In this document: piece by piece, positions 1-64,000 of the stretch
Layout of the letters: each line of letters opens with the position of its first letter
Position numbering within the stretch: position 1 is the stretch's first letter
Source of the DNA: an uncultured Acidobacteriota bacterium
GTDB taxonomy: Bacteria; Acidobacteriota; CAIWXX01
NCBI GenBank assembly: GCA_903916735.1
Contig: CAIWXX010000183.1
Coordinates: forward strand, 1 to 64,000
Length of the DNA stretch: 64,000 nt
Direction of reading: 5' to 3'
Made by a program: the position numbers and the translations under genes
Notes under the pieces: model-generated
What the model was told of the DNA's origin: nothing
Seen by the model: the letters and a program-made list of their open reading frames with translations, nothing else
Databases searched by the model: none

Positions 1-117
1 GCAGCCTACAAGCGGTTCAAGAAACTGATGGATGAGTGGGTCGACCTCGGCATCGAGGCGTCAAAGTTGCGCATGAAAGTCTCGCATACAGTTGACGAAA
101 AGACGGGATCAGCGTAG
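1..117 (+). CDS. 3' end of an unidentified protein, cut by the window edge
   Basis: An open frame runs from base 1 to a TAG stop at 115-117 and gives 38 residues ending in KVSHTVDEKTGSA. It is charged and probably helical. The gene lies on the same strand just upstream of vapBC and a broken DUF499 ATPase. In known defence islands DUF499 ATPases are often preceded by a small DUF3780 protein, so this could be the tail of one, but that is only a guess from position. No domain can be named from so short a piece. Confidence 0.5.
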   Translation, partial: AAYKRFKKLMDEWVDLGIEASKLRMKVSHTVDEKTGSA

Positions 118-224
118 AAGAGAACTCGGTACTCTCAAGTAAGGAGAAATTGTATTAATTTTATCCTTTTGGAAAGGCGAAAATATGCTTCGCCATGAAT
201 AACAACACATCCGATCCGCCCTTT

Positions 225-309
225 CGAGGCTGTTGCGATGTATGGAAAGCAGATCAGATCCATGCCGCCGTGACGGCGGCGCTCCCAGGGAGACATCGCA
301 ACAGCCTCG
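225..309. repeat. Cruciform-forming inverted repeat with nested hairpin
   Basis: CGAGGCTGTTGCGATGT at 225-241 is repeated as a perfect 17-bp inverted copy at 293-309. Between the arms lies a second hairpin, GCCGCCG-TGA-CGGCGGC at 264-280. The unit sits directly upstream of the vapBC promoter in otherwise non-coding sequence (118-388). It may be a REP-like or miniature mobile element, or the remnant of one; nothing shows that it regulates vapBC. Confidence 0.85.
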
Positions 310-325
310 CCCTTTCGCGCCCGGC

Positions 326-353
326 TTGCGAAACCACACGCCGATAGTATATA
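326..353 (+). promoter_or_regulatory. Candidate promoter of vapBC
   Basis: TTGCGA (326-331) and TATATA (348-353) are separated by 16 bp, and an AT-rich leader follows before vapB at 389. VapBC operons are normally autorepressed through operators overlapping such a promoter. No clear palindromic operator is seen in this short stretch. Confidence 0.4.
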
Positions 354-388
354 TTTTTAGTCAATACTTATTTTATCCAAGGTGCGCC

Positions 389-619
389 ATGAAAACCGCA
401 AAGATCTTCAAGAACGGGCAGAGCCAGGCCGTCAGGCTGCCCAAGGAATTCCGATTCGATGACGTCGAGGTTTTCATCAAAAGGAGCGGCAACTGCGTCC
501 AGCTCATTCCCCGACGCCGTTCCTGGGAGACCCTGTTCGGGAGTTTGGAAAAATTCTCCAAAAATGCCATCGGCAGGCGCCGCCAGCCCAAACCGGAAAG
601 ACGGGAGAGCTTCGAATGA
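389..619 (+). CDS. vapB: VapB-type antitoxin (AbrB/MazE-like DNA-binding)
   Basis: This 76-residue protein begins MKTAKIFKNGQSQAVRLPKE, the typical swapped-hairpin AbrB/MazE fold used by VapB antitoxins to bind their operator. The C-terminal half is basic and probably unstructured, where VapB proteins wrap the toxin. The ATG at 389 is chosen because the family starts here; the frame is open further upstream but gives unrelated low-complexity sequence. The last four bases (ATGA) overlap the start of vapC, so the pair is translationally coupled. Its role is to neutralise VapC and autorepress the operon. Confidence 0.88.
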   Translation: MKTAKIFKNGQSQAVRLPKEFRFDDVEVFIKRSGNCVQLIPRRRSWETLFGSLEKFSKNAIGRRRQPKPERRESFE

Positions 620-1017
620 AGCTCATGCTCGACACGAACATCTGCATCTACATCATCAACCAACGCCCCGGCACAGTGCTCAAGCGGTTCCTGGAGTACA
701 AGGTCGGCGACATCGGCCTGTCCGCCATCACATTGTCCGAACTGCGCTACGGTGCCGGCAAGAGCCGGTACCGCGCAAAGAACACCGCGGCACTCGATGA
801 GTTCATCATCCCGCTGGAGGTGATCCCCTTTGACGAGGCGGCCGCCCTGGCCTATGGAGACCTCCGCGCCGCCCTGGAAACTGCCGGGACGCCCATCGGC
901 GCGATGGACCTGCTCATCGCGGCGCATGCCGTGTCGATGGGCGTCACGCTGGTAACGAGCAACGTGCGGGAATTCAGGCGTGTCCCCATGTTGCATGTCG
1001 TCGACTGGACGGCCTGA
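616..1017 (+). CDS. vapC: VapC-type PIN-domain toxin ribonuclease
   Basis: This 133-residue PIN-domain protein begins MKLMLDTNICIYIIN. The conserved acidic residues of the Mg-dependent nuclease centre are visible as D6, E42 (SAITLSELRYG) and D98 (GAMDLLIAAHA), with a polar N116 at the fourth position. VapC toxins cleave initiator tRNA, other tRNAs or rRNA when released from VapB; the target cannot be told here. The length and catalytic residues are complete, so it should be active. It lies between an unknown gene and a dead defence-type ATPase, a common position for toxin-antitoxin pairs. Confidence 0.9.
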   Translation: MKLMLDTNICIYIINQRPGTVLKRFLEYKVGDIGLSAITLSELRYGAGKSRYRAKNTAALDEFIIPLEVIPFDEAAALAYGDLRAALETAGTPIGAMDLLIAAHAVSMGVTLVTSNVREFRRVPMLHVVDWTA

Positions 1018-1049
1018 GTGTCAGGCGAAGACGGAAGGAGCATCTGAGC

Positions 1050-2630
<1,581 letters not shown>

Positions 2631-2661
2631 AGGGGCGTGTGGGATCCCAACCTCACCGAGT

Positions 2662-2949
2662 TCAGACAGAAGCCATGGAATCCAGAGAATTGTTTGCGGG
2701 TTTGACAGGTCCACGGAAACGGAGACTTTCGATCCGGTCCCCGAAGAGACTCACGATCCGCTGGGAAGTTTCTGATACTCTGTTTTCGACCTCGAATAGT
2801 TCGACTTTCAGCTTGCCGCCGTGCGACTTGACATCACGCAAACGCAACCCTTCTTTCATTAAGAACTGACTATATTGATCTTCGGTAAGCTTGTTGAGCG
2901 TTCTAAGGAAACCGCCCCCCGATGGATGAAACGCATAAACGGTTGACAA
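2662..2949 (-). CDS. Hypothetical small protein, doubtful
   Basis: This open frame of 95 codons with a TTG start has natural-looking composition (KLTEDQYSQFLMKEGLRLRD), but no domain is recognised and no clear ribosome-binding site is seen. It faces the DUF499 pseudogene tail to tail. It may be a small gene, a remnant, or chance; the competing plus-strand frame looks less protein-like. Confidence 0.3.
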   Translation of the reverse strand: MSTVYAFHPSGGGFLRTLNKLTEDQYSQFLMKEGLRLRDVKSHGGKLKVELFEVENRVSETSQRIVSLFGDRIESLRFRGPVKPANNSLDSMASV

Positions 2950-3013
2950 CTATACTTGAGTGCCATGGACTACTTCAGGAGTGATCGCCGGCAACAAAAG
3001 GGAGAGGTGAAAG

Positions 3014-3475
3014 ATGCCCGATGCAGATGGGAACACTGATCGATCGACGCCTGCCATTTTGAGATTTCAGAACGGGCATAATTGCGCTCAAGCCGTCCTC
3101 ACAGAATTTTCCGGGCAACTCGGGATGGACCCTGCCACAGCCATGAAAATCGCCAGTGGCTTTGGTGGCGGAATGGGTAGGATGGGCGAGATGTGTGGAG
3201 CCGTTACCGGAGCCATCATGGTATTAGGGCTGAAATATGGGCAAACTCGAAGTGACGACAAAGTGGCCAAGGAACGAGCTCATGCTCTGGTCCGGGAGTT
3301 CGCCGGAAAGTTCGAAAAGCAGCATGGATTCCTCGTCTGCCGCGAGCTCTTGGGATGCGACATCTCGCGTCCTGAAGGTTTTAAATTGGCGGTCGAGAAG
3401 AACCTCTTCCACACGGTCTGCCCAAAATACGTGGCGGGTGCGGTCAGAATATTGACACAGATGTTTGAGGCATGA
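3014..3475 (+). CDS. C_GCAxxG_C_C family protein
   Basis: This 153-residue protein has the cysteine pattern of the C_GCAxxG_C_C (redox-active or metal-binding) family: C24 in HNCAQAVL, C61 in GEMCGAVTGAIMVLG, then C109, C115 (CRELLGC) and C136 (HTVCPKYV). The glycine-rich FGGGMGRMG loop before C61 is also typical. The function is not known; members are small cytosolic proteins often found next to redox enzymes. The start is supported by a GGGAGAGGTG ribosome-binding site about 6 bases upstream. The gene stands alone between two decayed genes and looks intact. Confidence 0.85.
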   Translation: MPDADGNTDRSTPAILRFQNGHNCAQAVLTEFSGQLGMDPATAMKIASGFGGGMGRMGEMCGAVTGAIMVLGLKYGQTRSDDKVAKERAHALVREFAGKFEKQHGFLVCRELLGCDISRPEGFKLAVEKNLFHTVCPKYVAGAVRILTQMFEA

Positions 3476-3484
3476 TCCATTCTC

Positions 3485-3754
3485 TCAGATCAACACACCT
3501 GGCCTCGTCCGGCCGTTTTTCAGATCGCTTCGCCTACTCCCATTCAGGGACTTTGTTACCGCTGTGACCGCGACGTTCAGAATTCGTCCACTCCTTCTGC
3601 GAACCATATTTTTGAGGAATGGTTCCGTTAGATGTGTGAGGGTCGTTATGTTGAGCTGGATCATTCGGAGTTCGGTATCGAGATCGGCTGCGACAAATGG
3701 CCCGTTTGTGCCGGCGCCGGCATTGTTAACAAGCACGTCAATTGGGGTGCTTTG
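3485..3754 (-). pseudogene. Fragment of a short-chain dehydrogenase/reductase
   Basis: The minus strand encodes STPIDVLVNNAGAGTNGPF followed by the helix and strand up to MVRRRSGRILNVA, the central part of a classical SDR Rossmann domain (NNAG motif). The TGxxxGIG cofactor loop on the N-terminal side and the Ser/Tyr/Lys catalytic part on the C-terminal side are both absent; the sequence ends in unrelated residues and a stop. Only about 70 of the usual 250 residues remain, so it is a relic. Confidence 0.75.
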
Positions 3755-3791
3755 TACACATCAATGACGATAATGCGAGCGTTGGTTCGTA

Positions 3792-6767
3792 TCAGCTGAT
3801 CTGCCGGTGGGCGAGCTGTGCGAAAACGCCGTTTTTGCGCATGAGTTCTTCGTAGTTGCCGTGCTCGACAATGCCCCCATCCTGCATGACGTAGATTGTG
3901 TCAGCATGGGCGATGGTGCTGAGTCTATGGGCGATGACGATACGCGTGGCGTCGAGCTTTTCGAGGCTAGCACTGACGGCAGCTTGAGTGATGTTGTCCA
4001 GCGCGCTGGTGGCCTCGTCAAAGAGAATGATCTTGGGCTTGCATGCGAGCGCGCGCGCGATGAGGAGACGCTGGCGTTGCCCCCCGGAAAGCGTCCCGCC
4101 GCCCTCAGTGATGAATGTGTGCATTCCCATGGGCATTTGCCGGATGTCGTCGGCCAAGCCCGCCATCTGCGCCGCCGCCCATGCATCATCCATCGTCAGG
4201 CGAGTCGCACCGATAATATTGTCGAAAATATTGCCGGCAAGGATGCGGCCGTTCTGCAACGCAACCCCGAACTGTTGACGCAACCGATTCACGTCCAATT
4301 CGGAAAGATCATTTCCATCGTAGTAAATCGCTCCTGATTGAGGCTTCTCAAATCCCAGCAACAACCTTAGGAGAGTTGATTTCCCGCACCCTGAGGGTCC
4401 AACGATGGCTATGAATTCTCCCGGCCGTGCTCGCAGTGAAAGATTTTTTAGAATTTCCGGGCTGTTATCGTCATATCGAAACGAAACCGAGTTCACTTCG
4501 ATCTCACCGCGCAGTTCTCCTGGATCTGTCTGTCCAAGCGTCGTCTCCGGCTTGGTTTGAAAGATCGGCCGGGCTCGGTTGTAGAGTGGGACGACCTGGA
4601 GCAGTTGAGCGAGGACGCCGCTCATCAATGACATGGCTGCCAGGAACTGCCCAAACGCAGCCATAAAGGCGATGAAAGCCCCTGTTGATATTGGGCCGCT
4701 GAGCAAAGAGCCACCACCCGACGCGACTGCCGCATCGGCCGATTCACTACCCCCACCAAGATTCTTAATCGAAAAAGCCAGAAAACCATAAATTGTCAGC
4801 GTGCAGACCGTGTTGAATGCCGTATTGAAGACCTGGAACCAATTGTTCAGGTTGTCCAAGGTGAAGGTCACTCGACGCTGGGCAGAGAATATGTGCGCCC
4901 AAAAAGCGTATGCACGCATTTCCGCTCCCGCCGTCCGGAGCTTGGCAATGCCGGTTATGAATTGGAGCAGGTAGCCGAAAATCCGGCCGTCGATCTCCAT
5001 GGCTTTTTTCTGGTACTTCAGGTTGTAGTAACTGACCGTTGTCGCCACGAGGAAGTAGATGGCCACCATAGTGATGGCCACTATTGCGAGGCGTTGACTG
5101 TAGTGGAAAAGCAAGGCAAGGCTAAAGGCGGAAAAAATAGTGCCGAGAATGGTGGACCCTGCGGCTCCCGTCAGCAATTGGCGGATCTGGTCGAGGCCAT
5201 AGGCTCGCATGGCGAGGTCCCCGACCGTGTACTTTCTGAAGAATGTGACGGGCAACCCAAGCAGACGGTCCCAGACGGCAGCCTGTACTGCGCTGCCGAT
5301 GCGCGTCTGGATGCGGAGTGTGCAAATCGCGGAGGAGACCTGGAATAACATCCCGGCGAATGCAGCAGCCATCAGGCCGATTCCCAGTTGAAAAAGTTGC
5401 CCGCGAGCGGCGGCGGGAATGATACTGTCCATGACGATCCCTGTGGCCACCGGCAATACAATGCCGAGTAAACCTCCCAACATACCGGCCACGAGGATCG
5501 ACTGTCCGTCTCGCCAACAGTCTCTGAATGCGAATGAGATGATTTCTTTCGTTTGCAGTGCGCGCTGAGGGAATGAGCGGTAGAATGTGAAAGCCGAAGG
5601 GGAGAGCATGGCGGCGACACGCCCGTCGACCGGCACACACGTCTGCTCCTGCGGGTCGACGACATCGTACACGCCATGCCGCCCAGGAAGGATGGCAACT
5701 GGACGATCGTCCGCCGACCGGAACCCGAGTAGCGGGCCGTTTTCGCCTTGCCACCAATTTCCGCGTAAAGTGATTGCCCGGATGCGAGTATGGGATGCGC
5801 GTCCAATTTCATCAAGCGAATCACGCCCTTGTGCTATGCGCGCCGATTTCGGAGAGGGGTGAATCTCGATACCGAGATGCGCGCCGACCAATGAGCAGGC
5901 TTTTAAAAGTGGGTCGGTTATTGCTCCGGTGTCGACGGCCGGGCCCTCCTCCTTCCGCAGCACCGAGACCAGTTCCTCCATGGTGGAGGTCATCTGTCGC
6001 TGATCCATTTCCTGCCGCTCTTGCGTCTTCGCCAGTTCTCTTTCAGATCGCTCCAGCGCATTCAACACAAGGCACTCGGTTACCATTCCTCCAAGCGCCG
6101 CCAGACTCCGCCAGACCTCATCGGGGCGCCTTAAATAGTCCGCGGTGGTTGTCGCCATGAAAGCATTCTCGGCTTCCTGAGTTTCCAGCCAGATGTCACG
6201 GCAGAGGGGAATAAAAGGGTCTTCGGCCTGCAACACGAGATTGCTGTTGCTCAGGTATGTCGAGCTGCCCCGCGTATGTTTAAACCAGAGAACACTGCCA
6301 CGAGGGCGGATAAACTCACGCCTGCCGGCCTGGAACTCATGCCCGACCGGGATTTCCATAAACTCGCGTGGTGTATAAGGTGGAACAATGCCTCTCGTCA
6401 AAGAGTGGATCCAGCGATCTATAATGCTCGTCAATGCCTCGGGCGAGGCAACCTGACGGCAAATCTCCATGAAACGTCGTCGATCCAATCGATATATCTC
6501 TGTGTCGAGAGATCCAGCACCAATCAATCCCCAGCCGGATGTATCGGCAATGGGAGCGAGTCCCAGGAGGCATTCGTCCTGTGCCACGGAAAAGACAAAC
6601 CGGCGATTGCTGGCCGATTGGCCATCCACGATCCGAACGAAAAACACGTCCACTGTGCCTTTGCGCACCAGCCAAACCGCATCCGGATCGTGGAGTAGAA
6701 AGGGGGAGCTGGCCCCGGCGATGAGGCGCTGTCCTTCGTTCACCAGTGCTTGCCAGAGCTCATTCAT
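3792..6767 (-). CDS. NHLP/NHLM-type peptide export ABC transporter, permease-ATPase subunit
   Basis: This 991-residue protein has a long soluble N-terminal region (about 1-400, with a cyclic-nucleotide-binding-like start), a six-helix ABC exporter membrane domain (about 415-720) and a nucleotide-binding domain. The latter shows Walker A GPSGCGKST near 795, signature LSGGQRQR near 895 and Walker B IILFDEATSAL near 918. It has no C39 peptidase domain. Length and architecture match the NHLM_micro_ABC2 family of RiPP export systems. It is the last gene of the operon, 30 bases behind the peptidase-containing ABC subunit, with which it probably forms a heterodimeric exporter in the inner membrane. 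All ATPase motifs are intact. Confidence 0.9.
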   Translation of the reverse strand: MNELWQALVNEGQRLIAGASSPFLLHDPDAVWLVRKGTVDVFFVRIVDGQSASNRRFVFSVAQDECLLGLAPIADTSGWGLIGAGSLDTEIYRLDRRRFMEICRQVASPEALTSIIDRWIHSLTRGIVPPYTPREFMEIPVGHEFQAGRREFIRPRGSVLWFKHTRGSSTYLSNSNLVLQAEDPFIPLCRDIWLETQEAENAFMATTTADYLRRPDEVWRSLAALGGMVTECLVLNALERSERELAKTQERQEMDQRQMTSTMEELVSVLRKEEGPAVDTGAITDPLLKACSLVGAHLGIEIHPSPKSARIAQGRDSLDEIGRASHTRIRAITLRGNWWQGENGPLLGFRSADDRPVAILPGRHGVYDVVDPQEQTCVPVDGRVAAMLSPSAFTFYRSFPQRALQTKEIISFAFRDCWRDGQSILVAGMLGGLLGIVLPVATGIVMDSIIPAAARGQLFQLGIGLMAAAFAGMLFQVSSAICTLRIQTRIGSAVQAAVWDRLLGLPVTFFRKYTVGDLAMRAYGLDQIRQLLTGAAGSTILGTIFSAFSLALLFHYSQRLAIVAITMVAIYFLVATTVSYYNLKYQKKAMEIDGRIFGYLLQFITGIAKLRTAGAEMRAYAFWAHIFSAQRRVTFTLDNLNNWFQVFNTAFNTVCTLTIYGFLAFSIKNLGGGSESADAAVASGGGSLLSGPISTGAFIAFMAAFGQFLAAMSLMSGVLAQLLQVVPLYNRARPIFQTKPETTLGQTDPGELRGEIEVNSVSFRYDDNSPEILKNLSLRARPGEFIAIVGPSGCGKSTLLRLLLGFEKPQSGAIYYDGNDLSELDVNRLRQQFGVALQNGRILAGNIFDNIIGATRLTMDDAWAAAQMAGLADDIRQMPMGMHTFITEGGGTLSGGQRQRLLIARALACKPKIILFDEATSALDNITQAAVSASLEKLDATRIVIAHRLSTIAHADTIYVMQDGGIVEHGNYEELMRKNGVFAQLAHRQIS

Positions 6768-6797
6768 AGCTGTTTCATTAGCATTTAGCAGAAATGA

Positions 6798-8954
6798 TCA
6801 TGATCCTTGGATCAATCGGGCATACGGTCCATCGATCTTTTTCATTTCCTCGTGCGTGCCGCGTTGGACGATCCTGCCTTTCTCCATGACGATGATCTCA
6901 TCGCAGTCGCGGATGGTGCTGAGGCGGTGTGCGATGATAAGGCAAGAACAGCCCCGGCGTCGAAGGTTTGCGTCGATCTTCTCTTCCGTCAAAGGATCCA
7001 GCGCACTCGTCGCTTCGTCCATCACGAGGATGGATGGATTGTTCACCAAGGCACGTGCAATCTCCAAACGTTGGCGTTGCCCGCCACTGAAATTAGCCCC
7101 CATTTCATCTGCATGGTATTCATAGCCGCCGGGACGTGCGGAGACATCATCGTGTATTTCCGCATCGCGAGTCGCTGCGACAATGTCCTCGTGTGGGACT
7201 GTTGCGTCCCATAGTGTCAGGTTGTCCTCGATGGTGCCCTCATATAAGAAAATGTCCTGATCCACGATGGCGACAGAGTTGGTGAAGACACGACGAGGAA
7301 TCCGCTCAGGAGCGAGGCCATCAAAAGTGATCGATCCACTCCAAGGCTGATACAAGCCGGTGATAAGCTTGGCGACGGTGGATTTCCCGCTGCCGGATGC
7401 GCCGACCAGTGCCATCCGCTGGCCGGGTTTCAGAGTCAACGAAAAATCGTCGATCAACGCAGGTTCCAACCGGCTGTAACCGAAGCTTACCGCTCGCATC
7501 TCCATCCCGCCTGACAGCTTGATCTGGTGAGGTGGGAAGTCCTGGAGGGCTGTTTCTGCGCGAGTGACCGAGCCGTCCAATGGGCACTCAAGAACATCGT
7601 CGATGCGTCTCATATCGCCACCGAGTTCCTGGATCGAGCCGGCCATTTGCACGAGTTGTCCGAATGGGCCCATGAGGTTTGGGACTAAACTCTGGAAAGC
7701 GACGAAGGTGCCGATCGTCATTCTGCCTTCCATGATCTGTAGCCCGCCGGCCATGATCATGATCGCGCTATTCAGGCTCGCCATAAGTCCGGGAACCTTG
7801 TCAAAGGCCGTACTCAGACGCGCCAATGCTTGCTGAGCATTGACGAACTTTGCCTGATGGCCGGCCCACTTGCTGAAAAAATCCGACTCCCGCCCGGCCG
7901 CCTTGAGCGTCTCAATCGACTGTAGGCCGCCCATGGCCACGCCAATGAGTTTCCCCTCTTCCACGAGCACGTGCTGGCTTCGATCCATGCGCTCGCGCGT
8001 CATGGCTTTCAGAACCACGATGTTAACCATCGACATCACAACCACGATCAGAGTCAGTTGCGCACTGAATGCCATCATCAAGGCGACATAAAAGGTGACC
8101 ATGATGAGGTTGATGAGGCTTTTCGCCAGCTGCTTGGATATTGTGGTGGCGACGCGATCGTTGATCACCACGCGGCTGCTGATTTCACCTCCGTATCGCT
8201 GGTTGAAGAACTCAACCGGTAGACGCAAGATATGCCAGAAGAACCTGCTTGATTCGCGGATGGCGAGCTTTGTCCCGAGACGGAGCAGGTAGTATTCTTG
8301 AAGCCAGGTAAGCCCCGCCTGGATAATTGCGGTCGAAGCCAATCCGACAAGAAGCGGTACGATCCAGTCGGACATTCCGCCGATGAGGATCTTGTCGATG
8401 AACACTTTGCTCAATACCGGCACCACGATACCCGGGATGACGAGGAACAACCCGGCAAGGACGGCGAAAGGCATTGCCAAACCGAGGCCGGTGGCGCGAC
8501 GCCTCAGCGCAGCCACCATACTTCGCTGACGTCCGCCTGCGGTGAAATCCGGACCTCTCTCCAATTGGATGGTCCCCCCGGAAAATGACTGATCCAACTC
8601 CTCCCACGTAATCCTCCGTGGCCCGCTCGCAGGGTCGTTGATATAAACTCTCCGCCCGCGAATCCCCTCCAGGACGACGAAGTAATTCAGGTTCCAATGA
8701 ATGATCTGAGGAAATCCCAATTGGATGAGATTATCAGGTTCCATCCGAAAGCCTTTGGCAATGAGGCCGTAATGCCTGGCGGCCTTGATGATGTTGATGG
8801 CCCGGCTGCCGTCGCGCGAAACGCCGCACTCGATTCGCACCTCTTCGAGCGGCGCCATGCGCCCATAGTATGCCAGCACAATTGCCAATGCAGCCGCTCC
8901 GCACTCAGCCGTCTCCATCTGGATGACTGTCGGAGTCCGTACCCTATTCGACAT
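6798..8954 (-). CDS. NHLP/NHLM-type peptide export ABC transporter with C39 leader peptidase
   Basis: This 718-residue exporter has an N-terminal C39 peptidase domain with oxyanion Q12, nucleophile C18 (ETAECGAAALA), H86 (IIHWNLNYFVV) and D107 (YINDPASGP) all present. A six-helix transmembrane domain (about 165-440) and an ATPase domain follow, with GASGSGKST near 520, FSGGQRQR near 620 and VMDEATSAL near 645. The family (NHLM_micro_ABC1) cleaves a leader peptide after a double-glycine-type site and exports the core peptide. It lies 3 bases behind the HlyD gene and 30 bases before the second ABC gene, so the three are one operon. A precursor peptide is not seen nearby. Confidence 0.93.
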   Translation of the reverse strand: MSNRVRTPTVIQMETAECGAAALAIVLAYYGRMAPLEEVRIECGVSRDGSRAINIIKAARHYGLIAKGFRMEPDNLIQLGFPQIIHWNLNYFVVLEGIRGRRVYINDPASGPRRITWEELDQSFSGGTIQLERGPDFTAGGRQRSMVAALRRRATGLGLAMPFAVLAGLFLVIPGIVVPVLSKVFIDKILIGGMSDWIVPLLVGLASTAIIQAGLTWLQEYYLLRLGTKLAIRESSRFFWHILRLPVEFFNQRYGGEISSRVVINDRVATTISKQLAKSLINLIMVTFYVALMMAFSAQLTLIVVVMSMVNIVVLKAMTRERMDRSQHVLVEEGKLIGVAMGGLQSIETLKAAGRESDFFSKWAGHQAKFVNAQQALARLSTAFDKVPGLMASLNSAIMIMAGGLQIMEGRMTIGTFVAFQSLVPNLMGPFGQLVQMAGSIQELGGDMRRIDDVLECPLDGSVTRAETALQDFPPHQIKLSGGMEMRAVSFGYSRLEPALIDDFSLTLKPGQRMALVGASGSGKSTVAKLITGLYQPWSGSITFDGLAPERIPRRVFTNSVAIVDQDIFLYEGTIEDNLTLWDATVPHEDIVAATRDAEIHDDVSARPGGYEYHADEMGANFSGGQRQRLEIARALVNNPSILVMDEATSALDPLTEEKIDANLRRRGCSCLIIAHRLSTIRDCDEIIVMEKGRIVQRGTHEEMKKIDGPYARLIQGS

Positions 8955-8957
8955 TCC

Positions 8958-10229
8958 CTAGGTGCCCAGAAGATGCTTGAAATAGGGGACCAAGAGCGTG
9001 ATTGGGTGCCGTTGTTCAACCACGATTTCGGCTTTCACCAGAGTGCCACTCGGCAGAGGTTCTGGGTATCCTTTTGAAGACGACCATTTGTAGCCACTCG
9101 GCGTCGCCGGATCAGAAAGTGGTTCCACGTGGACTTCGAATCCTGCTTCTTTCCCTCCGAAACTATCCACGAGTTGGTCGTTCTGCAGTACCTGTCTCAT
9201 CCTCTCTCGCGTAGCGGGGAAAGCGCCGACCGAGATCACTCGGCCCATGACGAACCCATACTCCTCTTTCTCGGCAAATTCAGGCGATAGATGAACATCC
9301 ATGCCTTGTTTGACTCTGATGCCATCACGAGCAGGCACGATCATGACGATCTCCAGGATGCGGACGCTGCCGGCGATTTCGACATTGGCAAGGGCGGCTC
9401 CTGCCAGCACCGGGCTCCCTTCCCGCGCCAGGACTTCGAGTACACGGCCATCGAAGTTGGAGATGACGCGAGTTCCCAGGGCCAGCTTCTCATTCAGCTG
9501 CTCCAACTCTCTTGCCGCTTTCAGCAGCTGGTCGTGCAAAGCTCTTAACTTCTCGCTCTCGGTTCTAAGAACTTCAGCGTCCTCGGCATCGAGGGACTTG
9601 AGTTCCACCTCGTCTTGCCTGATCTTGTCCTGTGTCGCGGGAACTTCGCGACGCTTCTGCATGAGCGTCTCGTAAGAAACGAGTTTCTCATCGAAGAGTT
9701 GCTGGTAGGCCTTGACATTCGTTTCTGCGTCCGCGAGGCTTTCCTTGGTGTTGTTGATCGCCATGCGGAGAGCCTCCCGCTTCTGAACGTTGGTCTCCAG
9801 CCTCAATCGGATATGCACTTTTTCCTCACCGGATAGAGCATTCTGGTATTCTTTCCCGGCGCGGTCGTAAGCGTCGCGAGCCATATTGAGATCGATTGCC
9901 AATTCCGGCTGTGTGATGTTGCCGATCACATCCCCTCGGCGGACGCTTCCGCCCGTGCGCAGCTTGAGGTTTGTGCACATGCCGCTCGTCGGCGCTGCCA
10001 GAGCAGCGACGCCGCCCCGGCTGAGCAGCAGGCCGTTGCCCTTGACGGTGATGTCGATGACGCCGGTAAAAGCCCATCCGATCCCGGTCAAGATGATAAG
10101 GCCGATTGCCACCAAAGCAATCCAGCCCTTGGGATCAGTGATCTCGATCAGCTGGTCCAGCTGTTCAGGCGTCGTGACACGCTTCATGGCGGCTTCGCGG
10201 TAAATGGATGATTGATTGCTGTCCGTCAT
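8958..10229 (-). CDS. NHLP/NHLM-type secretion HlyD-family adaptor
   Basis: This 423-residue membrane fusion protein has one transmembrane segment (about 40-62, ALVAIGLIILTGIGWAF), a biotinyl-lipoyl-like beta region (GNGLLLSRGG), a long coiled-coil hairpin (about 120-250) and a second beta region (about 255-345). It would bridge the ABC exporter to the periplasm or an outer-membrane channel. It is the first gene of the exporter operon, with AAGAGG upstream of the ATG and a strong promoter at 10271-10299. No TolC-like gene is present in the window. Confidence 0.88.
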   Translation of the reverse strand: MTDSNQSSIYREAAMKRVTTPEQLDQLIEITDPKGWIALVAIGLIILTGIGWAFTGVIDITVKGNGLLLSRGGVAALAAPTSGMCTNLKLRTGGSVRRGDVIGNITQPELAIDLNMARDAYDRAGKEYQNALSGEEKVHIRLRLETNVQKREALRMAINNTKESLADAETNVKAYQQLFDEKLVSYETLMQKRREVPATQDKIRQDEVELKSLDAEDAEVLRTESEKLRALHDQLLKAARELEQLNEKLALGTRVISNFDGRVLEVLAREGSPVLAGAALANVEIAGSVRILEIVMIVPARDGIRVKQGMDVHLSPEFAEKEEYGFVMGRVISVGAFPATRERMRQVLQNDQLVDSFGGKEAGFEVHVEPLSDPATPSGYKWSSSKGYPEPLPSGTLVKAEIVVEQRHPITLLVPYFKHLLGT

Positions 10230-10270
10230 GAAATACCTCTTGGAAGATGCCTGCGGCGTCGGCGAGTCGG

Positions 10271-10299
10271 ATTATAGCGAGGCTGTTATTCCAGTGCAA
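10271..10299 (-). promoter_or_regulatory. Sigma70-like promoter of the peptide-export operon
   Basis: On the minus strand TTGCAC (10294-10299) and TATAAT (10271-10276) are separated by exactly 17 bp. The predicted start near 10264 leaves a leader of about 35 nt before the HlyD gene. This places the start of the transcript directly in front of the transporter genes. Confidence 0.7.
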
Positions 10300-10760
10300 A
10301 GACACAATTCGGCCATCGTGTATTTGAGGTGCTGAAGCCATCTGCTCCGGGGTTGGTTTTCGGCCATGCGGAGAAAGATCGCCAGGCGAATGTCAGGCTG
10401 AAGAACCGAGTCCTTTGTGAAATCCGCGTCGGCGGAAGGGCCTATGTCGGCAATGCACCATGAAGCTGCTTTGCATGGGTAGCTGCATCGCACAGAATTG
10501 AATGACCATAAGCGGGAGCCCATGCATGACATTCTAGGATATGCGGCTCGTGCTGCAAGTATTGTCCTTGACGAGCGCAGGCTGCTGCAGCTTGACTACC
10601 AACTCGTTGGGGCATACAGTGTGCCGCCATGATTCCGGATATCGCTGCGTGATGTGGCATTGATGTCAAGGACGCGCTCGGGAAGCCATCCCAATGTCCA
10701 ACCTGTGAGCTCCTGCGGTGGACATCTCACAGCACAAATCTCAACTGGGAGCTGTATGGA
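10300..10760. other. Non-coding stretch upstream of the export operon
   Basis: About 460 bases lie between divergent genes. An 86-codon minus-strand frame exists at 10272-10532, but it runs through the promoter, lacks a ribosome-binding site and has no leader-like or glycine-glycine sequence, so it is not called. No RNA gene or repeat was recognised here. Confidence 0.5.
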
Positions 10761-11294
10761 ATGAAAAATCTGAAATTGGTCACTGCTACGATAGTGCTGC
10801 TGATGGCATCCACCCGCTTGTTCGCCCAACAGGTCAAAGGCGATTTCGAGATCGGCTTTTCCGGGATGTACAACCAGGCCTCAGGAAACGGCCGGACATT
10901 CAAGAATGGCATGATCCAGGGGTCCTTCGGGTTCTACGTCACGAAGCGGGTCGAACTGGGCCTGGCTCCCTCGATCACGATCAACAAGACCGGAGACGAC
11001 ACGAGGATATCCAAGGGCGGCCAGGTGTTCGCCACATACTCGTTCCTCAGCTCGGGCGCCAAGTTGGTTCCTTACGTGGGCGGCGGCTACTACTACTTCG
11101 ATTCCGGGGTGGGGGGCGATGATACCCTCGGCTTTGCCGGCGTGAATGGCGGATTCAAGTACTACATCGCGCCGAAGGCCGCCATCAACTTCAGTGTCAA
11201 CTACATGACGGCCACAAAAAAGCCGAAGGGAATCGACAGCCTGAACAGCATGATGATTGCTGTCGGCCTCTCTTACCTTATTAAAAGGTCGTGA
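10761..11294 (+). CDS. Outer-membrane beta-barrel protein (OmpA/OprF-barrel-like)
   Basis: This 177-residue protein has a Sec signal peptide (MKNLKLVTATIVLLMASTRL, cleavage after FAQ) and alternating hydrophobic/polar strands with aromatic belts (LVPYVGGGYYYFDSG, GGFKYYIAPKAAINFSVNY, MMIAVGLSYL). Eight strands would fit, as in small outer-membrane barrels. The ATG is preceded by GGGAG. It is followed 3 bases later by a lipocalin-like gene. The function is unknown; a link to the divergent peptide exporter is possible only by position. Confidence 0.75.
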   Translation: MKNLKLVTATIVLLMASTRLFAQQVKGDFEIGFSGMYNQASGNGRTFKNGMIQGSFGFYVTKRVELGLAPSITINKTGDDTRISKGGQVFATYSFLSSGAKLVPYVGGGYYYFDSGVGGDDTLGFAGVNGGFKYYIAPKAAINFSVNYMTATKKPKGIDSLNSMMIAVGLSYLIKRS

Positions 11295-11297
11295 TGG

Positions 11298-11942
11298 ATG
11301 AACATGCTGAATCTTGCGCAAGATTGCCGGCAGAATGGAGGACTCGTGGACCTCTTGCTGGTCGCGATGATTGTCCTTCCGATGTCCCTTGTTTTTCATG
11401 CCCGCGATGTCGAAGCCGAGAGTGGGAGGATTCTTTTGTTTGGAGAAGTGCCGTCTAACGATAAACACATGGAGAGCGTCGGCATGGCTGACAAGCCGGA
11501 CACTGCTATCGCAGAGAGCCAAATCGTTGGGACGTGGAAACTCGTGTCGATGACGTATCGGGATGAATCTACTGGAATGGAAACAGATCTTTGGGGCAAA
11601 GATCCGATCGGCTTTTTGTCTTATACACACGGGGGAAGAATGAGCGCTGTGATCGCTGCACACAATCGGAAGATCGCAGCCCAGACCGTCAGCGAGGCAT
11701 CAATCGAGGAGCAGGCGATGCTGTTTCGCAACTCCTTTGGATACGCGGGAAGTTACACCTTGACCAAGGACCGGGTTGTGCACCATGTGGAAGTCGCAAC
11801 CGACCCAACGTGGATCGGTCAAGATCAAGTCAGATTCTCACGCTTCGACGGCAACAGACTGATCATCACTGGTGAACCCATTCGCACTGCCGGTGACCCG
11901 ACTCCCAGAGTGCTTCAGTTGATATGGGAAAGAATCGAGTGA
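11298..11942 (+). CDS. Lipocalin-like domain protein
   Basis: This 214-residue protein has a hydrophobic N-terminal segment (VDLLLVAMIVLPMSLVF) that may be a signal or anchor. From about residue 75 it has a lipocalin-like domain of the type opening with IVGTWKLVSMTYRDE and containing GFLSYTHGGRMSAVIA and a closing VLQLIWERIE. Such domains are small beta-barrels of unproven ligand. It is co-oriented with and almost touches the beta-barrel gene upstream. An alternative start at the later MESVGMADK would drop the hydrophobic segment. Confidence 0.75.
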   Translation: MNMLNLAQDCRQNGGLVDLLLVAMIVLPMSLVFHARDVEAESGRILLFGEVPSNDKHMESVGMADKPDTAIAESQIVGTWKLVSMTYRDESTGMETDLWGKDPIGFLSYTHGGRMSAVIAAHNRKIAAQTVSEASIEEQAMLFRNSFGYAGSYTLTKDRVVHHVEVATDPTWIGQDQVRFSRFDGNRLIITGEPIRTAGDPTPRVLQLIWERIE

Positions 11943-12481
11943 CTGTTCGATTAGGCCGCGCGGCCAAATAAATCCGCTATTGCAGTGCCTTGCGCCCGCA
12001 GCTTTTTCGCTGGATTGGGCGTCCCTGCGATCAGATGTGCTACTTCACCTGGAACGGAAAAATGTTGCTGATGGCGCCGTTGATGACGACAAAGGCGTCC
12101 ACCGCCTGCCCGCTCCTCAACTGCTTCTGTGTCACTGCGGTCAAGCTGGTGGTGCTCGCTTTGAGGGCTAATGAGAACATAGCTGTGATTTCGTCCTGTA
12201 GGACTTCCCTTTTTCAATATTGCACCGTAGAGGCTGACACACCAATACAGGCCAAAAATGGCCGGCGGTGCATTCCATCCGTCATGTACGCATGGATTGC
12301 ATGCACCAAACGAACCCTGGGCAAGTTTTTCGATCGGTTTGTTACAGAAATTTGCGGTAGGCCGGCCAATTGGAGGCCTTTCAGAGGGTCTTTGGCGTAA
12401 AAAAAAGCACGAACCCGGCCGCAACCTCTATTCCTGTGAAATGGTACGCGACATTAAGAATTTCATTCAATCGCCATCGGC
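11943..12481. other. Stretch with no supportable gene
   Basis: Open frames here are short and of poor composition on both strands. A perfect 12-bp palindrome GGCCGCGCGGCC lies at 11954-11965, just after the lipocalin gene, without a T-tract. The region probably contains further unrecognisable gene debris. Confidence 0.45.
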
Positions 12482-13063
12482 TCAGGTCTCAACCGAAACA
12501 GCGCTATGGCGTCTCGTGTTGTGTCCTTGACAAAAAGCGGATCCAGAAGCGAGCCTTGCGCCATCTTCGCCGTCGCATTTTTCATTCCAGGATGGCTCAT
12601 CACCGTCTTCCGCTGGACACTGGAAGTGGATTGTGAGCGAGGAGAGATTCGTGAAACCAAGTATCAAGGTGCGAAAGTCGCTTTCGCACATCACGGCCTC
12701 GGGCTCCGTCGCCGTGCGTACAAGCTCCAATCCTTGCGAACTCAGGAGGGGCTTTGCGACCGATACAACTTTTCCGGAGTTGACTTCAGAACTGTTGTAG
12801 ATGATCCAGATCCTCTTGACCGCCGGGATAACCTTCTGAATGAAATCGAAAGTGTCTTCAAGGTTCTTCCCCTCGACAAACCCCTTTTCCTTCATCCCTT
12901 CCGTTTATCCCTGCACGACCAGATCTACTTGGGGGTCCGGACCGAAGGAAACTAGCGCGATGGAGTAGGTATCTTTGGTTTTCGGCTTGTTGCACCCGAC
13001 ATTGAAAAAAAAGAAAATAATTGCTGACAGACACAGAATTCCGGCGATGCTTCTCTTGGGCAT
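12482..13063 (-). pseudogene. Dead ABC transporter solute-binding lipoprotein
   Basis: The minus strand from ATG at 13061-13063 encodes MPKRSIAGILCLSAIIFFFF with lipobox NVGC, then SIALVSFGPDPQVDLVVQG. An in-frame TAA at 12905-12907 interrupts it, after which the same frame continues with GMKEKGFVEGKNLE, as in the ABC_sub_bind family (PF04392-type). It then skips roughly 85 family residues to FIQKVIPAVKRIWIIYNSSE and LSSQGLELVRTATE before losing similarity. It therefore carries a nonsense codon, an internal deletion and a corrupted C-terminus. No permease or ATPase partner is nearby. Confidence 0.8.
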
Positions 13064-13426
13064 ATGGCTCCTTTTGCTCTCCCGGGAACGGTTCGATTTT
13101 TCTCTGATTTTTGTAACTGCGCTTTTGCCATACCCCATAAATGGGTAAAAATGAAAACCCCGAATGCGTGCAGCTATCGTTTTATTAGAAACGGAAATTC
13201 ATGGCCGGCGATGTGGAAATCCTTGCACGAAATGCCGATGCCGGATGCGAATCTCCATCTCAGGTTGATTGGGGGTAATCCGCATTTCTGAATCATCATA
13301 TGAATACCCTGTTGAAAACTAGGGCTGATTGAATTAGCATACGCCGGATGCCTGTAGAAAGGCCCGATGGGGTCTGGATCTGGACATCGAATGGGGGAAA
13401 CATCGGGCGCGTCTCAACGGGATGAA
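13064..13426. other. Intergenic region before tadA
   Basis: About 360 bases between divergent genes, AT-richer than the surroundings. No convincing open frame, RNA gene or repeat is seen. Confidence 0.4.
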
Positions 13427-13936
13427 ATGACGATGAAAGAAAAGAGCACCAAGCCAGGGGAAGTGGCAAAAGAAACGCACGAGACGTTCATGCGACAGGC
13501 ACTTGATGCCGCCAAGCGTGCACGTCATCTCGGTGAGGTCCCGATCGGGGCTATTATCGAGTTCGACGGGGAAGTGATCGGGACAGGCTTTAACCAGCCC
13601 ATCCGCTCACTTGATCCAACGGCACACGCCGAGATCGGCGCTATCCGACAAGCCGCTCGGCACCTCGACAACTACCGCCTCACCGGCGCCAATCTCTATG
13701 TGACCATCGAGCCCTGCTTGATGTGCCTGGGTGCGCTCCTCCACGCGCGCATTTCCACCGTGATCTATGGTGCCGCGGATCCTAAATGCGGCGCCATTGA
13801 CTCGGCACTCAAACTCGGAACGAGTCGCACGATTGCAAGCCGGCTGAATGTGGTATCGGGTATTCTCGAAGAGGAATGCAGGAAAGTCCTGCAGGATTTC
13901 TTCAAGTTCAAGCGTGAAGAGGATCAGATCGAATAG
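13427..13936 (+). CDS. tadA: tRNA adenosine(34) deaminase TadA
   Basis: This 169-residue cytidine/deoxycytidylate-deaminase-fold enzyme has zinc ligands H67 and catalytic E69 (PTAHAEIGAI) and C97/C100 (EPCLMC). It converts A34 to inosine in the wobble position of tRNA-Arg(ACG). The family motifs GEVPIGAI and LHARISTVIYGA are also present. The ATG at 13427 is chosen because the frame further upstream is unlike the family; an ATG two codons later is equally possible. It stands alone, followed by a tRNA-Ser gene on the other strand. Confidence 0.92.
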   Translation: MTMKEKSTKPGEVAKETHETFMRQALDAAKRARHLGEVPIGAIIEFDGEVIGTGFNQPIRSLDPTAHAEIGAIRQAARHLDNYRLTGANLYVTIEPCLMCLGALLHARISTVIYGAADPKCGAIDSALKLGTSRTIASRLNVVSGILEEECRKVLQDFFKFKREEDQIE

Positions 13937-14281
13937 AAGCTGATCCGACGGCTGATCTCGCCGGGGGTCAATGTGAGGACGATGGTTCCTCACACGCTAT
14001 TCAGACGTGATCGTGCCTCGTGTCCGAGGAAGCATTTCGAAGTTGTTGACCGACACCGACGTCGTGCTGGACGGAGTTCGCCTGCTGTCAGGTTGACATC
14101 GGCGAAGAGGATTGGACAGGGCGGGATCGTCAGCACGCGATGGCCATGTCGTGCGGACTACAACACCAGCGGGTTCCTTTCCCCGTACATCGCAATGACA
14201 AATGAAAAGGGCAAAAGGCAAAATTACTCAATCGGAATTGCCACATAGAAAATTGCGGGAGGCGGGCCATCCATCGATATC
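13937..14281. other. Intergenic region, no gene seen
   Basis: About 345 bases between tadA and the tRNA-Ser(GCT) gene. Short frames on both strands show no recognisable protein. Confidence 0.4.
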
Positions 14282-14374
<93 letters not shown>

Positions 14375-14742
14375 GCGATCGTGGCCTTTTCGAAATGCAC
14401 AGGGTCATAACCCACGCGGCTGTATAGTACCACAGAAGTCTGTGAGAGAAAGTTGAAAAGTTCGTGTGTGTCGGCAATCTTATCCCAAGAGTTGCGCGGA
14501 TCATTGTCGACGTTAATAGAGTTATGGAGGTGGATGGAGCTGGCTGCAGAGGATGGGTGAATTTTCTTGATCGAACGACCTGACAATATGAGCTTGAGGT
14601 CCGTCGCTTCGCTCAGGATGACCCTCGATCACACGGCGAAAGATATCTAAGGCGCAAACCAGAAAGGATGCCATTTTAAGGCGCGCCTAAAAAGCCGGAA
14701 CGATGATTCGTGTACAACGTTCGTTCTGCTGCGGGGTCGCAG
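14375..14742. other. Intergenic region with a dispersed-repeat motif
   Basis: This holds the upstream region of the tRNA on the minus strand, an inverted repeat CACAGAAGTCTGTG at 14432-14445, and at 14598-14623 a sequence containing CGCTTCGCTCAGGATGACC. Motifs of this form recur as intergenic repeats in many bacterial genomes. No protein gene is supported. Confidence 0.45.
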
Positions 14743-14744
14743 GT

Positions 14745-14753
14745 TGATATAAT
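14745..14753 (+). promoter_or_regulatory. Extended -10 promoter of trmFO
   Basis: TGATATAAT forms an extended -10 (TG at 14745-14746, TATAAT at 14748-14753). The -35 region is weak. Only six bases separate it from the ATG at 14760, so transcription would start at or next to the start codon. Confidence 0.6.
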
Positions 14754-14759
14754 GGACGA

Positions 14760-16058
14760 ATGGAGACGGTAGCGGTTGTCGGCGGGGGGCTGGCCGGGAG
14801 CGAGGCGGCGTGGCAGTTGGCGTCGCATGGGATTCGCGTGCATCTTTTCGAAATGCGTCCGGCAACCAGCACACCGGCTCATGTGACCGGCGAACTGGCC
14901 GAGATCGTCTGCAGCAATTCACTCGGCAGTGACGAATCCGGCACAGGCGCCGCTCTCCTCAAGGAAGAGCTGCGCGCCTTGGGATCCCTTCTCCTCCAAA
15001 TCGCCGACAGTGTTCGTGTGCCTGCCGGCAAAGCCCTCGCTGTGGATCGCGCGCTTTTCGGCAAGAAAGCGACCGAGATCATCACGACACATCCGCTCAT
15101 CGAAGTCCATCGTGAAGAAATGAAAGAACTCCCCGCCTCGCCGGCGATCGTCGCAACGGGCCCGCTGACATCCGATGCCATGGCTTCTCAGGTTCAGGAG
15201 TTCACCGGAAAACAAAATCTTCATTTCTACGACGCCAGTTCTCCCATTGTCCTCGGCGAATCGATCTCGTTGGAGAAAGTCTTTCGCGCCTCCCGCTACA
15301 ATCGCGGGAATGACTATCTCAACTGCCCTCTCAATCGTGATGAGTACATTGCGTTCCGAGAGGCCCTGCTCGGCGGAGAGCTGGCCTCCGTTCGCGATTT
15401 TGACAAAATTAATTTCTTCGAAGGATGCCTCCCGGTTGAAGAACTGGCAGTACGCGGCGAAGATACAATGCGTTTCGGACCCCTCAAGCCAGTCGGTCTC
15501 GTGGATCCACTGACTGGCCGGCAGCCCTATGCTGTTGTGCAGCTCCGGCAGGATGATCTCGCCGGGGAACATTTCAATATCGTCGGGTTTCAAAGCCGGC
15601 TGACGTGGGGCGAACAGAAACGCATTTTCTCGATGATACCGGGACTTGAGCATGCCGAGTATGTCAGTCACGGCAAGGTCCATCGTAATACATACATCAA
15701 TGCTCCGGCATGCCTGGGGCAGATGTTTGAATCTCTCAAGAGACCCGCACTGTTCATCGCCGGAACTCTTGCGGGCGTCGAAGGCTACACCGAATGCATC
15801 GCATCAGGCCTTCTTTCGGCTCGCTGCCTCATCGCACGCATTGAGAATCGACCCTTTGATCCGCCGCCTTCGACCACGGCAATCGGTGCTCTCAGCCGTT
15901 ATCTCCAACAGGCCGACTGGAAGCATTTTCAACCGGCTAATTTTTCATTTGGTCTCCTGGACTCATTAGTGAAGCAGATCCGAGCCAAGGATGCGCGCCG
16001 CCAAGCGCTCGTTGAAAGGGCAAGATCGGATTTCGCCGCATGGATGCCGAACCCATGA
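14760..16058 (+). CDS. trmFO: Methylenetetrahydrofolate-tRNA-(uracil54-C5)-methyltransferase TrmFO
   Basis: This 432-residue flavoprotein forms m5U54 (ribothymidine) in the T-loop of tRNAs using methylene-THF and FADH2. The N-terminal dinucleotide fold VVGGGLAGSEAAWQLA binds FAD. Family motifs CSNSLGSDE, VPAGKALAVDR, LNRDEYIAF and TLAGVEGYTECIASG are all present and the length is normal. No ribosome-binding site precedes the ATG, which fits a leaderless mRNA. The end overlaps xerC by ATGA, a trmFO-xerC pairing also found in other bacteria. Confidence 0.95.
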   Translation: METVAVVGGGLAGSEAAWQLASHGIRVHLFEMRPATSTPAHVTGELAEIVCSNSLGSDESGTGAALLKEELRALGSLLLQIADSVRVPAGKALAVDRALFGKKATEIITTHPLIEVHREEMKELPASPAIVATGPLTSDAMASQVQEFTGKQNLHFYDASSPIVLGESISLEKVFRASRYNRGNDYLNCPLNRDEYIAFREALLGGELASVRDFDKINFFEGCLPVEELAVRGEDTMRFGPLKPVGLVDPLTGRQPYAVVQLRQDDLAGEHFNIVGFQSRLTWGEQKRIFSMIPGLEHAEYVSHGKVHRNTYINAPACLGQMFESLKRPALFIAGTLAGVEGYTECIASGLLSARCLIARIENRPFDPPPSTTAIGALSRYLQQADWKHFQPANFSFGLLDSLVKQIRAKDARRQALVERARSDFAAWMPNP

Positions 16059-16984
16059 ACCGGCTCGAACATCCGGATCTTGAACTTTTTCTCAAACATC
16101 TCCGGTACGAACGCAACGCATCGGCGCATACGATCGATGCGTACGAACACGATCTGCAACAGCTCCTCGTCGCACTGCAGAAAAATGGAAGACTTGAGCT
16201 CTTCCCGTCCCGCATCCAGCCGGCGCACATCCGCCAGCATCTGGCGACTCTTGCTGAACAAGGCCTTTCTCGTGCCAGCCTGGAACGGAAGCTCGCCGGC
16301 ATCCGCGCATTTTTCCGGCACATGAACGTTTGTGGGCGTCTGAGCTCCAACCCGGCCCGCTCTTTGCGACCGATTCGCAAACGGAAACCCCTGCCGACGG
16401 TATTATCCGAAGCAGAAACCGAAAAGCTCTTTGGGGTCGACGTTTCGCACATGGAAAAATATTCCGAGTTTCTGCGGAAACGCGATGAAGCCATGTGGGA
16501 GATGCTCTACGCCACCGGTTGTCGTGTCTCGGAACTCGTCGGACTCAATCTTGAGGACGTGTCTTTGCGCGAACAGATCGCACGGATTCGCGGCAAGGGG
16601 AAGAAGGAACGCCTTGTCCCATTTGGGGCAAAGGCGAGAGACGCCGTGCAAACCTATCTTGAAGTCCGGCGCCGGCATCCGGCCGTTGCCGGGGCTGAAA
16701 ATGAAGAGGCGCTTTTTCTAAACTACAAGGGAGGGCGAATGACGTCCCGCAGCGTTGAACGGCTTTTTAAAAAGCCTGCGACGGCGGCAGGTCGCGCTGA
16801 CGCGACACCTCACTCCATGCGTCATTCTTTCGCGACTCATATGCTGACCCGCGGCGCCGATTTGCGGAGCATCCAGGAGCTGCTCGGTCACGAGCACCTT
16901 TCAACCACCGAAAAATATACTCACCTGGATTTTGCTCAGCTCCTGAGGATTTATTCCAAAGCGCACCCTCGCGCCAAAAAATAG
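16055..16984 (+). CDS. xerC: Tyrosine recombinase XerC
   Basis: This 309-residue protein has an N-terminal SAM-like core-binding domain (about 1-90) and a C-terminal catalytic domain. The catalytic residues are R157 (ATGCRVSELVGL), K in RGKGKKERLVPFG, H/R in HSMRHSFATHML, H in LLGHEHLSTTEKY and nucleophile Y288. It resolves chromosome dimers at dif with XerD. The ATG at 16055 overlapping the trmFO stop is preferred; an in-frame ATG at 16040 would add five residues. Length and motifs are complete. No dif-like site was recognised in the window. Confidence 0.93.
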   Translation: MNRLEHPDLELFLKHLRYERNASAHTIDAYEHDLQQLLVALQKNGRLELFPSRIQPAHIRQHLATLAEQGLSRASLERKLAGIRAFFRHMNVCGRLSSNPARSLRPIRKRKPLPTVLSEAETEKLFGVDVSHMEKYSEFLRKRDEAMWEMLYATGCRVSELVGLNLEDVSLREQIARIRGKGKKERLVPFGAKARDAVQTYLEVRRRHPAVAGAENEEALFLNYKGGRMTSRSVERLFKKPATAAGRADATPHSMRHSFATHMLTRGADLRSIQELLGHEHLSTTEKYTHLDFAQLLRIYSKAHPRAKK

Positions 16985-17005
16985 GAGCGATGTGTTGATT
17001 CGCTT

Positions 17006-17683
17006 CTATGCCGGCGTGCGCCTCTCCTGGCGACGCCCGCGCCAGAGGTAAATGCAGTTCGCGACTTTCTCTTCGAGAGCCACCTGAGTGTGTTCTGCTT
17101 GAATCACGTATGTCGGGAACTTCTGAAGCATCTTGATCCTGATGCCCGGGCTGATGCCGAATGAGATCAGCTTCTGCAGCCGCGGATAATCGCGTGTGCT
17201 GATATAGGCGAGATAGGCTTCTTCGCCAATCTTGAGTGCGGACAGCGGGACGACAACCGATTCGACGCTTTGGCGAGCTTCGCGGCAACAGCGGCCTTCC
17301 GGGATCGGCAATCCGTGCGGGCAGCTTCGAGGATGGCCGAGCAGCGTGCAAATGGATTCTGTAAGACGTGGCGCGATGACGTGTTCGAATTCGCAGGCGG
17401 TATCTTCAACTTCACGTCCGCCAACGCCAAGAACGTCCACAACGATGCGTTCGGCGAGGCGATGTCGCCTGATAAGATCCGATGCTTCGCTTTCACCTTT
17501 CGGCGTGAACACGAATTCATTGCCGCGTCTCAAAATGTAACCCGCCGCTTCCACATCAGCCAGGATGCCATCGGTGATATTCACGCGATCGCACTCGGCG
17601 AGATCGTTTGAGTTGTCCGCCTGAGAGCCCTCGCGGGACATCCACATCCATTCGAGTACCTCGTCGATTTCTCTTTTGTTCAT
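17006..17683 (-). CDS. DtxR-family metal-dependent regulator with FeoA-like C-terminal domain
   Basis: This 225-residue protein has an N-terminal winged helix (about 1-70), a dimerisation/metal-binding domain with HRLAERIVVDVLG, CEFEHVIAPRLTE and CPHGLPIPEGRCC (about 75-135), and an SH3-like FeoA-type domain (about 140-215, VPLSALKIGEEAYLAYIS). DtxR-type regulators repress uptake genes when Fe2+ or Mn2+ is bound. It lies 10 bases downstream of feoB on the same strand and is probably co-transcribed, so it is likely the iron sensor of that operon. There is no separate feoA gene here. Confidence 0.88.
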   Translation of the reverse strand: MNKREIDEVLEWMWMSREGSQADNSNDLAECDRVNITDGILADVEAAGYILRRGNEFVFTPKGESEASDLIRRHRLAERIVVDVLGVGGREVEDTACEFEHVIAPRLTESICTLLGHPRSCPHGLPIPEGRCCREARQSVESVVVPLSALKIGEEAYLAYISTRDYPRLQKLISFGISPGIRIKMLQKFPTYVIQAEHTQVALEEKVANCIYLWRGRRQERRTPA

Positions 17684-17693
17684 TAAAGCTCCA

Positions 17694-19622
17694 CTAGAAG
17701 CGCAGGTTGAATCGAGTCAGGCAAAAATTAACCACGGCGCCGACAGCGACGGCATACGGTGTAATGAACCCAAGCATGAGAAGCGCACGGCCGATCCCAT
17801 GTTCTTTAATGATGATGAAAAAATTAGCGATGCAGGGAATGAAGAGCGTCATGACCGTCAGACTGACGATGATTTGTTGCAGAGTCAGCTGCCCGGCGGC
17901 AGCCATCGCGAAAAGGCCGGCGGCACCGTAATCCCGCCTGAGAAATCCCATCACAAAGGCTTCGGCTGTGCGCGGCGGCAGGTCGAGCAGGCCGGTGACG
18001 ATCGGTTGACATGCGCGAATAATGCTGTTGAGGAGGTTCAGCCGGTTCAGGAAAAAGAGGATCGTGGTGCCGGCAAGGAAGAGCGGGACGGCTTCCTTCA
18101 AGAACCATTTGACACGCCATAGTGTCTTCAGTGCGATATTCTTCCATTGGACCATGCGAATCGGCGGGATTTCGAAAATAAAATCACTCCGCCGTCCAGG
18201 AAGCAGTCTTCCAGAGAGTGTGCCGACAATCAGAATCTGCGCCAGAATGACGAGAAAGAAGAAGAGGAGCGCCCAGGCGGAATGCCCGCCAAGAAGACCC
18301 ATGATGACGCCGAGTTGCGCCGAACAGGGAATGCCGAGTGCGAGAAGGATCGTTGTGATCAGCCGTTCCTTTTTCGTTCCAAGGATCCGGGTCGTGAGGG
18401 TTGCCATGGTGTCGCAGCCGAGTCCAAGCACCATCGGAAGGATGGCCTTGCCGTTCAGCCCCATGAGGCGGAAAATGCGATCGGAGAGGATCGCGAGGCG
18501 CGGGAGATAACCACTGTCTTCAAGGATCGAGAAGGCAAAGAAAAATGTGCCGACAATGGGCAAAATGATGGCAAATGCGTACATCACACCGACACTGAAG
18601 AGGCCGTAGCGCCCGACGAGGAAATCGGTGAGGAACGGAATGCCGATAAAGCGAACAAGAAAATGTGTGAAGGTCGGAGTGAGATAGCCGCCGAAAATGC
18701 GGTTTTCGAAAAAATTAACAAGGATACCCGATCCAATAACCCCAACGAACAAATACAGCCCCAGGAGAACGGCAAAGAGAATGGGGATGCCAGGGAGAGG
18801 GGAGCGCGTCCAGAGCCCGATGCGATCGGCCCACTTGAGGGCCATCGGTACGGATTCCGTTCTCACCTGTGGGACGAGCTTCTCAACAAATTCCATTCGT
18901 TCCCTGGCAACGGTCCGCCCCAAATGATTGCAACGGGAAATAGTTTCGGCGATTGTGCCGTTAACCCCCATTCGCGATGCTAACGCCAGAGCATCTTCCT
19001 GCTGACCCCACTCGATCAGCAATTGCAAAGGCGTCTCGGTCGGTGGTTTTGCGGAAAGAAGCGAGGCAGCAGAAAAGGGCTTTCGCGGGACATGAGGAGC
19101 GTGAAGAGAGCGGATCAACTGAGGGACGCCGATACATTCCGTCGCGATTGTTTTAACGACATCGATACCGAAGATGCTGGAGATGAGCCCGTCGCGAATG
19201 TCAATTCCGCGCGCTCGCGCCTCATCAATGAGGTTCAGAGCGAGCACCGTGGGGATTCCCAATTCGGCAAGCTGGGAAAGGATCAGGAGAGTCCGCGTCA
19301 TATTTTTTGCATCGGCGACGTGCAACAGAACATCCGGCTTCTCGTCGATAAGAATATCGCGAGCAACGCGTTCGTCCTCGGATTGCGGGATGAGACTATT
19401 GATTCCGGGGGTGTCAATGACGTCGAATTCAAGGCCGTGGTGCTTCATGACCCCGCGCGTGACTTCGACCGTCGTGCCGGGGTAGTTGCTGACAATGACG
19501 TACTGCCCGGTCAGTGCCATAAAGAGAACTGACTTGCCGACGTTGGGATTCCCGATGAGCGCGATTTTCTTTCGACGAACTCCTTCGTTTGATCGGCCGG
19601 GCGAGGCCGGCGCCTCACTCAT
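17694..19622 (-). CDS. feoB: Ferrous iron transport protein B
   Basis: This 642-residue inner-membrane Fe2+ transporter has an N-terminal G domain with G1 GNPNVGKS at 24-31, a G2 threonine in NYPGTT, G3 DTPG and G4 NLID. A helical linker and a gate-containing membrane domain (NTGYLP-like GYLPRLAIL, GLGCDTMATL, GIPCSAQLG) follow. It is shorter than enterobacterial FeoB but complete. The ATG at 19622 is preferred; a GTG two codons earlier is possible. It heads the feoB-dtxR operon with a palindrome in its promoter region. Confidence 0.95.
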   Translation of the reverse strand: MSEAPASPGRSNEGVRRKKIALIGNPNVGKSVLFMALTGQYVIVSNYPGTTVEVTRGVMKHHGLEFDVIDTPGINSLIPQSEDERVARDILIDEKPDVLLHVADAKNMTRTLLILSQLAELGIPTVLALNLIDEARARGIDIRDGLISSIFGIDVVKTIATECIGVPQLIRSLHAPHVPRKPFSAASLLSAKPPTETPLQLLIEWGQQEDALALASRMGVNGTIAETISRCNHLGRTVARERMEFVEKLVPQVRTESVPMALKWADRIGLWTRSPLPGIPILFAVLLGLYLFVGVIGSGILVNFFENRIFGGYLTPTFTHFLVRFIGIPFLTDFLVGRYGLFSVGVMYAFAIILPIVGTFFFAFSILEDSGYLPRLAILSDRIFRLMGLNGKAILPMVLGLGCDTMATLTTRILGTKKERLITTILLALGIPCSAQLGVIMGLLGGHSAWALLFFFLVILAQILIVGTLSGRLLPGRRSDFIFEIPPIRMVQWKNIALKTLWRVKWFLKEAVPLFLAGTTILFFLNRLNLLNSIIRACQPIVTGLLDLPPRTAEAFVMGFLRRDYGAAGLFAMAAAGQLTLQQIIVSLTVMTLFIPCIANFFIIIKEHGIGRALLMLGFITPYAVAVGAVVNFCLTRFNLRF

Positions 19623-19662
19623 CCTCACCTGTCACCAGTACCCCTTACACTCATCAATAACA

Positions 19663-19685
19663 ATTCTACCATGTTTGTTTCATGG
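19663..19685 (-). promoter_or_regulatory. feoB promoter with overlapping palindromic operator candidate
   Basis: On the minus strand a -10 TAGAAT (19663-19668) is directly preceded by CCATGAAACAAACATGG (19669-19685), an inverted repeat with 5-bp arms that fills the spacer position. A repressor bound there would block the promoter. The downstream dtxR-type regulator is the natural candidate, but the site does not resemble a published DtxR, IdeR or MntR box. Confidence 0.45.
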
Positions 19686-20090
19686 AGATAGAAATTCCGG
19701 AAGCGAGTTCCAGGCATTCACTTATAGCAATACGAAGGGCTGGGAAATCCGAAGGGGTGACAGGATGTGGCCGGGAGCATGAGCCCCTGGGGCCTTTTTC
19801 AAAGCTCCATGAAATATTTCTGTCATCGAAGAAAAATAGTTGATCTTGCCTTTAAAAAAGCTTGGATGCCCCAGGCCATACCAAAATCCCGCAGCATCCC
19901 TAGAATCCCTCGGATTTCCTGGGTATTACTAAACCAATTGGGTGATACGTTGGTTGCTGCAGAGGAGCCGAGGCGCCAAGGAGCGAAGGTGAGCAGGCTC
20001 CTCTGCACCTCCGCTCCTCTGCTGTTGCGAGAAGAAAAGAATCTCAAATGCAATATTAATGTCGCGGGATTAGGGGACTATTACCGCTCT
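19686..20090. other. Intergenic region between feoB and tRNA-Ser(CGA)
   Basis: About 400 bases without a believable gene; a 116-codon plus-strand frame beginning at 19767 has poor composition and runs into the tRNA promoter. The stretch carries the inverted repeats at 19959-20022. Confidence 0.45.
19959..20022. repeat. Inverted repeat with a third copy (GCAGAGGAGC)
   Basis: GCAGAGGAGCC at 19959-19969 is inverted as GGCTCCTCTGC at 19996-20006, and the core GCTCCTCTGC recurs at 20013-20022. The first copy can therefore pair with either of two downstream arms. There is no T-tract, so it is not a standard terminator; it resembles a REP-type element. Confidence 0.7.
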
Positions 20091-20118
20091 TTGATATTCA
20101 TCGACTGCGAGATATAAT
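20091..20118 (+). promoter_or_regulatory. Promoter of tRNA-Ser(CGA)
   Basis: TTGATA (20091-20096) and TATAAT (20113-20118) are separated by 16 bp; the predicted start lies about 6 bases before the mature tRNA 5' end. Confidence 0.75.
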
Positions 20119-20130
20119 CGCGCTGCTCTC

Positions 20131-20224
20131 GGAGAGGTACCGAAGTGGTCGTAACGGGGCCGCCTCGAAAGCGGCTTGGGGGCTAATCACTCCCACGGGG
20201 GTTCGAATCCCTCCCTCTCCGCCA
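20131..20224 (+). tRNA. tRNA-Ser (anticodon CGA)
   Basis: The acceptor stem GGAGAGG pairs with CCTCTCC, followed by discriminator G at 20221 and an encoded CCA (20222-20224). The anticodon loop CCTCGAA gives CGA, reading UCG. A long variable arm and T-loop GGTTCGAATCC are present, as expected of a class II tRNA-Ser. Confidence 0.95.
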
Positions 20225-20397
20225 TTTTCTTTTTGTGCTCGGCCGACATAAAAACCATGCCGCCTTTTTCAATTTCAGGGCAGACCGATACCTATGACGG
20301 TTAATAAATTTTGCCTTTGGCAATTTGCATCCGGCATTAATGATCTGCCGCCACTGGAGCCGGCATATCAATCAGATGTCATTCAAGGAGTCATATC

Positions 20398-20742
20398 ATG
20401 CACACAGCGATCGATTCGAGCCTTGTGACCACGTCCACCGAGCTTCCCGACTTCCGCATCGTGCGAACTCTCGGAGTTGTCCGAGGTATTACGGTGCGTT
20501 CGAGAAGCATTTTCGGAACGATTGGCGCCTCACTGCAAACATTTGTTGGAGGCAACATCTCTCTCTTCACTGAACTTTGCGAAAAGACCCGGCAGGAAGC
20601 CTATGAACTCATGCTGACGCATGCAGCCGAACGCGGCGCCAACGCCGTCGTCGCGATGCGGTATGATGCCAACGAAGTGATGGAAGGCGTTACCGAGGTG
20701 CTCGCGTATGGGACGGCTGTTTGGGTGGAACGGGCGTCGTAG
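20398..20742 (+). CDS. YbjQ/UPF0145 family protein
   Basis: This 114-residue protein contains the YbjQ-type core [19 protein letters not shown] and the C-terminal half [20 protein letters not shown]. The family forms pentameric rings and is described as putative heavy-metal binding; its function is unproven. Length is normal. It sits between two tRNA-Ser genes with no partner on its strand. Confidence 0.9.
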
Positions 20743-20804
20743 AGTACGAACCCCTGACCATGTGGCTCTGTGTGACTGCAATCCAGGAAGGTCGTAGAAA
20801 AGGA

Positions 20805-20894
20805 TGGCGGAGAGAGTGGGATTCGAACCCACGGTAGCCTTTCGACCACACACGCTTTCCAAGCGTGCTCCTTCAGCCGCTCGGACATCTCTCC
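20805..20894 (-). tRNA. tRNA-Ser (anticodon GGA)
   Basis: On the minus strand the acceptor stem GGAGAGA (20894-20888) pairs with TCTCTCC, with discriminator G and encoded CCA at 20807-20805. The anticodon loop TTGGAAA gives GGA, reading UCC/UCU. The long variable arm and T-loop GGTTCGAATCC fit tRNA-Ser. Confidence 0.95.
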
Positions 20895-20905
20895 GAACGG
20901 CGTGG

Positions 20906-20933
20906 ATTATAACAGTCCCGGGGGTGTATTCAA
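20906..20933 (-). promoter_or_regulatory. Promoter of tRNA-Ser(GGA)
   Basis: On the minus strand TTGAAT (20928-20933) and TATAAT (20906-20911) are spaced by 16 bp, with the predicted start a few bases before the tRNA 5' end. Confidence 0.65.
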
Positions 20934-21045
20934 AGCAAAACAACTTTTGAGCTTCGAATTGTGGGTGGACCCTGATCCGGCGCAAACATAGGCTATGAAA
21001 ACCGAACACATGGCGTTGGATGCAGGTCCCTACAGAGTTCTCATT

Positions 21046-21097
21046 GACGACGTCGACTCGAGTTGACCACGACGACGTCGACGTTGGCATCGACGTC
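21046..21097. repeat. Repeated GACGACGTCGAC boxes upstream of the radical SAM gene
   Basis: GACGACGTCGAC occurs at 21046-21057 and again at 21071-21082, 25 bp apart; a half-copy GACGTC follows at 21092-21097. Each box contains the palindrome GACGTC. The array ends about 40 bp before the -35 of the next gene, where an activator or repressor could bind. Confidence 0.6.
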
Positions 21098-21135
21098 CAC
21101 TTCTACAGATTTATTTATGCAGATGAGGAGCGCTG

Positions 21136-21164
21136 TTGACGTATCGTCTGATCCTGTTTAGAAT
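21136..21164 (+). promoter_or_regulatory. Promoter of the radical SAM gene
   Basis: TTGACG (21136-21141) and TAGAAT (21159-21164) are separated by 17 bp. The predicted transcription start is about 21171, the first base of the GTG start codon. Confidence 0.7.
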
Positions 21165-21170
21165 CTGCTA

Positions 21171-23378
21171 GTGAGAAGTGATTTAGCTGGTCATAGCCGA
21201 ATTGTAGAAGGCAATAATTCCGCTCTTCGCCGCCTCCATATCTACCTCATCAAGCCATCAAAATATGATCATGATGGATATGTGATTCGTTACCTTCGCG
21301 GGGTGCTCCCAAGCAATACGCTTGCCTGTCTTTATAGTCTCACCGAGCAGGCCCGGCAATCGAAGGGGCTCGGCGACGATGTGCACATTCGTACGACCCT
21401 TATCGACGAATCCGTCCAGAAGGTGAAGATTAAAAAAATAGTCCGGATTGCTCGCCGACATGCGGCCGGCACACGCACTGTGATTGCGCTCGCCGGCGTG
21501 CAGACGAACCAGTATCCTCGTGCCCGCGATCTGGCGCTTCGCTTTCGCGAAGCCGGCCTCACAGTGATGATCGGCGGATTTCACATGAGCGGGATACTGG
21601 CATTGGCAGATAATATTCCAGCAGACATACAAGATCTTCTCGACCACGGCGTCACGATTGTCAAAGGCGAGGTGGAAGAGACGTGGGCGCAGCTCCTGCG
21701 AGATGCTTTCCATGGCCGCTTGCAGCCGCTCTACGATTTCCTCGATCAGAAGCCCGATCTTTTCTCAAAGCCCATCCCCCGCGTCCATCGAAAATACATG
21801 AAAAGGTTTGTCTTCACCGGCTTCGGCACCATCGATGCCGGCCGCGGATGCCCCTTCGACTGCAGCTTCTGCACGATCATCAATGTCCAGGGGAAGAAGA
21901 TGCGCAATCGGAGCGCGACGCTCATCGAAGAGCGCATCCGCGAAGATTATCGGAAGATGGGCGTGAATTTCTATTTCTTCACCGACGACAATTTCGCTCG
22001 CAATAAAGACTGGGAAACCATCATGAACACCCTCATCCGTCTCCGGCGCGATGAAGGGATGAAGCTCGAGTTCATGATGCAAGTGGATGTGCAGTCGTAT
22101 AAGATTCCGGGGTTCATTTCCAAAGCCAAGGAAGCGGGATGCTCCAACGTGTTCATCGGCATGGAGAGCATCAATCCGAAGAATCTCGCAGCCGTAGGCA
22201 AAACACAGAACGATGTCGAGGATTTCAAGAATCTCATTGCTTCCTGGCACAACGCCGGCATCATGACCCATGTGGGCTACATACTCGGATTTCCGCATGA
22301 CACGCCTGAATCTATTCGCGAGGATATCCGTCGGCTCCGCGAAGAGGTCAAGGTGGACATCGCCTCTTTCTTCGTTCTCACGCCTCTCCCGGGTTCGATG
22401 GATCATCTGCAGATGGTTCGCCAGGGGACGGAGATCGAGCAGGACTATAATAAATACGATTCATTTCATCAGACGATTCCTCATCCGAATTTCCTGCCCG
22501 GCGAGCTTGACCGCATCTTTCTGGAGGTCTGGCGGGAGTTTTACGGCACCGAGAATATGAAAGCGGTTCTTTCGCGAAGCCATGCCAGAACCTATTGGAA
22601 CATCTTCAAGAACTATGTCTGGTATCGGAATGCAATGATCGATGGGCAGCACCCCATGATTTCCGGCTTCGTCCGGATCAAAGATCGGATCGATCGGAGG
22701 CCCGGCCTTCCGATCGAAGGCCGCGTTTCTTTTGCGCGCCGCCGCCTCAGAGACGTGATTCAGTATCTGCAAGGCCTCTGGCGCCTCGTCTTCGATATGG
22801 AAGAAGTCTGGCTGCAGACACGCGGAGTCAGCTGGAAAAAAATCGGCCTCGTCAATGAGCTTCAATACCGGGTCGCAAACATGATCATTCAGATCCGCGG
22901 CCTTGATTACCGGGACATACGCCAACGTCTCATCGATTCACTGCACCAGTTCCGTGGGGAGGATCCAAGTGAATTTCGTCAGCACCTGGATCTGCTTGTT
23001 CGGCGTATCCGCGAATTCGATGCGAAACAGACTCTCCAGAATGTTGTCGATCAGATTGGTTCGATCCAGCAGCAGATCGACATGCAGGACCGTTTGCGAG
23101 GGTATGCCGCTTCGGCCGCGGCCATGCGAGGCCGCGCCACGCGATGGTTTAAGTCGCTGCCGGCGCGCGCGGGTCGCATTGTGCTGCCGCGCACGACGAG
23201 TCGCGAGCCGATTGCCCGCTTCTGGGACAACACGATCGCGAACATTCGCAAGGGAAGACTCCTCCACATCAATCCATTTCTCTTCGCGATCAACCTCATG
23301 CGCGACGTGCGTCTGTTTCTTGCCTTTGCGTTCAATCTGGCCATCGCCCGGATCAAGTACCACCGTCCGGACAGCTGA
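21171..23378 (+). CDS. Radical SAM protein with B12-binding-like N-terminal domain
   Basis: This 735-residue protein has an N-terminal Rossmann-like region resembling cobalamin-binding domains of B12-type radical SAM enzymes (about 20-200, with GGFHMSG), then a radical SAM barrel. The 4Fe-4S ligands are C227, C231 and C234 in RGCPFDCSFCTI. The C-terminal region of about 250 residues is helical and basic with no known domain. GTG at 21171 must be the start: an in-frame TAG lies 9 bases upstream and the family-like sequence RLHIYLIKPSKYD begins at residue 21. Its substrate is unknown. It meets the Memo-type gene tail to tail. Confidence 0.85.
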   Translation: MRSDLAGHSRIVEGNNSALRRLHIYLIKPSKYDHDGYVIRYLRGVLPSNTLACLYSLTEQARQSKGLGDDVHIRTTLIDESVQKVKIKKIVRIARRHAAGTRTVIALAGVQTNQYPRARDLALRFREAGLTVMIGGFHMSGILALADNIPADIQDLLDHGVTIVKGEVEETWAQLLRDAFHGRLQPLYDFLDQKPDLFSKPIPRVHRKYMKRFVFTGFGTIDAGRGCPFDCSFCTIINVQGKKMRNRSATLIEERIREDYRKMGVNFYFFTDDNFARNKDWETIMNTLIRLRRDEGMKLEFMMQVDVQSYKIPGFISKAKEAGCSNVFIGMESINPKNLAAVGKTQNDVEDFKNLIASWHNAGIMTHVGYILGFPHDTPESIREDIRRLREEVKVDIASFFVLTPLPGSMDHLQMVRQGTEIEQDYNKYDSFHQTIPHPNFLPGELDRIFLEVWREFYGTENMKAVLSRSHARTYWNIFKNYVWYRNAMIDGQHPMISGFVRIKDRIDRRPGLPIEGRVSFARRRLRDVIQYLQGLWRLVFDMEEVWLQTRGVSWKKIGLVNELQYRVANMIIQIRGLDYRDIRQRLIDSLHQFRGEDPSEFRQHLDLLVRRIREFDAKQTLQNVVDQIGSIQQQIDMQDRLRGYAASAAAMRGRATRWFKSLPARAGRIVLPRTTSREPIARFWDNTIANIRKGRLLHINPFLFAINLMRDVRLFLAFAFNLAIARIKYHRPDS

Positions 23379-23395
23379 GCTGATCGCAGATCAGC
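23379..23395. terminator. Hairpin between convergent genes
   Basis: GCTGATC-GCA-GATCAGC is a perfect 7-bp stem with a 3-base loop in the 34-bp gap between the stops of the radical SAM gene and the Memo-type gene. A short CTTT tract follows only after a GC-rich stretch, so it is at best a weak two-way terminator. Confidence 0.4.
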
Positions 23396-23412
23396 GGCCG
23401 GCGCGCGGCTCT

Positions 23413-24618
23413 TTAGCGTATGAAATCAAGCGCCGCGCAGGTTACACAATTCTGAATTTCGTGAGTGACGGCTTGGTGGTAGCGGCGGAGCCGGGCTGTT
23501 GCGCGCCCGTGGAGGGCCGTCGCAAGCACATAGATGCTGCCGGCCCCGCAGATTCTGGTCTGGTTTCCGGTCGCGGCGATCATATCGCGGAATGATTCCG
23601 GATCACCCGATTCGATTGCGGATAGAGCGTCATGATCGATTCGTCTTACTTCTTCCAGATAAGAATCATCGATTCGCCTGGAATCGCCGAAGAAGGCGCC
23701 GATGTGGCTGAGGTCCGCCCCGGCGATGATGCAGGTTGGAATCGGATCACTAACGATGAGTTCGCCCAAATGCTGAGCGAATGCACGCATGTCGACTCCT
23801 CGGCCGTCGAGCGGCTTTGTACCGGCAGGTCCGCACGGATCCGGGCAGAGATAGGGGACGATCGAAAAGGGCCGCTCGCCGAGAGCCTTTCGAAGAAGCA
23901 CGACCTGAAGCTCGATTGAGTGCTCCCGCGCGTGGTCATATTCCTTCTCACACAGGTTCAATCCACATTTTTCATCCATGGCCTGCATGAAGCCCGCGTC
24001 GTGCGGGACGATGCCCCAAGGAGTCTCAAATCCTTTCCGTGTCCCCACGATCGAGTGCGATTCTCCATGATGATTCGTTCCGAGGATGACGAATCGGCAG
24101 GCGTCGGTGTGCGATCCGAGGTCATGGTAGCTGAGTCCATAGCAGGGGGCGCCGCGTGTGTAGTCGAGGTGTGGAGAAATGAATCCGGCAATCCGGTCGT
24201 CCGACTCACCTCCCTGAGAAAGCATATCGTCGAGAAAATCATCGAGATTGTGGGGGTCAGGAGCAAGTCCCCCCTCCTCTCGCAGCTTCCTGAACGGGGC
24301 GCGCTGATAATCGGATTCGAGCTGTTGACGATAGGCAAGCAAGTTTGGGCTATCGAGGAAGTATGCCTTGTCGAGGTCTTCAATCAACGGATTGAGCTCT
24401 TCCGACAAGAGCATCTGCCCGAACTTGCGCATGAATTGCTCCTGGATGTCGAGTCGTGAGTGCTGCCCATCCATGAGCGAGACGATGAATAGCGCCGGCT
24501 GGCTGAGTCGAAAAAGCCCTGAGGCAAGGCCGGTTGAATCACCCAGCCAGACCTGATTCTTTGCCGCCGGGAACAGTTCGACGGGACGCAATTTCGGATA
24601 TTCGATTTGATCACACAT
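23413..24618 (-). CDS. Memo-family protein (AmmeMemoRadiSam system protein B type) with PqqD-like N-terminus
   Basis: This 401-residue protein has a C-terminal Memo domain (about 140-400) related to class III extradiol dioxygenases, with histidine motifs SPHLDYTRG, GTNHHGESHS and YDHAREHSIELQ and a late cysteine in RICGAGSIY. The first 100 residues contain ALFIVSLMDGQHSRLDIQEQ, which resembles PqqD-type winged helices (sometimes peptide-recognition elements). The family is linked genomically to AMMECR1 and a radical SAM protein, but its reaction is not established. The usual AMMECR1 and short RadiSam partners are not in the window. Confidence 0.85.
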   Translation of the reverse strand: MCDQIEYPKLRPVELFPAAKNQVWLGDSTGLASGLFRLSQPALFIVSLMDGQHSRLDIQEQFMRKFGQMLLSEELNPLIEDLDKAYFLDSPNLLAYRQQLESDYQRAPFRKLREEGGLAPDPHNLDDFLDDMLSQGGESDDRIAGFISPHLDYTRGAPCYGLSYHDLGSHTDACRFVILGTNHHGESHSIVGTRKGFETPWGIVPHDAGFMQAMDEKCGLNLCEKEYDHAREHSIELQVVLLRKALGERPFSIVPYLCPDPCGPAGTKPLDGRGVDMRAFAQHLGELIVSDPIPTCIIAGADLSHIGAFFGDSRRIDDSYLEEVRRIDHDALSAIESGDPESFRDMIAATGNQTRICGAGSIYVLATALHGRATARLRRYHQAVTHEIQNCVTCAALDFIR

Positions 24619-24741
24619 TCCCGCATTCTAGCCATATTGCACTTGGCATGACAATGAGAGATGATCGACTGGGTTCCTATGCTGGGAGATTTGGCGAATT
24701 AATTATCGCCTTTTCCGGCAAAGCCTGTAAGGAGCGGCATC

Positions 24742-25695
24742 ATGAAAGCAATTCATTGGGACGGTTCCTCCGCGAAACTCAACCCGAAAGCCCCTGGGCC
24801 GAACCTCCAGCCCGACGACGTCCTCATCCAGGTGCGCCTCGCCGGCATCTGCGCGACGGATCTGCAGATCTTCAGGGGGTACATGGGATTTCGTGGAATT
24901 CCCGGACATGAGTTTGTCGGGGATGTTATAGAAGGGCCGCTGGAATGGCTCGGAAAGCATGTCGTCGGAGAGATTAGTTTCGGCTGTGGCAAGTGCGAGG
25001 CTTGCAAGCGCGGGATGAAACGCCATTGTCCATATCGCCGCGTCCTGGGCATCGATGGGGCGGATGGGACGTTTGCCGAATTTGTTGCGGTGCCGGTTGC
25101 GAATCTGCATGTGGTGCCCGGGGGGATTTCAGACGAGGAAGCTGTCTTCACCGAACCCCTGGCCGCAGCCCTGGAAATTCTCGAACAGGTCCATCTCACG
25201 CCTGCCCAGAGCGTTCTCGTACTCGGCGACGGCAAGCTTGGTTTGCTGTGCGCTCAGGTCCTGTCTCTCGCGGGCGCCAGTGTGACTCTCATCGGCAAAC
25301 ATGAAGGAAAACTGGAAATTGTACGTGCGCACGGGATTCAGACGGCGCTTCAATCCGAATGGCAGCCTGCCCCGGCTGATGTGGTCGTGGAAGCAACCGG
25401 CTCAGAACCGGGGCTTAAGCTTGCTCTCAGCATGACGAAGCCACGCGGCACGCTCGTGCTGAAGAGCACTATCCACGGGTTGCACAATCTGGCCCTCGCC
25501 CCGCTCGTCATTAACGAAGTCACCGTCGTCGGATCACGCTGCGGGCCTTTCCCGCCGGCTCTGTGCCTTCTTTCTCAGAAGAGAGTGACTGTCACCCCGC
25601 TCATTGACAAGATCTATCCTTTATCTGAAGGCCTGCAGGCTATTTCGCATGCCGCCCGCCCTGACGCCTTGAAGGTGCTCCTGAGATGCTCGTGA
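24742..25695 (+). CDS. Zinc-dependent alcohol dehydrogenase-like (MDR family) oxidoreductase
   Basis: This 317-residue medium-chain dehydrogenase has catalytic zinc ligands in GICATD and GHEF, a structural zinc lobe CGKCEACKRGMKRHC, and a Rossmann NAD(P) domain with VLVLGDGKLGLLCAQV. It is somewhat shorter than the usual 340-350 residues because the C-terminal part is compact. The substrate, an alcohol or polyol, cannot be told. AAGGAGCGG lies upstream of the ATG. It is divergent from the Memo-type gene and not in an operon. Confidence 0.88.
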   Translation: MKAIHWDGSSAKLNPKAPGPNLQPDDVLIQVRLAGICATDLQIFRGYMGFRGIPGHEFVGDVIEGPLEWLGKHVVGEISFGCGKCEACKRGMKRHCPYRRVLGIDGADGTFAEFVAVPVANLHVVPGGISDEEAVFTEPLAAALEILEQVHLTPAQSVLVLGDGKLGLLCAQVLSLAGASVTLIGKHEGKLEIVRAHGIQTALQSEWQPAPADVVVEATGSEPGLKLALSMTKPRGTLVLKSTIHGLHNLALAPLVINEVTVVGSRCGPFPPALCLLSQKRVTVTPLIDKIYPLSEGLQAISHAARPDALKVLLRCS

Positions 25696-25743
25696 GCTCC
25701 GTGCTGGTTGGATGAGCTCTTGTTTCCCTGGTTCGAGATCGTG

Positions 25744-28347
25744 CTAGAGTGGGGTCGAAGAGCCTTTGCGGGCTGTCTTTTCTCTCTGTATCTCCGCAGC
25801 GATATCCGGAAAAGTGTGCGTCATGCATTCCGGACAAATCCCATGGCTGAAATCAGCTTCTGAGTGTTCCTGGACGTAGCTTTCGAGCCGGCTCCAGTAG
25901 CCCTTGTCATCGCGGACTTTGCCGCACCAGGCGCAGATCGGAAGAAGTCCGCTCAAGACCCTGATCTTGGCGAGAGCCGCATCCACATGAGCGCGCAGCT
26001 CCATTTCATGAGCCCGGAGATGACTAATGCGCATTCTCTGGCTGATGAGGATGAGGAGAATCAGGCCGGTGATCCACAGTGCGTGAAACCAGAGGGTCTT
26101 GTAAAAATAAGATCGCTGAAGCACCTCTGTTGTGGCGCCGATATGATTCCAGACACCGTCATGATTGCATGCGATCACATGGAAGCGATATCGGCCTGGC
26201 GGTACGTTCGTATAATAGGCCGTCCGCTGGGTTCCGGCGTCGACCCAGGAAGGGTCGAATCCTTCGAGCATGTATTTAAAATGGATCTTCTCGGGCGCGA
26301 GATAGTTCAACCCGACATAACGGAATTCAATCCGGTGGCGCCCTGGAGGCAGTTCAAGATTGGTAATCTTAGCGACAGGATCGCCATCAACCTGGATTTG
26401 CTCGATGAGAATCGACGGAGCGGCACTCTTGGCTCGAGTCACATCAGTCGGGTCAACCCTCACGGCGCCCATAATCGTCGAGAACCACAACTTCCCGGTC
26501 CGGCTCCTGATGGCGGCCGGCTGCCGTCCGCCGTTGCATTCGGCGCTTTTCATCCCATCGGCCTTGCCATAGGAAGAGCAGGTGATTGAGGCTTTTTTCC
26601 CGCTGACATAGTCGGCCAGATCGGCCTCGGCCGTGCGAAAAATGCCCCTATTGCAGCTCATCCAGTAACTTCCGTGCCCATCATCGAGAATCACAAAGAC
26701 CGATTCATTAAATAGCCCCTCGCGCACAGAGCAGTTGGTGAACCGGCCCTCTTTGAAATAACTGAGGCCGCCTCCAACGGTGCCGATCCACATGCCGCCG
26801 CGCGCGTCTTCATGGAAGCACCCGACAACATTGCTTGAGAGGCCGTCCTTCATCGAATAGGCTTCGACCCGATTGTGACGAAAGATGTTAAATCCACCGC
26901 CCGATGTACCAATCCAGATGGCTCCTTCATGGTCTTCGATGGCGGCGATGATGTATGGATTGCAGAGTCCGTTGTGAGTCGTATAGAGGGTCGTATTGAG
27001 GCCCTGCACATGTGCGAGCCCCTCACCATAAATTCCAATCCAGAGGCTGCCATCACTGGCTGCGAGAAGCGAGTGCGCCATAAAATTTTCAGGCCGGCCC
27101 GGAAGGGAGTAGGGAGCAATCTTACCCTCGCGCATTCTATCGACTCCGATACGCGTGCCGATCCACAATGTCCCCTGAGGATCTTCTGAGAGTGACATGA
27201 TCGAGTCGCTGGAGAGCCCGTTCTTCTGTGTGTAATTGGAAAACTGCTTTCCATCATATTGGCTCAGCCCGGCGTTGGTCCCGAACCAAATGCGCCCATG
27301 GCGGTCTTCAAGGATCGAGACAACCAGGTTGTTGGCGAGGCCATCATGTGCCGTAAAGGTGCGGAATTTGGCATCCGTAAACTGGCACACTCCACCTTCA
27401 TCCGTCCCGATCCAGAGGTTGCGTTCCCGATCTTCGAGCAACGATGTTACGATTTCGTTGGAGAGGCCGTCGCGGGGCGAGAAGGTCGCAAAAGAACCGT
27501 TGGCGAATCGGGATAAGCCAAGATTAGTCCCGATCCAGAGGCTGCCCTCGCAATCGCGACACAGGCTCTTCACTGATTCGCCCAGCAGGCCATCTTCCGG
27601 GCCATATGTTCGGAAGGAGTTGGCGGTCATATGCACGAGGCCGCGGAGGGTGCCGATCCATATGCCGCCGAGCCCGTCATCGCAGAGGGCCGCAACCGAT
27701 GACATTGAGGGTCGCTGTGGGAGCCGTTGTCGATGGAATCGCCCATCACGGTATGTGAGGACGTCTCCGCCGGAGGTTCCGATCCAGAGGCTTCCGGATT
27801 GATCGGGGAAGAGCGCGGTGACAGGGGCCGGAATCCCATCCTTTGCTGAAAAGATCGTCAGAGCGCCGTTTTGATATTGCGTGAGTGATCCCTCGTTGGT
27901 TGCGATCCATATTGATCCATGAAGGTCCTCGACGAGCGCCGTGATACAGTCGGCAGGGAGCCCGTTGGCCGTTGTCAACATGGTCGTCCGGCCTTCTTTT
28001 TGAAGCGCGATGCCGCCTCGCGTGCCGATCCAGAGAGTCCTTTGGCGATCTTCCAACAAGGATGTAACGAAATTATGCGGGATGGGTGGCTGCGTCCCCC
28101 TGTCGAAAACCGTACATGAAACGCCGTCGAACCGAACGAGCCCCTCTTCGGTGGCAAACCATAAATATCCGTCGTGGGTTTGGACAATCGCGTCGACAGA
28201 GTTCTGAGGCAGGCCGTCTTTGTCCTGCCAATTGCGAAGGCAGTACTGAGTCAACGGTGTCCGAGGATCCAGCGCGTACGCGATCGATGCACTTATGCAA
28301 ATGATTGCCATCAGACGCGCGGATATTCCGCACGAGATTTGCATCAA
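25744..28347 (-). CDS. Two-component-type propeller sensor without kinase, ending in a Cys-rich motif
   Basis: This 867-residue protein has a signal peptide or anchor, then about 14 LWIGTxxG-type Reg_prop repeats (residues 30-620), enough for two seven-bladed periplasmic propellers. A Y_Y_Y domain (about 680-745, FRYVGLNYLAPEKIHFKYML), one transmembrane helix (about 760-780) and a short cytosolic tail follow. The tail holds LLPICAWCGKVRDDKGYW and HGICPECM, a CxxC...CxxC arrangement that may bind zinc. No histidine kinase, GGDEF or HTH output domain is present, so how it signals is unclear. The same tail motif ends another protein at 37441-37854. Confidence 0.85.
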   Translation of the reverse strand: MMQISCGISARLMAIICISASIAYALDPRTPLTQYCLRNWQDKDGLPQNSVDAIVQTHDGYLWFATEEGLVRFDGVSCTVFDRGTQPPIPHNFVTSLLEDRQRTLWIGTRGGIALQKEGRTTMLTTANGLPADCITALVEDLHGSIWIATNEGSLTQYQNGALTIFSAKDGIPAPVTALFPDQSGSLWIGTSGGDVLTYRDGRFHRQRLPQRPSMSSVAALCDDGLGGIWIGTLRGLVHMTANSFRTYGPEDGLLGESVKSLCRDCEGSLWIGTNLGLSRFANGSFATFSPRDGLSNEIVTSLLEDRERNLWIGTDEGGVCQFTDAKFRTFTAHDGLANNLVVSILEDRHGRIWFGTNAGLSQYDGKQFSNYTQKNGLSSDSIMSLSEDPQGTLWIGTRIGVDRMREGKIAPYSLPGRPENFMAHSLLAASDGSLWIGIYGEGLAHVQGLNTTLYTTHNGLCNPYIIAAIEDHEGAIWIGTSGGGFNIFRHNRVEAYSMKDGLSSNVVGCFHEDARGGMWIGTVGGGLSYFKEGRFTNCSVREGLFNESVFVILDDGHGSYWMSCNRGIFRTAEADLADYVSGKKASITCSSYGKADGMKSAECNGGRQPAAIRSRTGKLWFSTIMGAVRVDPTDVTRAKSAAPSILIEQIQVDGDPVAKITNLELPPGRHRIEFRYVGLNYLAPEKIHFKYMLEGFDPSWVDAGTQRTAYYTNVPPGRYRFHVIACNHDGVWNHIGATTEVLQRSYFYKTLWFHALWITGLILLILISQRMRISHLRAHEMELRAHVDAALAKIRVLSGLLPICAWCGKVRDDKGYWSRLESYVQEHSEADFSHGICPECMTHTFPDIAAEIQREKTARKGSSTPL

Positions 28348-28540
28348 CTGCCTCTTGGCGAATGAGTTTATCCTGGTGGGATGCCAAGGTCAAACCGGCG
28401 ATTTTATTGGGGAATCGGCGAGCCCCTCAGCCCTAGCCCCTTTCTCTATCCAACACGGATCTACCGCGATTCAGGATCTCACGATTTGAAGGATTTTCGA
28501 GACGATATATGATGATCATGAAATAGAATGGGCAGTCACA

Positions 28541-29926
28541 ATGATGAGATTAATTGAACCCAAACGCCGACCACCCCTTGACCCGGACTTTAGACCAGCC
28601 TCCTTGACAAATCGCTATTTTCGAAGAAGCGTGGCGGATTCAGGCTGCGGGACGCCGCTTGTGATTGCAATCGAACGTTCCGGCGGCACGATTTCACGAT
28701 ATGAGACAAGCGTTTTCCCGAAACAGCATCCACAAGCCGGCGCCAACCTCCTGTATGCCGAGCGCATCTTCAAGTTTCTGCTCTGGCAGCGAGGAGGCTG
28801 GAAAGTATGGATTGGAGGGCCGAGGAGCATCGGGGACTATATCAAGAAGTGCTATTCACCCGGAGGCGTTCGCGAATTCGATTACCATTTCATGGGCCGG
28901 GATGTTTACGAACGCCCGTTCACGGTGGTTTCGTGCGAGCCGTTCGAGGTTCCGGCTGAAAAGGAAAAGGGGCAATTGCTGGGGCGGCATCTGAACGGGT
29001 GTCGCATCGGATTCGACTTGGGAGCATCCGATCGTAAAGTCTCGGCGGTCATTGATGGACAGCCGGTTTATAGCGAAGAGGTCGAGTGGCAGCCGCGAAT
29101 ACAGAGCGATCCCGAATACCACTATCGCGAGATCATGACGGCATTGAAAAATGCTGCTTCGAAAATGCCTCATGTCGATGCCATCGGCGGCAGTGCCGCG
29201 GGAATTTATATTGATAACACGGTCCGCGTCGCATCCTTATTCCGCGGAATACCCAAAGATCGCTATGACAGGATCAGGAACCTTTTCCTGCGGATCCGAG
29301 CTGAGATAGGAGTGCCTCTAGAAATCCTGAACGATGGCGATGTCACGGCGCTGGCCGGATCCATGTCGCTGCAAGACAACGGTGTCCTGGGCATCGCATT
29401 AGGCTCCAGCGAGGCCGCCGGCTATGTCACAATGGACGGTTGCATTCCGGGCTGGCTCAGCGAGCTGGCATTCGCTCCCGTGGATTATCATCCCCATGCG
29501 CCGGTGGACGAATGGTCCGGAGATCGCGGGTGCGGCGCACTGTATTTTTCGCAACAATGTGTATTTCGCCTCGCGCCTAAAGCCGGGGTTTCAATCCCGG
29601 CCAATTTCACCGATGCCGAAAAACTCAAGTTCGTTCAGGAAAAACTGGAAGCAGGAGATGAGCAAGCAGCGCAGATTTGGCGGAGCATGGGGATCTACAT
29701 GGGATATGCCATCGCACATTATGCTGATTTTTACGACGTCAAGCATGTCCTCCTGTTGGGGCGTTGTACATCGGGCAGCGGCGGCCGCCTGATTCTCGAT
29801 GGCGCGAGTGATGTCATCCAAGCCGAGTTTCCCGAACTGCATCAGATCAACGTCCAGTTGCCTGATGAAAAGAGCCGTCGCGTGGGGCAATCGATCGCAG
29901 CAGCAAGCTTGCCTGCGATTGATTAA
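28541..29926 (+). CDS. ROK-family protein with N-terminal extension (putative sugar kinase)
   Basis: The 461-residue protein has an ASKHA phosphate-binding loop GFDLGASDRKVSAVID near 157 and the catalytic-type LNDGDVTALAG near 264, as in ROK sugar kinases. The first 150 residues are extra, with no known domain, and the ROK zinc-binding cysteine cluster is not seen. The ATG follows a TAGAAT -10 by 11 bases, so the leader is very short. A PIG-L deacetylase follows 37 bases downstream, suggesting an amino-sugar substrate. Confidence 0.8.
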   Translation: MMRLIEPKRRPPLDPDFRPASLTNRYFRRSVADSGCGTPLVIAIERSGGTISRYETSVFPKQHPQAGANLLYAERIFKFLLWQRGGWKVWIGGPRSIGDYIKKCYSPGGVREFDYHFMGRDVYERPFTVVSCEPFEVPAEKEKGQLLGRHLNGCRIGFDLGASDRKVSAVIDGQPVYSEEVEWQPRIQSDPEYHYREIMTALKNAASKMPHVDAIGGSAAGIYIDNTVRVASLFRGIPKDRYDRIRNLFLRIRAEIGVPLEILNDGDVTALAGSMSLQDNGVLGIALGSSEAAGYVTMDGCIPGWLSELAFAPVDYHPHAPVDEWSGDRGCGALYFSQQCVFRLAPKAGVSIPANFTDAEKLKFVQEKLEAGDEQAAQIWRSMGIYMGYAIAHYADFYDVKHVLLLGRCTSGSGGRLILDGASDVIQAEFPELHQINVQLPDEKSRRVGQSIAAASLPAID

Positions 29927-29963
29927 CATTCGTCAAAAACATGAACACAGGGAATTGAAGACG

Positions 29964-30812
29964 ATGAAATTTCATCTTGAGTCGGCCGAAATTCTTGTTC
30001 CGGATGGGATGCCCATCGCAAATGCCCTGGCGCGCACGACGCATTTGGCAGTCGGTGCGCATCAGGATGACATTGAAATTATGGCCCTTGACGGCATCCT
30101 GAAGTGCTATCAACGGAATGATCAATGGTTCACTGGGGTTGTCATGACAAACGGCAGCGGATCGCCGAGAGCCGGTCTGTATCAGGATTACTCCGATGAG
30201 CAGATGCAGGCGATCCGGCGTCAAGAGCAGAAAAAGGCCGCCGTCATCGGAGACTACGCGGCACAGATTTTGCTGGACTATCCCAGCAAGGCCATCAAGG
30301 ATCCGGCGAACATGGACTCCGTCGACGACATCACGCTGATCGTGAAGGCGGCCCATCCAGAGATCGTATATACGCACAATTTGACCGATCGACACGAAAC
30401 GCATATTGGAGTGGCGATCAAGGTCATTGAAGCTTTACGACGGTTGCCCAAGGAGGATCGCCCTCGGAGTTTATACGGTTGCGAAGTTTGGCGGGACCTC
30501 GACTGGCTGGTCGATGCCGATAAGATTGCTTTCGATGTCTCGGCCCACGAAAACCTGCAATCGGCTCTCCTCGGTGTGTTCGATTCACAAATCAGCGGAG
30601 GCAAGCGGTACGATCTGGCCACCATGGGCCGTCGGCGTGCCAACGCGACCTATCATGCATCTCACGACACCGATACGGCTACAGGCCTGATCTTTGCGAT
30701 GGATCTGACACCACTGATCATTGACTCGACACGAAGCATCCAAGGCTTTGCGAAAAAGCTCATCAGCCGTTTCGATGAGGAGGTTTCCTCGCGCCTAGCG
30801 CCGTTCGTGTGA
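29964..30812 (+). CDS. PIG-L family (LmbE-type) deacetylase
   Basis: This 282-residue zinc deacetylase has H33, D35 and D36 (VGAHQDDIEI, the AHPDD motif) and H147 in RHETHIGVAIKV. PIG-L enzymes remove acetyl groups from N-acetylglucosamine conjugates. The ATG at 29964 is chosen because the frame upstream overlaps the ROK gene and is unrelated; GGAATTGAAGACG precedes it. With the ROK kinase directly upstream it probably forms an amino-sugar metabolism operon; the exact substrate is unknown. Confidence 0.88.
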   Translation: MKFHLESAEILVPDGMPIANALARTTHLAVGAHQDDIEIMALDGILKCYQRNDQWFTGVVMTNGSGSPRAGLYQDYSDEQMQAIRRQEQKKAAVIGDYAAQILLDYPSKAIKDPANMDSVDDITLIVKAAHPEIVYTHNLTDRHETHIGVAIKVIEALRRLPKEDRPRSLYGCEVWRDLDWLVDADKIAFDVSAHENLQSALLGVFDSQISGGKRYDLATMGRRRANATYHASHDTDTATGLIFAMDLTPLIIDSTRSIQGFAKKLISRFDEEVSSRLAPFV

Positions 30813-30930
30813 GAAGAACGAGAGGCCGGGCGCACTCAGATCATGGCGGCTGCGCCCCCATGAAAGAACAAAGAGGATACCAACGACAATTCCGGCCACG
30901 CTTTCATGACGTCGACTCAGCGTGTGCTCG

Positions 30931-32382
30931 CTACCCCTTTACCACTACCATCGGCCGTAATCGGGCGACGCGGCGAGAGAGGCCGGCTTCGTGGCAGACG
31001 GTGACGACTTCATTGACGTCCTTATAGGCGTCAGAGACTTCTTCCTTGAGGGTCGAGATTTCAGCGGATCGAACGATGATGCCTTGATCTTCCAGTTCAC
31101 GGTAGATCGCGCGTCCCTTGCATGCCTTGATCGCGGCGCTACGACTCATCACCCGCCCCGCTCCATGGCACGTCGTTCCATAGCTCTCCGCCATGCTGCT
31201 TTCGACTCCGGCCAGCACATAGGAACATCGGCCCATGTCGCCGGGTATGAGGGTCGGCTGCCCCACGGCGCGATACAATTCCGGTATATCGGGATGGCCG
31301 GGCGGGAAGGAACGAGTCGCACCTTTGCGATGGACTGCCAGCTTCATTCGCTTGCCATCGACAATGTGCTCTTCCCTCTTAACAATGTTATGAGCATGGT
31401 CGTAAATGAGCTCAATGGCGAGGGCATTTGGGCCGAGCGAAAGAGCCTGCTGGAAGGATTCCCGCACGAGGTGCATCAGGATTTGCCGGTTGGCCCAAGC
31501 ATAGTTGGCCGCTGCGGCCATGGCGCCGAGATACTCCTTTCCTTCAGGGCTCGAAATCGGCACACACGCCAGCTGGCGATCGGGGACGCTGATTCCATAA
31601 CGTTTCATGGCAGTTTCCATGCGCTGCAAAAAATCAGTGCAGACCTGATGCCCGAATCCGCGTGATCCGGAATGGATCATCACGGTGACCTGATCTTTGA
31701 AAAGCCCGAAAACGGCCGCCGCTTCCTCGTCAAATATCTCATCGACATATTGCACTTCCAGAAAATGATTGCCGGAGCCGAGTGTGCCAAGCTGATCCTT
31801 GCCGCGTTCATAGGCTTTGCTCGATGGAGAGTCGGGATCGGCCCAGGAGAGAGACCCGCCGGCTTCAGTAACAGCCAGATCTGCGCCCTCGCCCATCTCT
31901 CTTTCCACGGCGAAGCGTGACCCCATCCGACAGACTCGTCGCATGTCCTCCTTCGAGAGCCTCACGTTGCCTTTTGATCCGACTCCACTCGGCACAAACA
32001 GGAAAAGCACTTCGGCTAGCGACCTCTTGTGCGGTTCAATATCGGCTCTCGTGAGCGCCGTCCGGCAGAGCCTCACGCCGCAATTGATATCGAAGCCGAC
32101 TCCGCCGGGCGAAACAACCCCTGTCTCCCAATCGGTCGCCACGACGCCCCCGATCGGCAGCCCGTACCCAAAGTGCATATCCGGCATCGCATAGGCGGCA
32201 CCGACGATCCCCGGCAGGCTTGCAGAATTGCAGACCTGTTCGAGTGATTGGTCTTCACGGATTTGGCTGAGTAATGCGGCGTTGGCAAAGATGATCGCGG
32301 GAACACGCATGAACGGCTTATAGGTCGCAGGAACTCGATGCTTGAACGGTGAAAGCTTTTCAAGCGGCACTCGATGTGTCAT
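30931..32382 (-). CDS. rtcB: RNA-splicing ligase RtcB
   Basis: This 483-residue GTP-dependent ligase joins 2',3'-cyclic phosphate and 5'-hydroxyl RNA ends. Motifs include PDMHFGYGLPIGGV, the metal-binding cysteine in GFDINCGVRL, metal histidines in LGSGNHFLEVQ and HSGSRGFGHQV, and the guanylated histidine in TCHGAGRVMSRS. The length is standard. Its cofactor archease is encoded about 1.5 kb away on the same strand. The first codon used gives MTHRVPLEKLSPFKHRVP, which fits the family start. Confidence 0.96.
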   Translation of the reverse strand: MTHRVPLEKLSPFKHRVPATYKPFMRVPAIIFANAALLSQIREDQSLEQVCNSASLPGIVGAAYAMPDMHFGYGLPIGGVVATDWETGVVSPGGVGFDINCGVRLCRTALTRADIEPHKRSLAEVLFLFVPSGVGSKGNVRLSKEDMRRVCRMGSRFAVEREMGEGADLAVTEAGGSLSWADPDSPSSKAYERGKDQLGTLGSGNHFLEVQYVDEIFDEEAAAVFGLFKDQVTVMIHSGSRGFGHQVCTDFLQRMETAMKRYGISVPDRQLACVPISSPEGKEYLGAMAAAANYAWANRQILMHLVRESFQQALSLGPNALAIELIYDHAHNIVKREEHIVDGKRMKLAVHRKGATRSFPPGHPDIPELYRAVGQPTLIPGDMGRCSYVLAGVESSMAESYGTTCHGAGRVMSRSAAIKACKGRAIYRELEDQGIIVRSAEISTLKEEVSDAYKDVNEVVTVCHEAGLSRRVARLRPMVVVKG

Positions 32383-32816
32383 CTATGAATTGATCTCCCT
32401 CGCTCCTATCACGCGTCCGAATGAAGCAGCCATTATCGATGCACAACCATTCTTCGGCACCCTATTAGATGTTACAGGTCTTGGCTCCCAGTTGCCAGTT
32501 CTCATGCCGTGCAAATGTGATCTGAGCAACGTGATCCATTTACATCGATGACCAGGACCTTTTTGATATCCGAGTTTCGTTGATGACGCAAGTGCCGACC
32601 TTCTCCGGACGCTCGACAAGCTTTCTTATGGATCGTTGTTTTTGCAATTCATTTGACCATATGGCCGTGGGCATCTAAAATTTATCTCGTGAAGCTTCCC
32701 CAATCGGTGAGAACTCGCGGCACCGCCACCGTGGTGTCGGGTAGGGGAGATAACCATGGCGGCATTTCAAATTGTCACCGATATCATAAGCCCCTGTTTA
32801 TCCGGGAGTAGAGATT
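32383..32816. other. Intergenic region between rtcB and the DHH gene
   Basis: About 430 bases between divergent genes. At 32466-32508 lies a GGCTCCCAGTTGCCAGTTCTC-like tract of the kind repeated at 57735-57763. Around 32698-32750 there is a GC-rich, folded-looking stretch before a GGGGAG box. No gene is supported. Confidence 0.45.
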
Positions 32817-33728
32817 ATGGAAGAATCCGGTCGACGACTTGTGACTCGAGGCGATATGGATGGACTGACGAGCGCGGTTATCATATCGGCCAACGAGGGG
32901 TTCGAGAGGATCAAACTGATTCATCCGCAGGACATCACGAATGCAAAAGTGGAGATCCAGCCGCATGACATTCTCGTCAATGTTCCCTATCATCCGGGCT
33001 GCGCGCTTTGGTTTGACCACCATCAGCACACGGCGACTTATGGGAAACCGCCGGCGACATACAAAGGCGCCTACGGACCTGCTCCCTCAGCAGCTCATCT
33101 CGTCTACGAGTATTATGGTGGGAAGGCCAAGATGCCTCAGTTTGAGGAATTGGTGCGACAAACCGATCGGATGGACTCGGCCGATCTCACCCCCAACGAC
33201 GTACTCACTCCTGGGGGCTATATCGAGCTCGGGTTCACCATCGACAGCCGGACCGGGATCGGGGCGTTTGAGGATTACTTCCTGACTCTGGTGGATCTAC
33301 TGGCCAAGGGTAGTCCAATAGAGCATGTGCTGGAGCATCAGGCGGTCAAGAGACGCTGCCAAATGATGAAAGAGAACGACGCGGCATACCGGCGTGCGAT
33401 CCAGGAGAACAGCCGCGTCGACAGCAACGTCGTGATCACGGATTTTCGTACGCTCGATCCGATTCCCATCGGCAATCGCTTCCTGGTCTACGCCCTCTTC
33501 CCCAATGTGAATGTCTCCTTGCGGTTGCATTGGGGTCCCAAGAAGTCCTTCGTAGTGACTGCTATCGGACATAACATCTTCAAGCGAGGATGCAAGACGG
33601 ATGTGGGCGAGCTGGCGGCGCGTTTCGGTGGCGGGGGGCATCACGGGGCCGGCAGTGTCCCTCTGCCCGTTGAATGCGCCGACGAGAAGATTACGCAGAT
33701 TATCGAGGAACTCAAGCGAAATGGCTGA
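32817..33728 (+). CDS. DHH-family phosphoesterase (exopolyphosphatase/oligoribonuclease-like)
   Basis: The 303-residue protein has DHH-superfamily metal ligands D13/D15 (TRGDMDGLTSAV) and D67-H68-H69 (WFDHHQHT), and a C-terminal DHHA1 substrate-binding domain ending FGGGGHHGAGS. Family members hydrolyse short phosphodiesters such as nanoRNA, pAp, c-di-AMP or polyphosphate; which one applies cannot be told. GGGAGTAGAG precedes the ATG. It sits between rtcB and archease on the opposite strand, so a role in RNA-end metabolism is possible but only positional. Confidence 0.85.
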   Translation: MEESGRRLVTRGDMDGLTSAVIISANEGFERIKLIHPQDITNAKVEIQPHDILVNVPYHPGCALWFDHHQHTATYGKPPATYKGAYGPAPSAAHLVYEYYGGKAKMPQFEELVRQTDRMDSADLTPNDVLTPGGYIELGFTIDSRTGIGAFEDYFLTLVDLLAKGSPIEHVLEHQAVKRRCQMMKENDAAYRRAIQENSRVDSNVVITDFRTLDPIPIGNRFLVYALFPNVNVSLRLHWGPKKSFVVTAIGHNIFKRGCKTDVGELAARFGGGGHHGAGSVPLPVECADEKITQIIEELKRNG

Positions 33729-33869
33729 GTGCACGATCTAAATGGAATAGTGGGGTGTCTTCCTTTTTCTGGAGCATGTTGTTGTGCTGGATGCCACGAC
33801 GTGCCCCAGATTATCAATAGGCTCGATTCCGTCGCTGTGACCGACTGATCTGTTACATGCCGATCGTCG

Positions 33870-34289
33870 TCAAATATCGAAAATCACCGAGGCGCAGTAG
33901 CCGTCCGGCAACCTCTTTATCTCGAGTCTGTGCAGCGTCACCGCCTTGATCTGACGACGGATATGAATCGCAGAAGAGTGGGTCCAGAGTAAGGTTGAAG
34001 AAATTCTTTGTTCTACAACTGTAGTATTTTTAAATCCCGTGATGAACATCCCTCTGGCGTCGAAGAGAAAAAGCAGCTCGGAAAGCCAGGCATGAAGCAG
34101 CATGTCGATCGATCTTGCATGCACCGAGACACGGCGAGTCCGGACCGTTTCCAGCCGGCGAATCGGCCCCATGAGCGAAAACATGCCGATCGCGGCATTT
34201 TCAAAAAGCCGCGCGCGCGTGCGGCCTTGTGCATGCACTCCAATATCGGCCGTCGTGCCGAATATCCTGAACCCAGCTCGCCGCCGCAG
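33870..34289 (-). CDS. Archease, RtcB activator, with CTG start
   Basis: The 139-residue product reads RRRAGFRIFGTTADIGVHAQ, then LFENAAIGMFSLM, LHAWLSELLFLFDARGMF, KAVTLHRLEIKRLPDGY and ends VIFDI, matching archease along its full length (family about 140 residues). The conserved acidic residues in TADIG, LFDARG and the terminal FDI are present. Archease speeds guanylation and turnover of RtcB. No ATG, GTG or TTG exists upstream of the conserved start; a CTG at 34287-34289 lies 7 bases after AAGGG, and the galU stop is 12 bases upstream in the same frame. A shorter frame from GTG at 34238 would lose the conserved Asp. Confidence 0.85.
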   Translation of the reverse strand: MRRRAGFRIFGTTADIGVHAQGRTRARLFENAAIGMFSLMGPIRRLETVRTRRVSVHARSIDMLLHAWLSELLFLFDARGMFITGFKNTTVVEQRISSTLLWTHSSAIHIRRQIKAVTLHRLEIKRLPDGYCASVIFDI

Positions 34290-34301
34290 GTGATGGCCCT
34301 T

Positions 34302-35177
34302 CTACTGGTAGATCGACAGGTCCAGAGTCGACAAATATTTCTTGAATGCCGGGCCGAGGTCCTGATTTTTTAAGGCAAATTCGACTGTTGCTTTAAGGAA
34401 ACCGAGTTTGTCACCGGCATCGAACCGCTTCCCTTCGAATTGATACCCATAGACTCCGGGTTCCCGGAGAAGCTGCTTGAGGCCATTCGTGAGTTGAATT
34501 TCGCCGTTGATGTCCGGCTGAGTCTTTTCGAGAATATCGAAAATGGCCGGTGGCAGAATATACCGGCCGATGATGGCGAGGTTCGATGGGGCGCTCGCAG
34601 CCGATGGCTTTTCAACCATATCGTCGATATGATGAAGTCTGCCGTCACTCGAATTGACCTTGACGATCCCATAGCTCGATACATCCCGGTGCTCGACCTC
34701 CTGAATCGCCAGCACGGCTCCGTGGCAGCGGTCATAGGCATCCATCATCTGCTTCATGCACGGCACAGCCGAATCGATGATGTCATCACCCAGGAAGACG
34801 GCGAAGGGTTCATCGCCGATGAGATGCCGGACTTGCAGGATGGCGTGTCCCAGCCCGAGCGCCTCCTTCTGGCGGACATAACAGACATCGATCATGTCGC
34901 TGATCGCGCGTACCTTCGACAGCATCTGCGTCTTGCCGCGCTTTTCGAGAGTTTTTTCGAGCTCATAGCTGACGTCGAAGTGGTCCTCGATCGCGTTCTT
35001 CCCGCGCCCGGTCACGATGATGATATGTGGAATGTCCGAGGCCACGGCCTCTTCGACAACATATTGAATAAGGGGCTTATCGACGAGGGCCAGCATCTCT
35101 TTGGGCAGAGCCTTTGTGGCGGGCAGGAATCGAGTGCCGAGTCCGGCGGCAGGGAAAACCGCTTTTTTGATTTTCAT
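34302..35177 (-). CDS. galU: UTP-glucose-1-phosphate uridylyltransferase
   Basis: This 291-residue nucleotidyltransferase makes UDP-glucose. The N-terminal signature is [20 protein letters not shown], with the substrate-loop motif [21 protein letters not shown] and VEKP following. Length is normal for GalU. It starts within the serS stop (ATGA overlap) and is followed 12 bases later by archease, so serS-galU-archease appear to be one operon. The product feeds glycan and envelope synthesis. Confidence 0.94.
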
Positions 35178-36451
35178 GATTTGGTGATCCGTTCGATATT
35201 ATCCATGTGAGGGCGAAGCGCATCCGGCACGATGACGGATCCGTCCTCCTGTTGATAATTTTCAAGAATGGCGACGAGAGTTCTTCCAACCGCCAACGCC
35301 GACCCATTGAGTGTATGGACGAATTCCAGCTTGGCATTCGCGGATGGACGATATTTGATATTGGCTCGTCGCGCCTGGAAGTCCTCGAAATTGCTGCATG
35401 AGGATATTTCGCGGAAGGTATTCTGCCCGGGGAGCCAGACTTCGATGTCGTGGGTTTTCGCGGACGAGAACCCCATGTCGCCGGTGCACAAGGTGACGAC
35501 GCGATAGTGGAGTCCAAGAAGGGCGAGAATTTCTTCGGCGTCCTTTGTGAGCGACTCCAATTCAATATAGGAATCCGCAGGCGAAGCGAATTTCACAAGC
35601 TCGACTTTGTTGAATTGATGCTGCCGGATAAGGCCGCGCGTATCCTTGCCCCAGGAACCGGCTTCGCTGCGGAAGCAGGGTGTATAGGCCACGAGCTTAA
35701 TCGGCAAATCCGCGGCGTTCAGGATTTCATCGCGGTAGATGTTTGTCACCGGCACTTCGGCGGTCGGGATGAGGTAATAATCGGTCTTCTCAATTTTAAA
35801 AAGATCCTCACCGAATTTCGGTAGATTGCCGGTTCCGACGAGACTCGTTGAATTCGTAATGAAAGGAGGGAGCACTTCTTGATAGCCATGCCGGTGCGTG
35901 TGGATATCGAGCATGAAGTTGATGAGAGCGCGTTCCATGCGCGCACCCATTTTCCAGTAGAGTGTGAAACGCGATCCGGCGATTTTGGCGCCGCGTTCGA
36001 AATCCAGGATCTGGAGATCGGTGCCGATCTCCCAATGTGGCCGCGGCGCAAAAGCGAATTCAGGTGGCTTGCCCACCCGGCGTATTTCGACATTATCGTC
36101 GGATGACCGTCCTTTCGGAACGGATGAATTCGGAATGTTCGGCACGAAGAGCAACATTTCGCGGAGCGTCAATTCGCAGTGTTTGATCTTTTCATCAAGT
36201 TCCTTGATACGCGCCGAAACCAGCCGCATGTCGTTCACCAGTTCGGTCGCATCGGATTTCGCCTTTTTCATCCGTGCGATCTCTTCGCTCGTGACATTGC
36301 GCTTGTGGCGGAGAGATTCGATGTCGCCGATCAACTGCTTGCGCTCGGCATCCAATTGAGCGAATCCGTTGAGATCGATCTCCAGGCCACGGAGGCGGGT
36401 CTTTTCGATAACGGCTTCGATATTCTCACGAACAAAATTGATATCCAACAT
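35174..36451 (-). CDS. serS: Seryl-tRNA synthetase
   Basis: This 425-residue class II synthetase has an N-terminal coiled-coil tRNA-binding arm (about 25-105), motif 2 [20 protein letters not shown] and motif 3 with [16 protein letters not shown], plus the TSERS-type FISCSNF region [14 protein letters not shown]. It charges all serine tRNAs, three of which are encoded in this window, by recognising the long variable arm. It is first in the serS-galU-archease group. Confidence 0.96.
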
Positions 36452-36604
36452 ATTTCAATTTCCTAGGAAATAATTTACTCTATGGCAGTCATTGAAAATA
36501 TGTCAAATCGGATGACTCGCACAATGGGCAGTTCGCGCGGGGCATGAACACGCGGGACCTCACCGGCCCCGAGCCGGCGCGAAGAAGGCACACTGCCCAC
36601 AATA

Positions 36605-36730
36605 ATGCAGGCGATGCACAATTATCGATTTAATCTGAAATCCGGCATCGAATCCGAGGAGGCTGTTCTTAAGGCCGGGATTTATCCAGTCCGAGTCCAC
36701 GATGGCGAAATTCAGATGCTTGTCGAATAA
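36605..36730 (+). pseudogene. Possible C-terminal remnant of a Rieske-type ferredoxin
   Basis: The frame encodes 41 residues containing MHNYRFNLKSG and GIYPVRVHDGEIQMLV. This resembles the second cluster-binding loop and C-terminal strand of Rieske ferredoxins (CPxHxxxFdlxsG followed by YPVRVEDG). The cysteine two residues before the histidine is gone (QAMH) and the first CxH loop is absent upstream. It lies in the 310-bp gap between serS and queE. Short length makes this tentative. Confidence 0.35.
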
Positions 36731-36764
36731 TTAATTCTATTCAGCAGATTTGATGCAGGCATGC

Positions 36765-37403
36765 TCACACCCCGCCAGCATTGGGCCCCCAAATGATTTT
36801 GTGGAGCTGGACCTGGAGTCGTATTTCGATCCCTGAGCTGAGGACCCATCTAGCCAGATCCGTCAGCGCCACTTCTCCCCATGCAGGCGAGATCAGCAGG
36901 CCGGCGCGGTTTTCCAGCCGATGTTGCCGAATGACAGTCATGGCGTAATCGAAATCGATGCGATCTTTCACGACGAATTTGATGTCGTCCGTCGATTCAA
37001 GATATGGGAAGTTCTCAAAGAGATTCCTCTGAGACTCACCGCTCCCGGGGCATTTCACATCCAGCACCTTGATAACTTTCCTCGGCACATCCTTGATGGA
37101 AAGCGATCCGTTGGTCTCGAGGAGTACCTGGTAGCCGGCCTTCAGCAGTTTCTTCATCAGATCGATGGACTCGTGCTGGAGCAGCGGTTCACCACCCGTA
37201 ATTTCCACCAGCCGGCTTGGATAAAGGGCGATACGGGCCATGACCTCCGCAATGCTCATCTCCCGACTTGGCCGGAAAACGTCATAGGTATCGCACCATG
37301 TGCAATGGAGATTGCATTCCGACAGGCGGACGAAAACACATGGATAGCCGACCCAGCTGCTTTCACCTTGGATACTGTAAAAAATCTCTGTGATCTTAAG
37401 CAT
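36765..37403 (-). CDS. queE: 7-carboxy-7-deazaguanine synthase QueE
   Basis: This 212-residue radical SAM enzyme converts 6-carboxytetrahydropterin to 7-carboxy-7-deazaguanine in queuosine/preQ1 synthesis. The cluster ligands are C30, C34 and C37 in ECNLHCTWCDT; the N-terminal FYSIQGESSWVGYPCVFVRL and EITGGEPLLQ are typical. Other que genes are not in the window and no preQ1 riboswitch was seen upstream. Confidence 0.94.
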   Translation of the reverse strand: MLKITEIFYSIQGESSWVGYPCVFVRLSECNLHCTWCDTYDVFRPSREMSIAEVMARIALYPSRLVEITGGEPLLQHESIDLMKKLLKAGYQVLLETNGSLSIKDVPRKVIKVLDVKCPGSGESQRNLFENFPYLESTDDIKFVVKDRIDFDYAMTVIRQHRLENRAGLLISPAWGEVALTDLARWVLSSGIEIRLQVQLHKIIWGPNAGGV

Positions 37404-37440
37404 GGATTTCCGACACGATAGGACCTATATCACACGATGA

Positions 37441-37854
37441 TCAATTCTTCCGAAAAAAATCCCCATAGTGCTTCTGGCCGCATTCCGGACAGAATCCGTG
37501 TGAGAGGAGCGCTTCGGAATTTTCCAAAAGGTACTCTTCGATCGGTCGCCATGTGTCGCCGACGCGGATTTTTTTGCAGAATGAGCAGACAGGAAGAAGG
37601 CCCTCGAGAAATTTAACCCGTTGGAGAAGAGAGCGAGTCAGGCGAAGAACGAAGGAGCACATGGCTATGACCACGACAATTTGAAAAGCGATGGCGATCC
37701 ATTTCGCCGGCGCCGGCAAGATGCGTAGAAGATGGGGGACATCGATCACATCGTCCAGCAAGATGAGAGCCGTCATCAGTAGGAATCCAATCAACTCGTA
37801 GAGCAAGATCCTCTGAGTGAGGTCTCGCTTGGTGATTTGTTTGTCAATTTGCAT
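37441..37854 (-). CDS. Small membrane protein ending in a CxxC...CxxC signalling-type motif
   Basis: This 137-residue protein has two hydrophobic helices (about 20-38 and 50-75) and a C-terminal segment LEGLLPVCSFCKKIRVGDTW...HGFCPECGQKHYG. The same motif ends the propeller sensor at 25744-28347 and is common behind PAS or response-regulator domains; the four cysteines may bind zinc. The ATG at 37854 follows GGCGAGG by 6 bases. No enzymatic domain is visible, and the function is unknown. Confidence 0.7.
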   Translation of the reverse strand: MQIDKQITKRDLTQRILLYELIGFLLMTALILLDDVIDVPHLLRILPAPAKWIAIAFQIVVVIAMCSFVLRLTRSLLQRVKFLEGLLPVCSFCKKIRVGDTWRPIEEYLLENSEALLSHGFCPECGQKHYGDFFRKN

Positions 37855-37926
37855 GGAATACCTCGCCGCGATGGATTGCAAACAGCAAGAGCCGGTCGAT
37901 CATAAATGAATTGTATCAAATGCGGT

Positions 37927-39495
37927 TCAAGAGTGGCCCTTCTGCGATCGGTTGCGAATTGCATCGATTGCGCGCCGGGCTTCGAGCCGCACATCGGATG
38001 AAGGATCACGGCGTTGGAGCGAATCGAGACTCTTGATGTTCGCAACAGTACCAGAAGCCCCGATCACAATGCAGGCTGCTCGGCGAATGTCGGAAACGCC
38101 GCTCTTCAAAGCATCAACGACAGCTTGTTGAGCTTCAACGGCTTTGAGTGTGCTGAGCTGTTTTACGGCCTCCAGCGAATAAGGAGGCAGATCCAGCTTC
38201 ACAACTCTGGCCAGCATCTCGATGGAAGATGGCGTATTAAAATGCCCCAGGGCGGCGATACAAGCGAGAGAGGTCTGATTGTTGGTTGGGAGTCCTGCGT
38301 CGATCAGTGTTGCGAGTTTGGCAAGGATCGTGTTCTGAGCCGTTTCGCCACCCGATTCGGCGATCCCAATGATGGCTTCCGGATCACCCTTCTCGGCGTC
38401 GGAGGTCATGACGGAGAGTGCGGCAGCTCCCTGTACGGCTGATAAGGCCTTCTGTATCGCATGTCTGTGGGCGAGGCTGGATTCACTTCCGAGTGCCGGC
38501 TGCAGAATGGAAGCGAATCGGGGATCCGGGTGTTCGGCCATCCATTTTAATAGATAAATTCGGCTGTCGATAATCTGGTCGAAATCGTCAAGCAAGAAGG
38601 CGGATGTGGGGTTGATCAACATTGCCAACTGCGATGTAATCCGGTCAACCGGATAGCGCAAGAGGGCATACAGAGCCGTTGATCGCAAGTGGTCCCGCAG
38701 CGGGACTCCCGGGGGCTCCGTCGCGGCGGGCGCAAGAATGGCCGCCGCATCTTTCAACCCGTCCTCCTGCTTCATCCTCGAAAGCGCCTCCAGAGCGAAC
38801 GGGCGCATTGCGGGATCGGCAAGCATTTTTACGAGCGCCTGGACACAGCTTGTGTCGCCGCTTTTCCCGACAACCGTCGCGATGGCCATACGATCATCGA
38901 AAGACGGCACGACGTCGATATTGGCGAGAAGGAGTGAGGCGATTTTCACTTTCTTTGAAAGCAACACGGCCGATTCGATCGCCTGCTCAAAAGCCTCCGG
39001 CCCGCGTTCCTGTACCAAAGCTTTGACGAAAATATCTTTCTGCATGCTGATCGCGAGGTTGCCGACAAGATAGAACCCGAGCTCTCGATCGGCGGGGCGG
39101 AGGTTCGTCAGCATTCCCGGTATGAGCTTGGTGATGCTGTCTTTGTTCTTTGATTGCACCAGCGATTCCTCGACGATCCACAGCGCTCTTCTGGAATTCT
39201 CTTTTTGCTTGAGGAGGATCACATCTCGCGAAGCATCATCGCCGCGTTTGGCGAGGAGAATGCAAAGATCAAGCTGGAATTTTTCGTTAAATGCCGCCGT
39301 CGGCGTTTTCAGAATCCGGCTGATTTCCGCCGGCGCATCAGATGGATATTGCGCCAGCAGTTCTCCAGCGGCACTTAATCGCCGGGCTTGATCCGCGCCG
39401 TACATTTCCGATACGAGCTGCTCCAGACTGGCGGCTCTCACTGCTGCCGGCTGAGCTTGAAGAAGCAGACAGAATAGAATCGCAATTTTCTTCAT
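37927..39495 (-). CDS. Secreted HEAT-repeat protein
   Basis: This 522-residue protein has a signal peptide (MKKIAILFCLLLQAQPAAVRA) followed by helical hairpins of the HEAT/Armadillo type across its length (for example SCVQALVKMLADPAMRPFAL and CIAALGHFNTPSSIEMLARV). The ATG at 39495 is chosen because it begins the signal peptide; an upstream in-frame start would spoil it. It is probably a periplasmic scaffold or binding protein. Partners are unknown; the neighbours are a small membrane protein and a divergent CHAD gene. Confidence 0.78.
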   Translation of the reverse strand: MKKIAILFCLLLQAQPAAVRAASLEQLVSEMYGADQARRLSAAGELLAQYPSDAPAEISRILKTPTAAFNEKFQLDLCILLAKRGDDASRDVILLKQKENSRRALWIVEESLVQSKNKDSITKLIPGMLTNLRPADRELGFYLVGNLAISMQKDIFVKALVQERGPEAFEQAIESAVLLSKKVKIASLLLANIDVVPSFDDRMAIATVVGKSGDTSCVQALVKMLADPAMRPFALEALSRMKQEDGLKDAAAILAPAATEPPGVPLRDHLRSTALYALLRYPVDRITSQLAMLINPTSAFLLDDFDQIIDSRIYLLKWMAEHPDPRFASILQPALGSESSLAHRHAIQKALSAVQGAAALSVMTSDAEKGDPEAIIGIAESGGETAQNTILAKLATLIDAGLPTNNQTSLACIAALGHFNTPSSIEMLARVVKLDLPPYSLEAVKQLSTLKAVEAQQAVVDALKSGVSDIRRAACIVIGASGTVANIKSLDSLQRRDPSSDVRLEARRAIDAIRNRSQKGHS

Positions 39496-39634
39496 AATCG
39501 ATAGCTTATCCCGACCCGGCTCCCAGAACAACAGCAGGCTCTTTTCAAATGACGGATCAAAAACGAGGAATGTTCTCGCCTCACCGGAAGTTGAGTGCGC
39601 GACAAAAATGTTGCCGGAAAGGAAAACACTTTGA

Positions 39635-39696
39635 AACCACCGATGAACACAGATCGGGTGCCGGGTGTCTGTGTTTATTTGAGCATATCGGTGGTT
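39635..39696. repeat. REP-like inverted repeat, two-part stem
   Basis: AACCACCGAT at 39635-39644 pairs with ATCGGTGGTT at 39687-39696, and inside it AACACAGA (39646-39653) pairs with TCTGTGTT (39668-39675). The two stems can stack into one long imperfect hairpin between the HEAT and CHAD genes. The half-sequence ACCGATGAACACAGAT is reminiscent of intergenic repeats found in many copies in some bacterial genomes. Confidence 0.7.
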
Positions 39697-39804
39697 CCAT
39701 TCGGCGCGTCAAATTTTTAGTGGGCAATTTCTCTGATGTACACCCATGAGCGCGCTGCCCTTTTGATGATATCTTGAGACAGGAATATAATCTTCGATAC
39801 GAGC

Positions 39805-40647
39805 ATGAAAAAGCCTGAATCATTCTGGGGCGCTGCATCACGGATTTTGTCCGACCGCGTATGTACATTTTCGCGCCTCTGCCGGAAAGCCGCGACGCGG
39901 GCTTCAGCCGACAACATCCATGACGTCCGTGTCAGCTCACGGCGCCTGGCCGCAGCCCTTGATGTTTTCGATCTTGACGAGCTGGCCGGACTCAAAAAGG
40001 ACGCTGCGCGTATCCGGAAGAAAATCGGAAAAATCCGCGATCTGGACATCGCGATAGGCAATATCCGCGATTTCTCGGAAACCCTTGATGCCGGCGATCG
40101 TCAGGAATGCGAGAACATCGCGGCAAAGCTCCATCGGAAGAGGCAACGATGGCTTTGTCAGGTACGGCCCCTGCTGCGCTGTTCAATACCGATGCCGCAT
40201 TTGGTTCTCCTGGAAGAGGAGAGTGCGGCCTTTGGAGATGAAGCGCCCGTCCATTTGCGGCCTCTCCTGGCGGCGGCCTCCGAGCTTCTTGACCGTATCA
40301 CATCCACCGACAACGCTCGCCCGCTCCATCTCCTTCGCATCTGCGTCAAACGGCTCCGATACAAAATCGAAATTTTCGCGTCCTCCATCGAGCTGGAGGT
40401 TGATGGGTGGCTGACATCCTGTAAGGAACTTCAGGATCGGCTGGGCGAGGTCCATGATCTGGATATTTTGATTGAATTGATCGAGGAAGAATGGAAAGAA
40501 GGCCTGCAAGGAGGACCATGCCGAGGAGGGATTGAGCGTTTGTTGCAGGAGGCCTGGAGGAAACGTCACCGGCTGAGCTCAGGGCTACTTGCATCGCTTT
40601 CCGAAGAAGCGGCCTTTTTGGAACGGATCAGATCGAGCCTGTTCTAG
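39805..40647 (+). CDS. CHAD domain protein
   Basis: This 280-residue all-helical protein has two CHAD half-repeats, each with conserved basic and acidic residues: IHDVRVSSRRLAAAL...KIRDLDIAIGNI and LHLLRICVKRLRYKIEIF...EVHDLDILIELI. CHAD domains bind polyphosphate; some members localise to polyphosphate granules, others sit with CYTH phosphatases. No CYTH or ppk gene is near. The start gives MKKPESFWGAAS and the length is normal. Confidence 0.9.
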   Translation: MKKPESFWGAASRILSDRVCTFSRLCRKAATRASADNIHDVRVSSRRLAAALDVFDLDELAGLKKDAARIRKKIGKIRDLDIAIGNIRDFSETLDAGDRQECENIAAKLHRKRQRWLCQVRPLLRCSIPMPHLVLLEEESAAFGDEAPVHLRPLLAAASELLDRITSTDNARPLHLLRICVKRLRYKIEIFASSIELEVDGWLTSCKELQDRLGEVHDLDILIELIEEEWKEGLQGGPCRGGIERLLQEAWRKRHRLSSGLLASLSEEAAFLERIRSSLF

Positions 40648-40840
40648 CGTCGTGTTCCCAACGATGTTCCGCATATTTCGACACCTTAATTGGCCGGGCC
40701 GTGCTCAAAGACAGATGGGCACGGATCTTTCACGACAGGATCTATGTTACACGCAGGTTTCTATTGTCGGCTTGTTATGAAGATCCGCAGTGAAACGAAT
40801 CAAGAAATATGCACGGCATGATACCCAGTGGCCAATCAAC

Positions 40841-41839
40841 TCAATGCCAATGCAGGAACCAGTCACGAAGAATGGCCTCTGCCGGCTTGCCTCGTGGCGT
40901 ATAGGATCTGTCGACCGGTCCTCCGTCGCCCCACCAATCATAAATAAAGACCCCATTTAAATAGGTGACGTCTTTCCATGCCTCAAAGAAAGCACTGTAA
41001 CACAGCGCTTGCTCTTCGATGTCGACAGGGTTGGATGTCGTATAGTCCCACGGATTTTGGCTGCACCCATCGGCTGATGGGTACCCGATTTCGGTGAAGA
41101 TGAGTGGCTTTCCGAATCTGGTGACCCATTCCGTATACTTCTCCTGCACCCGCTTCCAGTTATAGAGGAGCTCCACCTTGTTAGGGTGGTTCGATTGTGC
41201 AAGTTCGAAATAGCCATTGGAGCCGAGATAGTCGAGGGTTTCGACAAATCCGTCCTTGGAAAGGCGGTCCCAATTGGATGAGTAAATCAGTTTTCCATGA
41301 TAGCGCGAACGGATTTTTGTGATCAAGTCGATCCAAAGGTCACGTTTTTTTTCTGAGCTCAGCAGCTCGCAGCCGACGAGCAGCAGTTCAATGTGGGATC
41401 GTTCCGCGAGATCGGCATAATCCAGCATAACCTTCCCGTAAGTAGCGAACCAGCCCTCCCAGCTCGGCGGATCAATCGTTCCCCGCCATTTGCCCGGCTG
41501 AACATCGACGATATAAATGATCGGAAAAAGAAAAACGGACATCCCCCGCGCGTGAGCGGCGGCGGTGACTCGATCGATGGTTGCAGATGAGGATGTCGTG
41601 CTGGAGAGATAGACACCACTTGAAGAGACCGAGTCCTGATTGATGTTGACCACGAGAGAGATGTAGTTGGCATGCAATGCCTTGATCTCATCGAGCTCCT
41701 TCTCGTAGCCGTAATCCTTGTCGGGAGAGAAGAGGCCGAGGGCAACGCCTTTTATGAAGGGCTGCCCGAGAAGCTCGATGGCCCTCAATGGAGCACAGCC
41801 GGAAAGGAACAATGTCAGGAAAAATATGCTGCGCATCAT
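40841..41839 (-). CDS. GH113-like glycoside hydrolase lipoprotein
   Basis: The 332-residue product begins with a lipoprotein signal (MMRSIFFLTLFLSGC, lipobox LSGC). It then forms a TIM-barrel-like domain with KGVALGLFSPDKDYG, VGCELLSSEKK and IFTEIGYPSADG; the two conserved glutamates lie where GH113 (beta-mannanase family) has its acid/base and nucleophile. The late CSQNPWDYTT and FIYDWWGDGG motifs are also GH113-like. The substrate is not proven. The start at the MM pair is chosen for the signal peptide; the frame extends 21 codons further upstream. Confidence 0.78.
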   Translation of the reverse strand: MMRSIFFLTLFLSGCAPLRAIELLGQPFIKGVALGLFSPDKDYGYEKELDEIKALHANYISLVVNINQDSVSSSGVYLSSTTSSSATIDRVTAAAHARGMSVFLFPIIYIVDVQPGKWRGTIDPPSWEGWFATYGKVMLDYADLAERSHIELLLVGCELLSSEKKRDLWIDLITKIRSRYHGKLIYSSNWDRLSKDGFVETLDYLGSNGYFELAQSNHPNKVELLYNWKRVQEKYTEWVTRFGKPLIFTEIGYPSADGCSQNPWDYTTSNPVDIEEQALCYSAFFEAWKDVTYLNGVFIYDWWGDGGPVDRSYTPRGKPAEAILRDWFLHWH

Positions 41840-42020
41840 GATGCGGAAAGTAGCATGGATGACGCTCGTCGGCAATAGCGCATTGAGTTTGCGAAATAGC
41901 AAGCCATGGGGGCTTTGAGAATCTTGGCGGTGCTTGTTTCTCTACCTGGTTTGTTCTCATACCATTCCATGATCATGATCGCGCCGTCTGTGATATGCTT
42001 TGATTGTCTTGAGTGAGTCA

Positions 42021-42602
42021 GTGTCAGATCGTGAATTGGTTGAGCGGTGCCTGATCCGTGATCAATCTGCCTGGGAGCAGATCCTTCTGCGGCATAAGCG
42101 CCGAGTTTTTGGAATGGCTTACAAATTCACAGGCCGTTTCCATGAAGCGGAAGATTTGACACAGGAGATATTTCTAAAGGTTTACAAGGCGCTCGAATCT
42201 TACGACAAAGAGCAGGAGTTCTGCGGATGGCTCATCGGCATCACTCGTAATGCGTGCATTGATTTCTATCGGCGGTCCAAGCGCGAGAGACTCATCATGG
42301 GCGGAAATTCGGATGAGATCAAGAACTTCAAATTCGAAGGCCTCTCCCCGCAAGGAAACCTGGAAGCAGCGGAGCGATCCATGCTGATTCGGAAGAGCCT
42401 GAAGGAACTCCCTGACGAATTGCGGGCTGTTCTCATACTGCGCGACTTGAAAGGGCTTTCCTACGGAGAGATCGTCCAGGAATTGAATCTGGCCGAGGGC
42501 ACGGTCAAATCGCGGATCTATCGGGGCCGGCTGGAACTGGCGGCGCGCCTGCGGGGAGTTTTTCGGCCGATCGATAATGGAGGCAAGGAGTGTACGAAAT
42601 GA
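42021..42602 (+). CDS. ECF-type RNA polymerase sigma factor
   Basis: This 193-residue sigma factor has region 2 (GMAYKFTGRFHEAEDLTQEI...FCGWLIGITRNACIDFYRR) and region 4 with a helix-turn-helix (LSYGEIVQELNLAEGTVKSR). GTG at 42021 follows GAGTGAG and gives the family-like start MSDRELVERC; TTG at 42000 or 42009 is possible. No zinc-finger anti-sigma gene follows. Instead a STAS-domain gene overlaps the stop by ATGA, so regulation probably runs through a partner-switching type of control. Confidence 0.9.
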   Translation: MSDRELVERCLIRDQSAWEQILLRHKRRVFGMAYKFTGRFHEAEDLTQEIFLKVYKALESYDKEQEFCGWLIGITRNACIDFYRRSKRERLIMGGNSDEIKNFKFEGLSPQGNLEAAERSMLIRKSLKELPDELRAVLILRDLKGLSYGEIVQELNLAEGTVKSRIYRGRLELAARLRGVFRPIDNGGKECTK

Positions 42603-42928
42603 ACCGGAAAGCAGAGATCAAGGTTATCAGAATTCCACACGAGCGGATGATTTATGAGCAGCTCGAAGGCATCGACCGTGAATGGTCGGAATATCTGAAA
42701 GAAGGCTTCAAGAAATTCATCATCGATATGAGCATGGTGGGATTCATGGACAGCGCGAGCATTGGCTGTCTAATGAATTTTTATCGCAGAGTGCGGGGCG
42801 TCGGAGGCCAGATTCATCTGGCCGGCGTTCGCCCGCGAATCGAAACACTGCTGGGCATTGTCAAAGCAAAGAGCCTGTTTGGCATCTACCGGAGCGTCGA
42901 AGATGCCCAGGCTGCCTTTGGAGAGTGA
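42599..42928 (+). CDS. STAS-domain protein (anti-sigma factor antagonist-like)
   Basis: This 109-residue STAS protein has a central strand-loop-helix FIIDMSMVGFMDSASIGCLM, where SpoIIAA-type antagonists carry the phosphorylatable serine, and a C-terminal GIVKAKSLFGIYRSVEDAQ typical of the fold. STAS antagonists bind HPK-type anti-sigma kinases. It overlaps the ECF sigma gene by ATGA and is followed 4 bases later by a small helical protein. No SpoIIAB-type kinase or PP2C phosphatase is in the window. Confidence 0.85.
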   Translation: MNRKAEIKVIRIPHERMIYEQLEGIDREWSEYLKEGFKKFIIDMSMVGFMDSASIGCLMNFYRRVRGVGGQIHLAGVRPRIETLLGIVKAKSLFGIYRSVEDAQAAFGE

Positions 42929-42932
42929 ACCG

Positions 42933-43211
42933 ATGAAGAACATCAAACTAACCACCGGGTACGATGTGCCTCTCGACGGAGATCTCCTCTCCATGGTCGA
43001 AGCAATTTATCAGGAAGTGGCCGTCCGCAAAGAACTCCAGCACTCATACGAAGATCTTGTGAAGGAGATCGAGAATATTGTCAAACAGATCCCGGTGGAG
43101 GATCTTCAGCAGTATTTTAAGGAGAGCCTTTTGCTGAATACGGTCACTTATGAGAACGAGATTCTGGACGCCTACGTGCGGCGGCTCGGTGAAAAAGCAG
43201 ATGACGCCTGA
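42933..43211 (+). CDS. Small helical protein of unknown function
   Basis: The 92-residue product (MKNIKLTTGYDVPLDGDLLS...) is acidic and predicted mainly helical, with a segment YEDLVKEIENIVKQIPVED that could form a coiled coil. It is not recognised. Its place 4 bases behind the STAS gene and in the ECF sigma operon suggests it belongs to the same regulatory module. The ATG at 42933 is preferred to earlier starts overlapping the STAS gene. Confidence 0.6.
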   Translation: MKNIKLTTGYDVPLDGDLLSMVEAIYQEVAVRKELQHSYEDLVKEIENIVKQIPVEDLQQYFKESLLLNTVTYENEILDAYVRRLGEKADDA

Positions 43212-43305
43212 CGCACGGTGATCCAGATGGCGACAAATCCTGCGCACGTGCGCAGCATATAAGAAGTTCTTCAGACGGCCCCACTCAATCGTAGGGGAGG
43301 GTTTG

Positions 43306-45846
43306 ATGCCGCGGCGCATACTGAGTTTCGAAGCAATCGATCCTTCTGCAAGCGCCGTCTTCGGAGGAAAAGCCTGCGGGTTGGCTCGGCTGGTAGCGGC
43401 AGAAGTGAGGGTGCCGGCTGGATTTGTCGTCGAGGCGACCATCTCAGACCCGGGCTCATGGCCGGAGATTGATAGGAACGAGTTCCGTCGCCGAACAGAG
43501 AGCCTTCTTGCGAACGGAAAAGCGGCGGTGAGATCTTCTGCCATCGGCGAAGATGCGCCCGATCGTTCCTTTGCCGGGCTCTTCGAGACGGTTCTCGGAA
43601 TCGATACGCCCGATACCGCGCTCTCGGCCGCCGGCCTATGCATTGCATCTGGCGGCAGCGAACGAGTCCGTGTGTATGCACACAAGACTGGACCAATCCC
43701 GGTAGCGGTGATCGTTCAGAAGCAAGTGGATGCTCATATCAGCGGCATCTGTTTCACCGTCGATCCGATGGGAAAAGACAAGGCGGTCTTGATTGAAGCC
43801 GTGAGCGGCCTCGGCAATCGCGCCGCCTCGGGGCATGCAGAACCGGAACGCTGGCGAGTTTATCATACAGGGCTCGGGACATGGGACGCGCATGTGGATG
43901 GCAAACGGCGGCCAGGAGAAGCTGTTCTCAGCCAAGCCAATCTATCGGCCATTGCCGGCGAAGCGATGGTACTCTCCGATCGTCTTCGAGAGCCATTGGA
44001 TCTGGAATGGAGTCTGGATCGGGACGGCCGTCTTTGGTGGTTGCAGGCACGTCCCATCACGGCAGCCATACAGCCTCGCACATTCGTGATCGAACGCTGC
44101 GTCAGAGAGGCCGATGACGGGCCAGTGACTGTCTGGTCAAATTGGAACGTTCGGGAGACTCTGCCGGAGCCGGTGTACCCGCTCACATGGTCAATCTGGC
44201 GGGATGAGATTGTGCCAATGGTTGGTTGCCAGTTGCATGGGCTTTCGCCGGATTCGCCGGCATTGCCTCATCTGAGCGGCATTGATCTCGTGCATGGTCG
44301 CCTTTATCTCAATGTGAATGCCTTGCTGGCTCCTCCCCTCATACGCCTTTTCGCCAGAGGCCTTGGTTCGGTTGATGCGCGTGCCGGCGCCGCCATTCAT
44401 GATCTTGTCAGGAGGCGTGTCCTGCGGCCACGACGTCTTCCTGTGAACTCGGCACGGCTAATGGTCGGGTTGCTCATAGCATTGCCCCGCTCCATCATGC
44501 GGTTGATCAATGCTCTTCCTCCACGGCGTTCCTTCCGCCGGCTGGCGGCAGCCGGAATTCAAATAAGCCGGCGGGGGAGCATCTCCGAGATGAACGATGA
44601 CGAGCTGATCCAAGAGATGTGCCTGATCGCTCATCCGGAATGCCGGGAAATCCAGAACGGGCTTCAGATGGAAGGCGTCGCTATGCTTGTCTTTCATTTG
44701 GCGCTTCGTGCCTTTAAGAAATTTCCTGAAGCACAAAGGTTGCTGGCGAGTGGAATACGAGGGACTCCGACAACTGAGATTTCCATCGAGCTCGATGAGC
44801 TGATCCAGGCTGCCTGCCCGATATCGCGCGTCTTCCTTGACCCACTCGCCCCTGCCGATCTTTTCAAACAGCTGGAAAAAATTGAGCGCGGGCGTCAGTG
44901 GCTTGTTGCGTTTCATGATTTTCTCTCTCGTGTCGGGCATCGTGGCCCTGGAGAATTTGATATTGGAGTCCCGCGTTGGTCTGAAGATCCGACAATGTTG
45001 CTTGATCTGATCCGAGCCGGGTTGCGATCGCGGAAAAGCGAAACTTTGAAAGAGCGATTGGAAATTCTTGCAGCCCGACGCCGCGATGCAATTTCTTCAG
45101 CGACCTTATCCGCGCCATGGTGGCGCCGTGCATACATGCAACCTCTTGCACACCTCGTCGAACTTTACATGCCGAACCGGGAGGCTCCAAAGCACTACGG
45201 TATGTTCGCATTCATGCGCATGCGTCAGGCAGCATGCGAACTCGGTTCACGCTTGGTCGTTCGTGGAATGCTGACGTCGCCTGAGGAAGTGTTCTTCCTT
45301 GAATACTCGGAACTGAAGAAGATCGTGCGCGAAGACCCTGCTGAACGTGATCTTCAGCAACGCATCGCCACACGACGAACACTTCTGGAGCAGTTTCGAT
45401 CCGAACAGCCCCCTGACATGTTGCGATCCGATGGCGTACCGGTCGTGGATGAGGAAAGCGTCCTTGAGACGCCGGGGGATGGTGTGCTTCGAGGCACAGC
45501 TGTTTCATCAGGAGTTGCAACAGGACCTGTTCGCATTCTACGTGAGCCGGATCCGAATGCGATGGAAGATGGCGATGTCATAGTGATGGAATACGCCGAT
45601 CCAGGCTGGACCCCACTCTTTCCTCGCGCCGCCGCCGTTGTGATGGAAGTCGGCGGCATGATGTGCCATGCGGCCGTGGTCGCCCGCGAATTGGGAATCC
45701 CGGCGGTGTTCGGCCTGCGCAATGCGACACGATTGCTGAACGAAGGTCAGAGCGTGACGGTTGATGGGAATGATGGAATTGTCCGATTCGCGTGGAGAAC
45801 AGAACAGGAAGCGTCGGCTGATCAATCGCGGAGCGGTTCGGGCTAG
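43306..45846 (+). CDS. PEP-utilising enzyme (pyruvate-phosphate-dikinase/rifampin-phosphotransferase type)
   Basis: The 846-residue protein has an N-terminal ATP-grasp PPDK_N domain (GGKACGLARLVAAEV, AVRSSAIGEDAPDRSFAGLF), a middle helical region of about 400 residues, and a C-terminal phosphohistidine domain with GGMMCHAAVVARELGIPAVF (His near 788). This order and length match rifampin phosphotransferase-like enzymes rather than PEP synthase, which needs a PEP-binding barrel that is absent. It would transfer a phosphate from ATP through the swivelling histidine to an unknown acceptor. The ATG follows GTAGGGGAGG. It lies 94 bases after the sigma operon. Confidence 0.82.
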   Translation: MPRRILSFEAIDPSASAVFGGKACGLARLVAAEVRVPAGFVVEATISDPGSWPEIDRNEFRRRTESLLANGKAAVRSSAIGEDAPDRSFAGLFETVLGIDTPDTALSAAGLCIASGGSERVRVYAHKTGPIPVAVIVQKQVDAHISGICFTVDPMGKDKAVLIEAVSGLGNRAASGHAEPERWRVYHTGLGTWDAHVDGKRRPGEAVLSQANLSAIAGEAMVLSDRLREPLDLEWSLDRDGRLWWLQARPITAAIQPRTFVIERCVREADDGPVTVWSNWNVRETLPEPVYPLTWSIWRDEIVPMVGCQLHGLSPDSPALPHLSGIDLVHGRLYLNVNALLAPPLIRLFARGLGSVDARAGAAIHDLVRRRVLRPRRLPVNSARLMVGLLIALPRSIMRLINALPPRRSFRRLAAAGIQISRRGSISEMNDDELIQEMCLIAHPECREIQNGLQMEGVAMLVFHLALRAFKKFPEAQRLLASGIRGTPTTEISIELDELIQAACPISRVFLDPLAPADLFKQLEKIERGRQWLVAFHDFLSRVGHRGPGEFDIGVPRWSEDPTMLLDLIRAGLRSRKSETLKERLEILAARRRDAISSATLSAPWWRRAYMQPLAHLVELYMPNREAPKHYGMFAFMRMRQAACELGSRLVVRGMLTSPEEVFFLEYSELKKIVREDPAERDLQQRIATRRTLLEQFRSEQPPDMLRSDGVPVVDEESVLETPGDGVLRGTAVSSGVATGPVRILREPDPNAMEDGDVIVMEYADPGWTPLFPRAAAVVMEVGGMMCHAAVVARELGIPAVFGLRNATRLLNEGQSVTVDGNDGIVRFAWRTEQEASADQSRSGSG

Positions 45847-45952
45847 CTACTTGAGCGAAAGGCGTTTGAAACGATGCGTGTTGAGAAAACTGGAGAGTTC
45901 AAGCCCAGAAGGTGGCTTTGGGTCGAGTGAGATCGGCAGCATTGCCGGTTCC

Positions 45953-47689
45953 TCATTTGAAGGTGATAACAGCCATTTGTCCGTCAGTTCGCAAATTGTC
46001 TCCAGTGGCATTCTGGAGCTTCCTCGGTGCGTAGGGGCGATCAACCATGGAATATTCCAGAACGGTTCCGGTGAAAAGGAGGTCCTGTATCACTTTCGTC
46101 CGTTCATTATCGATATTCGAATCAACTTTATGAAACCATTTGACACCGAGGTTGCTCACTCCAATCCCGATATCATGCGTCGACGCGCCGACTCTGATCT
46201 CTCGTCCCTGGTCGTCGACGCCCTGCTTCCAAATCCGGATATGGTGGCGCTTGGCGAAAGTGTTATTCTGCTTTTGGTAAACGACTTCGGGTTCCTGGCC
46301 GTTCAATAGCAGAAGGGACACGGGCGCTGCATCGAATCCCTTGTTCCGAGCGGTGGCCAAGAAGCTTTTCAGGCCGGTGGTGATGCCCAGCTTATCGGCT
46401 GCCACCCAGCCGGCTGATTGGAATGCGGCATCGAGTTTCTCTCGCGTTCCAATGAACATGAGATTTGTCATGTCGGAAGGCACTTGTCCGGGTGTCTCGG
46501 TACGCATCGGACGAGCGTTGACCAGGTCGACTAGTCGAGTGGTTGGGGATTCAGGCGTCCACGCGGGGGTTTTAGGAATTTCCATCAATCGTTCCGGGAT
46601 TGTGATCCTCAAGGTCATTTCCACACCGGGGTCATAAACAATTTCGCGGTTATATGTTTTTCCGTATCCATAGGTCGCCCCTTCGAGCGTCCAGCCCAGC
46701 AAGGGGTTGGCGAACCAGATGCCCTGCCAGACCTTGCCCAATTTACCCAATGCGCTGTTCGGGAATGGAGCGCCCATGATGATGCCTGCCCGCACAGTCT
46801 CCCTCGCATTGTCAACATCGATAAGTCGTGTCGCGAGGCGTGTCTTCAAGCCGGTGGAGTGAATCAGGTTGGCGAAATCAAGGGCCAGGATCGACTGTAC
46901 ATAGGTGTTGGGTGATTTTCTCGCAAGCATGACAGATCCCTCGATCGGCGTTCCCGGAGCGACAACCATTCTGCCCTCGACCATGACAGGAGCAATAACG
47001 ACGGCCCGAACCGGATCCCCGGCTCTCGACCCGTTACTCGCCACCTTCGTCGTGAGGCGGATTTGCAATTCAGTGCCACAAAGCACGTCTGCAGCCAGGA
47101 CCGCACGGATCTGATCGATGTCTCCTGTTTCGGTCGCGGCATAGACCTTGTTGAAGTAGTTGCCCAGCCGGAGCGTCTCGTCCTGACTGTATCCATGGCG
47201 CGCTCCGCTCTCCAATAGCACCTGAAGAAGCTCTTCGCTCTTTGAGTACATCTGCCAGTCGAGAGGCGTGTTTCCATACTCGTCCTCGGCATTCACGTCC
47301 GCGCCGCCGGAAATAAGGAGTGTGGCTAGGTCGCCATAGGCCTGGGCCTGTTTCACATCATTTGCACAGATACCGCCTATCACTGTCCAATGGAGTGGCG
47401 TGAGCTTTTGCTTATCCACGGCTCTGACATCATAGCCCTTGGAGACCAGAATTCTGGCGAGCTCTATGAATTTCTTGGAGTCATTCGCCTTTTGACAACG
47501 AACGGATATCTGCAAGGCGCCAAGCAATGGATCAACTGCGATACCAGGGGTTTGGTTGTTGGCTGATGAGTACGTTAAATCTGAATCCGCGCTTGATACA
47601 GGCGTATTCGCCTGGTCGATGGCATATGTCTTGGCGGAAAGGCACGTGAGTGTGATCAAAACAAGAATTGCGATTGCGATTTTATGCAT
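45953..47689 (-). CDS. Secreted protein with ankyrin repeats and LssY_C domain
   Basis: The 578-residue product has a signal peptide (MHKIAIAILVLITLTCLSAKTYA), ankyrin repeats around 95-165 (LTPLHWTVIGG, GADVNAEDEYGNTPLDW) and a beta-rich middle. The C-terminal half of about 170 residues is of LssY_C type (TNLMFIGTREKLDAAFQSAG, HHIRIWKQG, ASTHDIGIGVS). LssY_C domains occur fused to PAP2 phosphatases or alone and have no defined role. The ATG at 47689 follows GGAGGGGATC. It converges with the PEP-utilising enzyme gene. Confidence 0.78.
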   Translation of the reverse strand: MHKIAIAILVLITLTCLSAKTYAIDQANTPVSSADSDLTYSSANNQTPGIAVDPLLGALQISVRCQKANDSKKFIELARILVSKGYDVRAVDKQKLTPLHWTVIGGICANDVKQAQAYGDLATLLISGGADVNAEDEYGNTPLDWQMYSKSEELLQVLLESGARHGYSQDETLRLGNYFNKVYAATETGDIDQIRAVLAADVLCGTELQIRLTTKVASNGSRAGDPVRAVVIAPVMVEGRMVVAPGTPIEGSVMLARKSPNTYVQSILALDFANLIHSTGLKTRLATRLIDVDNARETVRAGIIMGAPFPNSALGKLGKVWQGIWFANPLLGWTLEGATYGYGKTYNREIVYDPGVEMTLRITIPERLMEIPKTPAWTPESPTTRLVDLVNARPMRTETPGQVPSDMTNLMFIGTREKLDAAFQSAGWVAADKLGITTGLKSFLATARNKGFDAAPVSLLLLNGQEPEVVYQKQNNTFAKRHHIRIWKQGVDDQGREIRVGASTHDIGIGVSNLGVKWFHKVDSNIDNERTKVIQDLLFTGTVLEYSMVDRPYAPRKLQNATGDNLRTDGQMAVITFK

Positions 47690-47801
47690 GATCCCCTCCA
47701 TATGAGCCGATGAATGAGTCGCGGGAGGCGACCGCCCCGGTGACTCCAGTTTCAGAAATGATCATATCCTGAGTTCAGGCTGGGTGATAGATGGACGATG
47801 A

Positions 47802-47830
47802 ATGGGGCCAGGTCTTCATTTTTCACTTTT
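47802..47830. repeat. Left inverted end of the transposase element
   Basis: It begins ATGGGGCCAGGTCTTCA and matches the complement of 48809-48837; the first 17 bases are identical and the AT-rich inner part differs at a few positions. Confidence 0.85.
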
Positions 47831-48772
47831 AGTGATCAGGCGTTGACCCAACTGCTGAATTTTCGCGGCTGAACTCGAAATTGTTCTCAGATTCCCTCTT
47901 GATTGCCTTTACCGCCATCGAGACAGCAGACGAGCCTTTCCCGTATCGTTCAGCGATCTCTCGCACGGTCATTAGAGAATACAGCCTTTGGGCGCAGAGT
48001 AACATCCGTGCTCGGGGCCTGGGATGCTCGTCTCGAAACAGGTCTTCAACCGCCTGTTCGATCTGTTGGGGACTCCTTCTCTTTTCGTGGTGTCGCCGAA
48101 GTTGCCGGGCAGATGGGTCTTCTCCACTCACAGCAGCCCTCATGAGGTGCATGAGGCGCCGAGTGAATTCCTCGCCGCCCAGCGCCAATCCTGTAACGCC
48201 TCGTTCGAACGGGTCGACCGGCTTCTCACCCCTCCCAGCCTCAACCCAAGCCCTGTAATGTAACGATGGCGATCCCCCCCGAACTCCTCTAGAGTCCTCC
48301 TTGTCGTCACCAGTCCACGCATACCGGACCGCCCACGACGTAGTTGCAGTAGCCTCGACCATCAGTACCGCTCGGCCGGCCTCGTCAAACGTGATCGATT
48401 CGGATTGAGGTGGATGTAGCGCGAACATTCAAGGAAGTACTCGCCTTCCTGGACGAGGATCGCCTTGTAGCGGGCCTGCCACAGAGATGGCCCACGCGCC
48501 GATGGCGTCGATTGAAAATCCGGGCATATACTGGCCGTTGAGGTCCCGCATCATCCGGCCAAGATCTCCTCCAGGCGTCTCACAGAGCATGTGATAGTGA
48601 TTCGGCATGAGGCAGAACGCGAACAAGATGCCCATCGCCGACCAAGGCCGCAAGAATGTCCAGGAACTCGATTCGGTCGGAGTCGTTGACAAAATGCCGG
48701 CATGCGTACAACTCCGCGGGACATTACATGATACAGCGCACCATCAAACTCAATTCTTGTGGGCCGAGCCAT
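47829..48772 (-). pseudogene. Broken REP-associated tyrosine transposase (Y1_Tnp/RAYT)
   Basis: On the minus strand the N-terminus MARPTRIEFDGALYHVMSRG is intact, then frames shift. The HUH core appears in another frame as FCLMPNHYHMLCETPGGDLG, followed by LGRMMRDLNGQY. A third frame gives the C-terminal part with a DnaA-like helix-turn-helix (MTVREIAERYGKGSSAVSMA). At least two frameshifts separate the pieces and the catalytic-tyrosine region is garbled, so it cannot transpose on its own. Confidence 0.85.
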
Positions 48773-48808
48773 ACATCTAAGCTATCTCACTGCTCCTCCA
48801 ACAACAAC

Positions 48809-48837
48809 AAAAATGAAAAGTGAAGACCTGGCCCCAT
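48809..48837. repeat. Right inverted end of the transposase element
   Basis: It ends TGAAGACCTGGCCCCAT, the exact complement of the outer part of the left end. Confidence 0.85.
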
Positions 48838-48868
48838 CCGTCTTCGGCTCGTCATCGTATGAGGATTT

Positions 48869-48898
48869 TTGACGTGTCGCGTGTCAGACGTTTACAAT
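48869..48898 (+). promoter_or_regulatory. Promoter of yigZ
   Basis: TTGACG (48869-48874) and TACAAT (48893-48898) are 18 bp apart. The ATG at 48904 is 5 bases beyond the -10, where transcription itself should begin. Confidence 0.65.
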
Positions 48899-48903
48899 AA
48901 AGC

Positions 48904-49542
48904 ATGGCAGATAATCGTCAGGCCTTCCACATCATGACTCACGCATTCGGGCCGCATGAAATTGTGGACAGAGGTTCTCGCTTCATTGCGTATCTCAATC
49001 CGATCTCAAACGCCAGCACTGCGGCTGATTTTATCGCAGGACTGCGCAAGGCCCGCCATGATGCCACTCATGTCTGTTCGGCTTATCGCCTGCGTCTTGA
49101 ACGTGGTGAAGAGTGTCGCTATTCAGATGACGGGGAGCCTTCGGGGACTGCCGGGCTGCCGATTTACAACGAGCTCAAACGAGCCGATCTGTTCAATGTG
49201 GCGGTTGCAGTTGTCCGCTATTACGGCGGAGTGAAACTTGGCACGGGTGGTTTGACACGAGCGTATGGCCGGGTTGTCCGCGAGCTTCTCGATCGAGCGC
49301 CTCTCCAGGAGCGTCTTGTGACTCGCAGTTTCCGCTTGCAAATACCATTCGATCTGACCTGCGCCGTGCTCACTCTGCTGAAACGCCAGGATGTCGAAAT
49401 CTCGTCCCGGGAATATACTGCGATGGGCCAGGATCTTGAAATCCAGGTTCCTGTCGACTCATTGTCAACGCTGTCCCGAGCCCTTGAAGACCGCAGCGCC
49501 GGCAAGATCCGCCTGACGGAGCCGGGAGTGGAGGTGCCTTGA
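48904..49542 (+). CDS. yigZ: YigZ/IMPACT family protein
   Basis: This 212-residue protein has the UPF0029 N-terminal domain with RFIAYLNPISN, THVCSAYRL, YSDDGEPSGTAGLP and RYYGGVKLGTGGLTRAYG, and the DUF1949-type C-terminal domain. The family binds nucleic acid or ribosomes; its exact role in bacteria is unclear. The length is standard. There is no Shine-Dalgarno sequence, consistent with a leaderless transcript. Confidence 0.93.
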   Translation: MADNRQAFHIMTHAFGPHEIVDRGSRFIAYLNPISNASTAADFIAGLRKARHDATHVCSAYRLRLERGEECRYSDDGEPSGTAGLPIYNELKRADLFNVAVAVVRYYGGVKLGTGGLTRAYGRVVRELLDRAPLQERLVTRSFRLQIPFDLTCAVLTLLKRQDVEISSREYTAMGQDLEIQVPVDSLSTLSRALEDRSAGKIRLTEPGVEVP

Positions 49543-49624
49543 CCTTCCATCTTAGCTTAAGTACATTCAGCCCGTGATCAATCGTCACTCTTTTCGACAC
49601 AACCCCAATCAATCATAGAGAGCC

Positions 49625-50536
49625 ATGCCGACACCTAAAAAATTCACAATCGGACTGATACAGATGTCCCTCAAGAAGGACTCTGATGAGAACCTCAAAC
49701 GGGCCATCTCGAAGATCGAACAGGCGGCGAAGAAGAAAGCTCAGGTGATTTGCCTGCCCGAGCTTTTCCGTTCGCAGTATTTTTGCCAGCATGAGGATCC
49801 ATCGGAATTTGATCTTGCTGAACCCGTTCCGGGACCGACAACGCTTGCACTCGGGAAGATCGCCAAGAGACTCAACGTTGCGATCATCGCCCCGTTGTTC
49901 GAACGCCGAGCAGCCGGGCTTTACCACAATAGCGCGGCGATCATCGACGCCAATGGTCACTTGGCCGGCATCTATCGTAAGATGCATATTCCGGATGACC
50001 CGGCCTATTATGAGAAGTTCTATTTCACGCCGGGCGATCTGGGTTTCCGTGCCTTTGACACTCGCTTCGGGCGAATCAGCACTCTGATCTGTTGGGATCA
50101 GTGGTATCCCGAAGGGGCGCGGCTGTCGGCGATGCATGGCGCATCGATTCTGTTCTACCCGACGGCCATCGGCTGGCATCCGCACGAAAAGGCTCACTAT
50201 GGAAAAGCCCAGCGTGATGCATGGCAAATTGTGCAGCGTGGTCATGCCATCGCCAATGGAATCTATGTTGCTGCCGCCAATCGGGTTGGACATGAACAGC
50301 ACGTCAAGGGCAGCGCCGGCATTGAATTCTGGGGCTCTTCGTTTATTGTTGATCCACAGGGAGTCGTTCTCTCAGAAGCGTCAGTCAACAAGGAAGAAAT
50401 TCTGCTGGCCGAGATCGATCTGGACCACCTTGAAGATATCCGCCGGAACTGGCCTTTTCTTCGAGATCGCCGTATTGATGCCTATGATGGAATGACGCAG
50501 CGATTTCTCGATCCGCACTCGAAGACCTCACCATGA
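49625..50536 (+). CDS. aguB: N-carbamoylputrescine amidase
   Basis: This 303-residue nitrilase-superfamily enzyme hydrolyses N-carbamoylputrescine to putrescine, CO2 and ammonia. The catalytic triad is E46 (CLPELF), K119 (YRKMHIPD) and C156 (LICWDQWYPEG). Near full-length similarity to plant-type AguB is suggested by YYEKFYFTPGDLGF and the C-terminal RNWPFLRDRRIDAY. It overlaps aguA by ATGA, so together they form the agmatine-to-putrescine pathway. Confidence 0.94.
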   Translation: MPTPKKFTIGLIQMSLKKDSDENLKRAISKIEQAAKKKAQVICLPELFRSQYFCQHEDPSEFDLAEPVPGPTTLALGKIAKRLNVAIIAPLFERRAAGLYHNSAAIIDANGHLAGIYRKMHIPDDPAYYEKFYFTPGDLGFRAFDTRFGRISTLICWDQWYPEGARLSAMHGASILFYPTAIGWHPHEKAHYGKAQRDAWQIVQRGHAIANGIYVAAANRVGHEQHVKGSAGIEFWGSSFIVDPQGVVLSEASVNKEEILLAEIDLDHLEDIRRNWPFLRDRRIDAYDGMTQRFLDPHSKTSP

Positions 50537-51606
50537 AATCGAACAACGAGCTCAACCCCACTGCATTCGGATACAGGATGCCGGCCGAATTTGATCGGCA
50601 CGAAGCAACCTGGCTTGGCTGGCCTTCCAATAAAGCGGATTGGCCAGGCAAGTTTGCGCCCATTCCATGGGCATACGCCGAGATCGTCAGGAAAATATCG
50701 CAGGGAGAGATCGTCCGGATAATTGCCGATCCACGAAGGAAGCAGCAGGCCCAGCGCGTTTTGATTCGCGCAGGCGTCGATCTTTCGCGGATTGAATTCT
50801 TCAATTTTCCTTGTGACCGTGGATGGTTGCGGGATTCCGGCCCTATTTTTCTCACGTGTCATGGACCATCACCGGAATTATCCATTGTCCGGTTCCGATT
50901 CAATGCGTGGGCCAAATACACTGACTGGAAGAAAGACAGGCGAATTCCTGAACGAGTTGCCAAGAGACTTAAGATGCGCCTTTGGCCTGCGATGATCGGC
51001 CAGGAGCATTTTGTGTTGGAGGGCGGCAGCATCGACGTCAACGGTAAAGGCTCTCTTCTGACAACTGAAGAGTGCCTCCTCGATCCCGATGTACAAGCTC
51101 GTAATTCCGGCTTCGGAAGAGCAGAAATTGAACAGGCTCTTAGAACCAATCTCGGAGTGAACAATATCCTCTGGCTGGGAAAAGGCATCGCCGGCGATGA
51201 TACACACGGCCATATTGATGATCTATGCCGTTTCGTCAACCATCGCACGGTTGTCCTGTGCCAGGAATCGAACGTGAAGGATGCGAATTATGGGCCGTTG
51301 CAGGACAATCGTGAACGCCTGCAAGGGATGAAACTGGAAGACGGTTCACAAATCGAAGTCGTTCATCTTCCGATGCCTCAACCCTTATGCTTCGACGACC
51401 GAAGGCTTCCGGCCAGCTACGCCAACTTTTATATGGCCAACGCCATGGTGCTAGTGCCCACGTTTAACGATCCGATGGATCGAGTGGCACTTGGGATTCT
51501 CTCCGAGCTGATTTTGGATCGGGCCGTCATCGGTATCCATGCGGTTGATCTTGTGTGGGGGCTCGGCGCCATTCACTGCCTCACCCAGCAGCAGCCTGCT
51601 CTGTAG
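50533..51606 (+). CDS. aguA: Agmatine deiminase
   Basis: This 357-residue guanidino-modifying enzyme turns agmatine into N-carbamoylputrescine and ammonia. Active-site regions are RDSGPIF, LEGGSIDVNGKG, DDTHGHIDD and the nucleophile C349 in GLGAIHCLTQQQP near the C-terminus. It is coupled to aguB. No arginine decarboxylase is in the window, so agmatine must come from elsewhere. Confidence 0.95.
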   Translation: MKSNNELNPTAFGYRMPAEFDRHEATWLGWPSNKADWPGKFAPIPWAYAEIVRKISQGEIVRIIADPRRKQQAQRVLIRAGVDLSRIEFFNFPCDRGWLRDSGPIFLTCHGPSPELSIVRFRFNAWAKYTDWKKDRRIPERVAKRLKMRLWPAMIGQEHFVLEGGSIDVNGKGSLLTTEECLLDPDVQARNSGFGRAEIEQALRTNLGVNNILWLGKGIAGDDTHGHIDDLCRFVNHRTVVLCQESNVKDANYGPLQDNRERLQGMKLEDGSQIEVVHLPMPQPLCFDDRRLPASYANFYMANAMVLVPTFNDPMDRVALGILSELILDRAVIGIHAVDLVWGLGAIHCLTQQQPAL

Positions 51607-51624
51607 GTTTAGCTGTCGGCGGAA

Positions 51625-52779
51625 TCACATCAACTTTGCCAGCTTTTTATGGATAACCGCCAGCGCTTGGCCTGCATCGAAGCCGAGATCGCGGTAATTG
51701 GTCGAGATGTTGGAAATGTCGGAAACCACCTTCAGCAGCATGTCGAATTTCATGGAGCGGAGGCCTTCCTCGGCGAGCTTAGCCTTGAGAGCGAGGGTTC
51801 CTTCCGTCAGCCGTTCGACGGTCTGGCGAAGTCGCAAGGCTTCTTCTTCGGCCTGAGTGACTCGCCGGAGCAGATCCGTCAAGGCCTGATCACCGCGATA
51901 TTTTTCGGCATATTTGGTCTGCTCGGATGTGTCGGACCAGGATCGGATGCGTTCCTTCTGAAAAGCGGCGATCTGTGCCTGTGTCTTATCCAACTGGGTG
52001 GTCAAATCGCTTGCTGCCGCGAGCTTTCTTTCGTTGATAACATTCTCAGCTTCGAGATGCTGGTTCCGCGAGCGCAGACTATGAATCGTTGTCTCGTATT
52101 CAGCTAATTTCGGAATGCAGAAGGAATTCAACTCCTGAATCTCTCTGACGATGTCCGTGTTATTCTGGATGGCGAGTGCAAATTCGTGTTTGATCCACCG
52201 GAGTTCTTCTGCATAGCATCGTGCCACGCGCAGCAGATTGGCGTAATCTTCAACTCCGCGCACACGGGTGACCTCTTCGAGTTTCTCGCTGAGCTCCCGG
52301 ACTCGGACTTCAAGGCGCCCTTTAACCTGGTGAGCCTTCTCCAGCTCTCGCGTTCTCTCTTCATATTTTGCTCGCAATTCTCCGAAGTGGAGAAGCGAGT
52401 CCAGAAGGGTTTTAACACGGTCCAAATGAAGGCGCACAAGAAGCCGAGTGCAAAAGTGATAAAGCCGCAGCTGCAAAGGCTCATCGTTGTGGGTGAAGAC
52501 GATTCCGATGAATCCGTCATCGACAGGGAAAAGGACCATGCAATGAGTCCCGATCTTCCGATCCGGCTGGAATCGGAATGAAACGGATTCTTCGGGGTTT
52601 GCTCGTCCCTTGATGACGTCGAGGTTATATTTAAATCGATCGGTTGTGGAGAGCGCCTTCTTGTCGGAGCCGATATAGAAAACGTCCCGCATTTCGGATC
52701 CGAATTCATGCGCGACCACCGCCGACAAGTCCCGAAGGAAATCATCGGTTATCGGATAGCCGAATGTGATCCTGTCCAT
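51625..52779 (-). CDS. Coiled-coil protein of unknown function
   Basis: The 384-residue product has a globular N-terminal part (about 1-130, MDRITFGYPITDDFLRDLSA...) of mixed alpha/beta type that might be GAF-like. Long coiled coils follow (about 130-350, many EL/LE heptads). No family is recognised. The ATG at 52779 follows GAGGAGAAT. It is the last gene of the minus-strand group running from the transglycosylase or pilT. Confidence 0.7.
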   Translation of the reverse strand: MDRITFGYPITDDFLRDLSAVVAHEFGSEMRDVFYIGSDKKALSTTDRFKYNLDVIKGRANPEESVSFRFQPDRKIGTHCMVLFPVDDGFIGIVFTHNDEPLQLRLYHFCTRLLVRLHLDRVKTLLDSLLHFGELRAKYEERTRELEKAHQVKGRLEVRVRELSEKLEEVTRVRGVEDYANLLRVARCYAEELRWIKHEFALAIQNNTDIVREIQELNSFCIPKLAEYETTIHSLRSRNQHLEAENVINERKLAAASDLTTQLDKTQAQIAAFQKERIRSWSDTSEQTKYAEKYRGDQALTDLLRRVTQAEEEALRLRQTVERLTEGTLALKAKLAEEGLRSMKFDMLLKVVSDISNISTNYRDLGFDAGQALAVIHKKLAKLM

Positions 52780-52829
52780 ATTCTCCTCAGGCGGCGCTCG
52801 CAAAAGGCGATGGCGTTTGAGTCCTCATT

Positions 52830-53333
52830 CTAGTTGACGCGATTGAGCGGCGTCCCGGTGATCGAGGGAGAGGAGGTCTTTGACGCCAGAAGCGAATCAA
52901 TCGAGAAGGTCGAAAACGGAAATAAGAAAAGTTGCACAGCCGGCAGAAGGAAAAGGAGATCCTCAAACAGCGTTGATTGTGCGATGTGCCGCCCAGTGCC
53001 GGTCAGGGTGAAACAGCCGCACGCCATGTCGACTCCCCGCCATAAATTGATCCCAATGGCGATGATAAAAATCACGAGTAGTGAACCCAGGATGAGGGCG
53101 CCTGATCTTGTCAGAAGTCCTGCCGCCAACAGAATCCCTATGCCCAGCTCAATCCATGGGAGTCCGATCGCCATCAAATTTTCCAAGGGAATCGGCAAGA
53201 GACGATAGTTGTGAACGGCTTCGGCGAAAAGGTCCGGGTGCCGTATTTTTTCAATGGCGGCGTAGATGAAAATCCCGCCCAAGAAAAGCCGGCAAAGAAG
53301 TGAGATCAATGGATGTGAAAAAAGTCGGCTCAT
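52830..53333 (-). CDS. MauE/DoxX-family redox-associated membrane protein
   Basis: This 167-residue protein has four transmembrane helices (for example LCRLFLGGIFIYAAIEKI, AIGLPWIELGIGILLAAG and SLLVIFIIAIGINL) and a cysteine pair in DMACGCFTLTG, as in MauE/DoxX-type proteins that handle thiol redox chemistry. The ATG lies one base after the stop of the rhodanese gene. The start at 53333 follows the family; the frame extends 28 codons upstream into that gene. Pairing with a rhodanese supports a role in sulfur or thiol redox. Confidence 0.85.
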   Translation of the reverse strand: MSRLFSHPLISLLCRLFLGGIFIYAAIEKIRHPDLFAEAVHNYRLLPIPLENLMAIGLPWIELGIGILLAAGLLTRSGALILGSLLVIFIIAIGINLWRGVDMACGCFTLTGTGRHIAQSTLFEDLLFLLPAVQLFLFPFSTFSIDSLLASKTSSPSITGTPLNRVN

Positions 53334-53334
53334 A

Positions 53335-53910
53335 TCATTTGGCAAGCGGATAGCCGGCCGCCACCCAGGCCGGATACCCGCCGGAAAAGACGAGAACATT
53401 CTTATAGCCCGATGCATTCAAGCGCCGGGCCACCATCAAGCTGGCTTCGCATGTGTCACCGTCGCAATAGGCGATGATGGTTGATACACCCTGCAGCTTT
53501 TGCTTCTCGCGCGCGAGATCCAAGTCGTATGAATATGCCGAGATGTTGATGGCCCCCTCAATGTGACCGGCCGCGAATTCCTCCTGTGTGCGAGCATCCA
53601 CGAATCGAGCTGCTGCATCGAATGAAAGAGCGGCAGCCTGTTCAAGCGTCATCGTCCTCATCGCCTCGGATGGCGACTGGTTGGGAGGAGATGCTTGGCC
53701 TGGTGCCGTGGTGGGATTGTAAGGAATCAGCGCCGGTGGCTTGGCGATGAAAGGCAGCGGCTTTTCCATGAGGGCATTCCGGGCGATTCCGACACAGAAG
53801 AAAAAGCAAACGCAGATGGCAGCGCCCGCGATCGTGGCCGGCCAATCCTGGATCGGGAACCATTTGATGGCTGGACCGCGAATCGTTTTCGGAGTCGAAT
53901 TTTTTTTCAT
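53335..53910 (-). CDS. Membrane-anchored rhodanese-like protein
   Basis: This 191-residue protein has one N-terminal transmembrane segment (about 24-44, ATIAGAAICVCFFFCVGIA), a proline-rich linker and a rhodanese domain (about 85-190). The active-site loop is CDGDTC, with C149 as the probable sulfur-carrying residue. It would face the periplasm. Start at MKKNSTPKT; an in-frame ATG at 53961 would add 17 residues, and neither has a clear ribosome-binding site. It is coupled to the MauE/DoxX gene. Confidence 0.82.
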   Translation of the reverse strand: MKKNSTPKTIRGPAIKWFPIQDWPATIAGAAICVCFFFCVGIARNALMEKPLPFIAKPPALIPYNPTTAPGQASPPNQSPSEAMRTMTLEQAAALSFDAAARFVDARTQEEFAAGHIEGAINISAYSYDLDLAREKQKLQGVSTIIAYCDGDTCEASLMVARRLNASGYKNVLVFSGGYPAWVAAGYPLAK

Positions 53911-54007
53911 CGTGCTCTGCGGAGATTTTTCTGTTGTGGCGCGAGAGATTTTACTTTCCATTGATGTCACAAGAGGGACGGCAACCCCCCACATGCCCTC
54001 TTTGGCA

Positions 54008-55525
54008 CTACACGACCCGGGTCGCAGGGAAGAGGAGAGCATTTCCGCGCCCGATCACCTCGATGAATCCAGGTCGCTTTGACGGTTTCAGTTTGATCGG
54101 TTCGGAAGTGCTAAGGCCGGCAAGATAGCTGACATCGGCGATCAGCGGACCTTCATCCCCAATGTCCATGACAACAGGCGCCGTGCTGATTGCCAGTGCG
54201 ACGATGCCGTCTCCCTCGATGCGCAGAAATCTGAAAATTGACGATTCCTCCAATTGGATTTTCAAAGTCGGCTGAATCGCAATGACATAGCCGGGCTTGA
54301 CGAAGAAGAATTCACCCGTCAACCGAAGCAGATGGATGCGGAACTGGTCTTCGTAGAAGAGGAGCCGGCCGGCGGCGGAACAGTGAAGTAATCCTTCAAT
54401 TCCGGCATAGGGTTCAGCAGCCAGCATGGCCTCGGCCCCGATCAGTCGTTGCGAGCCCGCAATCAGGCCCTCTTCGAAGCTGATATCCAGATAATTCCTG
54501 TTCAATATCCTGAATTCGTCGTTGTTCAATTTGAGCAGACCCTGCGATGGTTGAGTCAGGACTGTGATATTAAGCGCCTGAGGAGCTTGCTGGATTGAGG
54601 CGGGTTTGGGCGGCTCTTCGAGGGAAGCACCGGCTATTGAAGACGTCGATGTGGGCCCGCTCTTGCTTGGGGACGGAGGTGCAGGCTTTGGAAGAGCGGG
54701 GGATGACGTTCCTGGGAGGACCCGGTCGAGAGCCATCTCCAACTGCATTTCGGTTTCTTCTTTTCGATCAGGGTTGAAGAAGTCAGTCTTCTTCATGTAG
54801 GCGGGGAGAACGCGCGGCATCCTGAGGTTTCCCTCGGCTTCCTTTCCGATGGCCCCGACCGCTGGTTCGGGGAGCGCTTCAGGCCGGCGAGCCTGCCGGG
54901 AAACCGGCATGGGAAGAGGCGTCGTCGGAGTTCGCGTTGAATCAGCGCCGGCCGGGGCCGCTTCACGTGGTCCCGGTCGCAGCGGGCGAGCCGGGGCTGG
55001 GGCCGGGGACGGGGACGATGGAGTCGGGAGAGGTTCCCCGCGCTCGGCATATCTCCGAAGCAGCTGCTCCATCTGCGCGATCATCTTGTCGTTCTTCGCC
55101 TTTTTATACTCATCGAGTGCCTGTACATATTTCCGCTGGCGTTCATAGATCAGGCCAAGATACATGCGCGCCCTGGGATTGTCGGGTTCCAAGGCGGCTG
55201 CTTCACCGAAGTGTCTTTCTGCAGCGTCGTATGTGTTCTGTTTCAGATAAATGAGCCCGATGTTGGAGTGGAGACTATAGACAGCCGGGTTTTTATCAAT
55301 CAGGAGGTTGTAGATCGTTTTCGCCTCTTCAAGCTTATTAAGACGGAAGTAGGCCATGCCGAGGAGATTCAAAACCTGTTCATCATCGGGATGGATGCGA
55401 TGTGCCGCCTCCAGCTCGGTCGCCGCCTCCTCCAGTTGCTGTTTCTGGAAAAATTCCTTCCCCTTGTTACGGTGAAGCAGGAATATTCCCTGGTCGAACG
55501 GCGCGGCAGCAGGGCTCTCAGGCAT
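54008..55525 (-). CDS. TPR protein with C-terminal AIM24-like domain
   Basis: The 505-residue protein has four or more TPR units (about 15-150, for example VLNLLGMAYFRLNKLEEAKT) and a Pro/Ala/Ser-rich linker (about 165-320) with no fixed structure. The beta-rich C-terminal domain (about 325-505, LNITVLTQPSQGLLKLNN...GNALLFPATRVV) resembles AIM24/TerB-like beta-sandwich proteins. It has no signal peptide. It lies 5 bases behind the lytic transglycosylase gene. The TPR part probably recruits a partner. Confidence 0.7.
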   Translation of the reverse strand: MPESPAAAPFDQGIFLLHRNKGKEFFQKQQLEEAATELEAAHRIHPDDEQVLNLLGMAYFRLNKLEEAKTIYNLLIDKNPAVYSLHSNIGLIYLKQNTYDAAERHFGEAAALEPDNPRARMYLGLIYERQRKYVQALDEYKKAKNDKMIAQMEQLLRRYAERGEPLPTPSSPSPAPAPARPLRPGPREAAPAGADSTRTPTTPLPMPVSRQARRPEALPEPAVGAIGKEAEGNLRMPRVLPAYMKKTDFFNPDRKEETEMQLEMALDRVLPGTSSPALPKPAPPSPSKSGPTSTSSIAGASLEEPPKPASIQQAPQALNITVLTQPSQGLLKLNNDEFRILNRNYLDISFEEGLIAGSQRLIGAEAMLAAEPYAGIEGLLHCSAAGRLLFYEDQFRIHLLRLTGEFFFVKPGYVIAIQPTLKIQLEESSIFRFLRIEGDGIVALAISTAPVVMDIGDEGPLIADVSYLAGLSTSEPIKLKPSKRPGFIEVIGRGNALLFPATRVV

Positions 55526-55530
55526 AGCGT

Positions 55531-56229
55531 CTATTTCAGTATCTTTTCAGCTTTGACATTGGGCGATTTAGGGGATGGCGGCACATTTGTGTATGTCGGA
55601 TGTCCACTCCCGTCATCGACCAGGTAGATCGGTGTGCGGACGGCGTTCTGCAAGTTGCTACCGTAAATACGGCTAATCAGCTGGACATATCGACGGGTTT
55701 CTGGAAACGGAGGAATCCCATTGTACTTTTGAACTGTCTCCTCACCCGAATTGTAGGCGGCCAAAGACAATGCCGTATTTTCATTGAAGTGATCGAGAAG
55801 GAAACGCAGGTATTTGATCCCGCCGGTGATGTTTGCCTCGGGGTTGAAGATGTCCTTGACGCCGAAACGCTGAGCTGTGGCTGGAATGAGTTGCATCAGG
55901 CCGCGAGCGCCTTTGTTGGAAACGGCTCGAGGATTGTAACAGGACTCGACCCAGATGAGCGCCTTGACGAGCGCCGGATCGATACCATGTTGACGAGCGG
56001 TCGCTTCGATATGCGCATCATATAACTCCGGGGGGGTAATAGGCTTAAGCCCGATGGGGCCATAGGAAGTCTCTTTGCCACTGTCATCGATTTTCCTAAG
56101 AATGGCGACATCACCCTGAGGTGGAATATTCGTGATCGTGACGACACCGTTGGCGTCCATGTACTGGTAGATCGCCGCTTTCAGGGTGACGGGAATCATC
56201 CCGAGAAGCAGGAGAACAAGAAATCGCAT
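55531..56229 (-). CDS. Periplasmic lytic transglycosylase
   Basis: This 232-residue protein has a signal peptide (MRFLVLLLLGMIPVTLKA), a DUF4124-like N-terminal stretch (YQYMDANGVVTITNIPPQG) and an SLT domain (about 75-200) with the catalytic glutamate in WVESCYNPRAVS, then KGARGLMQLIPATAQRFG and LAAYNSGEETV. It cleaves peptidoglycan glycan strands, often to insert envelope machines. The start at the second methionine follows the signal peptide. The gap to pilT is 300 bp. Confidence 0.92.
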   Translation of the reverse strand: MRFLVLLLLGMIPVTLKAAIYQYMDANGVVTITNIPPQGDVAILRKIDDSGKETSYGPIGLKPITPPELYDAHIEATARQHGIDPALVKALIWVESCYNPRAVSNKGARGLMQLIPATAQRFGVKDIFNPEANITGGIKYLRFLLDHFNENTALSLAAYNSGEETVQKYNGIPPFPETRRYVQLISRIYGSNLQNAVRTPIYLVDDGSGHPTYTNVPPSPKSPNVKAEKILK

Positions 56230-56528
56230 TCGCACAGAGACGCCTCCCCTAGAGTGTCATAACCAGTATAGCACGGGATAGCACTCCAGCAGAAGCGCTT
56301 CGTATGTCTATTCATCCCGCGGCACCAAAATTGCCCAAGGCTTGGCAATGCTCTGGAAAGCCGGCGGATTCCAGAATGCCGCTCGGCCGGAGTTTTCCAG
56401 ATTGGCCTGAGGCCGCCCAGAACTCGAACTTCTTGTGCTGACCTTGAGGCCAATGACCGGGATCCTATGGAAACAGACGAAAAACAAGGCCTTCCGCCGG
56501 TGACTTTTGTCGCCGGGCAGTGAATCAC

Positions 56529-57707
56529 CTACTGGTTGAATTCGTATGGACTACCTTCGAGCTCCTCCGTGCTCGTGGCCTCTTGCCCGAGGTGCGTCAT
56601 TTGCTTTTCCATTTCCTCCTTGGCGACATCGGAAGTGGATTGGATGCCCTGCACTCGCAGCTTGAACTCGTCGGGATTGGTGGCCCACTTGAGCGCTTCT
56701 TCGTAAGTCACAAGGTTGCCTTTATAAAGAGTGAAAATGGATTGGTCGAATGTCTGCATGCCGTACTGTGAGACGCCGCCTGCGATCGCATCCCGGATAA
56801 GGCGCGTTTTCTCCTTCGTGATGACGCAGTCGCGGATGTACGCTGTGGATACCATGACTTCGACAGCCGGCACGCGGCCCAATCCGTCGGCACGCGGCAT
56901 CAAGCGCATGGAAATGACGGCCTTGAGAACGGCCGCGAGCTGCAGCCGGATCTGCTTCTGCTGATGCGGTGGGAAAACGGCAATGATACGGTTGACCGTT
57001 TCGACGGCATCCAGGGTGTGCAAGGTTGAAAGAACGAGGTGCCCTGTTTCCGCGGCCATGATGGCCGTTTCAATCGTCTCGTAATCCCGCATTTCGCCGA
57101 CAAGGATGACATCAGGGTCTTGGCGGAGAGCGCTGCGCAAAGCCCCGGCGAATGACTTCGTATCGACTTCAACTTCACGCTGATTGATGAGGCTCTTTTT
57201 ATCGCGGTGGAGGAATTCGATCGGGTCTTCGATTGTGATGATGTGTTCAACGCGCTGCGTGTTTACGAAATCGATCATGGCCGCCAGCGTCGTCGATTTG
57301 CCCGAACCCGTGGTCCCGGTGCAGAGGATCAGACCTCTGGTTTCAAGGCAGATCTTCTCGATCACCAGAGGCAGCATGAGTTCACGAACAGAAAGGATTT
57401 TGGTCGGGATGACGCGGAGGACCAAACCAACCGTGCCCCTCTGTTGAAAGACATTGCAGCGAAAACGGCCGAGGCCGGGGACAGAGTAAGCAATATCGAT
57501 CTCCAGGTTTTCCTTGAATTTCTGTTTCTGCCGGTTGTTCATGATGGAGAACGCCATGGCAATGGTGTCTTCCTGCATGAGCCGTTTCACTTCGACCATC
57601 GGGATCAATTCACCATTGACCCTGATGATCGGATGCGATCCGACTTTGAGATGCAGATCGGACGCTTTTCGCTCCGTGGCCATTTTCAGGAGATCGTTAA
57701 TATGCAT
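56529..57707 (-). CDS. pilT: Type IV pilus retraction ATPase PilT
   Basis: This 392-residue secretion ATPase has an N-terminal PAS-like domain (SDLHLKVGSHPIIRVNGEL), Walker A GTTGSGKST, an Asp box (ITIEDPIEF), Walker B ILVGEMRD and the His box STLHTLDA. It disassembles pilin to retract pili. It is about 25 residues longer than usual, the excess lying at the C-terminus. GGGGAGGAAC precedes the ATG. Other pil genes are not in the window. Confidence 0.93.
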   Translation of the reverse strand: MHINDLLKMATERKASDLHLKVGSHPIIRVNGELIPMVEVKRLMQEDTIAMAFSIMNNRQKQKFKENLEIDIAYSVPGLGRFRCNVFQQRGTVGLVLRVIPTKILSVRELMLPLVIEKICLETRGLILCTGTTGSGKSTTLAAMIDFVNTQRVEHIITIEDPIEFLHRDKKSLINQREVEVDTKSFAGALRSALRQDPDVILVGEMRDYETIETAIMAAETGHLVLSTLHTLDAVETVNRIIAVFPPHQQKQIRLQLAAVLKAVISMRLMPRADGLGRVPAVEVMVSTAYIRDCVITKEKTRLIRDAIAGGVSQYGMQTFDQSIFTLYKGNLVTYEEALKWATNPDEFKLRVQGIQSTSDVAKEEMEKQMTHLGQEATSTEELEGSPYEFNQ

Positions 57708-58146
57708 CGGTTCCTCCCCGCCTAAATCTTATCAGTTCTCAGCTCCCGGTTGTCGGCTCCCGGCGTTTTTCCACCGTTTAGCGCCTTCTGATCCCAACAC
57801 GGGAAAAAAATGAAAACCCCTGATCATCACCGGCACCAACTCATTCTAGATTTCATGGCATCGGGTGTCAACAAAATCGGTGGTCGATCGATACAGCGAC
57901 AAAGTCGAGCGTTGCCAGGAAGGAGTGAGATGCCCCGGGCCTGAAGCATGCAAAAATAAAAAATGCATACGCCGATTCAACCTCAACGTGTGGTTTTCAG
58001 CACCGATCAAAGCGGCTTCTCCTCATTAAGACGGATTTCAGGAACGTGTTTTTTCTCGATATGGATCTTGAAGAATAGCTGGAGGACGAACATAATTCCA
58101 TACGGCTCGTGCCCGTGGCGAACTAAAAAGGGGGCTATTTCACGTG
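57708..58146. other. Intergenic region with short degenerate repeats
   Basis: About 440 bases between divergent genes. The tract at 57735-57763 contains two near-copies of GCTCCCGG (CAGCTCCCGGTTGTCGGCTCCCGG), a pattern also seen weakly near 32480 and 59170. No gene is supported. Confidence 0.5.
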
Positions 58147-59124
58147 ATGACGAAACAGGAAAGATTGAAAGCGACATTTGCGGGTGAACCGGTTGATCGA
58201 GTTGCTGTCAGCCTGTGGAGACATTTCCCTGGTGATGATCAGAGAGCGGAGGATCTTGCTCTGGCCACCATTGCCTTTCAGCGCACAAACGATTGGGATT
58301 TTATCAAGGTCTCGCCTGCGAGCAGTTTTTGTATTCGAGATTGGGGTGTTGTGGATGAATGGGTCGGCGGAGATGAAGGCGACCGGCAATACCGGCGGCG
58401 CGCGATTCTCAATCCCGCCGATTGGACCGCTCTTCCTGCCCTCGATCCAACAGCGGGTAGCCTTGGATCGCAACTGCGCTGTCTTCGAATCATCGCCGCT
58501 GATGCTGGATCCGAAATTCCATTTATCCAAACCATCTTCAGCCCGCTGGCGCAAGCCAAGAACCTCGCCGGTGCAGAACATCTGCTGGTGCACCTGCGGG
58601 AATGCCCCGATAAGGTTCATGCGGGACTCGAAACGATCACCCAAACGACCATCGGTTTCATTGAAGCGTGCGCTTCAACTGGAATGTCGGGAATTTATTA
58701 TGCGGCTCAGCTCGCGTCATACCGTTCGATGAGTGATGCAGAATATCGGCAATTCGGCGAGCCTTATGACAGGCGCATTCTTGCCGCCGCTGCGGGTTTT
58801 TGGTTCAACATGCTTCATGCGCATGGCGAAGATGTCATGTTTGATTTGCTGGCGCAATACCCGGTGCACGCGATCAACTGGCATGACCGCGAAAGCGAGC
58901 CGTCACTCAAGGACGGTCAATCACGATTCCGCGGCGCCGTTTGTGGCGGCCTTTCGCGATGGGATGATTTATTACGAGGTGATCCAGATCGCGTGCGAAG
59001 CCGTGTTGTTGATGCAATCACACAAACCGGCGGCCGCCGGCTCATTGTAGCATCCGGATGCGTTTCGCCCGTGACGGCGCCATGGGGCAATTTGCGAGCG
59101 GTCAGGCAGGCCGTTGAAAAGTAA
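58147..59124 (+). CDS. Uroporphyrinogen decarboxylase-family protein
   Basis: The 325-residue product has the URO-D/MtaA TIM-barrel pattern (MTKQERLKATFAGEPVDRV at the start, PFIQTIFSPLAQAK and VHAINWHDRE further on). The N-terminal arginines that bind uroporphyrinogen in true HemE are not clearly kept, and no other haem gene is near. It is more likely a methyltransferase-type or uncharacterised relative. The ATG at 58147 is preferred to the GTG just before it. Confidence 0.75.
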   Translation: MTKQERLKATFAGEPVDRVAVSLWRHFPGDDQRAEDLALATIAFQRTNDWDFIKVSPASSFCIRDWGVVDEWVGGDEGDRQYRRRAILNPADWTALPALDPTAGSLGSQLRCLRIIAADAGSEIPFIQTIFSPLAQAKNLAGAEHLLVHLRECPDKVHAGLETITQTTIGFIEACASTGMSGIYYAAQLASYRSMSDAEYRQFGEPYDRRILAAAAGFWFNMLHAHGEDVMFDLLAQYPVHAINWHDRESEPSLKDGQSRFRGAVCGGLSRWDDLLRGDPDRVRSRVVDAITQTGGRRLIVASGCVSPVTAPWGNLRAVRQAVEK

Positions 59125-59290
59125 CGGCAACAGAGACGGCTTTGCGGAGTGAAAAGTCGTGGCTCACCCGAGCTACCAGTCGCCGGTTCCCGTTTCCATG
59201 AATCCGTGGAGATGAGATGCAGGGGAGTAGGTTGGAACTTGTGCTTGATCTGAGACCTGCCAACCGGAGGCCAAGAACTTCATGCTTCAG

Positions 59291-60244
59291 TTATCTCTTT
59301 ACGATATCGCGCCAGTAATTCAACAAGTCCATTAATGTTTGCTTGATGGGAATTTCGGGCTGCCAGCCGCACTGTTGGCGGATTTTTGAGGAATCTCCGC
59401 AGAATATCGGCATGTCGACGGCCCGGCAACGTTCCGGGTCGACCGCAACATGCACCGTGCAGGCAGCGGATGCGACGAGTTGATCCAGGATGGAAGCCAC
59501 TCTGATGGGCGTCCCTGAACAGACATTGTAGGCGTCGCCCGGAACCCCCCGTTCCACGACCATCGAATAGGCGCGGACCGTGTCACGCACATCAGTGAAA
59601 TCGCGGCGGATGTCAAGGTTTCCGACAAGAATCGTGTTGTCTCTTTTGCGGCATTCGATTTCGGCGATTTGCTTTGCGAACGAGCTGGCAACGAAAATGG
59701 GTGATTGCCGCGGGCCGATATGGTTGAAAGACCTGACGAGGAAAACCGCGAGTCCGAGGCTGCGGTGATATTGCTTTCCAAGATACTCCATCGCCACTTT
59801 GCTGACCCCGTAGGGGTTGCGGGGGTCGAGCTCGCAGTTCTCGGTGATCGGCTGCCGTTCAGGCGGCACCGGGCCATATTCTTCGGAAGAGCCGACGAGG
59901 AGAACGCGCGGCGGGTGAGGAGAAAGAGACGCGGCAGCATCGAGGACATTGAAGGCGCCGATGAAGTTCGTCTCGAGTGCGGCCCGCTTGCTTTCCCAGG
60001 CAATTTTGACATTTGCAATGCCGGCGAGATGATAGATGACCTCCGGCGCAAATTCAGCGATGACGGCGCGGATGTCGTCGCTATGATTGATGTCGACGGT
60101 CCGTACCCATAGGCGCGGCAGTTCTTCCGCGCACCATGACTCGGGAGGCCAAGCCACGCCACCCACCTCGTGGCCGTGCGTGAGCAAGCTGGAGGCAAGA
60201 TGAAAACCGGCGAATCCGCCGATCCCGGTGATCAGGCAACGCAT
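59291..60244 (-). CDS. GDP-4-keto-6-deoxymannose reductase-like SDR
   Basis: This 317-residue extended SDR has a GITGIGGFAGFHLA-type NAD(P) loop (TGIGGFAG), the catalytic set SSEEYG and YGVSKVAMEYLG, and RSFNHIGPRQSPIFVASSF, typical of the Rmd/RfbD group that reduces GDP-4-keto-6-deoxymannose. The ATG at 60244 is chosen because it begins the Rossmann strand; it overlaps the upstream dehydratase gene by 13 bp. The pair probably makes GDP-rhamnose or a related sugar. Confidence 0.82.
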   Translation of the reverse strand: MRCLITGIGGFAGFHLASSLLTHGHEVGGVAWPPESWCAEELPRLWVRTVDINHSDDIRAVIAEFAPEVIYHLAGIANVKIAWESKRAALETNFIGAFNVLDAAASLSPHPPRVLLVGSSEEYGPVPPERQPITENCELDPRNPYGVSKVAMEYLGKQYHRSLGLAVFLVRSFNHIGPRQSPIFVASSFAKQIAEIECRKRDNTILVGNLDIRRDFTDVRDTVRAYSMVVERGVPGDAYNVCSGTPIRVASILDQLVASAACTVHVAVDPERCRAVDMPIFCGDSSKIRQQCGWQPEIPIKQTLMDLLNYWRDIVKR

Positions 60245-61218
60245 GGACCGGCCCCGCTCCTTTTCAGTCTCTCCCGCCAATAGGCGAGGAGATCCTTCAG
60301 GGTCTGCTCCAGCGTGTATCGTGGTTCCCAACCCGTGGCCTTTGTGAATTTGGAATGATCGCCCTGCAGGATGAGGACATCGCTCGGTCGCAACCGTTTC
60401 GAGTCGATCTTGACTTCCACCTTCGCGGTCGAAAGCCCGAGCAGGAGATCCAGCATGTCCCGGATCTTGATCGCCCGTCCCGAGCAGATGTTGTAAACCT
60501 CACCGCGCTCGCATTTCTCAGTGGCAAGCCAGTATCCGCGGACCGTGTCACGGACATCGGTGAAATCACGGATGGCATCGAGGTTCCCGACCCAAATGAC
60601 GGGCTCCGCCAGACCCTGTTCAATGCGAACGATCTGGCAGGCGAAATTGGAATCAACGAAAACATCGCCGCGTCGAGGGCCTGTATGGTTGAAACCTCGA
60701 GTCCTCACGATGTTCATCCCATACGACATTGCATATTGATAGCCGAGGTAATCTTGTGCAACTTTCGAGACCGCGTAGGGGCTCAGCGGCCGCAGAGGAT
60801 TCGTTTCTTTGATCGGCACTTCATCCGGATGCACCATCCCATACTCTTCGCTGCTGCATGCCAGCTGGATCCACGGGTTGATCCCAATCCCCCGGCAGGC
60901 TTCGAAGATGTTGAGCTGTCCGATGACATTCGTCGTGATGCTTTCGGCGGGCGCATTCCAGGAGGTCGGCACGAAGCTCTGTGCGGCCAGATGAAAGATC
61001 TTGTCCGGACGAACCTGGCTGATAACGTTTTTGGTCGAAGAGAGATCGCGCAGATCGCATTCGGTCAGGGTGATCTTATTCTCGATATGTTCGATGTTTT
61101 CGCGGCGGCTCCGCCATCTCAGAATCCCAACAACTTCCACTTCCGGATGTTCCGCCAGGATGTAGTCAGCAAGATGGGACCCTGCAAATCCGGTAATCCC
61201 TGTAATCAGTACCTTCAT
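60232..61218 (-). CDS. GDP-mannose 4,6-dehydratase-like SDR
   Basis: This 328-residue extended SDR begins MKVLITGITGFAGSHLADYI and has the catalytic SSEEYG and YAVSKVAQDYLG and the motif GFNHTGPRRGDVFV. It is the first gene of the pair with the reductase-like gene. Both products carry SSEEYG instead of the Thr-containing loop usual in classical Gmd, so which step each performs is not certain; one or both may be epimerase/reductase-type. Confidence 0.8.
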   Translation of the reverse strand: MKVLITGITGFAGSHLADYILAEHPEVEVVGILRWRSRRENIEHIENKITLTECDLRDLSSTKNVISQVRPDKIFHLAAQSFVPTSWNAPAESITTNVIGQLNIFEACRGIGINPWIQLACSSEEYGMVHPDEVPIKETNPLRPLSPYAVSKVAQDYLGYQYAMSYGMNIVRTRGFNHTGPRRGDVFVDSNFACQIVRIEQGLAEPVIWVGNLDAIRDFTDVRDTVRGYWLATEKCERGEVYNICSGRAIKIRDMLDLLLGLSTAKVEVKIDSKRLRPSDVLILQGDHSKFTKATGWEPRYTLEQTLKDLLAYWRERLKRSGAGPCVA

Positions 61219-61608
61219 GACACCTCCTTCAACGAATCAATCAGCCGGGCTATCCCGGGCAAAGAGGCGTTATTTTATATGGGAATTCCTCCGGGAGGCA
61301 AGCCGCATAAATAAGATCCCCAGGATATTGTCAAAGTCAAGCCGGTGCCTCATCCCTTGATAAAGTGATAATCGAGTCCAATCTCGCCGAGCATCGGGCT
61401 TTGCGATATCGCATCCCTCATCCCTTCTCTCCTTTCATCGGCACAACGTGTTCTATTGCACACCATCTCCCGACACTGATCGATCTCCATCCAAGCGGCG
61501 AAAAAAGTCAGCTTCTCCTCTTGCGTGCCCGTTCCGAATCGCCTATCCTGTCGCCTGCTGAGACGGATTGTTTGAGAGGGCGATTGTTTCAATAGAGGAG
61601 GAATTCCA
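61219..61608. other. Intergenic region before the aminotransferase
   Basis: About 390 bases between divergent genes; a 76-codon plus-strand frame (61365-61595) has no protein-like features. The final part holds the GAGGAGG ribosome-binding site of the next gene. Confidence 0.4.
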
Positions 61609-62922
61609 ATGGGGTTTCAGTCCGTGCCTTTCGACAAAAAATCGATTGATGACATACTGGAGAAGAGCGGCATTCCGCTCGGGACTGCCTCCATCCGTGA
61701 AATGAATCGCATCATCAACACAATCGAAAAGCAGCTCAACGTGCGGTACATCCGGATGGAGTTTGGAATTCCCGGCTTGCCGGTCAACCCCATTGCGATT
61801 GAAGCTGAAATCGAAGCTCTCAGAAACAATCTGGCGCATATCTACCCGCCCTTCGACGGCATCCCCTTACTCAAAGAAGCCACCAAGGACTTCATTAAAG
61901 CCTTCATGAATTTCGACGTGCCCTCCCATTGCTGTGTTCCGACCAATGGATCGATGCAGGGCGGATTCATCAGCATGGGGCTGGCTGGACGGCGCTTTCC
62001 CGAGAGAGACACCATTCTTTTCCTGGATCCCGGTTTCCCCGTCAACAAACTGCAATGCAAAGTCTGGGGCTACGGGAATGATTCCATCGATCTCTATGAC
62101 CATCGCGGAGATAAGCTCCTGAAGGCGGTGGAAGAGCGGTTCGCAACTGGAAAAATCGGTGGCATCATGTATAACAGCCCCAATAACCCTTCGTGGGTGG
62201 TTTTGAAGGAATACGAGCTTGAAGGCATCGGGAAGCTGTGCAGCCGGTACCGCGTCATGGCGATCGAAGATCTGGCTTACTTCGGGATGGATTTCCGGCA
62301 TGATTACGGAATTCCTCATCAGCCTCCCTATCAGCCGACCGTCGCACACTACACGGATCAATACATCGTTCTCATCTCCTCATCCAAAATGTTCTCCTAT
62401 GCCGGGCAGCGCATTGCCATGGCGATTATTTCGCCGAATCTCTTCAATGAGACATCGAAAAACCTCCTGACCTACTTCGGAACTGACAACCTGGGGCATG
62501 CATTTGTCCACGGCGGGATGTATCCGATGACTTCCGGCGTCTCCCACAGCTCTCAATACGGATTGGCCGCACTCCTCCGGGCCTCCGTCAACGGCCAGTA
62601 CAAATTCACGGATTTTGTGAGGGAGTACGAGCGACGCGCGAAGGGCATGAAAAAGGCCTTCCTGAATAATGGTTTCACGCTCGTCTATGACAATGATCTC
62701 GGTGAACCCCTGGCAGATGGATTCTATTTCACGGTTGCTTACCCAGGCCGGGATGGCTGCCGGCTCCTCGAGGAACTCGTCTACTACGGCGTCAGCGCCA
62801 TTTCGTTGGTCACAACCGGAAGCAGTCGCACAGAAGGAATTCGAGCCTGTGTGTCACTCACGAAGATGGAGGATATTCCGGAGCTGACCTATCGCCTCGA
62901 AACTTTCCACCACGAGCACTAA
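61609..62922 (+). CDS. PLP-dependent aminotransferase (class I/II)
   Basis: This 437-residue fold-type I enzyme has the cofactor lysine K260 in ISSSKMFSYAGQRIAM, the Asn/Asp motif YNSPNNPSWVVL and a C-terminal substrate-arginine region (RTEGIRACVSL). AGAGGAGG lies 7 bases before the ATG. Substrate range is not clear; class I/II members act on aspartate, aromatic or branched amino acids. Neighbours give no pathway hint. Confidence 0.88.
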   Translation: MGFQSVPFDKKSIDDILEKSGIPLGTASIREMNRIINTIEKQLNVRYIRMEFGIPGLPVNPIAIEAEIEALRNNLAHIYPPFDGIPLLKEATKDFIKAFMNFDVPSHCCVPTNGSMQGGFISMGLAGRRFPERDTILFLDPGFPVNKLQCKVWGYGNDSIDLYDHRGDKLLKAVEERFATGKIGGIMYNSPNNPSWVVLKEYELEGIGKLCSRYRVMAIEDLAYFGMDFRHDYGIPHQPPYQPTVAHYTDQYIVLISSSKMFSYAGQRIAMAIISPNLFNETSKNLLTYFGTDNLGHAFVHGGMYPMTSGVSHSSQYGLAALLRASVNGQYKFTDFVREYERRAKGMKKAFLNNGFTLVYDNDLGEPLADGFYFTVAYPGRDGCRLLEELVYYGVSAISLVTTGSSRTEGIRACVSLTKMEDIPELTYRLETFHHEH

Positions 62923-63167
62923 GCGTATCATTGCACGTGGCGGGCTGAATATCTCTTTTCATTCGGATCACCATCATGATCCGTTTGTGGCTGCTGAATA
63001 TGCGGACTCCTATCGTGGCGGCGAGGGACCAGGTGGATGAATGCGACGAGGCCCACGGTCTTAATAAACCCAGCCGCTGGTTCAGCGCGTTGCTGAAGAC
63101 TGGAGACTTGGAACTTGGAATTCCCGATTCCAGCGGCCTGCTCGATCCGCAGCGACCTTCCCTCCTG

Positions 63168-63908
63168 CTACCTTAGCCAGCCCGGCAACGCCCCGGCTTT
63201 ACGGGCATCCTCTTGGATGTCGCTCAATCGCTGTTGAGCCGTGTGCAGATCCGCTTCGGCTTCGGCGATACGTGATTTGAGACTCAGGATGTAAACAGCC
63301 GTGCTGTCGTTATAGTAGCCGATGACTCCCGAGTAAGCGGCGATGGTGCCGACGGGTTCGCCGAAATGCCAGATCAATTCCTCATATTCATTTTTCAAGC
63401 GATCGCAGCCGGCTTGAGCGCGATCGACGGCTTCAGTGGCATCTCGTGCGAGCGGGTGCCAGTAATCCTCACTCCGGCCCTGCATATCGCGATATGGCAG
63501 AATGCTCCAGGCTCCGGGCGACTCCCGCGCGAGCAGAAGCTCCTGTTGTGCATGCGCCGCCTTTTCTTTCCATTGTTCATCAGTCATATTCCAGAAAACC
63601 AGGTCCTCGTTCGTGTAAGAACGGGGCGGGCGGGAGAGGGGCTGCACCAAAGGAGAAGGAGCTCGAGTCGGCACATCGGCCTTTTCCGTATCGATGTGAA
63701 TCGATGCAATAAGGTCCTTGCGGATGGAAATGATACGCCCGTCCATCGTGCGGAGAATGCAGAGGCGGCCTTCCATGAGAGGCGGCGAATCGGACTGGAT
63801 GGCGCAGCCGTCGATAAGCTTGATTGTGCAACTCGCGCCGAGAGGCAATGTGAAGAGAAGGAGCACGGCGCCGCACAGGAGTGCGAACATGATGACTCGA
63901 TGCTCCAT
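63168..63908 (-). CDS. Secreted protein of unknown function
   Basis: The 246-residue product has a signal peptide (VIMFALLCGAVLLLFTLPLGA), a short beta-type domain that may resemble an SH3-like repeat (about 25-70), a proline-rich linker and a helical C-terminal part (about 105-245) with coiled-coil segments. No family is recognised. The ATG follows AAGGAGGT at ideal spacing. Confidence 0.7.
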   Translation of the reverse strand: MEHRVIMFALLCGAVLLLFTLPLGASCTIKLIDGCAIQSDSPPLMEGRLCILRTMDGRIISIRKDLIASIHIDTEKADVPTRAPSPLVQPLSRPPRSYTNEDLVFWNMTDEQWKEKAAHAQQELLLARESPGAWSILPYRDMQGRSEDYWHPLARDATEAVDRAQAGCDRLKNEYEELIWHFGEPVGTIAAYSGVIGYYNDSTAVYILSLKSRIAEAEADLHTAQQRLSDIQEDARKAGALPGWLR

Positions 63909-63927
63909 ACGACGACCTCCTTCTCAT

Positions 63928-63955
63928 ATTGTACACCTCTAACAAAAGTGTTCAA
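63928..63955 (-). promoter_or_regulatory. Promoter of the secreted-protein gene
   Basis: On the minus strand TTGAAC (63950-63955) and TACAAT (63928-63933) are 16 bp apart, leaving a leader of about 13 nt that includes the AAGGAGGT ribosome-binding site. Confidence 0.6.
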
Positions 63956-64000
63956 TCTGTTCCGTCACCCGCCGGCATTGAGATGGTGAAGACAATTTGT

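Follow-up and report, generated by a model that had tools for sequence, protein, structure and literature searches.

The window, the whole stretch of 64,000 nucleotides analysed here from an uncultured Acidobacteriota bacterium, contains an archease gene whose translation most likely begins at CTG. The best reading, to which a probability of roughly 0.7 can be given, is an intact and translated archease gene, the third in a serS-galU-archease row, which has lost its ancestral ATG and is started at the CTG at 34289. Counted from this CTG, the coding sequence occupies 34289–33870 on the minus strand (139 codons, with the stop TGA at 33872–33870). A preliminary description of this DNA gave these coordinates correctly and left the strand unsaid.

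The open archease frame spans 34301–33870 on the minus strand, directly behind galU. It matches the Pfam model PF01951 with 110.8 bits (E = 8.3e-32; the curated cut-off is 25 bits) over profile positions 1–136 of 136, and the match begins at residue 7 of the CTG product. The product started at CTG also matches the archeases of PDB entries 1jw3 and 4n2p. The metal-site residues are retained: D of TTAD, K of KAVT, and the C-terminal Asp-Ile (terminal FDI). The codon of the metal-binding Asp (34247–34245, minus strand) corresponds by alignment to D12 of P. horikoshii archease, where substitution of the metal-binding Asp had the largest effect in mutagenesis (PMC3973293). The position of His9 is occupied by Thr in the archeases of the window, of the relative G001 and of several bacteria. 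Thr is a natural variant; His9 is frequent, not defining for the Pfam model. The gene is the only PF01951 gene in the genome, and none of the plasmid records searched matched. Judged from its sequence, it is an intact and normal gene for a helper of the RNA-joining enzyme RtcB, and its predicted product should activate the single RtcB of the genome.

Upstream of archease lie galU (35177–34302, minus strand, PF00483), which ends with a TAG in frame with archease, and serS (36451–35174, minus strand, PF00587 and PF02403), which overlaps galU by 4 nt. The rtcB gene (32382–30931, minus strand, PF01139, E = 3.5e-171) is a single match in the genome and encodes the RNA ligase that is the expected target of archease. 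Between archease and rtcB, a gene for a PggH-like (DHH-type) phosphoesterase is located on the plus strand at 32817–33728. Its protein resembles PggH of PDB 7d62 (E = 2.8e-58), contains the motifs DMDG, DHHQH, and GGGGHHGAG, and has no Pfam match at 1e-3. In G001, the nearest relative available, archease and rtcB are adjacent and the PggH-like gene is absent from that place. G001 belongs to the same family as the window genome, and no further genome represents the class. As this opposite-strand gene separates what is adjacent in G001, archease of the window has probably ceased to share a transcription unit with rtcB.

Direct reading of the sequence from the galU TAG to the metal-binding Asp finds no ATG, GTG, or TTG in the archease frame. 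From the galU stop to GGGTTC these codons are missing in all frames, so a frameshift would not supply a start. The first canonical codon in the archease frame is GTG at 34238–34236, just past the metal-binding Asp, and the conserved N-terminal segment GFRIFGTTADIG runs through to this codon (34274–34236, minus strand). The longest ORF starting with ATG, GTG, or TTG encodes 122 amino acids from this GTG without the TTAD-I-G segment, and its match to the NCBIfam profile is truncated, beginning at profile position 16. The claim that full-length archease similarity begins before any of these three codons is therefore borne out (PF01951 1–136 of 136, GTG first at 34238). So is the warning that ordinary gene finding would cut the gene short, as the 122-residue ORF is the sole one with a canonical start and lacks TTADIG. 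Ordinary gene finders would probably clip essential first residues of the protein. This is an annotation trap, in which a search limited to ATG, GTG, and TTG yields an archease without its metal-binding Asp.

The GTG is the earliest canonical start, and the 122-residue protein could in principle be the real product. There is almost no chance of this: the metal-binding Asp is present only if translation begins upstream of the GTG, the loss would concern the residue whose substitution mattered most in P. horikoshii (PMC3973293), and the strongly constrained codons upstream would be left unexplained.

These constrained codons are seen in the comparison with G001. A search for genomes of the same genus returned the window genome only. 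The archease of G001 is 52% identical to that of the window. Of the 12 codons that run from GFRIF up to the GTG, 4 are identical, 7 synonymous, and 1 non-synonymous, while the remainder of the gene contains 29 identical, 30 synonymous, and 63 non-synonymous codons. The whole gene gives dN of 0.43 and dS of 1.52 (NG86), a pairwise comparison blind to a very recent loss of the start. The codon comparison is the clearest evidence that the codons upstream of the GTG are translated, on the grounds of 7 synonymous changes against 1 non-synonymous change among the 12.

Two near-cognate codons precede the Asp in the archease frame, CTG at 34289–34287 and ATA at 34265–34263 (both minus strand). The CTG is the first after the galU stop. 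The galU TAG (34304–34302) is followed by AAGGGCCATCAC, the CTG, and then the open frame to TGA. As described earlier and read here directly, the CTG lies 7 bases after AAGGG (34301–34297) and 12 bases after the stop of galU, whose frame it shares. The same description held that only CTG allows a complete protein. CTG is indeed the best supported codon, but ATA is also in frame before TTAD, and the claim was slightly too strong. ATA is a table-11 start and would keep TTADIG intact. Its use is nevertheless highly improbable. A start at ATA would remove GFR of the first strand, which is conserved in G001; the distance from AAGGG is 31 nt; and the local pairing is −3.5 kcal/mol, compared with −5.0 kcal/mol at CTG. 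Besides, archease starts are mostly 10–13 codons before the Asp, and the ATA is at −6 and the CTG at −14.

The Shine-Dalgarno (SD)-like element is AGAAGGG (34303–34297, minus strand), which overlaps the galU stop codon. No 16S gene was found in the genome, so the pairing energies were calculated against an assumed 16S tail, ACCUCCUUU. The pairing ahead of CTG is stronger than that ahead of ATA, ATT, or GTG. With the assumed tail, −5.0 kcal/mol or better is seen in 35% of sampled genes and in 14% of random CTGs. As 14% of random CTGs pair equally well, the SD-like element alone is weak evidence for the CTG. In G001, its counterpart TAGGAG likewise overlaps the galU stop and precedes the ATG. 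The constraint upstream of the canonical codons, the well-placed SD-like AAGGG, and the intact frame with its key residues together make CTG at 34289 most likely the start of archease.

The archease of G001 begins with ATG as MRGFRVFGTTADIG. This ATG is located 11 codons before the Asp, three codons further in than the CTG of the window. It follows the galU stop by 8 nt and does not share the frame of galU. It had been proposed to check in orthologues whether the CTG is conserved. It is not: the window contains CGA at −11, where G001 has ATG. This suggests that the lineage of the window has lost an ancestral ATG, which stood some 11 codons upstream of the Asp. The CTG start would be specific to this lineage, possibly just to its assembly. 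The ATG of G001 also weakens any reading of the CTG as evolved or regulatory, although the CTG of the window itself is not removed by it.

The loss of the start codon might be recent, and archease might be becoming a pseudogene that yields little or no protein. The CGA at the ancestral ATG position and the adjacency to rtcB broken by the PggH-like gene are consistent with such decay. It is quite unlikely, given that the frame is undamaged, the metal-site residues are kept, and the gene is the sole archease in a genome that retains an intact RtcB.

Archease continues the frame of galU beyond the TAG, with no further stop between the two, so a fusion of GalU and archease by readthrough might be considered. 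This can be given very little credence. The galU stop and archease of G001 are in different frames with a gap of 8 nt. TAG is an ordinary stop, which ends 18 of the 47 testable genes in the sampled part of the genome, and no suppressor tRNA is seen in the sampled 0.84 Mb.

The absence of a canonical start is unusual among archeases. In a survey of 57 loci, 50 including the window were scored and 7 were too divergent to score. A canonical start precedes the Asp in 49 of the 49 other scored archeases, mostly ATG at −11 codons, and the window is the sole exception. Apart from their starts, the archease of a relative in the phylum (L192, G214:C399:2560–2976) contains one in-frame TAG, and that of G345:C124 one TAA. 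In one genome, a tandem pair of archease matches with identical scores is found at G087:C130:27981–28910. A literature search for archease together with start codons found nothing relevant.

Within the genome, starts were sampled over 0.84 Mb and compared with 1.09 Mb of G001. Here, 137 non-overlapping ORFs have a match, and about 80 are informative at the N terminus. Among these 80 or so genes, archease alone clearly shows constraint that reaches beyond its first canonical start. Other candidates, judged by eye, are shadow frames, frameshifted fragments, or alignments running on past an aligned ATG. Separately, two adjacent ORF fragments split by a stop at G000:C15:3570–4014 (L075) match one continuous stretch of C43 in G001, and point either to a sequence error or to a gene that is broken.

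Bacterial CTG starts are regarded as very rare. Their annotated frequency is probably an underestimate, as gene finders seldom call them, and well-supported single cases help to judge how far the rarity reflects annotation practice. According to figures quoted by PMC11497404, CUG represents 0.024% of bacterial start codons and its initiation in E. coli yields 0.86% of the protein from AUG. If genuine CTG starts are so rare, the odds of an error per gene may be similar by our estimate. A sequence error or a minority variant might hide an ATG, GTG, or TTG, either at 34289 itself or at a different codon upstream. One wrong base in the assembly, or a strain variant, would look exactly like what is seen here. 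The assembly is a draft in 183 contigs, and each canonical start is one substitution from CTG. An error is still an unlikely explanation, though one to be taken seriously. There are no independent signs of it, the frame is intact from end to end with a sensible junction, the SD-like element sits where G001 has its own, and the frequency on which the argument depends is probably too low.

If translation begins at CTG 34289, the product would be a protein of 139 residues with fMet first. A ribosome that ends galU at the TAG would have AAGGG immediately under it. Initiation 12 nt downstream of galU would probably occur through SD-assisted termination-reinitiation or direct binding of 30S. In published gene pairs, reinitiation still takes place at +13 to +14 nt, though at a reduced level (PMC10666635). 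This would be ordinary initiation at a weak codon, aided by the putative SD beneath the ribosome, with presumed coupling to galU. As CUG initiates in E. coli with about 1% of the efficiency of AUG (PMC11497404), a low level of archease can be expected, and it is plausible that the CTG limits its supply relative to GalU and SerS. It can be speculated further that the CTG is a throttle evolved after the split of archease and rtcB, which would set a low, galU-coupled, and IF3-sensitive level as in infC. Such a role is improbable. The picture of archease or RtcB is unchanged, and the case is a curiosity, not a novel kind of system.

Near-cognate starts are a known feature of IF3 genes; in infC they are conserved and tied to autoregulation by IF3. 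The infC gene of the genome (G000:C97:43828–44031, L182, minus strand, ORF 1123–1740), examined separately from the start sample, contains no ATG, GTG, or TTG upstream of its conserved RVNERIR segment. An ATC comes after AAGGAGG and is probably its near-cognate start. With infC also lacking a canonical start, the genome probably has two such genes, and the organism probably uses near-cognate starts. The two genes are alike in having no sensible ATG, GTG, or TTG. They differ in that near-cognate starts of infC are conserved and autoregulatory, while the CTG of archease is unconserved and has no known control loop.

The archease of G001 shares with that of the window the gene order serS-galU-archease and an SD-like element overlapping the galU stop, in addition to the sequence identity. 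It differs in its out-of-frame ATG and in rtcB following archease directly. MTH1598 of M. thermautotrophicus (PDB 1jw3) and the P. horikoshii archease (4n2p) resemble the archease of the window over the full length and share its metal-binding aspartates and its C-terminal end, and in all three RtcB is encoded in the same gene neighbourhood. MTH1598 contains Gly-Phe at residues 3–4 and begins two residues before strand 1, whereas the archease of the window has three extra residues and the CTG.
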